Under the pieces are notes generated by a model. It was not told the DNA's origin and did not search any database. It saw nothing but the letters and a program-made list of their open reading frames with translations. DNA of 30,705 nt, from positions 1-30,705 of IMG/VR virus record IMGVR_UViG_3300042549_003232, one strand, 5' to 3'. Positions 1-30,705 of the stretch are shown piece after piece; positions within the stretch are counted from its first letter, which is position 1; the number at the start of each line of letters is the position of its first letter. This DNA comes from a virus. Made by a program: the position numbers and the translations under genes.

Positions 1-964
1 TTGCAATACTTGTAAAAGTCGTTCCATCGTATTTTAATAATTCAACATAAAATTTAGAATTGCCACCGCTTGAGCTAACATTAAAGTACATTTCAAAATT
101 CCAAGCACCTCCAGGAATAAGCAATCTATTTGGGTTACCCGCATCGGTTAAGAATTGAGCAATTAATCCATTACCTGTTAAATTAAAGTCAGTACCTCCA
201 CCAATTACGGCACTGTTATCCATTTGCTTGTAAGTCGCCACACTTGCAGCAACCGAGCCATTTAAATAATAATTAACATTAGCACCTCCGCTTGATGTTG
301 AAGGAATAGTTGCCAAAGTTCCATCGCCCCGAATGTATTGAGAAGCCGACCCGATTGCCGTAACCTCTAAAGTCCCTGCACTTGTAATTGGCGAATTAGC
401 AACGCTAAACGCTACTGGCATTGTTAAACCAACGCTAGTAACCGAGCCAACCCCTGCACCTATATCTGAGCGTAATTCAGTTCCGGTACGATATTTAACT
501 ACTCCGCCATCACTTACTAAAAATTTATCAGTATCGCTTGTAGCGTTTTGAATGTTTGCTATTTTAAACCTTAATGCAGTATCAAATCTCGCAGCCTCAG
601 TATTATTAACCCTAATTGTAAAATCATTGTTTATAGTTGACCCTATATAAGCATCGTTATCAATTCCGGGATCTCCAGGAGTACCAGGATTTATTATCCC
701 AAAACTTGCATAACTTAAACCGCCATTTGTTAGATGTATCGCATTTCCTATCTCATTTAAAATAGAATTGCCTAATGTATTAGCACCGATAAACTTTGAT
801 AGTCTCCCAGTCGTTCCAAAAACCTTAGCGTTAAATATTGCTCCAATTGTAGTTTTATAAGTTATCTGATTAGCTAACTCTGCAATCGGGATTATATCCG
901 TATCAATTGGCGCCCTGCCTAATGCCGGAAAATCTTTAGTGTACACTCCATTTATAACTGGCAT
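1..964 (-). CDS. Tail fibre protein, N-terminal part (runs off left edge)
   Basis: I translated this by hand: an ATG at 964 opens a frame with no stop down to base 1, giving about 321 residues of an unfinished protein. It begins MPVINGVYTKDFPALGRA. At about residues 90-101 there is a short collagen-like Gly-X-Y stretch (PGTPGDPGID). Then comes a module containing SVTSVGLTMP and SASQYIRGDG, a pattern I know from many tail fibres of Bacteroidota phages. The last part (NVNYYLNGSV onward) looks like a beta-sandwich virion-surface domain. It starts 7 bp after the stop of the preceding tail-tube paralogue and ends the tail operon, as expected for a host-binding fibre. The C-terminus may be the S74 domain at the right edge. 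Confidence 0.8.
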   Translation of the reverse strand, partial: MPVINGVYTKDFPALGRAPIDTDIIPIAELANQITYKTTIGAIFNAKVFGTTGRLSKFIGANTLGNSILNEIGNAIHLTNGGLSYASFGIINPGTPGDPGIDNDAYIGSTINNDFTIRVNNTEAARFDTALRFKIANIQNATSDTDKFLVSDGGVVKYRTGTELRSDIGAGVGSVTSVGLTMPVAFSVANSPITSAGTLEVTAIGSASQYIRGDGTLATIPSTSSGGANVNYYLNGSVAASVATYKQMDNSAVIGGGTDFNLTGNGLIAQFLTDAGNPNRLLIPGGAWNFEMYFNVSSSGGNSKFYVELLKYDGTTFTSIA

Positions 965-971
965 ATCTTTC

Positions 972-1427
972 TTAATTTACAAATACATACTCATCACCAC
1001 CATTATCAACAAAATTGCCAGGCGATTGAGCCCAAACAAAATACTCAACTCCAGCATCTACAATTGGCCCATAACCGGTAATGGTTCCTGCAAATTTAAC
1101 AAAATCCTCACTAACTCCGGTAATCTCTAAATTCTCTAAAAACCCCTCGCCTGCATCGCCCTCATCCGTTTCTAAATTAATCATTGACCAGTCCATTAGC
1201 AACCTGCTCCGGCCCAAATCTTTTAATTCATTCCAACTAATTACGCTTGAATCTACTGTATAAACCGCCTCAAAACTTACCGAATAAGAATGCAATTGAC
1301 CCAATTGTTTTTGGCCCATTTCCTCAGTACTTTTGCAAGTCTTAATGAAACTAATAGACTCACTCAATCCATTGCTTAATAAGCAACCAACCGGCAAATC
1401 ATTTATGTAAAGCATTAAATTAGTCAT
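972..1427 (-). CDS. Tail-tube-like paralogue 2 at the tail tip
   Basis: A 151-residue protein clearly related to its neighbour at 1420-1758 and more distantly to the major tail protein at 6409-6879. Shared landmarks are the N-terminal LMLYINDLPVGCL strand, the central YSVSFEAV segment (YSIPFEGV and YEIPFEGVF in the relatives) and a C-terminal FVKFAGTITG strand. It has about 30 extra C-terminal residues (ending EYVFVN) that the 112-residue sister lacks. The gene overlaps the stop of the sister by 8 bp and is followed by the fibre. A TP901-1-type tube fold is inferred from the similarity. A role as a tip, collar or fibre-attachment ring is inferred from gene position. Confidence 0.7.
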   Translation of the reverse strand: MTNLMLYINDLPVGCLLSNGLSESISFIKTCKSTEEMGQKQLGQLHSYSVSFEAVYTVDSSVISWNELKDLGRSRLLMDWSMINLETDEGDAGEGFLENLEITGVSEDFVKFAGTITGYGPIVDAGVEYFVWAQSPGNFVDNGGDEYVFVN

Positions 1428-1758
1428 AGCCTGTTATGCTCCCATTAAAAGTTATAAAATCCCCAACCGCTCCGATTATTTCTAAATTCTCAATAAACCC
1501 CTTACCTGCCTCAATATCCTCGCCAACTATCTCCCAATTAATCTTAATCCTTTCAAGCGCTTTTAAGCCTGTCCAAGAGATTATCTCATTGTTTGTAGTC
1601 ATAACACCCTCAAAAGGTATTGAATACGTGTATAACCTCCCCAACTGAGTCTGCGCACCATTTGCGCTAGTCTTACACGTGCCAATAAAGCTAATCTGTT
1701 CTGAACGGCTTACACTACTCAAACATCCAACCGGCATATCATTTATAAATAGCATCAT
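1420..1758 (-). CDS. Tail-tube-like paralogue 1 at the tail tip
   Basis: A 112-residue protein with the layout of the major tail protein in short form: an N-terminal strand (MMLFINDMPVGCL), then YSIPFEGV near the middle and GAVGDFITFNGSITG at the end. These match YEIPFEGVF and GAEGEFITFSGTLLG in the tube protein at 6409-6879. It lacks the N-terminal extension and the insert of that protein. The start overlaps the stop of the tail-tip gene by 4 bp (ATGA). It is probably a virion component made in small copy number near the tail tip, but function is inferred only from homology and place. Confidence 0.7.
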   Translation of the reverse strand: MMLFINDMPVGCLSSVSRSEQISFIGTCKTSANGAQTQLGRLYTYSIPFEGVMTTNNEIISWTGLKALERIKINWEIVGEDIEAGKGFIENLEIIGAVGDFITFNGSITGYD

Positions 1759-3725
1759 GTTGCTTTGATAGTTACTTTTGTTGTTTCACCAAAATCAGGT
1801 ATTAATGTATAATCCATTGCTATCTCCTCATTTATAATCCTCCCTAAAACCGCTTTACAGATATTAGGCTGCAAATCATAATTTAGGCTCAAATTCATAA
1901 AATAGCCATCTATTAAATTTATGCTCCATCTAGTCAGCGGATTAAAATACCCAAATATAGAACCTTCAAACTGAACAAACGGCCCAGCATATAACCTCTG
2001 TTTTTCCTCAACTGCTATTCTTAGAAATTCTTTGCTTTCTTCAAATGGCTCAGCTAAAACAGACTCTGTTAAGCCTCTCCTATTCCATTCAGTAGTTAAG
2101 GTTAGCTCATCCGGCCCATAAATAGCTCCAACAAATGTACTGCTAGGACTATCTCCGTTAAATACATCAACAGTAGGCGGCACAAATGTAAACTTACCTG
2201 TTTGCGTAGCGGTATGAATTTCTCCAATCGGATCCCCATCAACTACTAACTGAGTTAAGCCAATACTTTTATAAATAAAATCTCCACTTCCATCTGGGGG
2301 ATAAATTTTAATTGTAATCGTACCTCCGTATGGCATTGGTTCAGTAGTTATAAAACTGGTAGATAATCCAATTGTTGCAAATATGTTAGTAAAGACAAAA
2401 AACGTACCCCCTGTATAAGTAGCTTTCCATACGTTATTGCCATCGCCTGGTTGCAGATAAAATATTGAACCTAATCCATCATCTAATTCTACGCCAAAAT
2501 ACATTACACCCGCAGTATTTACAGGAATGCTTTCATAAGTAATTGATAGCTTTAATCTGCTTCCTTGCTCAAAATATAATTGGCTACTATTCTCATAATA
2601 ATTATCATCATTAAAAATAGTTTCGCTATAAAATATTATACCTCCGCCTGGATTAATTCCTGCCATTACAGTACCATACCTATCCCACTCAGGAATGCTA
2701 ATATCATCTCTAGGCCCTATCGGATCAAAGAATGGATTATCAGTAAAGGCACCCTCAAAACTTGGATTAATTATAGCATTTGGCAATTGTGCGTATTTAT
2801 AAGAAATCGAAGCGTTTTTGTACGGCTTATCAATCATCTTTAACTGATCTGTATTGATATGAAAATAAGGCGCATCAATTATCCCCTCACTTTCGCCACC
2901 CAATAAAGCATCTAAATCCGCCGTAAATGTTGGCTGATCGTAAACCCTCTGCCCATCTAAATATTTACGAAATACTAAATCGCCTGTTAGCGCTAATTCC
3001 GTTGGTCTAAAAATATACCATTGCCCCTCACTTTGCACCATAACCGCAGTCCACTCCTCTAAAATAGATTTAAGAACCTCTTCGCAGTTCATTGGTGTAA
3101 ACTGATCATCCTTTATATACCGATCACTATTGACAAACCCCTGAGCCAAAGGATCAAAGGCATCGCCCTCAGTCATCGTTACATCATAAATATTTATGCA
3201 AGTATTTAAAACTAAACTTGGCGCATCTAAACGAATTAGGCATGCATTTATAACCTCTAAAAAACTTTGTTTGCCTAAATAAAAATTTCCATCATTTTGC
3301 ACATAAGATAGGTTTTTTAATAATCCTAATCCATCAACCGCATTTACTGATATAGCATAAGGCGCAAAAGTAAAAGACTCCTGACATCCATCCGGAATGA
3401 TAAAACCAGTCCAAATCAAATCAGAATTTCTATAAACCTCAACCATAAACTCTCGTTCATTTTCGGTATATAGTTGCTCTAATTGAAAGTCCTCAGTTGC
3501 TATTAAATTTAACGTACATTCTGACCCCATTATAGGATCAAGTTTTAAATTAGATGTATTTTGATAGTTTATCTGAATAGGATTTTGTTGGGCCTGTATC
3601 TCAATTGGGTCCCCTGCATAATCTAACTGCAGAATATTGCAAACGTACTCATCCGGAACGCCTCCAACTATCCGAGTATCCCTATCCGCATAAAAACTAA
3701 AATAATACTTTTCAAAATATGCCAT
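1755..3725 (-). CDS. Tail tip / distal tail structural protein
   Basis: A 656-residue protein directly after the tape measure gene (start and stop share base 3725). In siphovirus gene order this slot holds the distal-tail or baseplate-hub protein. The N-terminus (MAYFEKYYFSFYADRDTRIV, followed by repeated short beta stretches) resembles tail-tip proteins of Bacteroidota phages. The middle, about residues 325-500, looks like a carbohydrate-binding-type beta-sandwich insertion (NAIINPSFEGAF, then W, Y and SQLYFEQG). That reading comes from pattern, not from a profile search. No catalytic motif was recognised. Confidence 0.65.
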   Translation of the reverse strand: MAYFEKYYFSFYADRDTRIVGGVPDEYVCNILQLDYAGDPIEIQAQQNPIQINYQNTSNLKLDPIMGSECTLNLIATEDFQLEQLYTENEREFMVEVYRNSDLIWTGFIIPDGCQESFTFAPYAISVNAVDGLGLLKNLSYVQNDGNFYLGKQSFLEVINACLIRLDAPSLVLNTCINIYDVTMTEGDAFDPLAQGFVNSDRYIKDDQFTPMNCEEVLKSILEEWTAVMVQSEGQWYIFRPTELALTGDLVFRKYLDGQRVYDQPTFTADLDALLGGESEGIIDAPYFHINTDQLKMIDKPYKNASISYKYAQLPNAIINPSFEGAFTDNPFFDPIGPRDDISIPEWDRYGTVMAGINPGGGIIFYSETIFNDDNYYENSSQLYFEQGSRLKLSITYESIPVNTAGVMYFGVELDDGLGSIFYLQPGDGNNVWKATYTGGTFFVFTNIFATIGLSTSFITTEPMPYGGTITIKIYPPDGSGDFIYKSIGLTQLVVDGDPIGEIHTATQTGKFTFVPPTVDVFNGDSPSSTFVGAIYGPDELTLTTEWNRRGLTESVLAEPFEESKEFLRIAVEEKQRLYAGPFVQFEGSIFGYFNPLTRWSINLIDGYFMNLSLNYDLQPNICKAVLGRIINEEIAMDYTLIPDFGETTKVTIKAT

Positions 3726-5758
3726 TATCCAAATCTAGTTAATTTTGCGCCTGCTCTGTTTAATACACCAATTAAATTAGTACCTGATATTTCAAATACA
3801 ACTCTACCTCCACCAAAATCTTGAGCTGATCCGGCTGCGCTTGTACTAATTGCGGCGCTTGTTTGTGGAACCGGAGCCTGTTTTTTCTTTTTAAATAAGG
3901 ATGCAATTCCAGCAACCGCAGCAACTCCGGCCAATATAGGTAATAATGCTCCACCTGTTGCCGCTACTCCTCCGGCCGCCGCCGCAGCACCACCTGCCCC
4001 AGCAGTCCCAGCCGCAACTCCGGCAGCAGCTTTTCCACCTCCTATTTTTAATAAACCTAAAACGCCACCTAATAATCCACCACCTTTACCCTTTTCCGCA
4101 TTTCCGCCACCTGATAATAAACTTAAAACTCCTTTAGTTGCCTCACTAGACAAAACAGATATAAAAGTATTTTTTAATGCTTGTCCCAAAGCATCAAAAG
4201 AAAGTTTTCCGTTCATTAACAAATCATCAAAAAATGTTTTAAATGAAGTTGAAAATTGTGGTAATAAATCAGTATTTATATATTCCCCTAATTTTTGAAA
4301 CGGACTTTGTAAGATTGGCGCAAGTGGAGCAAATTTATCTAATATTGCTTTTGCAGATTGCTCAGCCTCTCTTACTGCTAAATCTAACTCATCGGGATCA
4401 ATTAAATTTAATAATGATTTTTTCTTATCAGCCTCAACTGCTACCTTTGCTTGAAATTCAATTAAAGAAAGAACCATTTTGCCAGCAAAAGCATTTGATT
4501 CTTTTAATAAATCGTCTGATTTTTTCTTTGCATCTTTTAAAGTATTATCTGTTTTTTCTTTTTTACCTGTTCCAAATACTGCTCCGGCTGGTTTAGCTGC
4601 TTCAACTGCAAAAGCATTTCTGCCCTCTTGTAAAGATTTTATGGCATCCTGATATATTTTTTTATAGGCTGATTTTAAATCTAAATTTGCAGTACCCTTA
4701 ATTAAATTATCGCCTTCCGTTTTTAATTTAGAAATTGATTTTCCAAAATCATCCGTAGATTTAGCACCGCTAATAGATCCTGATACTAAATCAGTAACAC
4801 TTTTTTCAGTCCTTTGAATAGCCTGTACTAATATATCTTGAGTAGTTGCAAAATTAGCATTGGCTCCTGAGCTATTCGTAGCTATTTTAGCATATTTAAG
4901 AATACTTTCAAATAAATTTCCTTTAATATTAAATTTTGATGCGGTATTAAGCTCTTTGTTAAATTCAGTAATTTCATTAATTGCTTCACTTATAATGCTA
5001 ATAGCTCCTGAAAATACTCCGGATGTATTACCACCAACCGAAACTAACATTTGATCCCAGCTATCCCCTAGATTAGAAATTTTACCTGTTAAGGTTTCGG
5101 ATATAACTGCCATTGATCCTGATACACCCTCAGCATCTCCTAATGATGTTACATAATTACGGATAGCCTCAGATGATTTATCAACTGTTGTCTGAACGCC
5201 TTTAAATGTAAAAATTACTTTATCCCCAGCATCCTGCGCCCTAATACCAAACTCCTTTAATCTTTCAAACTCTCCTGTTTGCGCATCTAATATACCCTCA
5301 GCCAATTGATCAAATGATTTACCAGTACTAGCCGCTAAATCGCCCAGCCTTCGCATCTCATCGCCTGTTGGCTTAAATCCCTGATTAGCTAATTTTACAA
5401 ATGCCTCAGTAAGCTCCTTTACTCCAAATGGAGTTTTAGCAGCAAAGTCCTCAATCTCTTTTAATTTTAATTTTGCAAGAGCATTAGATCCTAAAGTATT
5501 TCCCAATACCGCTCCAAACTTTTCAAACTCTGCTGTAACGGCTAAAACCTGTTGGCCAAAACTAACAAATGCCCCAACGCTTACCAACCCGGCTAAACTT
5601 ACCGCAACGGAATTAAATGCTGAGTTTGCTTTTGTAGCAAAAGTATTTACACTTTTTTCGCCTTGACTTGAAAAGTTTTTTAATTTACTATTTGCATTCC
5701 TTAAATCTTTATCTAATTGCCCTAAAGGCGCGCCAATAGGTATCTCAATTCCTTGCAT
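3725..5758 (-). CDS. Tail tape measure protein
   Basis: A 677-residue protein that sets tail length and probably helps DNA entry. It has the usual make-up: alpha-helical N-terminus with coiled-coil character, a conserved-type segment around residues 85-180 (FGVKELTEAF, LADLAASTGKS-like, EGILDAQTGEF), and a very hydrophobic Gly/Ala-rich stretch near residues 545-625 ending in KKKK, a likely membrane-inserting part. The length is at the short end for tape measures; at roughly 0.15 nm per residue it would fit a tail near 100 nm. It follows the tail chaperones with a 14-bp overlap, the standard position. Confidence 0.88.
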   Translation of the reverse strand: MQGIEIPIGAPLGQLDKDLRNANSKLKNFSSQGEKSVNTFATKANSAFNSVAVSLAGLVSVGAFVSFGQQVLAVTAEFEKFGAVLGNTLGSNALAKLKLKEIEDFAAKTPFGVKELTEAFVKLANQGFKPTGDEMRRLGDLAASTGKSFDQLAEGILDAQTGEFERLKEFGIRAQDAGDKVIFTFKGVQTTVDKSSEAIRNYVTSLGDAEGVSGSMAVISETLTGKISNLGDSWDQMLVSVGGNTSGVFSGAISIISEAINEITEFNKELNTASKFNIKGNLFESILKYAKIATNSSGANANFATTQDILVQAIQRTEKSVTDLVSGSISGAKSTDDFGKSISKLKTEGDNLIKGTANLDLKSAYKKIYQDAIKSLQEGRNAFAVEAAKPAGAVFGTGKKEKTDNTLKDAKKKSDDLLKESNAFAGKMVLSLIEFQAKVAVEADKKKSLLNLIDPDELDLAVREAEQSAKAILDKFAPLAPILQSPFQKLGEYINTDLLPQFSTSFKTFFDDLLMNGKLSFDALGQALKNTFISVLSSEATKGVLSLLSGGGNAEKGKGGGLLGGVLGLLKIGGGKAAAGVAAGTAGAGGAAAAAGGVAATGGALLPILAGVAAVAGIASLFKKKKQAPVPQTSAAISTSAAGSAQDFGGGRVVFEISGTNLIGVLNRAGAKLTRFG

Positions 5759-6409
5759 TTTCCAAATATTTAGCCATTGCCTTATTCATTTGCTCTTTAA
5801 TTTTATCCATATCTTTTATCTCCTCATCTTGATAAATAAACGACATGAATTTTTTATAAGTCGGCATCCCTTTATTTACATGTACCCTCATTCCGTTCCA
5901 TGTCGCCCAACCTATCCGCTCCCATTCCTTTTTTTCTCTATTAAAAAAACCCTGACAGGTCAATATATATTGGTTCCATGTCAGGGCATAAAAGTCATCA
6001 GGCATTAAGCCAAGCTCGCCAAAAGCAAATGTTAAAACATCCTTATTCCAATTTAGCTTTTCGCTTCGCTTTTTTTTTGTTCCGGCTGCTCATCAGTATT
6101 TAATCCTAAAACTCTGAATACCTCTTTAGATACAACCATAATTAATTGCCCACCTGAACCTCCTGCGGTATCAATCCACTCATGAATATCAAAAGGAGTA
6201 AAATCTACAACTTCGCCCTTTTTTAATATTGGATACGCCGCAGCATGATACATAAACATCCTTAAAAATGGTAGCAACTGCTTTCCTAATAATTCACTTA
6301 AATCTGATACTGAGGCATCGAAATGCTCCAATGTTTGCTCTAAAGAATAATTACCAAAGAAAAACTGCTTATCCGTTTCTCCGATTTTGTAGGTTAAATG
6401 ACCTTCCAT
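5745..6409 (-). CDS. Tail assembly chaperone, long form made by -1 frameshift
   Basis: The short chaperone frame (6053-6409) ends just after a run of nine A's. If the ribosome steps back one base on that run, translation continues through KRSEKLNWNKDVLTFAFGE and LGLMPDDFYALTWNQ into the frame ending at 5745. The result is a protein of about 221 residues. The -1 frame is open across the whole junction, and the downstream piece looks like a usual C-terminal half (ALTWNQYIL, MPTYKKFM). This is the G/G-T arrangement of lambda and many other siphophages, in which the long form loads the tape measure. The frameshift is inferred from the open frame, slippery run and gene order. Confidence 0.75.
5943..5986 (-). 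terminator. Terminator-like hairpin inside the chaperone extension
   Basis: On the minus strand an 8-bp perfect stem (CCCTGACA with TGTCAGGG) encloses a 21-base loop that contains the palindrome CAATATATATTG. Seven T's follow directly. This is the shape of an intrinsic terminator, but it lies in the coding sequence of the frameshifted chaperone, about 200 bp before the tape measure start. It may act as an attenuator or may be a coding coincidence. Confidence 0.5.
6053..6409 (-). CDS. Tail assembly chaperone, short form
   Basis: A 118-residue protein between the major tail protein and the tape measure. Its mixed alpha/beta make-up and place match G-type tail chaperones that guide tape measure and tube assembly and are absent from the finished virion. 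Its start overlaps the end of the tube gene (shared base 6409). The C-terminal tail is charged (EQPEQKKSEAKS), and the KK codons lie on the slippery A run. The family was not recognised by a specific motif; the call rests on gene order and on the frameshift extension. Confidence 0.7.
   Translation of the reverse strand: MEGHLTYKIGETDKQFFFGNYSLEQTLEHFDASVSDLSELLGKQLLPFLRMFMYHAAAYPILKKGEVVDFTPFDIHEWIDTAGGSGGQLIMVVSKEVFRVLGLNTDEQPEQKKSEAKS
6070..6078 (-). promoter_or_regulatory. Slippery A9 run for -1 frameshift
   Basis: Nine A's on the minus strand are read CAA AAA AAA AGC in frame 0, and AAA AAA AAG after a -1 step. Both tRNAs could re-pair perfectly. The run sits about 15 bp before the frame-0 stop, and the -1 frame stays open to 5745. 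No strong downstream pseudoknot was identified by eye. Confidence 0.65.
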
Positions 6410-6879
6410 TAATAACCAGGATAAGGATCAGTTTCAGAAATATCTCCATCTCCTAACAAAGTACCTGAGAAAGTAATAAACTCGCCCTCTGCGCCTGTTA
6501 TGTCTAAAGCTGAAAAATAAGCCGTTCCGTACTGAGCTGCAAAGTTTGGATCTTCAGTGCCATTATCTCTCAATAATGCTATCTGATACTCAGCCAATGT
6601 TTTAGCTCTTGCAATACCTTTAATAGTATCCCATGATGCTTTAGCCGTATCTCCACCTGCTCCGCTCGTATCTGTAAATACACCTTCAAATGGAATCTCG
6701 TATGAGTAAGTCGTAGGCTTTCTACGTGTTACACCTGGATCACATTTAGTTACTGTTTCTGCAAAGTCCCAAGACTCTGAAATACCGTTTGAGGTTAAAC
6801 ATGCCACCGGCTTCCAGGTACCTGAATTACGAATGTAAAGCATGAATAAACTACCTGAATAAAATTGCTCGTCTGCCAT
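6409..6879 (-). CDS. Major tail (tube) protein, TP901-1 type
   Basis: A 156-residue protein that probably forms the tail tube. It carries the features of the TP901-1-like major tail family: an N-terminal SLFMLYIRNSGTWKPVACLT strand, a central YEIPFEGVF segment, and a C-terminal segment with ALDITGAEGEFITFSGTLLG. Position supports this, between the tail-completion gene (6881-7303) and the tail chaperones. Two shorter relatives occur at 1420-1758 and 972-1427. Confidence 0.85.
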   Translation of the reverse strand: MADEQFYSGSLFMLYIRNSGTWKPVACLTSNGISESWDFAETVTKCDPGVTRRKPTTYSYEIPFEGVFTDTSGAGGDTAKASWDTIKGIARAKTLAEYQIALLRDNGTEDPNFAAQYGTAYFSALDITGAEGEFITFSGTLLGDGDISETDPYPGY

Positions 6880-6880
6880 T

Positions 6881-7303
6881 TTAGTTTATGTTTAGTTTAT
6901 GATTAAAAATTAATATGTATTGAAAAACGTTTTCTGTATCCGTTTCTAAAATTACCTCTGTACTTAAATTCTGCATTGTTTCAATATTATGAAAATCCAC
7001 AAAATCAATTCCTATCTCTTGTATTATCTCTGCAACCTCTTGGCCAATTACCATCGCAAAACTCAAATCTCCGGCTCCATTTGGATACCTTGTTACAATT
7101 TGTACTGTCATTGTGCAATCATACCAATATCCGCACTTTGTTTTGTTCTGCGCCTTTGTCTGACTTGACAAAATTACATATTTTTTAGGTACATTTTTTA
7201 AAGGTGCCGATTTGCTATAAACCGGTATTGAAACATCCCCAACTATCAAATTAGCTAATGCATCTTTATAAGCGTTTAATACTGATAAATTTGGATCTTT
7301 CAT
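6881..7303 (-). CDS. Tail completion / terminator protein (DUF3168-like)
   Basis: A 140-residue protein in the slot of the tail terminator, between an HK97-gp10-like gene and the tube gene. The pattern (NAYKDALANL, VPVYSKSAP-like start, PKKYVILSSQ, then alternating strands ending ILIFNHKLNI) resembles DUF3168/tail-terminator proteins, which cap the tube and join it to the head. The start at 7303 lies 6 bases after a TATATTTG box. Confidence comes mainly from order and overall pattern. Confidence 0.6.
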   Translation of the reverse strand: MKDPNLSVLNAYKDALANLIVGDVSIPVYSKSAPLKNVPKKYVILSSQTKAQNKTKCGYWYDCTMTVQIVTRYPNGAGDLSFAMVIGQEVAEIIQEIGIDFVDFHNIETMQNLSTEVILETDTENVFQYILIFNHKLNIN

Positions 7304-7308
7304 TTCAC

Positions 7309-7343
7309 CAAATATAATTATTTTTTTGCATTATATTTTTCAA
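7309..7343 (-). promoter_or_regulatory. Possible Bacteroidota-type promoter before the tail genes
   Basis: TATATTTG (minus strand, 7316-7309) matches the Bacteroidota -7 element TAnnTTTG. A TTG lies at 7343-7341, with a spacer of 24, which is too long for a good match. If active, transcription would begin at or within a few bases of the ATG at 7303. It is a weak candidate because the sequence is AT-rich. Confidence 0.3.
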
Positions 7344-7761
7344 CTAATCTTTTTAAAACTTCATTTAACTTTTTACGATATTGAGTAATTCCAATTAAGT
7401 AAGCAGGTATTAAATAAGGTTGTGGTTTTATATTTATTTTTTTAATTCCTTTGCCTTTAAATTCAGATGCTATTGACTCAAATCCTTTTGGTATGCTAAC
7501 CTCTCCTCCTGTTCCAAATTCAATATAGGCCGCATAAGGAGCATTTGCAAATATAAATGATCTATTAAAACCTTCCCTTGCTTCTGTTTTACCAATTGAT
7601 TGCCTTAATTGCCCTAAATCAACTGGAGATCTTTGCTTTGCATCAGTAACTATATCCTCAGCGGTTGAGTTAGTAATTGCAATTGAAAACCTATTGGCCT
7701 CATCGCCAAATAATTTAATTTCTTTTAATAACGGACCTATGTTAATTTTGGGAGTTCTCAT
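7318..7761 (-). CDS. Tail completion / neck protein, HK97 gp10-like
   Basis: A 147-residue protein with the usual features of the HK97-gp10 family: VTDAKQRSPVDLGQLRQSI near residue 40, followed by FANAPYAAYIEFGTGG and a basic C-terminus. These proteins act in head-tail joining or tail completion. The gene overlaps the preceding head-closure gene by 20 bp and is followed by the tail terminator candidate. Confidence 0.82.
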   Translation of the reverse strand: MRTPKINIGPLLKEIKLFGDEANRFSIAITNSTAEDIVTDAKQRSPVDLGQLRQSIGKTEAREGFNRSFIFANAPYAAYIEFGTGGEVSIPKGFESIASEFKGKGIKKINIKPQPYLIPAYLIGITQYRKKLNEVLKRLVEKYNAKK

Positions 7762-8080
7762 CTGTCACTATAGCTAAAATTTCTATAAAACGCCTGCGAT
7801 CATCTAAATCCCTAACCGAATGAATAGTAAAATAATCCCCTCCATACTCAATCCTCATGTCCTTTGTAGGTTGAAAATCTCTCCGGTATCTTATCGTAAA
7901 TCTGTATGTCTGATTTATTACCTGCTCGCCGGCTTCCAACTGCCTAGAACCATCCGAAGGCTTTACATTTGCCCAAGTTACCAACTCAGGTACAAATGTT
8001 ATAACGTAATCCTGAAATTCGTTTTCTACGCTTAGAAAATCGCCAAACGTAATACGTCTGTCTAACTTGCCTGGATTCAT
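7742..8080 (-). CDS. Head-tail adaptor / head closure protein
   Basis: A 112-residue protein with the standard pattern of phage head-tail joining proteins (SPP1 gp16 type): MNPGKLDRRITFGDF, WANVKPSDGSRQLEAGEQ, TYRFTIRYR, MRIEYGGDYFTIHSV and a final RRRFIEILA. It plugs the connector after packaging and offers the tail-binding surface. Start and stop of neighbours overlap by one base (8080). Confidence 0.88.
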   Translation of the reverse strand: MNPGKLDRRITFGDFLSVENEFQDYVITFVPELVTWANVKPSDGSRQLEAGEQVINQTYRFTIRYRRDFQPTKDMRIEYGGDYFTIHSVRDLDDRRRFIEILAIVTDENSQN

Positions 8081-8580
8081 TAGAATAAAGTTATACGCTT
8101 ATACGGCGCAAGTAAAAAAGTAACCACCTTTGGCATTTCCTCTTTAGGATTATCCCTATTCTCGTACAAATAAGTAATCATTTCCTTAATGGCCGTTTCT
8201 ATATCATCCGGAACATCGGAACCTCCATCATAATTCCAATCATAACCAGCTACATAAGTGACTGTATTAAACCCTGCCTGATTAGTAATTACATTAGTGT
8301 ACCATTGACTTTCCTCAATCTCAAAAGTAACATCCTCAAAATCTTTATTAACTACATCCTCAACCGCAATTATTGGATAGTTGTATATCTTTAAATTTCC
8401 GCTTCGGTCCGTAATTTCGGTTATGCTTCTCTGCCATAACACCTGCAAGGTGTATTGCTCAACTTGATTTACCGCAGATTTTATTAACGCAGTAATCAAT
8501 GTATCCTCGTAATCGTAATCTAAATCCACTCTCAGCCACAATTTCGCTTGATCTAGGCTTACTACGTTTAACTGATCCAT
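8080..8580 (-). CDS. Head-tail connector (HK97 gp6-like)
   Basis: A 166-residue protein of the phage connector family: VSLDQAKLWLRVDLDYDYED and TLITALIKSAVNQVEQYT at the N-terminus, with the acidic, helical start typical of gp6/gp15-like adaptors. It binds below the portal. A region with WNYDGGSDVPDDIETAIK precedes the last helices. It is the first gene after the glycosyltransferase cassette, so the cassette separates it from the capsid gene. Confidence 0.85.
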   Translation of the reverse strand: MDQLNVVSLDQAKLWLRVDLDYDYEDTLITALIKSAVNQVEQYTLQVLWQRSITEITDRSGNLKIYNYPIIAVEDVVNKDFEDVTFEIEESQWYTNVITNQAGFNTVTYVAGYDWNYDGGSDVPDDIETAIKEMITYLYENRDNPKEEMPKVVTFLLAPYKRITLF

Positions 8581-8610
8581 ATTCTTTTTTCTGTTTAAAA
8601 GGCTTGTCCA

Positions 8611-9558
8611 TTATTTTGTTGCTAATTTACTAATTTTTAATAACCATTTTTCAAACTTGGCTAAATCCTTAATCGGATCTAATTGCTTTGCCCTCTCAAT
8701 TGGTTTTTTATCTTTAAATAACTGGTCACTATTTGTGACCGCTTCAACCCATGAATCAATATTGTTTCTCTGAACGTAAACGGCGCTATCTGCGAGGCTT
8801 TCTCTAAATCCTGCTATATCTGATGCAATTACAGGAATATTGCAACATAGGGCCTCTACCTGAGCCATCCCATAACTATCATATTCGCTTGGCGCAATCA
8901 GCAATTTAGTCATTGCCAAATATTTCCTAATATCCTCAGTAATTCCAACGTATTTAATATTTTTAACCTTTGCATCCGTTATCTGCGGATAGTAACCGCC
9001 CTGCACCGCTAAAAATTTATGGTTAGGCATCCGCTTTGCAATTTCAATTAATATTTTTCCGCCCTTGTTTTCATTATGGTTTATTAGTGTAATATATTCC
9101 GCTTTGCTTGTATCGACATCTTTAAAATCCCTATAATCAACTGGAGGATGTAAAACAAATGTTTCTTGATTATAGTTTAATTCCTTTTTTGCTTGTTCTG
9201 TATTATAAACCGTATAAACGTTTTTACGAATATCTACCTGCGGATAGCCGGCATTGTTATGAGTGAAATTAATTATCTTTTTATTTACTAGCCTTTGTTT
9301 GTTCATAGCATAATAAGTGCCTGATAATTGGCAAAACACTAAATCTGCCCAATCCCATAAATTATTATGACATATTTTGTAGTCCTTAACCTGAGCATAA
9401 ATATCTATTCCTTCATAACTGTAATCTTTAGGATACCTAGTTATTGCCTTAACCTCATGCCCTTTGCTCATTAAATACTTGCAAATCCTGTGCAAACAAA
9501 TCTCTGAGCCTGCTCTTTGATGTGGTAAATATATTCCCGGACTTAATAGAATTTTCAT
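8611..9558 (-). CDS. GT4-type glycosyltransferase
   Basis: A 315-residue protein with the layout of group-1 (GT4, GT-B fold) glycosyltransferases. The N-terminal domain begins MKILLSPGIYLPHQRAGSE, with the Gly-Ser-Glu loop typical for the family. The C-terminal nucleotide-sugar domain has YVGITEDIRKYLA, LLIAPSEYDSYGMAQVEALC (the E-x7-E type region) and PVIASDIAGFRE. It probably transfers a sugar from a nucleotide donor; the acceptor is unknown. It overlaps the upstream gene by 4 bp and ends the cassette, 31 bp before the connector gene. Confidence 0.85.
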   Translation of the reverse strand: MKILLSPGIYLPHQRAGSEICLHRICKYLMSKGHEVKAITRYPKDYSYEGIDIYAQVKDYKICHNNLWDWADLVFCQLSGTYYAMNKQRLVNKKIINFTHNNAGYPQVDIRKNVYTVYNTEQAKKELNYNQETFVLHPPVDYRDFKDVDTSKAEYITLINHNENKGGKILIEIAKRMPNHKFLAVQGGYYPQITDAKVKNIKYVGITEDIRKYLAMTKLLIAPSEYDSYGMAQVEALCCNIPVIASDIAGFRESLADSAVYVQRNNIDSWVEAVTNSDQLFKDKKPIERAKQLDPIKDLAKFEKWLLKISKLATK

Positions 9559-10160
9559 ATTATATTGATGTATAAATAAGGTTTAGGAATCTTTGGCGTG
9601 TTATGATCGTAATTATGTAAATCTGTTTGATGGTAATGGATTGACTGAATAGCATTAGCTGGATTAAATAACCTATAACCTGCTCTATTTAACTCATATG
9701 CTATCCTATTATCACAACCCGGAATACCTAAATAAAAATCACAAAATCTGACATTTCTAATTTTACCTTTAAATATCCAAGTGTCCTGACTAAACCTTTC
9801 ATTGTGTAGCCTTAACCCATCTTTGCGCTTATCCCATCTGCTCAAAGCTATACATTGCCTATCCTTTAAATTAACTAACTTTAAAGTATCATTAAAATAA
9901 ATATCGCTATTTGCAATTATTGAAATTGAGTTTGGAGATGTAGCCGTATCATTAACCAAATCAAAGAAATTTCTGTATGTCGGCCTATTAGCATTAACAA
10001 TTATAAGCTTATCTGATACCGGTAATTTTACCTCACCCTCAACAATTAAAAATATATTATCAATCAGCGGATTTTTGATATTTTGGTTTAAGCAGTATAA
10101 TAACTCCTTTTGCCTTTTTGCATCTTTATCCTGATAAAACGAAGTGTAAAGATTTACCAT
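9555..10160 (-). CDS. Putative GT-A glycosyltransferase-like protein
   Basis: A 201-residue protein that begins MVNLYTSFYQD, then has a nucleotide-binding-like run of strands and an IIANSDIYFND motif near residue 80, resembling the DxD region of GT-A enzymes. A CDFYLGIPGCDNRIAYELNR segment follows, recalling acceptor-side motifs such as 'G..D..'. It ends with a His-rich tail (SIHYHQTDLHNYDHN). Both neighbours overlap by 4-7 bp. It is likely to act with the other sugar enzymes of this cassette; substrate unknown. Confidence 0.6.
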   Translation of the reverse strand: MVNLYTSFYQDKDAKRQKELLYCLNQNIKNPLIDNIFLIVEGEVKLPVSDKLIIVNANRPTYRNFFDLVNDTATSPNSISIIANSDIYFNDTLKLVNLKDRQCIALSRWDKRKDGLRLHNERFSQDTWIFKGKIRNVRFCDFYLGIPGCDNRIAYELNRAGYRLFNPANAIQSIHYHQTDLHNYDHNTPKIPKPYLYINII

Positions 10161-10261
10161 AAATATTTAATCAACGCTAACACCGCCAAAACTAAAAAGC
10201 TAAAAGCCAATAAACCCAATCCAGCTACAACTATATTACATAAAAACCTAACTACTCTCAT
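10154..10261 (-). CDS. Small single-pass membrane peptide
   Basis: Found by translating the gap: 35 residues, MRVVRFLCNIVVAGLGLLAF then SFLVLAVLALIKYLW. The basic start and about 25 hydrophobic residues predict one transmembrane helix. The ATG overlaps the stop of the GP88-like gene (ATGA at 10258-10261) and its stop overlaps the next start, so it fits the coupled gene chain. Function unknown. Confidence 0.55.
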   Translation of the reverse strand: MRVVRFLCNIVVAGLGLLAFSFLVLAVLALIKYLW

Positions 10262-10875
10262 ATTATTTTATTTTTTTTTGAAACTAACATATTATCTAAC
10301 AAAGCAAAATTTATATTTGGCATCCTTGCATAATCATCATTATTATCAATCGGTCTAAAATCCTCAACCTCGCCAATGCTTTTATAAACCTTAACATTTT
10401 TTAAATTAAACTCATTTATTAAATTATCTAATTTTCCGCCATAACTTGCAGTTAAAATTAAATTTTTAGGTATTTCATTAATTCTATTTACCCAATAATT
10501 TAAAGATTTTGTATATGCCCACATTTCAATTTCAGGATTTTCCCTTGCTATTTCTAACCATAAATCAAAGTATTTTTGATTAAAAAAATCTCCGCTTGAA
10601 TGTATCCTTATTGATTTACATTTATTTGGTATAACGGGTTTAATGTTATTTTTTACAGACTCAAAATTTTCCCATCTGCTATTTCTAACTCCAGGAAATC
10701 TTTCAGCGCTTGCAGCATAACATCTATATTGTCCTTTGTCTATGTCAAATTTACCAGTCAGTCTATCAACTGTAACTTTGCATTCCATAGCAAAAGGACA
10801 CGTAGTACCGGTTGGTAAATTCCATTCATACACCTCCCCAGTATAATAATTATTTTTTTTTATTAATGTTCTCAT
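10258..10875 (-). CDS. GP88-like phage protein
   Basis: A 205-residue protein resembling the 'gene product 88' family known from actinobacterial and other phages. The core is KSIRIHSSGDFFNQKYFDLW, then ARENPEIEMWAYTKSLNYW. Near the N-terminus are three cysteines, C26, C32 and C52 (TTCPFAMEC and YRCYAA), in a spacing that could bind a metal or iron-sulfur cluster; this is inference. The biochemical role of the family is not known to me. It lies inside the glycosyltransferase cassette, overlapping the DUF5672-like gene by 26 bp. Confidence 0.7.
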   Translation of the reverse strand: MRTLIKKNNYYTGEVYEWNLPTGTTCPFAMECKVTVDRLTGKFDIDKGQYRCYAASAERFPGVRNSRWENFESVKNNIKPVIPNKCKSIRIHSSGDFFNQKYFDLWLEIARENPEIEMWAYTKSLNYWVNRINEIPKNLILTASYGGKLDNLINEFNLKNVKVYKSIGEVEDFRPIDNNDDYARMPNINFALLDNMLVSKKNKII

Positions 10876-11437
10876 ACTGAGTTAATATTTTTTTATACTG
10901 TTTATGATATTTATTTATAGCATGATAGCCTAATGAGCCAAACTCAAACTCAGTTTCTACGCTAAATTTATTACAGGTTTCTTTGTCCGGCATCTCAATC
11001 CCTAATTTGCGAATCGAATTACAAAAGTATATATCCTCATTCCCATCTAATTGCATACCTCTATATGGATATTTAGAGCAAATTTCATACATAACTTTTG
11101 GATTTCGAATGCTTAACCCTCCATTCATACAACCAGGTATTTTTTCAATCCATGCCCCAATATAATCCCATTTTAAAAACTCCTCAATGCCTGACTTTAA
11201 TAAACCTGAGTCATGCTGAAAGATTAAAATTCTTTTATAAACGCAACCCCTCCAAAATGATCGATTAGTTAATACATTGTTATAGCTTAACGGCGATCTT
11301 AGCGAATAAATACCCCCCTCATAAGGAGGCTGAATATGAATAATTTCCCAATCCTTTGGCAAAAACTTCTCATGCTCCTCAATAGCTTTTTTAGCTATCT
11401 CAACCCGATCATCAACTATAATTGCGGCGTATCTCAT
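10850..11437 (-). CDS. DUF5672-like glycan-related protein
   Basis: A 195-residue protein with AAIIVDDRVEIAKKAIEEHE at the start, then ILIFQHDSGLLKSGIEEFLKW, DYIGAWIE, CMNGGLSIRN and GNEDIYFCNSIRK. The order of these motifs (FQHDS, YIGAPW-like, GNGGLSLR-like, EDxYF) is that of DUF5672, a family found next to glycosyltransferases and thought to be of GT-A type. The acidic EDIYF motif may be catalytic. It is coupled to the 54-residue gene upstream through an ATGA overlap. Confidence 0.72.
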   Translation of the reverse strand: MRYAAIIVDDRVEIAKKAIEEHEKFLPKDWEIIHIQPPYEGGIYSLRSPLSYNNVLTNRSFWRGCVYKRILIFQHDSGLLKSGIEEFLKWDYIGAWIEKIPGCMNGGLSIRNPKVMYEICSKYPYRGMQLDGNEDIYFCNSIRKLGIEMPDKETCNKFSVETEFEFGSLGYHAINKYHKQYKKILTQYENINKKK

Positions 11438-11598
11438 AAATCTGTTGTTTTGGTAATTTTAACCTGCAATTGGTGATCAACCATTTTTGCATATTGATAA
11501 ATTACAATATCTAATCCATTACCCTCCGCCTCTTTTATCAACTCATTTAAAATATCAACGTGCTTTCTAATTTCCTTTGCATAATCCATATCGCTCAT
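11434..11598 (-). CDS. Small hypothetical protein of the sugar cassette
   Basis: A 54-residue frame (MSDMDYAKEIRKHVDILNEL...) that I translated from the gap between two glycosyltransferase-like genes. It overlaps both neighbours by ATGA junctions (11595-11598 and 11434-11437), which strongly supports real translation. Mostly helical in character, with acidic and basic residues mixed; not recognised. Confidence 0.6.
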   Translation of the reverse strand: MSDMDYAKEIRKHVDILNELIKEAEGNGLDIVIYQYAKMVDHQLQVKITKTTDL

Positions 11599-12344
11599 AT
11601 AAAATATTTATTAAAGTTTTGATGCATTCTAAGGCTTTCAGGCAACTCATTTTTTTCAAATGGTATAGTATCCCATAAATTGTATGAAACGCAATGTAAA
11701 TCCTTAATATCGTTATCAGGTGTCCATGCGTAAAAGGTATCATCTAGCCAATTCTTTTTAATCTCATTAGCATGACCAAACACCAAATATTTATACCTCA
11801 TGATAGGCTCCGGCTGGCAGGTGCTGAAATGATAAATAGTTTGCTTTAAATTTAGGTTTTGTTTATTGTTTTGCCTATGCAAATTTTCCAATCTTATAGG
11901 CCTAAACCCATCTAAGCAAATATGATTGAAAGACCTCCAAAAGTTTATAAAACCATCAATACCATAAAATCGTTCCTCATTATTAAAGGCATAATCATAA
12001 CTAGCATATAACTCATCAGACTTGTAAACCTCATCTGAATCAACTGTTAGCACCAAATCAAAACCAGCTGAGTATTTATACTTTACATTTCTATGCTCAT
12101 TTTCGGCGCCGTATCTCTCCGCCCTATCCCAAATCATTTTATCCCCTAAAACATCTTTGCAAATATTATAAATGTACTCCTCACTATCCGGACATTGTAA
12201 ATTAGTTCCATGACCCTGAGAAGGTTGCTTACTGTAAGCTATTACCATTTTATCTACATTATCCACAACTGATAGCAAAGACTCTTTTAAATAGTCCCCA
12301 GCGTAGTGGATAGTCATGAATCCTAGTACTTTATATTTGCTCAT
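11595..12344 (-). CDS. GT2-like glycosyltransferase
   Basis: A 249-residue protein. It starts KVLGFMTIHYAGDYLKESLL and carries FDLVLTVDSDEVYKSDEL near residue 95, where DSDE is a DxD-type motif that would hold a metal-bound nucleotide sugar. Other points are YSKQPSQGHG near the N-terminus and a C-terminal half rich in aromatic residues (FWRSFNHICLDGFRPIRLEN). This fits a GT-A/GT2-like enzyme; donor and acceptor unknown. It overlaps the CgeB-like gene by 14 bp and the small gene downstream by 4 bp. Confidence 0.68.
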   Translation of the reverse strand: MSKYKVLGFMTIHYAGDYLKESLLSVVDNVDKMVIAYSKQPSQGHGTNLQCPDSEEYIYNICKDVLGDKMIWDRAERYGAENEHRNVKYKYSAGFDLVLTVDSDEVYKSDELYASYDYAFNNEERFYGIDGFINFWRSFNHICLDGFRPIRLENLHRQNNKQNLNLKQTIYHFSTCQPEPIMRYKYLVFGHANEIKKNWLDDTFYAWTPDNDIKDLHCVSYNLWDTIPFEKNELPESLRMHQNFNKYFI

Positions 12345-13242
12345 ATTCCTTTATTATGTTTTTAACCATTTTGTCAAATGTATAATTTTCTCTAACAAAT
12401 TGCTGACCTTTTAACGCTAATTCTTTACGCTCATCCTCATGCTCCAAATAGTAATTAATCAACTCAATCAACTCCCTAAATGTTTGCCAAGTTCTTAAAT
12501 GCTGACCATCTATAAATGGCATCTCAGCGTATTCCATAGCTAGGCATAAACACCCCGAACCCATTATCCTATAAATCCGATCACTTGAATATTTAGGCTC
12601 ATCAAAATGACTTAAATTAATCCCTATCTTAATACCTCTGTAAGCCTTAGCCTCCTCAGCTTGACTGCTATTAAAGTTACCTGCGCTATTTATCCAATTA
12701 TTGCCATAAACTCCGTAGCGGCCTCTAAAATGCTTTAGCAGTAAATTATTCATTTGAATCCTCATCCTAGATAAAGGAAACTTTGCCGATCCGTAATTAT
12801 TACCAAAAAACCCAATCTCCGGCAAATTAAAACTATCCCCCTCCGGCTTATAAATATCCGGATCATAACCTATCTCTAAATACCCTCCATTAACCACATT
12901 TTTAGCATCTCTTAAATTACTGAATAAAGTCCTATCAATATGCGGAGCCATATCAATCATCCATTGCGGAGTCCTTTCTCTAATATCTCCATTCCAATTA
13001 ATAATGAAACCGCCTGTTTTTTTCAACTCCTTTACTGTTTCAATATGGATTATGTTTTCGGCTTGGATTTGCATAAATATGATATCAGGCTTAAATGCTT
13101 TTGCCATATTAATAGCCTTTTGGTTTACATCTTGTTCTCCAGTACTTAACTCAATGTAATCAGTACAATTAGCTAAAAAGGCTTTGCGCATTGAATCAAA
13201 AGGCGGAGGCCCAACACATAAACCTAAATGGAATATTCTCAT
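12331..13242 (-). CDS. CgeB-like GT-B glycosyltransferase
   Basis: A 303-residue protein with a Rossmann-like N-terminal half (KPDIIFMQIQAEN, FIINWNGDIRERTPQWM) and a C-terminal half with GIKIGINLSHFDEPKYSSDR and IYRIMGSGCLCLAMEYAEM. The segment 'R.Y.IMG.GC.CL' followed by a Glu is typical for CgeB/Glyco_trans_1_2 enzymes, which bind the sugar nucleotide there. It overlaps the preceding small gene by 4 bp and leads the cassette of sugar enzymes. Confidence 0.78.
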   Translation of the reverse strand: MRIFHLGLCVGPPPFDSMRKAFLANCTDYIELSTGEQDVNQKAINMAKAFKPDIIFMQIQAENIIHIETVKELKKTGGFIINWNGDIRERTPQWMIDMAPHIDRTLFSNLRDAKNVVNGGYLEIGYDPDIYKPEGDSFNLPEIGFFGNNYGSAKFPLSRMRIQMNNLLLKHFRGRYGVYGNNWINSAGNFNSSQAEEAKAYRGIKIGINLSHFDEPKYSSDRIYRIMGSGCLCLAMEYAEMPFIDGQHLRTWQTFRELIELINYYLEHEDERKELALKGQQFVRENYTFDKMVKNIIKEYEQI

Positions 13243-13445
13243 AAATTTTCTATTTCTTGTTTAACTTCTTGCCAATATTTTTCATCTTGCATTGGATTAA
13301 TACAATAAAAATATCCTTTTCGTAATTGTAATATCTCATCAACTGCTATTAATGCACATTGTTTAGCATATCTTGCAGGTGTATAAAACTCCATAGCATT
13401 ATCAAATTTATCTACTAATTCTTTTGCTTTTTCTTTATGTGTCAT
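13239..13445 (-). CDS. Small hypothetical protein, common Bacteroidota phage type
   Basis: A 68-residue protein: MTHKEKAKELVDKFDNAMEF, then AKQCALIAVDEILQL and YWQEVKQEIENL. This pattern (KAKELVDKF ... AKQCALIAVDEI ... YWxEVKxEI) recurs in small accessory proteins of Bacteroidota phages. Function unknown; helical. Overlaps both neighbours by ATGA (13442-13445 and 13239-13242). Confidence 0.65.
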   Translation of the reverse strand: MTHKEKAKELVDKFDNAMEFYTPARYAKQCALIAVDEILQLRKGYFYCINPMQDEKYWQEVKQEIENL

Positions 13446-13618
13446 ACTTTACGGATTTGATCCCAATCTCTCAAAAAGTCTAATATTGATGGATAATTAA
13501 CTCTGCCAGCTCCGCACTTTCTACGGACATGAATCCAGCCATTTATAACGCCAATCCTAATCTCATACTCTTTATTTTTGTATAATCCCTCTTGACCTGT
13601 AAAAATTGCTTTAAACAT
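13442..13618 (-). CDS. Small hypothetical protein after the tRNA-like gene
   Basis: A 58-residue frame found by hand: MFKAIFTGQEGLYKNKEYEI, then RIGVINGWIHVRRKCG and LDFLRDWDQIRKV. It begins 15 bp after the tRNA-like gene and its TGA overlaps the next ATG. It looks like a small all-beta protein followed by one helix; not recognised. It is the first protein gene of the transcript that the promoter at 13754-13785 would produce. Confidence 0.6.
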   Translation of the reverse strand: MFKAIFTGQEGLYKNKEYEIRIGVINGWIHVRRKCGAGRVNYPSILDFLRDWDQIRKV

Positions 13619-13632
13619 AATTTTAAATTAAG

Positions 13633-13747
13633 TAGTCAGGACAGGATTCGAACCTGTATGCTAACAATCACTGGCGATTCATGTACGTCTACAATCCTTC
13701 GCTGTTAGTCTCACAAATTAAGCGTCTACCAATTCCGCCACCTGACT
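13633..13747 (-). tRNA. Class-II-like tRNA with abnormal anticodon/variable region
   Basis: The acceptor stem is perfect (AGTCAGG with CCTGACT). The D arm GCGGAATTGGTAGACGC is of tRNA-Leu type, and the T arm ACAGG-TTCGAAT-CCTGT is perfect. The middle is odd. The best anticodon arm is TTAAT-TTGTGAG-ACTAA with one A-C mismatch; it would give anticodon GTG, which does not suit a Leu-type body. A 47-base variable region follows, in which CTAACA can pair with TGTTAG and GCGA with TCGC. Total length is about 115 nt and CCA is not encoded. The identity is therefore uncertain. A promoter-like site places the transcription start at its first base. Confidence 0.7.
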
Positions 13748-13753
13748 ATAACA

Positions 13754-13785
13754 CAAAAGTAAATTATTTTTATAACATATACAAA
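13754..13785 (-). promoter_or_regulatory. Strong Bacteroidota-type promoter for the tRNA-like gene
   Basis: On the minus strand TTTG (13785-13782), a 20-base spacer, and TACTTTTG (13761-13754) match the Bacteroidota -33/-7 consensus exactly. The predicted start, about 7 bases on, is the first base of the tRNA-like acceptor stem (13747). It probably also drives the sugar cassette, because no terminator separates them. Confidence 0.72.
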
Positions 13786-13786
13786 T

Positions 13787-13815
13787 AAAAAAAACCTGCC
13801 AAATTAATGACAGGC
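13787..13815 (-). terminator. Intrinsic terminator after the capsid gene
   Basis: Minus-strand CCTGTC and GGCAGG pair (one G-T) around an 8-base loop and are followed by eight T's. It lies 36 bases after the capsid stop and directly abuts the next promoter, so it would separate head transcription from the tRNA/sugar unit. Confidence 0.75.
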
Positions 13816-13850
13816 TCTTTCCACCTTATAACCTATTAACCAAAATAGTC

Positions 13851-15053
13851 TTAACTTGGATTTGCATTCATAGAACCAGTTACAAAAGCATCAGTATAGT
13901 AGATTGGCAATGCAACTCTACCCTCAACACGTACTGTAATCTTGTTCTCTCTAACGTTAGTACCATCCTCTTCAAAGAATCTCACAATTGGATTTTCTCT
14001 AACGAATAACTGCGCACCTTTCGCCCAATCTCCAACTAGATATTTATCATCAGCCATTGCGGTTGATTTAAATACTGGAATACCTGAGATAAACATTTGA
14101 CCATTGATTGAATTTACAACCCCTAATCCTGGCAATGTGTAATCGTTTGTAGTTCCTTTAGTAAGTAGCAAAGCATAATACTGCTCAGGACTTAACAAGA
14201 TACCATTTGCTGAGTGATTGTTGCTTTCGATTTGAGCGATTGAATCAATCAATTTCTCAACTTGAATAGTTCTGAATCCAGTGTAAGCCTCAGCGTTTGT
14301 AATCAAACCACCTAGATTTGGAGATGTTCCATTTCCGTTTAGCAATTGATTATCCTCAGCATCCAAATAAGACTCTAACAAACGAGATTGAAGGTATGAT
14401 CTCATTGCTGAAATATCATCCAATGCCTTGCGAGTAATGCGAAGGTAACCGGCGATAAATTCAGATGGAGCAACCTGCTCAGTTAAATCAAAATCAATTT
14501 GAGCCTTAGAACCTGAATTATCCAACCATGCAGCGGCAGAACCTTCACTACCAGTTTCCTGTAAGTAATGGATAGCAGATGTAGACATAACTCCAGTTGG
14601 CAATAATGCACGAACATGTAGTTTACGTGGAGCAGCTGGAAGGATACCAGGTAGCATCTGAACGTTTGCAGCTGAAAGATCAGTAATGTTTGATAATGAC
14701 ATATCTCCAACTGTCTTTAACTCCATTGCAAATTGCTTAATCTCTTTTCTGCGGAACTTCTCTAAATTATCAGAGTTCTCATCCATAGCATTTTGAAACG
14801 CCTGATTGAAAGATACCGGAGCAGATGCCTTAGCTTCCATTTTAATTCTGTTGTTTTCAGATTTAGCCTCAGTCAATGCCTTGTCCATCTCATCAATACG
14901 AACGTTTGCAGACTTAACCGCATCCTCTAACTTTGCATCAACTGCCTTTGTAGCTTCGCTGATTGCGTTTGTGATGATAGCCTTCGCCTCATCTAATGTT
15001 TGCGCCTTGTTTGCATTTAGCAAATCCTGAGCCTTTTGTTCTAAATTTTCCAT
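13851..15053 (-). CDS. Major capsid protein, HK97 fold
   Basis: A 400-residue protein between the prohead protease and a terminator. Residues 1 to about 75 form a charged coiled coil (EQKAQDLLNANKAQTLDEAK), the usual scaffolding delta domain removed by the protease. After it come the parts of the HK97 major capsid family: FRRKEIKQFAMELK, LPGILPAAPRKLHVRALLP, AWLDNSG, and VAPSEFIAGYLRITRKALDD. A C-terminal DWAKGAQLFVRENPIVRFFE and VEGRVALPIYYTDAFV complete the pattern. It assembles the icosahedral shell. Confidence 0.92.
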   Translation of the reverse strand: MENLEQKAQDLLNANKAQTLDEAKAIITNAISEATKAVDAKLEDAVKSANVRIDEMDKALTEAKSENNRIKMEAKASAPVSFNQAFQNAMDENSDNLEKFRRKEIKQFAMELKTVGDMSLSNITDLSAANVQMLPGILPAAPRKLHVRALLPTGVMSTSAIHYLQETGSEGSAAAWLDNSGSKAQIDFDLTEQVAPSEFIAGYLRITRKALDDISAMRSYLQSRLLESYLDAEDNQLLNGNGTSPNLGGLITNAEAYTGFRTIQVEKLIDSIAQIESNNHSANGILLSPEQYYALLLTKGTTNDYTLPGLGVVNSINGQMFISGIPVFKSTAMADDKYLVGDWAKGAQLFVRENPIVRFFEEDGTNVRENKITVRVEGRVALPIYYTDAFVTGSMNANPS

Positions 15054-15055
15054 TT

Positions 15056-15763
15056 TTATCTTTGTAAATGTTTTATTAATTCTGTTAATATATTCGGCTC
15101 ATCAGCCTCCGGAGTGACCTTTGCCGGCTCCTCAGTTAATAGTGAATTTTTTCCTAATGTGAACGCCTCTAATTGAAATTGCTTTAATGCTATCTCCAAC
15201 CTACCAAAACCCTCATCTGTTAAACTTCCATCTTTCAATAGTTTAATCATTTTACTGATTTGATCGTTAATCTCAACCATCGTTAAAGATTTAAACCCTG
15301 TAAATGGTGTTTCGGGGTTTGCTCCTAATGTAACATTTGACCCCTCGTATAACTTAATTTCTTTGATTGTACGGATGCCTGTCTTTTGATCGTAATCAGC
15401 CTTTACAGTACTAAACCCAATTGAATGCTGAACAACAATACCCTCAGCGTATAATACTAAAGCATCTTTGCCGTATGATGTTGGCGCTATCTTAGACTCA
15501 AAGTAAATCCCTTTCTCCTGAGCTTCCAATACTGTTGGTTTTCCATGTGGTTGCGCCCAGTTATGCTGATTTAAAAAGAATATCTCATTTGATCCCATCG
15601 GGCCACGTTCTGCAATCGTTTTGTTTGCTGCGCCTGATGCTATAATATCCTCATCATAATCAACATTGCCGAATTTTGACCAGTAACCGGTTACAGTCAT
15701 AGATTTTGCATCTATGTCCTTAATCTCAGCCGTAAAGTTTTTATATTCCAATAATCCTTTCAT
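15056..15763 (-). CDS. Prohead protease, HK97 (S78) family
   Basis: A 235-residue serine protease that matures the prohead. N-terminal MTVTGYWSKFGNVDYDED, then LNQHNW with catalytic-type His67, and VVQHSIGFS with Ser114, match the S78 family. A segment EGSNVTLGANPETPF follows in the expected place. The C-terminal 80 residues are helical and probably act as scaffold contact. It sits between the MuF-like gene and the capsid gene, with 2 bp before the capsid start. A TATATTTG box lies 8 bases before its ATG. Confidence 0.9.
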   Translation of the reverse strand: MKGLLEYKNFTAEIKDIDAKSMTVTGYWSKFGNVDYDEDIIASGAANKTIAERGPMGSNEIFFLNQHNWAQPHGKPTVLEAQEKGIYFESKIAPTSYGKDALVLYAEGIVVQHSIGFSTVKADYDQKTGIRTIKEIKLYEGSNVTLGANPETPFTGFKSLTMVEINDQISKMIKLLKDGSLTDEGFGRLEIALKQFQLEAFTLGKNSLLTEEPAKVTPEADEPNILTELIKHLQR

Positions 15764-15770
15764 GTCCTTA

Positions 15771-15798
15771 CAAATATATTAATTTTTTAAATATCAAA
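15771..15798 (-). promoter_or_regulatory. Possible promoter before the prohead protease
   Basis: Minus-strand TATATTTG (15778-15771) fits the -7 element, with TTTG at 15798-15795. The spacer is 16, shorter than the usual 19-21. The predicted start is at or next to the ATG at 15763, which would make a leaderless message. Confidence 0.4.
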
Positions 15799-16626
15799 TT
15801 ACCCTTTTAAATAAGGCGGTGTTCTAGGCTTTAGTATCGGTAAACCATCGCTATCTAATATTGCCTCAGTAGCCATTACACACCTGCAATTTACAACTTC
15901 CTTAGCCGGAGCAGATGGATCGCCTGGATATAACATTGGAACGCCACCAACTATAAAAGGCTGATTAATTGCAATCGGCTCCTTTGTCATTAATAAGTGA
16001 GTACGCCTTGTACGTTTATCTTTTGTATTAATCCAAAACTTTGCAACCTCATAATCCGAACTTTCAGCGCCTACATTAATCCCATGATTTGCGGCGGTTG
16101 TGGACTCTGTCCTAGCAATTACTAAAGACCTAGCACGATTAAATGCCGGATCGTTTAGCGTTTGCTCAAATAACTTTGCCTGATCTCTACGGCTTAAATT
16201 TTGGCCCAATATATTAGCCAATACGTTTTTAATCTTATCAATAGTTGTCTCATCAATTCCTGTTACTTTATTGCCTCCGATTAATCTAAAATACTCAACC
16301 ATCTCAATATACCACTGAGGATTGAAAAAATCTATTATAAAATCCTTCTTGCTTTTAGGTACCGAGTTTCTAATCCAGTCGTATGAGAATGTTGCAGCTG
16401 ATACACCAACCCTGCCATATATTCGCTCCAAAGCAATGTATAGTGGTTTTTGATCTACTAGAAATTGAATGTATATCTGCAAATCATCAAAATTATCCTC
16501 ATTTGTAAAATCAGTAATTGCAGCTATTTGCTCATCCAATGCTTTTTTTATTAGCGGATAGGCATACTCCTCATATTCACTATGAAGCCTTAAATAAGTT
16601 TTGTGATATTTTACACTACTTGCCAT
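15799..16626 (-). CDS. Head morphogenesis protein, MuF / SPP1 gp7-like
   Basis: A 275-residue protein following the portal (11-bp overlap). The C-terminal MuF domain is plain: ARSLVIARTESTTAANHGIN, then FWINTKDKRTRRTHL and a final EVVNCRCVMATEA. Proteins of this type bind the portal, enter proheads in a few copies and help early DNA ejection. The helical N-terminus (residues 1-130) is typical. Confidence 0.88.
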   Translation of the reverse strand: MASSVKYHKTYLRLHSEYEEYAYPLIKKALDEQIAAITDFTNEDNFDDLQIYIQFLVDQKPLYIALERIYGRVGVSAATFSYDWIRNSVPKSKKDFIIDFFNPQWYIEMVEYFRLIGGNKVTGIDETTIDKIKNVLANILGQNLSRRDQAKLFEQTLNDPAFNRARSLVIARTESTTAANHGINVGAESSDYEVAKFWINTKDKRTRRTHLLMTKEPIAINQPFIVGGVPMLYPGDPSAPAKEVVNCRCVMATEAILDSDGLPILKPRTPPYLKG

Positions 16627-18067
16627 TTATGGTTGCATTGTTATATGCCTGATCTAATGATAAATCCTCAATCGGAACTAGGTTAGCCGGTACATAAACT
16701 TTCTCCATTTCCGGCGTGCTTATCTTATCATAACCCTGAGCAATCCTTTTCTCATCCGGAGTAATCCAATATGAATTAGCCAGCCACTCAGTCAGCTTTT
16801 GCATATCCTCTTGCATTTCAGGATAGCTGCTAAAATCAAAATCAAAGTAGTATTTCTTTCCGTATGCTTTTGCGTATGGCTCACAAACAAATTTATTTAT
16901 TGCATCTCTTATCTTGCGAGATAATGGAGCCGTAGCATTATAAATCAACTGCTTAGAGGCCCAACCCATGTTATTATCAGTAGAGGCTGACTCTGATCCT
17001 GAGAATTGAATAGGAACGTGAAAGGCAGTATATATCTTTCTTGTATCTATATTTAGGGATTCAATCAATTGTAAATCAGTTGATGGCAATCCAATTTGAG
17101 TCCATTTAAGCGGTCCTGAGCTTGGGAATATCCTATCCATTAAACTCTCCCCTCTTTTGGCATCAACTATTTTCTCTTTCAACAAGTTCATTTGATCTTT
17201 AGTAAGCGCAGCGCCATTACCATCCGGAGATATAAAACCCATTGCGCCTCCGTTACGGATTTGCTTTAATAATTCATTATCTCCCTCATTCTCTTTTAAT
17301 ACGTTTCTGTAAATAGCCTTAATTGGCGACTGTCCGTAAAGCTGAGCGCCTGTTAGCGTAAAGTCCGGATTAAATGATTTAAAATGCGCAACCTGACTGG
17401 CCGGTAATGGTATCTCATCAATATAAATTGAAGTTAAACCGTAACCCTTAATCGGCTCAAACATCCCACCTGAGATTATCTCAACAAACTGGCTTGGCAA
17501 ACAATACAACTGAGACCAAATTTGCTTTTCAGTCATTGCCTCATCTTTACCATTTCCGAATATATAACCATCGCCGGTACAAAGGTAAAAACCAGCCAAA
17601 TCAGTCATCCATTCTTCATATGTCTGCAACGGATTAGGCTTAGCTAATAAGTCTAAAATTGGATTGCTTTCTACCTGATTAAACATCTGCTCTTTTAGTT
17701 GCAATGTCCGCATCTTAGCTGATGCACCCTCAGCCATAGACATATTCTCATATATCTTTAAATCCTTTTTAGTAACACCCTCTTTTATCTCATACAAGGC
17801 ATAAGCGCACTCAGCTACTTTTTTACTAATAATATCAATACAGGTATATACATCTGCATTCTTTTGAAAACCCTGATCTACAAATTTTGCCTTATCCTCA
17901 AAGTCTAAAACAACTTGATTGTTACCTATCCAGCCAAAAACGTTTTGATTGTAAAGATTAGCCGTTACATCTCTTTGCATTCCCGGCATTAAAGCCATTA
18001 ATTGACTTGCAGCCGCTTTCTCAATATCAGCTTTAAAAAACTTTTGTAGTAGTCCCATAGTTACCAT
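16616..18067 (-). CDS. Portal protein, HK97 gp3-like
   Basis: A 483-residue portal, the dodecameric ring through which DNA is packed. Telling parts are NADVYTCIDIISKKVAECAY near residue 60, NPLQTYEEWMTDLAGFYLCT, GDGYIFGN, and the C-terminal SASTDNNMGWASKQLIYN and PLSRKIRDAINKFVC. The terminase stop (TAA) is embedded just after the first ATG (ATGGTAA). A second in-frame ATG four codons on (18058) gives the more usual MGLLQKFF start. Confidence 0.92.
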   Translation of the reverse strand: MVTMGLLQKFFKADIEKAAASQLMALMPGMQRDVTANLYNQNVFGWIGNNQVVLDFEDKAKFVDQGFQKNADVYTCIDIISKKVAECAYALYEIKEGVTKKDLKIYENMSMAEGASAKMRTLQLKEQMFNQVESNPILDLLAKPNPLQTYEEWMTDLAGFYLCTGDGYIFGNGKDEAMTEKQIWSQLYCLPSQFVEIISGGMFEPIKGYGLTSIYIDEIPLPASQVAHFKSFNPDFTLTGAQLYGQSPIKAIYRNVLKENEGDNELLKQIRNGGAMGFISPDGNGAALTKDQMNLLKEKIVDAKRGESLMDRIFPSSGPLKWTQIGLPSTDLQLIESLNIDTRKIYTAFHVPIQFSGSESASTDNNMGWASKQLIYNATAPLSRKIRDAINKFVCEPYAKAYGKKYYFDFDFSSYPEMQEDMQKLTEWLANSYWITPDEKRIAQGYDKISTPEMEKVYVPANLVPIEDLSLDQAYNNATINGK

Positions 18068-19224
18068 TCAAATGAATATTCCTGTACAAATTTAGATGCT
18101 AACTTATTCAACGCCACGTATCTTAGCGGATCTATTAAGTGATTATAAGCATCAATCGGCTCATTTAGCATTTTGCCTAATTTATCTTTTTTCCAAATAT
18201 ATGAATAAAACTCCTTTTTTAAGTTATGGCTATTTGCAGTAACGTTTATCTTATACCTTTTCAATATGTCTATTCCCTGCTTAATACTATCTGGCCCCTT
18301 CATAGCTCCATGAATGTTAAACCCCTCAGCATAAATTTCCTGAATTGATTTAGGCTCAGCGCTATCAGCAATTATCTCATGATCCGGACTTACTTTAAAA
18401 TCCCTTAACTTTTGGCATATATCCATATTTGTAAGCCTAGTTTCATAACACATCTCATTTACCCACAACTCTCCGGCTGACTTGTAAACCTCTATTATGC
18501 CGGTAGGATCATTTGTAAAACCAAAGTCAATACCATAGCTAATTAATTCCGCATCCTCAGGAATAGCTTCACATACGGCCCAATTCCTAAATATAACTCC
18601 TTCTATTTTACCTGTTAATCCCCTAGCATAAACGTGCCATAGCTCTAAATCCAGTTCCTTAATATCCTCAATCCTTTGGTGATCATCCTCAGATAAAAAT
18701 GGATTATGTCGGTGATCTGATATTATCAGTTTTGTATCAGGCTGACCGATTAGCTTAGTATGAGCCCAAAATTCATTAGTTGGATTGTAATCTAGAAATA
18801 TTTGCCCTCTTGTTCTGATTGCTAACTGCCAATAAATCTGATAGCTTATACCATTTGCCTCATTACAAAACAAATAATCCCTTTTACCATTCTTTGCCGA
18901 TTGCTCATTTTCAAAGGACACAAACTCAATCAGTGAGCCGTTCTTAAAATAGATTATCCGCTCTGTCTTATTCCAAAACTTTAATTGTGATTGAAGATAT
19001 TTATTATCTGAAAAAATGCTTTCCGCATCCCTGTAAGCTCCCTTGCGGAGGTTTGGCAATGACTCCCCTGCAACTGTAATTACTGATTTAGGCTCATTGA
19101 CCGCCTTGTAATACAAAAGTTGCATAATTGAGTAGGTTTTGCTTGAAGCCGTACCTCCCTGATTTATTAGAACCTTTTCTTTTGCCCCATAATTCTCATA
19201 AAATACCGGACTGCAATTAAACAT
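18061..19224 (-). CDS. terL: Terminase large subunit
   Basis: A 387-residue packaging motor. The ATPase half shows a Walker A-type GGTASSKT (residues 23-30) and a Walker B-type segment YLFCNEA (117-123), followed by a coupling-type region (YNPTNEFW). The nuclease half has GIDFGFTNDP (D233), IIADSAEPKSI (D287) and YNHLIDPLRY (D365), the three acidic residues expected. It overlaps the small subunit by 8 bp and the portal by 7 bp. Confidence 0.93.
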   Translation of the reverse strand: MFNCSPVFYENYGAKEKVLINQGGTASSKTYSIMQLLYYKAVNEPKSVITVAGESLPNLRKGAYRDAESIFSDNKYLQSQLKFWNKTERIIYFKNGSLIEFVSFENEQSAKNGKRDYLFCNEANGISYQIYWQLAIRTRGQIFLDYNPTNEFWAHTKLIGQPDTKLIISDHRHNPFLSEDDHQRIEDIKELDLELWHVYARGLTGKIEGVIFRNWAVCEAIPEDAELISYGIDFGFTNDPTGIIEVYKSAGELWVNEMCYETRLTNMDICQKLRDFKVSPDHEIIADSAEPKSIQEIYAEGFNIHGAMKGPDSIKQGIDILKRYKINVTANSHNLKKEFYSYIWKKDKLGKMLNEPIDAYNHLIDPLRYVALNKLASKFVQEYSFEW

Positions 19225-19573
19225 CTATTTCGTTCTCATTATGCGATAATGGCGGAGCAGTATTGTAAACGTTTGGAGCCGGGACCCGGAAATTAATATC
19301 TCCATCTAAAGTTAAGTTTTGCGATGCCTTGCCATAGGCCCTATCTAATAATACCTCAGCGGCCCGAACATCTCCTTTAACTGCCTTAGATCTTAATGCC
19401 ATTAATATAGCCTTAGCCGCCTCAATTCCATCCTTCTCTTCTCCCAATACATCAGCTAATAAAACATCCAATCTTGGTATTTTTTTTACTGCTCCTTTAG
19501 GATTACCTGATACACCTTTTTTAAATTGAGTGTTTTTCCCTCTCTCAATTAATTCCTCTCTGCTTGTATTCAT
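19217..19573 (-). CDS. terS: Terminase small subunit-like (DUF5681-type)
   Basis: A 118-residue protein with FKKGVSGNPKGAVKKIPRL, the GNPKG signature of DUF5681, followed by a helical stretch (KAILMALRSKAVKGDVRAAE) and VLLDRAYGK. This family sits right before large terminases and is taken as the small, DNA-recognising subunit. It overlaps the HNH gene upstream by 29 bp. Confidence 0.75.
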   Translation of the reverse strand: MNTSREELIERGKNTQFKKGVSGNPKGAVKKIPRLDVLLADVLGEEKDGIEAAKAILMALRSKAVKGDVRAAEVLLDRAYGKASQNLTLDGDINFRVPAPNVYNTAPPLSHNENEIDV

Positions 19574-19805
19574 TATGCACCTCCTTTAAATATTCTTTAA
19601 ACTGTTTTTTATCTCCATATTTTACATGACAATCCCTGCATAACGCCTGCAAATTTTCAATGTTATCAGCCTCTTTACTGCCACCCATTCCCCTGCATTC
19701 TATATGATGTATATCAACCGCCTCGCATCCGCAAACTTCGCAAGGAATAAAATCCGATTGGTCAAAGCCAAAGTATGTTAAATATAGTTTAGTATGTTTT
19801 TTCAT
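19545..19805 (-). CDS. HNH endonuclease
   Basis: An 86-residue HNH nuclease: CEVC zinc knuckle (C22, C25), VDIHHIECRGMGGSKEADN with catalytic His33/His34, and NLQALCRDCH (C56, C59, H60). HNH proteins next to terminase genes are required in several phages for cos-site cutting and packaging. The downstream overlap with the small terminase gene supports that role here. Confidence 0.88.
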   Translation of the reverse strand: MKKHTKLYLTYFGFDQSDFIPCEVCGCEAVDIHHIECRGMGGSKEADNIENLQALCRDCHVKYGDKKQFKEYLKEVHNEYKQRGIN

Positions 19806-19816
19806 TATTATTTTAA

Positions 19817-19824
19817 TACATTTG
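19817..19824 (+). promoter_or_regulatory. Plus-strand -7 element for tRNA-Gly
   Basis: TACATTTG on the plus strand fits TAnnTTTG and ends 8 bases before the first base of the tRNA-Gly. No clear TTTG is seen about 20 bases further upstream (only a T-rich ATGTTTTTT), so it is a half match. The spacing to the tRNA matches that at the other tRNA-like gene. Confidence 0.5.
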
Positions 19825-19831
19825 TATAAAT

Positions 19832-19901
19832 GCGAGGTTAGTGTAATGGTAACACATTAGGCTTCCAGCTTAAAATCGGAGTTCGATTCTACCACCTCGC
19901 T
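19832..19901 (+). tRNA. tRNA-Gly (anticodon TCC)
   Basis: The only plus-strand gene seen. Acceptor GCGAGGT pairs with ACCTCGC; the D arm is GTGT-AATGGTA-ACAC. The anticodon arm is TTAGG-CTTCCAG-CTTAA (one G-T pair) with anticodon TCC; the T arm is CGGAG-TTCGATT-CTACC, with two mismatches (C-C and G-A). The discriminator base is T and CCA is not encoded. It would read GGA codons. The weak T stem could mean decay, or constraint from the antisense mom-like gene that shares 19857-19901. Confidence 0.8.
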
Positions 19902-20507
19902 CACATTAATAACCTTGCAATTTTGTAAGGTTATTTTTTTTGGATAAGGCTTTTTTAATAAATCACATAAACTAAAAATATTTTTATTTAAAGGATATAT
20001 ATATTTATATTTTCCTGGCTTTTTTCTTTTTTCTAGTTTTTTATAGTCCTGAGAGTTTAATTTTGCACTTGGAGTCCTATTATGTGACCACCTTCCTTTA
20101 TAAAAAACCTCCTCCCCACTGCTTTTTATATCATCAACAAAATACCAATTAGTTGCTTGATAAATAATACCTAAATGATCTTGTCCCTTATCAGCATAAG
20201 AAATTAATAACCTAACTGTTGGATTAGATTTTTTTATTAATTTAATAGCTATACTCATTGCCTTAGATGTACTTTCTTGTTTACCATTTAAAGCCATTCT
20301 CGTAAGTTCTAAATATTGACCATAAAATAAACCAAAAGGCCTACCCATATATGCACCGGCACCACCTCCAAATAATATTACCCCACACCATTCATTCTTA
20401 TCATTAAAAACAGAATATCCAAAATATTGAGCTGGAACAACTTTTGAATAATGAAAATTTAAGCAAGCATATTTAATAGCTTTATGTGATGCAATTTCTA
20501 ACTTCAT
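19857..20507 (-). CDS. mom: Mom-like DNA adenine modification protein
   Basis: A 216-residue protein resembling Mu Mom, a GNAT-fold enzyme that converts adenine in phage DNA to a methylcarbamoyl form and blocks restriction. Family-like parts are NFHYSKVVPAQYFGYSVF, GVILFGGGAGAYMG, GQYLELTRMAL, and RLLISYADKGQDHLGIIYQA followed by NWYF. Similarity to known Mom ends near residue 172 (YPL). The last 28 residues are encoded antisense to a plus-strand terminator and tRNA-Gly, so the tail looks like a late addition. It overlaps the ParB-like gene by 4 bp. Confidence 0.78.
   Translation of the reverse strand: MKLEIASHKAIKYACLNFHYSKVVPAQYFGYSVFNDKNEWCGVILFGGGAGAYMGRPFGLFYGQYLELTRMALNGKQESTSKAMSIAIKLIKKSNPTVRLLISYADKGQDHLGIIYQATNWYFVDDIKSSGEEVFYKGRWSHNRTPSAKLNSQDYKKLEKRKKPGKYKYIYPLNKNIFSLCDLLKKPYPKKITLQNCKVINVSEVVESNSDFKLEA
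19908..19941 (+). terminator. Plus-strand intrinsic terminator after tRNA-Gly
   Basis: A perfect 9-bp stem (AATAACCTT with AAGGTTATT) around a 10-base loop is followed by a run of eight T's overlapping the end of the stem. It starts 7 bases after the tRNA discriminator base and lies inside the mom-like coding region on the other strand. The T run is on the plus side only, so it acts on tRNA-Gly transcription. Confidence 0.8.
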
Positions 20508-21103
20508 ATTTCTCCTGCTGACACTGAAAAATAAGCACCTTTATATTTCCTATCTATTAATTCTCTAATATCATTTTCTGCTTCTTGCAGTTGTTCTACA
20601 TTTTCAAAGGTTATTTTCATTGTTGCAGGCTTATTTTTCTCATCTCCTATTAAATCATCTCCAAATGGTTCAGTGTCAAAATTAGGAACATCTAGGGCCC
20701 ACTCATCTAATTTATCCGCATCCCATTCATTAGCCAACTGATCCCAATCCCATTCACCAAAACCAACGTTATCCTTAATCAAAAATTCATCCCTTTGCTC
20801 CTGAGTCCAATCATCAGCCAAAACAATAGGTATTTCTTTAAGACCAACCTCATTCGCTGCTTTTAATCTCATATTACCACCTAATACAACAAACTTACCA
20901 TCTACATCTGTAAAACAAACCAAAGGCCTCTTTTCGAGCATCTCAGGAAATTCCTGGATAGACTTGACTAACTTTTTAAACTTGTCATCCTTTATTACTC
21001 TAGGATTTTTACTATTTGCCTTAATGGCTGAGATTTTTACTTTCATATTTTTATGCCTGCTAATTGATTTTTTCTGCCTGCTCCTTGCCTGTAATTTATT
21101 CAA
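20504..21103 (-). CDS. ParB-like nuclease-domain protein
   Basis: A 199-residue protein with a ParB/Srx-type domain: VKISAIKANSKNPRVIKDDK, then KFVVLGGNMRLKAANEVGLK with the GGNMRLKA box at 75-82, and EFLIKDNVGFGEWDWDQL. An acidic C-terminal part follows. An inner start at Met20 (MKVKISAI) would fit the domain better than the first ATG. In other phages such genes accompany DNA-modification enzymes; here the mom-like gene overlaps it by 4 bp. Its role is probably DNA-bound and auxiliary, not partitioning. Confidence 0.8.
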   Translation of the reverse strand: MNKLQARSRQKKSISRHKNMKVKISAIKANSKNPRVIKDDKFKKLVKSIQEFPEMLEKRPLVCFTDVDGKFVVLGGNMRLKAANEVGLKEIPIVLADDWTQEQRDEFLIKDNVGFGEWDWDQLANEWDADKLDEWALDVPNFDTEPFGDDLIGDEKNKPATMKITFENVEQLQEAENDIRELIDRKYKGAYFSVSAGEI

Positions 21104-21108
21104 AGGTA

Positions 21109-21429
21109 TTAAATTTCAACAATATCAAATCCATAAATCGCCTTTATGAGTTTTTTCTTCATTCGATATACCGGAAGTTTCTTTGTCATTTCTGATTTTA
21201 CGTCTATAACCTCCAAAACTTTGCCATTTTTATAGGTTACAAAATCAGCCTTATAAAACCCTATCTTTTGGCTATTTACGACTATATCATACCTGACTTG
21301 CATCTCAAATTTATCAATTAAATTGGCTTTCTCTTTTAGCCTTAAAATACCATAATATCCGGCTTCCTTTTTACTATCAAATGTAATTCCGTTAATTACT
21401 GTTTTAATGTTTTTATACTTTAATCCCAT
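21109..21429 (-). CDS. DUF1064 nuclease-like protein
   Basis: A 106-residue protein matching DUF1064, a PD-(D/E)XK-type nuclease family in phages, possibly a Holliday-junction or recombination nuclease. The pattern is clear: TFDSKKEAGYYGILRLKEKA, then FEMQVRYDIVV, YKADFVTYKNG and LEVIDVKSEMTK, with the catalytic D ... E-x-K type residues in ADF and EVIDVKS. It overlaps the preceding gene by 10 bp. Confidence 0.82.
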   Translation of the reverse strand: MGLKYKNIKTVINGITFDSKKEAGYYGILRLKEKANLIDKFEMQVRYDIVVNSQKIGFYKADFVTYKNGKVLEVIDVKSEMTKKLPVYRMKKKLIKAIYGFDIVEI

Positions 21430-21665
21430 AACCTGCCTAATATCTCCTCAATATCATTTTTTAAATCATCTAACTGCTCTGTATTTTTTTCCAATATCCT
21501 AAAGGCATTTTTAGATGCTCCTTTTAATTTCATTAGCTTATCATTTAACTGGCCGTACTCCGGTTTTCCTTTTACCTCCAGGATTACTATCTCTAAATTC
21601 TCTGTTAATAACTGGCTGAGGATATAACTCATTGCCAGGCTTTTTTCTGCTACTGTCATTCCCAT
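21420..21665 (-). CDS. Hypothetical helical protein
   Basis: An 81-residue protein, MGMTVAEKSLAMSYILSQLL, with a later EVKGKPEYGQLNDKLMKL and a Leu/Asp-rich helical tail. A start at the second Met (MTVAEK) is also possible. Not recognised. It overlaps both neighbours by about 10 bp within the replication block, so it is likely to be expressed with the helicase and nuclease genes. Confidence 0.6.
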   Translation of the reverse strand: MGMTVAEKSLAMSYILSQLLTENLEIVILEVKGKPEYGQLNDKLMKLKGASKNAFRILEKNTEQLDDLKNDIEEILGRLWD

Positions 21666-22000
21666 GATTGGTAATTGGTTAATAATTTGGTTAATTTTTC
21701 ACTATCTAACTCCATCTGTAACATTCGAGCATTATTTTTCACAACTATCATTTTCATTTGCTCTACCTGCTCAGATAATATAAAAAAATGATCATATATC
21801 TGTTTTAATTTCTCATTCCTATCTACAACCTCCTGAATCTTTTCATTTAAGCCATGTTTCATGCGATATGAGAATACATCCCCCTCTATGTGGCAGATTA
21901 TACCGGCAAAAGATAATAATGCCTCTGAGGTCTTTATTTTGTCTTGAAAATATAAGTTGTAAGCCTCAATCTCCAACTCCATTTGTAAATTACTTTTCAT
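21656..22000 (-). CDS. Hypothetical helical protein after the helicase
   Basis: I prefer the ATG at 22000 (MKSNLQMELEIEAY, 114 residues) over one at 22054, because it reduces the overlap with the helicase gene from 65 to 11 bp, like other junctions here. The protein is almost wholly helical and charged (NEKIQEVVDRNEKLKQIYDHF, LSEQVEQMKM), likely coiled coil. No family recognised; a replication accessory role is inferred from place only. Confidence 0.6.
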   Translation of the reverse strand: MKSNLQMELEIEAYNLYFQDKIKTSEALLSFAGIICHIEGDVFSYRMKHGLNEKIQEVVDRNEKLKQIYDHFFILSEQVEQMKMIVVKNNARMLQMELDSEKLTKLLTNYQSWE

Positions 22001-22877
22001 GTTCGAATGCGTAAAGTTTAGGAAATTGATAATATCTGTTTTTTTTCCAATCAAAGAATAGCTTAATTTCCCCCTTAACCGCTACTCCTTTTGGTTTTGC
22101 CTTTTCGACTTTAATCAGTACAACGTTATCCTCATACGGCATTCCGTTTTGGTCATTCATTCCGGAAGGAGGTCGCCACATATTGATCCAAGTCATTGCT
22201 TTTCTTAACAAGGCTTGACCTCCGGCCGCTTCCCTAGCCATAGGCATTCCGTAAAACAAATTTCCTTTATCATCTTTTTGAGGTTGCTGGGCCGCCGGAT
22301 GCAAAGATATAATCCAATGTTTTTGAAATTTCTTACAATATCTGCGAACCTCCCCAATAATATCTTCAATGTAAAGATCCTGCCTGCCATTGTAATTACC
22401 CATTTCATGCCTCAGTTCATTATACGGATCCGTTATTATTATTTTCTCATCCCTAACAAGTGACATTATCTCAGGTATTGAATAGCTTTTATCATCTGAA
22501 TCCACTACGTTAAACATCTCATCTATGTAATTAATCGCCTGGAAATATTCCTTATCCTCTACTGCTCCGGGGATTGACTTGTAAAAAGGCCTTCCAGTGT
22601 ATTTATGGATAAACTCAGCATAAATATCCTCTACTGATCCTGTTTCCGGTGAATAAATTAATGATTTTTTTCCGTATTTATAAGCTTGATTAAACGCTAA
22701 CTCAAATGCAAATTCAGATTTCCCATGATGTGGAGCTGCTAGAATAAACGTAAATGACCCCTGTTTAATACTGTAAATTTTATCTAGGTCACTAAATCCG
22801 GTTAGTTCCCCAATAGGGTTACCTGTATTGCGCATCAATTCTAAATTGTCTGCAATATCTTTGAATTTCTTAATCAA
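21990..22877 (-). CDS. DnaB/RecA-like replicative helicase ATPase
   Basis: A 295-residue RecA-fold ATPase. GELTGFSDLDKIYSIKQGSF leads to a Walker A of the form AAPHHGKS (47-54); IIITDPYNEL carries a Walker B Asp150; WIISLHPAAQ has the His sensor motif of DnaB/Twinkle-type ATPases, and an Arg-rich GMPMAREAAGG segment follows. It lacks the N-terminal domain of full DnaB, so it is a short, helicase-domain-only form. The initiator gene overlaps its start by 4 bp. Confidence 0.85.
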   Translation of the reverse strand: MIKKFKDIADNLELMRNTGNPIGELTGFSDLDKIYSIKQGSFTFILAAPHHGKSEFAFELAFNQAYKYGKKSLIYSPETGSVEDIYAEFIHKYTGRPFYKSIPGAVEDKEYFQAINYIDEMFNVVDSDDKSYSIPEIMSLVRDEKIIITDPYNELRHEMGNYNGRQDLYIEDIIGEVRRYCKKFQKHWIISLHPAAQQPQKDDKGNLFYGMPMAREAAGGQALLRKAMTWINMWRPPSGMNDQNGMPYEDNVVLIKVEKAKPKGVAVKGEIKLFFDWKKNRYYQFPKLYAFEHEK

Positions 22878-23518
22878 TTTAATACCCTCGTTAAGTGAGC
22901 AGGCAATTGCTCATTTTTAATTTTGTTCTCATCCTTAAACCAAACTCCCTGCATTTTTTGCTTCCAGTTCTTAACCTGGTTGTTACGGCTATCTTTCCAA
23001 TTATTTTCTTCATAGTAATTAAAAGCTTTTATGGCTGAATCTTTAGTGTATCCTTTTTCATTAAAATAAAGAATTACCTCATCGATCAAAGGTGTATATA
23101 TTACCTTTTTTTCCTTTCCTTTCCTTTCCTTTATAGTATTACTATCGTATTTCGTTTGTAATACGTTCGTATCGGACCATCGTTTATTTACACTTAAGCG
23201 TGCTTTTTCTGATTTATTTGTTCGCTCATCTAGCCTTTTTTGTACCGATAAACTACTGAAATTTTCACCAGAAATAACGAATAAATTAAAGTCATTTATA
23301 ATCGATTTTATACTACTTATATCAGCTCGTAATTCAAACGCAATACGTTCGTAATTTAAATGTAATACGTTCGTATTTTGATAAAGTTCCTCAATAATTG
23401 ACCAGTAAATACCATACCCTGACATTCCATAATTAAAGATCAGCTCTTTTATTTTTTCATCATTCCTGGTATTATAGTCATGACTAAAATAAAATGTATT
23501 TTTTGATATCTTATCCAT
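22874..23518 (-). CDS. Replication initiator, DUF4373 (Lin1244/Lin1753)-like
   Basis: A 214-residue protein. The N-terminal winged-helix-type domain is characteristic: YFSHDYNTRNDEKIKELIF, then YGMSGYGIYWSIIEELYQ. A lysine/arginine-rich linker (KERKGKEKK, about residues 128-136) leads to a C-terminal part VILYFNEKGYTKDSAIKAF and NWKDSRNNQVKNWKQKM found in phage initiators and helicase loaders. It overlaps the helicase gene by 4 bp. Its own DNA carries 22-bp-spaced repeats and a purine tract that look like an origin. Confidence 0.82.
   Translation of the reverse strand: MDKISKNTFYFSHDYNTRNDEKIKELIFNYGMSGYGIYWSIIEELYQNTNVLHLNYERIAFELRADISSIKSIINDFNLFVISGENFSSLSVQKRLDERTNKSEKARLSVNKRWSDTNVLQTKYDSNTIKERKGKEKKVIYTPLIDEVILYFNEKGYTKDSAIKAFNYYEENNWKDSRNNQVKNWKQKMQGVWFKDENKIKNEQLPAHLTRVLN
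23111..23130 (-). repeat. 5-bp tandem repeat in the initiator linker
   Basis: Four copies of AGGAA (minus strand), flanked by more A's, encode the KERKGKEKK linker. It makes a strand-biased all-purine tract beside the first iteron array. A change in copy number would shift the frame. Confidence 0.8.
23145..23385. repeat. Two iteron-like arrays, candidate replication origin
   Basis: The core TCGTA(A/T) recurs in the same orientation on the plus strand at 23145 and 23167 (array 1) and at 23327, 23349 and 23371 (array 2). Within each array the spacing is exactly 22 bp. The best copies extend to AATACGTTCGTA (23342, 23364 and near 23160). The arrays lie in the initiator gene, near the AGGAA tract, similar in plan to lambda ori inside gene O. 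Confidence 0.6.
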
Positions 23519-23735
23519 TTTTTAACTCCTTTAAAGTATTATAAACGCATAGCTTATTATAAATCGCTCCATCAGGTGTTTTGCTATCCCATTCTCTCAG
23601 GAAAATATTTGTAGCGTGTGATAAGGTATTATGCCTAATTAAATCCTTACAATAAGAATATAGCTGGTAATCATTGTTAATCCATAAACTAACATTCCAT
23701 TCATTCCAAGATCTGTACCCGTTAAATTTTGTCAT
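23511..23735 (-). CDS. DUF7249-like small protein
   Basis: A 74-residue protein starting MTKFNGYRSWNEWNVSLWIN, the typical start of a small viral family (NGYxSWNxWNVSLWxNND). I chose the ATG at 23735 over one at 23798, because the upstream 21 residues come from a perfect inverted repeat and do not belong to the family. Function unknown; it overlaps the initiator by 8 bp. Confidence 0.7.
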   Translation of the reverse strand: MTKFNGYRSWNEWNVSLWINNDYQLYSYCKDLIRHNTLSHATNIFLREWDSKTPDGAIYNKLCVYNTLKELKNG

Positions 23736-23750
23736 TTCTTTTAAATTAAA

Positions 23751-23798
23751 ATGCCCTTGTGGTTTCAAGGCTTCGACTCCTATCCACCACAAGGGCAT
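23751..23798 (-). repeat. 12-bp perfect inverted repeat before the DUF7249-like gene
   Basis: ATGCCCTTGTGG (23751-23762) is repeated in reverse complement at 23787-23798 around a 24-base loop. The stem is GC-rich for this genome. On the minus strand it is followed by TTTTAATTT, a weak terminator-like tail. It lies in the leader of the initiator operon and may be an attenuator, operator or RNA hairpin. Confidence 0.7.
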
Positions 23799-23840
23799 AA
23801 ATGTTTTCTAATAGCTTAATGTCGAAGTCAGCTAACACCA

Positions 23841-23848
23841 CAAATATA
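23841..23848 (-). promoter_or_regulatory. Possible -7 element for the replication operon
   Basis: TATATTTG on the minus strand, 43 bases before the inverted repeat's right end is reached, matches TAnnTTTG. No TTG/TTTG is found 19-23 bases upstream, so support is weak. Confidence 0.3.
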
Positions 23849-23856
23849 TAAATAAT

Positions 23857-24060
23857 TTAGTTAATTAAATAATATTTTTTATATCGTGATTTGGTATTTA
23901 AATTTACCTGCCATTCGGATCCTATCTTCAGGCCCTTGTTTTTTAGCTGGCATACTATTTTACGAAGCTCGAATGTTTTAAACATATTAAAACAATCCAA
24001 TACTGTTAATGGCTGACCGGTCATTAAAAACTCCTCAACCTGGTTAATTTTATGGTTCAT
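23857..24060 (-). CDS. Winged helix-turn-helix protein (HTH_39-like)
   Basis: A 67-residue protein with the pattern of small phage winged-HTH proteins: EEFLMTGQPLTVLDCFNMF, a recognition-type helix ELRKIVCQLKNKGLKI and a C-terminal wing W-QVN-SRYKKYYL. It probably binds DNA, either as a regulator or near the origin just downstream. Overlaps the preceding gene by 4 bp. Confidence 0.65.
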   Translation of the reverse strand: MNHKINQVEEFLMTGQPLTVLDCFNMFKTFELRKIVCQLKNKGLKIGSEWQVNLNTKSRYKKYYLIN

Positions 24061-24272
24061 ACTTTTGATTTTAAGGTAATTGTTATAGGATTATTTGGCT
24101 TTTTATAAAACCAATACTTTGACATCCATCCGCAAATACTTGGAGCAGATAATCTCATTCTACGGCTTACATCATTTATACTCATTCCCTGACCGCATAC
24201 AAGCTCTAAAGCATCTGCAATCCTTTTAGGATTATGAGGCTTAATATCAGGCCTCTTTAAATGAACTCCCAT
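24057..24272 (-). CDS. Small helix-turn-helix protein
   Basis: A 71-residue protein with a homeodomain-like HTH: RIADALELVCGQGMSINDVS and RRMRLSAPSICGWMSKYWF. It may regulate the replication operon. It shares one base with the gene before and 4 bp with the gene after. Confidence 0.65.
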   Translation of the reverse strand: MGVHLKRPDIKPHNPKRIADALELVCGQGMSINDVSRRMRLSAPSICGWMSKYWFYKKPNNPITITLKSKV

Positions 24273-24727
24273 CAGAATGTAATTACAATTGAGGATTTAT
24301 TATATTTTTTGCTGACTTTAGGAACCTCGCAACCCTCTGAGTCATATATTGGCTCATCTGATTTGCTAGTTAATTTTAACAATTCAAGCCTTTGTTTAAG
24401 TCTATGCTCTAAATTTGCATAAACTAAATCCTCATCATAATTAAGGCTCTCGGCGCCGTTCTTTGGCGTGAACGTTACACCATTATAACTATCCGCAGAT
24501 ACTAGTTTTAAACGGTCCCTAAATGCCTTATCCGCTGAATCTATTACTGCCTTTAGTCTAACAATATTAGAATATACCTGTATTGGCGTATGATCTCCAT
24601 TTTCAAACAGTTTATTAATCAAATCAATGCCTGTTTGTTCTGCCTGTTTCTTTGTAAAATCAGGTGCATAAATTGTTTCTAATTCCTCTGACCTTATGTC
24701 AAAGAATAAATCTTTTGAGCTTATCAT
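24272..24727 (-). CDS. Hypothetical protein coupled to ERF
   Basis: A 151-residue protein, mainly helical, of a type often found next to recombination annealases in Bacteroidota phages (helical repeat with KAFRDRLKLVSADSYNGVTF and NYDEDLVYANLEHRLKQR). The family name is not known to me. It shares base 24727 with the ERF gene, so a role linked to recombination or replication is inferred. Confidence 0.6.
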   Translation of the reverse strand: MISSKDLFFDIRSEELETIYAPDFTKKQAEQTGIDLINKLFENGDHTPIQVYSNIVRLKAVIDSADKAFRDRLKLVSADSYNGVTFTPKNGAESLNYDEDLVYANLEHRLKQRLELLKLTSKSDEPIYDSEGCEVPKVSKKYNKSSIVITF

Positions 24728-25272
24728 TACGCTTGTTCTAATTCGTTTAACAACTTAGTTTCATTCTCTTTGCTGATTGAATTTTTACTCTTTATCTGAG
24801 TCATTGTATAACCTTGCTTTAAGGCTTCCAATACCTTTGCCCATTTCTCAGTACCTGGCATTAATACAGGCAATATAACAGGCTTTTCAGCAGCCTTGTT
24901 GCCATCATCATCATCATCAATATTTAAAGCCAATATTCCTGCTAAAGCATAACGCTTTGCATAGGTAATGGCTGACCCTACGGCCTGCGGATCATTTGGT
25001 TTACTGACTGGCATAATAAATGAATCCATTAAATACTCCCCCGACTCGGCATGAATTAAAATAGTACATAATCCATTTACTCCGGTAGGCATCTGCGAAT
25101 AAACTAAACCTGACTCAGCTAATGGTTTGCTGATTGCATCCTGGATATTACTCAGTGAAGCGTAGTTAGATTTAAAGAAAGGATTTTTTGCATCCTTTGA
25201 GATTTTTGTTACCCTAACATTAAAGTCTATTAATGCTTTGGATAGGTTGCTGATTTTTTCTGATTTTTCCAT
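24727..25272 (-). CDS. erf: ERF-family single-strand annealing protein
   Basis: A 181-residue protein with the full ERF pattern: KDAKNPFFKSNYASLSNIQD, SKPLAESGLVYSQMP, then PVSKPNDPQAVGSAITYAKR and YALAGILALNIDDDDDGN. ERF proteins anneal complementary strands in phage recombination and genome circularisation. The C-terminal 45 residues are a helical extension. It heads the replication block. Confidence 0.92.
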   Translation of the reverse strand: MEKSEKISNLSKALIDFNVRVTKISKDAKNPFFKSNYASLSNIQDAISKPLAESGLVYSQMPTGVNGLCTILIHAESGEYLMDSFIMPVSKPNDPQAVGSAITYAKRYALAGILALNIDDDDDGNKAAEKPVILPVLMPGTEKWAKVLEALKQGYTMTQIKSKNSISKENETKLLNELEQA

Positions 25273-25291
25273 GTTTTTTTGGTTAATAATA

Positions 25292-25299
25292 CAAAGTTA
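25292..25299 (-). promoter_or_regulatory. Possible -7 element before the ERF gene
   Basis: TAACTTTG on the minus strand fits TAnnTTTG and lies 20 bases before the ERF ATG. No good -33 TTTG is seen. A weak candidate. Confidence 0.3.
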
Positions 25300-25309
25300 T
25301 AAAAATAAT

Positions 25310-25363
25310 CTAAATAAAGTTAAAAATAACTATAATTAATAAACAGAAAGCCGTAATCAGCAT
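25310..25363 (-). CDS. Possible 17-residue membrane peptide
   Basis: MLITAFCLLIIVIFNFI, a purely hydrophobic frame in the 107-bp gap between the ERF gene and the next gene. There is no overlap or clear ribosome site to support it; it could be chance in AT-rich DNA. Confidence 0.25.
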   Translation of the reverse strand: MLITAFCLLIIVIFNFI

Positions 25364-25379
25364 TCCGAATATTACCAGG

Positions 25380-25649
25380 TCATTGCTCCTTCTCATGATC
25401 TATAATTGTTTCTAAAGCCAATGAGTAATCAGCCTCAAATAAGATAGTTACTGTATCTCTGCCATTTAAACTCTGTACATTATCTTTTGATCCATGAATA
25501 GTACCATCAAAATACTCCTCAATTAAAACCTCTCCTAAATGGTCAATATGTATAATATTATCATCTAAATCATAAAACATTAAATGATTGTTTACATCAA
25601 GATCGCAGTCCATGCCGTAATCCTTAAATAGTTGCTTAATTGCTTTCAT
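25380..25649 (-). CDS. Hypothetical acidic protein
   Basis: An 89-residue acidic protein (MKAIKQLFKDYGMDCDLDVN, then FDGTIHGSKDNVQSLNGRDT). Not recognised. It overlaps the preceding gene by 4 bp within the cluster of tiny genes. Confidence 0.6.
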   Translation of the reverse strand: MKAIKQLFKDYGMDCDLDVNNHLMFYDLDDNIIHIDHLGEVLIEEYFDGTIHGSKDNVQSLNGRDTVTILFEADYSLALETIIDHEKEQ

Positions 25650-25846
25650 CGTTTACAAATAAATTTTAATTTTCTTAAATTACTGATCAGCGCTTTGCCG
25701 TCTTTTATGTTTTGTATCAATTCATGATCATCTGTAAATTGTGACCAAATTTTACCGGTTGTAGGCGATTTATAAAATACCTGATAATGCCTCCTGCTAG
25801 TTTCTTTTATCTCAAAATCCTCAATCTTATCCTCAACGTATGGCAT
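25646..25846 (-). CDS. Hypothetical small protein
   Basis: A 66-residue protein with a beta-rich middle (RRHYQVFYKSPTTGKIWSQF) and a basic end (LRKLKFICKR). Not recognised. Overlaps both neighbours. Confidence 0.55.
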   Translation of the reverse strand: MPYVEDKIEDFEIKETSRRHYQVFYKSPTTGKIWSQFTDDHELIQNIKDGKALISNLRKLKFICKR

Positions 25847-25979
25847 AATTATAAATAAAGTTAATCCAATTATTAAATTCTTTGGTATTCGGAGCCTGAT
25901 TTAATTTAATAAACGCTCCGTTCTGATATTCGCTTACCCTACCATCCGGATAAACAGTCCTGCTAATGCTCCTCATCAT
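25833..25979 (-). CDS. Small hypothetical protein
   Basis: A 48-residue frame found by hand: MMRSISRTVYPDGRVSEYQN, then NTKEFNNWINFIYNYAIR. Overlaps the genes on both sides by 14-17 bp, which supports translation. A start at the second Met (25976) is equally possible. Confidence 0.5.
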   Translation of the reverse strand: MMRSISRTVYPDGRVSEYQNGAFIKLNQAPNTKEFNNWINFIYNYAIR

Positions 25980-26187
25980 ATATAAATAATTTTTCAATTG
26001 CGCTTGGGGAATAATCGTAAATTCTTAATGTATTGCATAGATAAAAAACAGTACTATATTTCAAATCTATCCAATGATTAGTTTCTGATAGCTCAATTTG
26101 CACCTGATTAGTTGAAAATGGATATTTAACCTCTTGATCACTAATAATTTTTAAATACTCAGGCTTTAATCTTTCTAATAAACTCAT
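25963..26187 (-). CDS. Hypothetical small protein
   Basis: A 74-residue protein (MSLLERLKPEYLKIISDQEV, LKYSTVFYLCNTLRIYDYSP). Not recognised. It is one base from the gene upstream and is part of the tiny-gene cluster. Confidence 0.6.
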   Translation of the reverse strand: MSLLERLKPEYLKIISDQEVKYPFSTNQVQIELSETNHWIDLKYSTVFYLCNTLRIYDYSPSAIEKLFIYDEEH

Positions 26188-26188
26188 T

Positions 26189-26374
26189 TTATTTGCTTTT
26201 AAATGTTTCGTTATAGTATTGTTCTGAACTCATATCTACTAATGTATTTGGAAATCTATAAGCATCAATAATCTGCTGCTTTTCCATTTCTTTAGCTTGT
26301 TCTACTATTTCAATAAGGTAATTTCCTTTGCAATATTGATCAATCAACCATTCTACTGCTGTTTGTTTTGTCAT
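26189..26374 (-). CDS. Small protein, common Bacteroidota phage type
   Basis: A 61-residue protein: MTKQTAVEWLIDQYCKGNYL, then EQAKEMEKQQIIDAYRF and SSEQYYNETF. The pattern TAVEWLxxQ ... QAKEMEKQQIIDAY ... QYYNETF recurs in small accessory proteins of Bacteroidota phages. Function unknown. Confidence 0.65.
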   Translation of the reverse strand: MTKQTAVEWLIDQYCKGNYLIEIVEQAKEMEKQQIIDAYRFPNTLVDMSSEQYYNETFKSK

Positions 26375-26375
26375 C

Positions 26376-26546
26376 TTATTTGCTTTTATAATTTATAAAC
26401 CAATCCTTAAAATTCCTGCCAGTTGTTACGGCAAACATTCCATAACTGTATGCCCTCCGCATATCATCCTCAGTAAATAATTTTTCAGTTTGCTCCTGAT
26501 CTTTGCTTACAATCTTAACTGTTTCTATTTTTTCCTGCTTTTCCAT
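26376..26546 (-). CDS. Small hypothetical protein
   Basis: A 56-residue frame found by hand: MEKQEKIETVKIVSKDQEQT, then FTEDDMRRAYSYGMF and NFKDWFINYKSK. It resembles small phage accessory proteins with a 'TEEDMRKA...' helix. It ends 1 bp before the next start. Confidence 0.55.
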   Translation of the reverse strand: MEKQEKIETVKIVSKDQEQTEKLFTEDDMRRAYSYGMFAVTTGRNFKDWFINYKSK

Positions 26547-26547
26547 A

Positions 26548-26634
26548 TTAGTATTTTTTAGCTATGTAATCACACAAACCTGCCATTCCTATGATAACGG
26601 CACACATTCCAATAAAAAAGATAATAATTTCCAT
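26548..26634 (-). CDS. Small membrane peptide
   Basis: A 28-residue frame: MEIIIFFIGMCAVIIGMAGL then CDYIAKKY, one predicted transmembrane helix. It is spaced 1 bp from the next start on each side, which fits the operon chain. Function unknown. Confidence 0.45.
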   Translation of the reverse strand: MEIIIFFIGMCAVIIGMAGLCDYIAKKY

Positions 26635-26635
26635 G

Positions 26636-26791
26636 TTAGTAAATTCTAAATGTTGTAATATCATTATCACAAAGGTTGGCTAAAATCTCTTTTGCAAATG
26701 CTTTGGCCTCCTTTAAATTATTAAACTCTTTGTTCTTAATGACTAAATCATTGTAATCATCATCCATAAATGCAATTGTGTAAATTCTCAT
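26636..26791 (-). CDS. Small hypothetical protein
   Basis: A 51-residue frame: MRIYTIAFMDDDYNDLVIKN, then NLKEAKAFAKEILANL and DITTFRIY. It looks like a small beta-alpha-beta protein. Not recognised. A 91-bp gap with no clear gene separates it from the first gene of the cluster. Confidence 0.5.
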   Translation of the reverse strand: MRIYTIAFMDDDYNDLVIKNKEFNNLKEAKAFAKEILANLCDNDITTFRIY

Positions 26792-26882
26792 TTTTTTATA
26801 GTTTTATGCAACCCTGTATTGAATTGCTGAATCAAATATCTGAAAAGTTATTTTAATAACCTAATAAAATAAAAAATATATT

Positions 26883-27047
26883 TTAAACCAACCGAATTAT
26901 CATTGTATGATCCTTCATATTTTTAATATGGAATACCTTTCCTTTGTCTTTACTTAACCGGCTGGCATTGTTACGCCATACCTGAACATTTGCAAAAACA
27001 TTCATTACCTGATTAACTTTTAAATTTTCTAATATCTCTCTGTACAT
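26883..27047 (-). CDS. First small protein of the accessory cluster
   Basis: A 54-residue frame: MYREILENLKVNQVMNVFAN, then VQVWRNNASRLSKDKGKVFH and DHTMIIRLV. It begins 5 bases after the end of a strong promoter -7 element, so its message would be leaderless or nearly so. It resembles a small basic DNA- or RNA-binding protein, but this is a guess. Confidence 0.55.
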   Translation of the reverse strand: MYREILENLKVNQVMNVFANVQVWRNNASRLSKDKGKVFHIKNMKDHTMIIRLV

Positions 27048-27051
27048 GCTA

Positions 27052-27084
27052 CAAATATAAATAAATTATTTTTATAATTCAAAA
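27052..27084 (-). promoter_or_regulatory. Strong Bacteroidota-type promoter for the accessory/early genes
   Basis: Minus-strand TTTTG (27084-27080), a 20-base spacer and TATATTTG (27059-27052) match the -33/-7 consensus. The start of transcription should fall at or next to the ATG at 27047. Repeats that look like an operator lie immediately upstream. Confidence 0.7.
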
Positions 27085-27086
27085 TC

Positions 27087-27146
27087 TAACCTGAAAAATG
27101 CTTTTAACTTATGAAAAATGCTTATTACTGTGCCAAAGTCAGGTTA
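27087..27146. repeat. Operator-like repeats upstream of the promoter
   Basis: Two direct copies of TGAAAAATGCTT lie at 27092 and 27112, exactly 20 bp apart. They are framed by an inverted repeat, TAACCTGA (27087-27094) and TCAGGTTA (27139-27146). The block fills the space between the metallophosphoesterase stop and the promoter. Confidence 0.6.
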
Positions 27147-27151
27147 AAGAC

Positions 27152-28138
27152 TTACAAAAGCTTACCATTATATATCCTAAAGTTTTTTACTGAGTAAGTT
27201 TTATCCGTATTTACCTTTATATGTGCGAATCCATGAGCATAATTGTTAGCAAATGGTGAATAGTCAGGCGATAGTTCGCATAAGCATCCAGTACTCCAGC
27301 ATGTAGTCATTTCTCCATCTAAATTAGTTTCGGTATGTTCTGAGATTTTATGAACGTGTCCGCAGATAGTAGATTGTTTTGCCTTCATAAATAATCCCCT
27401 AGCAGAATTAACAGGAGCCATAAACCCACGAAAAAATAAATGCCCATGATGGATATGTAATTTGCCTGCCTTTACTAATGTTTTATCCCCAATTAGATGT
27501 ATTCTTTCCTCATTTAGCCTTAACCTTTCCTCTAATTTATAGTAAGGATCATCAAACACCTCCGGAGCCTTAGACATAAGCCAATGCTCATACCTAACGT
27601 CATGATTACCTTTTAACCAATATATCTGTGCATTTGGGAATGCCTGCCTTAGAATCACTAAAAAAGCCTTTGTGCTATCAAACTCAAATTTAATAGACCT
27701 TTTGCGCGGATCCTTTTCAAATCGTGACATCTGATAAAAATCAATTAAGTCGCCATTGATAATAATCGTATTTACTTTTTGCTCTTTGCCATAATCTAAA
27801 GCTAAAGTAATCGCCTTAATATTATGGTATGGTATATGCAAATCAGAAATTAACAGTATGTTATTATCCGCTAATGGTAAGATGTAAGGCTCTCTTATTT
27901 TCTCCTCTGATTCGGGAAGTTTATAGGGATTGTAGTTAAATGTAGGCTCAACGTGAAAGGTTTTATTCTTTGAGCTATATGAACCCACTTTTCCCCTAAC
28001 TGACCTTACAGATGACCTTGCAGATTCCAAATCTTTCCACACTAAAACGTTTTCTTTATATGCTTTTTTAGCTATCGTTAAGTCCGCATGATTTGGGAAC
28101 CTTTCAACATAGCTTGCCATTAATTCAGTTTTATTCAT
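27152..28138 (-). CDS. Calcineurin-like metallophosphoesterase
   Basis: A 328-residue protein with all five metal-site motifs: SDLH (D99, H101), NGDLIDF (D130, D133), KGNHD (177-180), HHGH (230-233) and GHVH (260-263). It could hydrolyse a phosphodiester or phosphomonoester; substrate unknown. About 85 residues before the catalytic domain are helical and basic and may bind nucleic acid. It overlaps the endolysin by 8 bp and ends before a regulatory block. Confidence 0.88.
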   Translation of the reverse strand: MNKTELMASYVERFPNHADLTIAKKAYKENVLVWKDLESARSSVRSVRGKVGSYSSKNKTFHVEPTFNYNPYKLPESEEKIREPYILPLADNNILLISDLHIPYHNIKAITLALDYGKEQKVNTIIINGDLIDFYQMSRFEKDPRKRSIKFEFDSTKAFLVILRQAFPNAQIYWLKGNHDVRYEHWLMSKAPEVFDDPYYKLEERLRLNEERIHLIGDKTLVKAGKLHIHHGHLFFRGFMAPVNSARGLFMKAKQSTICGHVHKISEHTETNLDGEMTTCWSTGCLCELSPDYSPFANNYAHGFAHIKVNTDKTYSVKNFRIYNGKLL

Positions 28139-28589
28139 AAGGAAAATACTTAGTTTGGTTATTTAGTTTAAATGCTTTTAAAACCTGTCCTCTTGATCCA
28201 TGTCTATTAAAACTAACATGCACCCAATTAGGATTATCATCATCGCCAAATTCATATATTAACTGATCAAAAGGTAAATTATCTTTTATAAAATCAAACA
28301 CCTGCCTATTTGTAATTGAGGTTCCATCCTGATCTATGTCAATCGCCTGGCCCTTGCAATGCTGACTAGATGCGGATCCCCCAATTTTGGCATTCAACTC
28401 CTTACTGCGATAGCCTGAGCTTATCCGGATAGGTACACCAAAATGATCTCTAATAGGCTGAAATATCTTTTCGGCTAGTAATTTGAAATTCTCGATATGC
28501 TCCGGAGTCGGCTGGTTATTTATCCCATGCCGTTTGGCTGATTCGCTTCGGGTAACCTCTGACAAATCTAAATTTTCTGATAGTTTCAT
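28131..28589 (-). CDS. Endolysin, peptidase M15 family
   Basis: A 152-residue zinc peptidase that would cut peptidoglycan cross-links. RISSGYRSKELNAKIGG, SSQHCKGQAIDID (His77, Asp84) and NWVHVSF (His124) are the usual M15 residues. No signal peptide is seen, so it needs a holin to reach the wall; a holin-like gene overlaps it by 4 bp upstream. Confidence 0.92.
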   Translation of the reverse strand: MKLSENLDLSEVTRSESAKRHGINNQPTPEHIENFKLLAEKIFQPIRDHFGVPIRISSGYRSKELNAKIGGSASSQHCKGQAIDIDQDGTSITNRQVFDFIKDNLPFDQLIYEFGDDDNPNWVHVSFNRHGSRGQVLKAFKLNNQTKYFPYE

Positions 28590-28774
28590 TTTTTCTTGAA
28601 TACTTTCTCAATTGATGTAAAACCTAATGCGGCTCCTGCTAAAGTAGCAACAGATATTATAATGGTTTCATTTGGCGAATGTATTAATTTAATTGCTAAA
28701 GCCAGCACGCAAATAAACCCACACAATCGCTTCATTGATAACCTATCATTATCCTCAGTAAAAAATTGCCTCAT
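28586..28774 (-). CDS. Holin-like small membrane protein
   Basis: I prefer the ATG at 28774 (MRQFFTEDNDRLSMKRLCGF, 62 residues), because it forms an ATGA junction with the gene before; an upstream ATG at 28798 also exists. Two hydrophobic segments (LCGFICVLALAIKLI and IIISVATLAGAALGF) are joined by a short polar turn, with a lysine-rich end. Size, topology and position before the endolysin suggest a holin. Confidence 0.65.
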   Translation of the reverse strand: MRQFFTEDNDRLSMKRLCGFICVLALAIKLIHSPNETIIISVATLAGAALGFTSIEKVFKKK

Positions 28775-28902
28775 GACTCTCTGTAAATTGAATAACAAAT
28801 TGCGGCTGCCATTGCTTCGCCGTATTCATTAATGATTTGCGCCACGCATTCAGATACAAATTCCTCCTCTGTTTGTCCTTCGCTTGGTTTTGGTATTGGC
28901 AT
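28771..28902 (-). CDS. Small protein with MPIPKPxxG motif
   Basis: A 43-residue frame found by hand: MPIPKPSEGQTEEEFVSECV, then NEYGEAMAAAICYSIYRES. The pattern (MPxPKPxxGExxxxFxxxC ... AxCY) is that of a short phage module, also seen fused to capsid or protease proteins. Its role is unknown. It shares 4 bp with the holin-like gene. Confidence 0.6.
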   Translation of the reverse strand: MPIPKPSEGQTEEEFVSECVAQIINEYGEAMAAAICYSIYRES

Positions 28903-28904
28903 AA

Positions 28905-29429
28905 TTATAATTTTAATGAATAACCGATTGAATAACCACTCATTCCATAACCTACGCTAAATAAACCTTTTTTACGAGTTTTAAACGTTAAGGTAACGTT
29001 ATGATTAACTTTTCCTATATCTTGGCTCAAATCGCTTCTAATGCCTAAATATAGGGCAGCTTTTGGCTTTATCTCTATATTGTTTGTAACTGTTATTATT
29101 TTTTCTTGGATTTCTGCTTTAAATGACCTGCCCTGTATGCGATTTCCGCTAATAGTGTCCTTAATAATATACACATTTTCCATTTGCTTAATCGTATCTG
29201 TAAATTCTTTAACTTGGTTGTAATCCTTTACAATGTAAGCCGTATCTCTGTTAATCACAGTATCAATTACTTTTATCGTGATTTTATCGCCTTTTTGATA
29301 CTTAACAAAAGTTTTAGTATTAATAACAGTATCAATTTTTGTGGTTGTAATTGTGTTGCTACGCTTCCTGACCGAAAATAAAAAAACGGACAATAATATT
29401 AAACATACTATCAGTCCGTCTTTAATCAT
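28905..29429 (-). CDS. Membrane-anchored protein in lysis region (possible spanin analogue)
   Basis: A 174-residue protein: one N-terminal membrane helix (GLIVCLILLSVFLFSV), then a long Thr/Ile/Val-rich segment with repeated 'DTVIN' and a C-terminal amphipathic beta part ending GYGMSGYSIGYSLKL. Such an inner-membrane anchor with an outer-membrane-like end would fit disruption of the outer membrane in lysis, but this is inference from layout. Not a known spanin family. Confidence 0.5.
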   Translation of the reverse strand: MIKDGLIVCLILLSVFLFSVRKRSNTITTTKIDTVINTKTFVKYQKGDKITIKVIDTVINRDTAYIVKDYNQVKEFTDTIKQMENVYIIKDTISGNRIQGRSFKAEIQEKIITVTNNIEIKPKAALYLGIRSDLSQDIGKVNHNVTLTFKTRKKGLFSVGYGMSGYSIGYSLKL

Positions 29430-29596
29430 TTTTTTAATTTCTCAGTTGCAAATAAATAATACCTAATCGCAAATATTCCACTAACAATTGCCACTAAAGA
29501 GGCTATCATTGTTATTACAGGCTGAACATCAGCCATAGACACCACCGCACCAAACACACTTAGAATAGTTGCTAAATCAGCATTGTTATTTGTCAT
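29426..29596 (-). CDS. Second holin-like membrane protein
   Basis: A 56-residue frame found by hand: MTNNNADLATILSVFGAVVS, then VITMIASLVAIVSGIFAI and a charged tail ATEKLKK. Two membrane segments are predicted. The TGA overlaps the start of the next gene (ATGA). It may be the holin or antiholin partner. Confidence 0.6.
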   Translation of the reverse strand: MTNNNADLATILSVFGAVVSMADVQPVITMIASLVAIVSGIFAIRYYLFATEKLKK

Positions 29597-29765
29597 CTTT
29601 TACCTGAGGTTGTAATTGTTTAACTAATTCCGCTGCAACTGATTTTACCTGAATGTGAGCAGATGTACTGTTCTCGATAACCGCTAAAACGGCTTCCCAT
29701 TCCTGAACTGTCAATTCAACTTTTAATTTTACTGGTTCTGTTTTTTCTACTTCTTTGGTTTTCAT
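29586..29765 (-). CDS. Small hypothetical protein, helical
   Basis: A 59-residue frame: MKTKEVEKTEPVKLKVELTV, then QEWEAVLAVIENSTSAHIQV and AAELVKQLQPQVKDDK. The pattern of a strand with 'KLKVELTxQEW' followed by helices recurs after fibre genes in Bacteroidota phages. It overlaps the holin-like gene by 11 bp. Function unknown. Confidence 0.6.
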   Translation of the reverse strand: MKTKEVEKTEPVKLKVELTVQEWEAVLAVIENSTSAHIQVKSVAAELVKQLQPQVKDDK

Positions 29766-29782
29766 AGTGTTATTTATTTTAA

Positions 29783-29814
29783 CAAATATAATTAAATTTC
29801 TGAATCGGTTTCAA
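29783..29814 (-). promoter_or_regulatory. Probable promoter for the lysis region
   Basis: Minus-strand TTG (29814-29812), a 21-base spacer and TATATTTG (29790-29783) fit the Bacteroidota consensus. The start would lie about 11 bases before the ATG at 29765. The site overlaps the 3' end of the upstream gene. Confidence 0.5.
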
Positions 29815-30214
29815 CTGTCAAGTTATCCTTTACAACTGGCTCATTAGCTACCTGCTCAATAACTTCATGAATTGCCGAAGCTTCAATATCTAAAATATCA
29901 GCCATTTCAGTTACTATTTTATTAATGCCTTCTGAATTATCAATCACTGGAGCAACATAATCCCCCGTAATAACTAAATTAAGCTTCTCAGCTGCATAGT
30001 TATACGCATACTCATCATCATTACTCCATTCGTTATAAGCTTCGCCTGACATCGTTAAATTGCCATCTGCAACCATAACTAAGTCACTATCTAGTAAAGC
30101 ATAGTAAAAACTAGCGCTTTGGAATAATTCGCCACCGATTGGGCGTAAATTAAAAATGGTAGCTGTTACGGCTTGACCTTTTACCCATGTAGGGATTTCT
30201 TGAATGTTCTTCAT
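29792..30214 (-). CDS. Fibre-associated hypothetical protein
   Basis: A 140-residue acidic protein: MKNIQEIPTWVKGQAVTATI then FNLRPIGGELFQSASFYYAL and GNLTMSGEAYNEWSNDDEYA. The layout is frequent right after tail fibre genes of Bacteroidota phages (a small beta-domain with ...GEAYNEW...). Perhaps a fibre chaperone or virion part; not established. Confidence 0.6.
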   Translation of the reverse strand: MKNIQEIPTWVKGQAVTATIFNLRPIGGELFQSASFYYALLDSDLVMVADGNLTMSGEAYNEWSNDDEYAYNYAAEKLNLVITGDYVAPVIDNSEGINKIVTEMADILDIEASAIHEVIEQVANEPVVKDNLTVETDSEI

Positions 30215-30216
30215 GA

Positions 30217-30282
30217 TTATTTGTTGTTATATATTCCGATTAAATTTCCGTTATGAGTTATTAGTTTTATTGTAAGTTTCAT
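30217..30282 (-). CDS. Possible 21-residue peptide
   Basis: MKLTIKLITHNGNLIGIYNN then K. It starts 2 bp after the fibre stop and ends 3 bp before the next gene, so spacing is fitting, but it is very short. Confidence 0.3.
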   Translation of the reverse strand: MKLTIKLITHNGNLIGIYNNK

Positions 30283-30283
30283 T

Positions 30284-30705
30284 TTATTTGTTTTCTAATT
30301 GTTTAATTCTTTCTGTAAGTTCTTGTATTGCTTTTATATATACGGCGTGTAATTGGTCATAATTAATACCCATTTTCCCAGTTGAAGGAGTTGTAAATAC
30401 CGCCTCTGGTATTATTTCTTTCATTTCTTGTGCAATATTTCCGTTCTGTCTGCCCTCGCCAAAGTTTTTGTAATCATCTACAAAGTCAAACCAAACAGGA
30501 TTCATTTTTACAATTTCATTTAATCCATAGCCTATTGATTTAATATTTTCTTTTACTGAAATATCTGAAACTGGAGCTGATAATAAACCATTAGCATCTG
30601 CCAATACTGCTCTGCTTCCTGTTCCTGCTAAATTTGATAATGTTACTGCACCTGTGTTTAAAATTGTAAGAGCATCATTTGCTCCTCTTGTTCCAAGATA
30701 AAGCC
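30284..30705 (-). CDS. Tail fibre C-terminus with peptidase S74 chaperone domain (runs off right edge)
   Basis: The frame is open to the right edge (...LYLGTRGANDALTILNTG, then VTLSNLAGTGSRAVLAD), so the TTG at 30604 is not a start. The C-terminal 95 residues form an intramolecular chaperone: SDISVKENIKSI matches the S-D-x-x-x-K-E-N-I signature with Ser and Lys of the self-cleaving dyad, then NPVWFDF, IAQEMKEIIPEAV, and INYDQLHAVYIKAIQELTER. The domain trimerises the fibre and cuts itself off. It may be the end of the gene that begins at 964. Confidence 0.85.
   Translation of the reverse strand, partial: LYLGTRGANDALTILNTGAVTLSNLAGTGSRAVLADANGLLSAPVSDISVKENIKSIGYGLNEIVKMNPVWFDFVDDYKNFGEGRQNGNIAQEMKEIIPEAVFTTPSTGKMGINYDQLHAVYIKAIQELTERIKQLENK

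Follow-up and report, generated by a model that had tools for sequence, protein, structure and literature searches.

The Mom protein of phage Mu makes alpha-N-(deoxyribosylpurin-6-yl)glycinamide, according to PMC3874153, which cites Swinton (1983), and an acyl-CoA, for example glycyl-CoA, has been predicted as the donor (PMC7824862). Glycine identity of bacterial tRNAs is determined by U73, G1-C72, C2-G71, G3-C70, C35 and C36 (PMC9976931), and pairs 49-65 and 51-63, which set the affinity for EF-Tu, are weakened in a non-proteinogenic cell-wall tRNA-Gly of S. aureus (PMC4052509). Here we describe a phage mom gene whose end overlaps a tRNA-Gly-like RNA. We think it likely that the two form a DNA-modification system of two parts, Mom and its own glycyl-tRNA, in which a base modification would draw its building block from an aminoacyl-tRNA.

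The mom gene and the RNA unit at its end

The window, by which we mean the whole stretch of DNA analysed, is a 30,705-base IMG/VR virus record. It comes from a phage whose terminase, portal, capsid and tape-measure genes lie on the minus strand, and whose mom is flanked by an HNH gene and a ParB-like gene (Table 1); a ParB-like neighbour of mom is also present in phiEf11, Microbacterium phage Appa and Arthrobacter phage Sicarius2. A nucleotide search for the locus among named phages returned no match.

The minus-strand ORF at 19857-20507 (216 aa) encodes a true Mom of family PF25680, with residues 5-190 matching at 118.4 bits against a curated cut-off of 27.1, and is also matched by PHROG 1384; as a member of this family it would be expected to form N6-carbamoylmethyl adenine in DNA. 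Compared by fold with Mu Mom (8bv8), its core gives a Z of 20.2 across 178 residues; the folds that come next, which are the nearest non-Mom ones among the matches listed, are CoA-dependent acetyltransferases (Z ~12) and argue neither way on the donor. Residues invariant in the Mom alignment include H19, Y20, E67, R70, S103, D106, Y116 and Y169, and S81 aligns with S124 of Mu Mom, the position substituted in the structure of an inactive mutant.

Table 1. Positions of the features of the mom locus in the window
Feature	Position	Strand	Basis or remark
Promoter-like box TACATTTG	19817-19824	+	sequence; 7 nt ahead of RNA
tRNA-Gly-like RNA	19832-19901	+	ARAGORN, Rfam, family model R1, covariation
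Non-conserved Mom C-terminal tail, residues 191-216, and stop	19857-19937	-	read through terminator and RNA
Terminator hairpin and T run of RNA unit	19908-19941	+	sequence and folding
mom conserved GNAT-fold core, residues 1-190	19938-20507	-	Pfam, PHROG, AlphaFold, Mu Mom 8bv8
ParB-like gene	20504-21103	-	directly upstream of mom

The first-pass annotation of this DNA had described a complete tRNA unit on the plus strand, and all three of its elements were recovered: TACATTTG, the tRNA-Gly(TCC) and the terminator hairpin. ARAGORN calls tRNA-Gly(TCC) at 19832-19902 (+), Rfam agrees (tRNA, 50.1 bits, E 4e-8, 19832-19901), and the family model R1 described below scores the RNA at 83.8 bits. The anticodon TCC occupies 19864-19866, U73 is at 19901, and CCA is not encoded. 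We take TACATTTG to fit the Bacteroidota TAnnTTTG promoter box, which on its own is common in the window (68 matches vs 48 expected). The terminator-like hairpin (19908-19935) has 12 bp, including one G-U pair, followed by the T run, and a folding energy of -13.2 kcal/mol (z -6.3). The mom stop codon (19857-19859, minus strand) falls inside the tRNA, just as the annotation had it.

Mom similarity, which the same annotation saw ending near residue 172, in fact extends to ~190, where the core closes with Y188-P189-K190. Its view that the tail is no part of the Mom core holds: pLDDT in the AlphaFold model is ~95 in the core and ~50 in the tail, which is predicted to be disordered beyond residue 190, and among relatives without the RNA, whose Mom ends it had wished to see compared, several stop right after the core (L267, L272, L281). 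It had further proposed that the unit invaded the gene and replaced its old end. The tail is indeed read-through into the RNA unit; a single recent invasion, however, does not fit a pairing that spans several bacterial phyla.

Elsewhere in the window lies a second tRNA-like element (13633-13747, minus strand), matched by Rfam as tRNA at 39 bits and missed by ARAGORN. It has a Leu-like D-arm, a perfect acceptor (AGTCAGG/CCTGACT-A), a perfect T-arm, and an anticodon and variable region enlarged by ~45 bases. Its T-arm/acceptor string, CAGGTTCGAATCCTGTCCTGACTA, occurs in at least 120 viral contigs (L317-L435, e.g. L325, L335, L403 and L408; also L112), with AGTCAGG upstream of 134 of 155 copies, mostly followed by TGGCG; the middle is hypervariable and of very different lengths, and there can be up to six copies per 5 kb. 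Matched by Rfam only as weak tRNA, these elements look, from their sequences, like an undescribed multi-copy phage tRNA-like family. Small as it is, the phage of the window also carries two glycosyltransferase genes (8611-9558 and 12331-13242), the second of them near this element.

Linkage of the RNA to mom across viruses and bacteria

When the window Mom was used as a protein query, 80 viral-contig loci were recovered, with Mom proteins 44-100% identical to it. In about half of them ARAGORN called a tRNA adjoining mom, in every case tRNA-Gly except for two that were left unassigned with a partial anticodon, and the remaining loci, read by eye, contained degenerate relatives of the same tRNA-Gly-like RNA. 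Since ARAGORN misses about half of the RNAs on account of this degeneracy, we built a covariance model, R1, from 22 of the mom-adjacent RNAs. Over the 597 kb of these 80 Mom loci, R1 has exactly one match per locus (45-85 bits) and no other. In 74 of the 80, the mom reading frame enters the RNA or crosses it, and in same-strand loci the RNA starts at a median of 3 nt past the conserved Y-P-K end of Mom. The link between modification and tRNA that had been suspected from the window is real, but opposed transcription, which had been offered as its basis, finds no support as its main purpose, the RNA lying on the same strand as mom in 63 of the 80 loci and antisense in 17.

The reverse search made no reference to mom. 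Two T-arm/acceptor signatures were scanned over 2.9 million viral contigs, and at least 165 signature sites were found. Among the matches listed, 162 carry an R1 match at the signature, and mom is within 3 kb of 153 of these 162, nearly always within 100 nt; the nine signature RNAs without mom among the matches listed are at contig or locus ends. The other three of the twelve signature sites without mom, in L153, L162 and L210, were set aside, as they hold no family RNA at the signature position. Many of the mom genes reached in this way belong to a second subfamily, ~22% identical to the window Mom (MGRAKEIIVKV... proteins, e.g. L104, L233 and L247), which has the same RNA at the gene end.

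For bacterial genomes a closer Mom alignment was used, the diverse one being too loose for a genome scan, and 39 Mom loci made up the sample. In Bacteroidota and Acidobacteriota, as well as in one bin each of Deltaproteobacteria and Clostridium, the RNA comes after mom. In Chloroflexota it lies upstream of mom, mostly within ~120 nt (L293, L294, L296, L297, L299 and L301), and CCA is encoded in the two Chloroflexota RNAs read (L294 and L297). Among named phages, Appa has an annotated tRNA-Gly(ccc) after mom, the mom-linked RNA of Sicarius2 is called by ARAGORN, and Arthrobacter phage BarretLemon carries an unannotated tRNA-Gly-like RNA over the mom stop (L083:2095-2165, NC_031252.1); Rfam, even at permissive thresholds, missed the Arthrobacter RNAs. 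The association of the RNA with mom is established by these searches. At the same time, no RNA match was present in the whole records of Mu and phiEf11, within ~1.5 kb of mom in representatives of the distant Mom groups (Casjensviridae, Herelleviridae, ICP1), or near mom in about half of the 39 bacterial loci, from which we conclude that a private tRNA is not essential. The gap after mom in phiEf11 (L082:2107-2242) contains a minus-strand hairpin, a terminator and a TATAAT box, which may belong to a small RNA of another kind.

The orientation of the RNA changes repeatedly. On a tree of 130 Mom proteins, at least 17 changes of the orientation label fall on well-supported branches, and L002, with a Mom identical to that of the window and an antisense RNA, is sister to L003, where the RNA is on the same strand. 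That the RNA has stayed with mom while flipping many times and even switching sides is difficult to account for unless the two work together. It could be argued that an ancestral tRNA simply became stuck at mom, the overlap of coding frame and RNA making separation costly; the linkage, however, outlasts both the flips and the move upstream, and the RNA structure is under strong selection (see below), which makes such passive hitchhiking extremely improbable.

tRNA genes often serve phages as attachment sites, and this frequent use would favour an attP or recombination hot spot derived from a tRNA and located at mom by chance. Against this, integrase was absent among the window ORFs scanned (a subset of all ORFs, on a contig that may be incomplete), the RNAs are whole and covarying, unlike the host tRNA-Gly sequences read, and they occur on either strand and also upstream of mom. 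We give an integration site next to no weight.

Transcription signals differ between the two arrangements. The box TANNTTTG is found ≤25 nt upstream of the RNA in 46 of 57 distinct antisense loci (shuffled mean 3.2) vs only 6 of 95 same-strand loci, and a terminator-like hairpin follows the RNA in 39 of the former and one of the latter. The rarity of both in same-strand loci is what excision of the RNA from the mom transcript would predict.

Features of the RNA that are kept and lost

The structure of the RNA is strongly selected. Pairing in the acceptor, D and anticodon stems reaches 98.5-99% across the family alignment, both partners have changed in 16 pairs, and covariation scores 0.761, compared with 0.255 for shuffled alignments. 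The T-stem is a different matter: in its canonical register, 51-63 is unpaired in 22 of 22 RNAs and 49-65 in 19 of 22, but once a single A is moved out as a bulge, pairing rises to 100%, with compensatory changes. The window RNA, too, lacks the standard five-pair T-stem of bacterial tRNA-Gly and is fully paired in the bulged register. The two T-stem mismatches that the first-pass annotation had remarked on (49-65 and 51-63) are thus real, though covariation turns them from separate defects into one conserved bulged A, at 19891 in the window. Dual coding, which had been suggested as the reason for them, finds no support as the cause, as the same bulge is present with the RNA on either strand and upstream of mom. 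Actinophage RNAs are without the bulge. By the criterion of PMC4052509, 49-65 and 51-63 of the window RNA are weakened as in the non-proteinogenic tRNA-Gly of S. aureus.

Decay is also seen in the loops. A 7-nt anticodon loop with U33 is missing in 51 of 69 distinct RNAs, among which are changes at position 33 and many 8-nt loops, and a D-loop without GG is found in 30 of 80 relatives; the window RNA has a normal 7-nt loop with U33 (CTTCCAG) and keeps GG at 18-19. By contrast, U73, G1-C72, C2-G71, C35 and C36 are kept throughout the family and G3-C70 in nearly all members, although the kept ends and CC were imposed by the scanner, which demanded a GC start, a GCT end and a CC, and the ARAGORN isotype calls are independent of it. 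The window RNA has the full glycine identity set (U73, G1-C72, C2-G71, G3-C70, C35 and C36). In five bacterial genomes the next-best R1 matches are ordinary tRNA-Gly by ARAGORN, and the host tRNA-Gly sequences read have ordinary T-stems. On sequence grounds, these features suggest an RNA that looks chargeable but is ill-suited to protein synthesis.

Could this nevertheless be an ordinary phage tRNA-Gly(UCC) that supplies translation by reading GGA and GGG codons? The window RNA has the anticodon TCC in a standard loop and might, with its U33, still decode, and GGA leads among the Gly codons of the listed window ORFs, with 176 of 508. The loss of the normal loop in most relatives is at odds with such a role, as is a T-stem bulged at the very pairs read by EF-Tu, unlike the host tRNA-Gly sequences read. 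Further to that, tRNA-Gly is the sole isotype beside mom, and nearly all the signature matches listed adjoin mom. Supply of codons is therefore a very improbable function.

The RNA might instead be a decoy. By mimicking tRNA-Gly, it would absorb defence enzymes of the host directed at tRNA-Gly, for example toxSAS FaRel2 or TacT-like GNAT toxins, and form a counter-defence pair with mom; FaRel2 picks tRNA-Gly and tRNA-Thr via the acceptor stem (PMC11559606), and Gly-tRNA-Gly is acetylated by TacT, as specified by U73 and G71 (PMC9976931). However, a shield of this kind leaves unexplained the near-exclusive pairing with Mom in the reverse matches listed, the retention of C35 and C36 in an RNA with a decaying loop and T-arm, and the glycinamide product, and we regard it as very improbable.

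The proposed glycine donor and comparison with known systems

A glycine tRNA that appears chargeable, avoids translation and is found almost only with Mom points to glycyl-tRNA as the donor. What is observed directly is the RNA with its structure, the features it has retained or lost, and the fact that it pairs almost exclusively with mom; we consider it quite probable that this dedicated glycyl-tRNA, evading EF-Tu, is the glycine donor for the neighbouring Mom. Because the bacterial glycine identity determinants are kept, we propose that the host glycyl-tRNA synthetase would charge the RNA. The broken T-stem and, in most relatives, the defective anticodon loop would keep it off the ribosome and EF-Tu. 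As a transferase of the GNAT fold, Mom would then pass the glycyl group from the RNA to N6 of adenine in phage DNA, and the glycine amine would migrate to C6 by a Smiles-type rearrangement via a five-membered spiro ring, or by an equivalent amine exchange. The original N6 would end up as the amide nitrogen, and the predicted product is the glycinamide known from Mu, which would protect phage DNA from restriction. Mom enzymes without the RNA, that of Mu included, would draw on host Gly-tRNA, and a private glycyl-tRNA pool would be of advantage where much DNA needs to be modified quickly.

Standing against glycyl-tRNA as donor are the published prediction of glycyl-CoA or another acyl-CoA (PMC7824862) and the nearest non-Mom folds, which give the GNAT fold of Mom its CoA-dependent neighbours. 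On these grounds Mom could use an acyl-CoA, with the RNA acting as its cofactor, inhibitor or regulator and not as a glycine carrier. We hold this to be unlikely: all six determinants of glycylation stay while most else in the RNA drifts, and a mere binding partner would not need them; Mom families without the RNA are, moreover, also common.

If the glycyl-tRNA donor reading is true, it would explain the source of the glycinamide group in Mom-modified DNA, Mu included, and define a family of natural tRNAs released from the task of decoding. To our knowledge, this would be the first DNA base modification found to draw on an aminoacyl-tRNA. In the literature searched, with preprints and subscription papers outside its range, we found no prior report of Mom together with glycyl-tRNA or tRNA-Gly. 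Should glycyl-tRNA turn out not to be the donor, the tie between a dedicated tRNA-like RNA and a DNA-modifying enzyme would still be new for both.

Among known systems, Mu Mom (PF25680; PDB 8bv8) has the same fold as the window Mom, with H19, Y20, E67, R70, S81, D106 and Y116 conserved; it differs in its regulation by Com and in having no such RNA anywhere in the genome, whereas the window mom has a tRNA-Gly-like RNA incorporated at its end. The S. aureus non-proteinogenic tRNA-Gly, with its weakened 49-65 and 51-63, likewise feeds non-translational glycyl transferases, the FemXAB enzymes of peptidoglycan (PMC4052509). There, the T-stem has weak pairs in place of the bulged A of the window RNA, and GG at positions 18-19, kept in the window RNA, is replaced; here, the proposed acceptor is adenine in DNA, and the tRNA gene is carried by a phage, where it is fused to that of the enzyme. 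L/F-transferase, MprF and PacB also use an aminoacyl-tRNA as the source of an amino acid for an acceptor outside the ribosome, as proposed for Mom, but in none of them is the acceptor DNA. We know of no aminoacyl-tRNA-dependent transferase of this kind with its own tRNA gene at the enzyme gene. Codon-supply tRNAs are, like the RNA described here, encoded in phage genomes, but usually come as decoding-competent arrays of several isotypes, whereas the mom RNA is of a single isotype, is tied to one enzyme and is often unable to decode normally.
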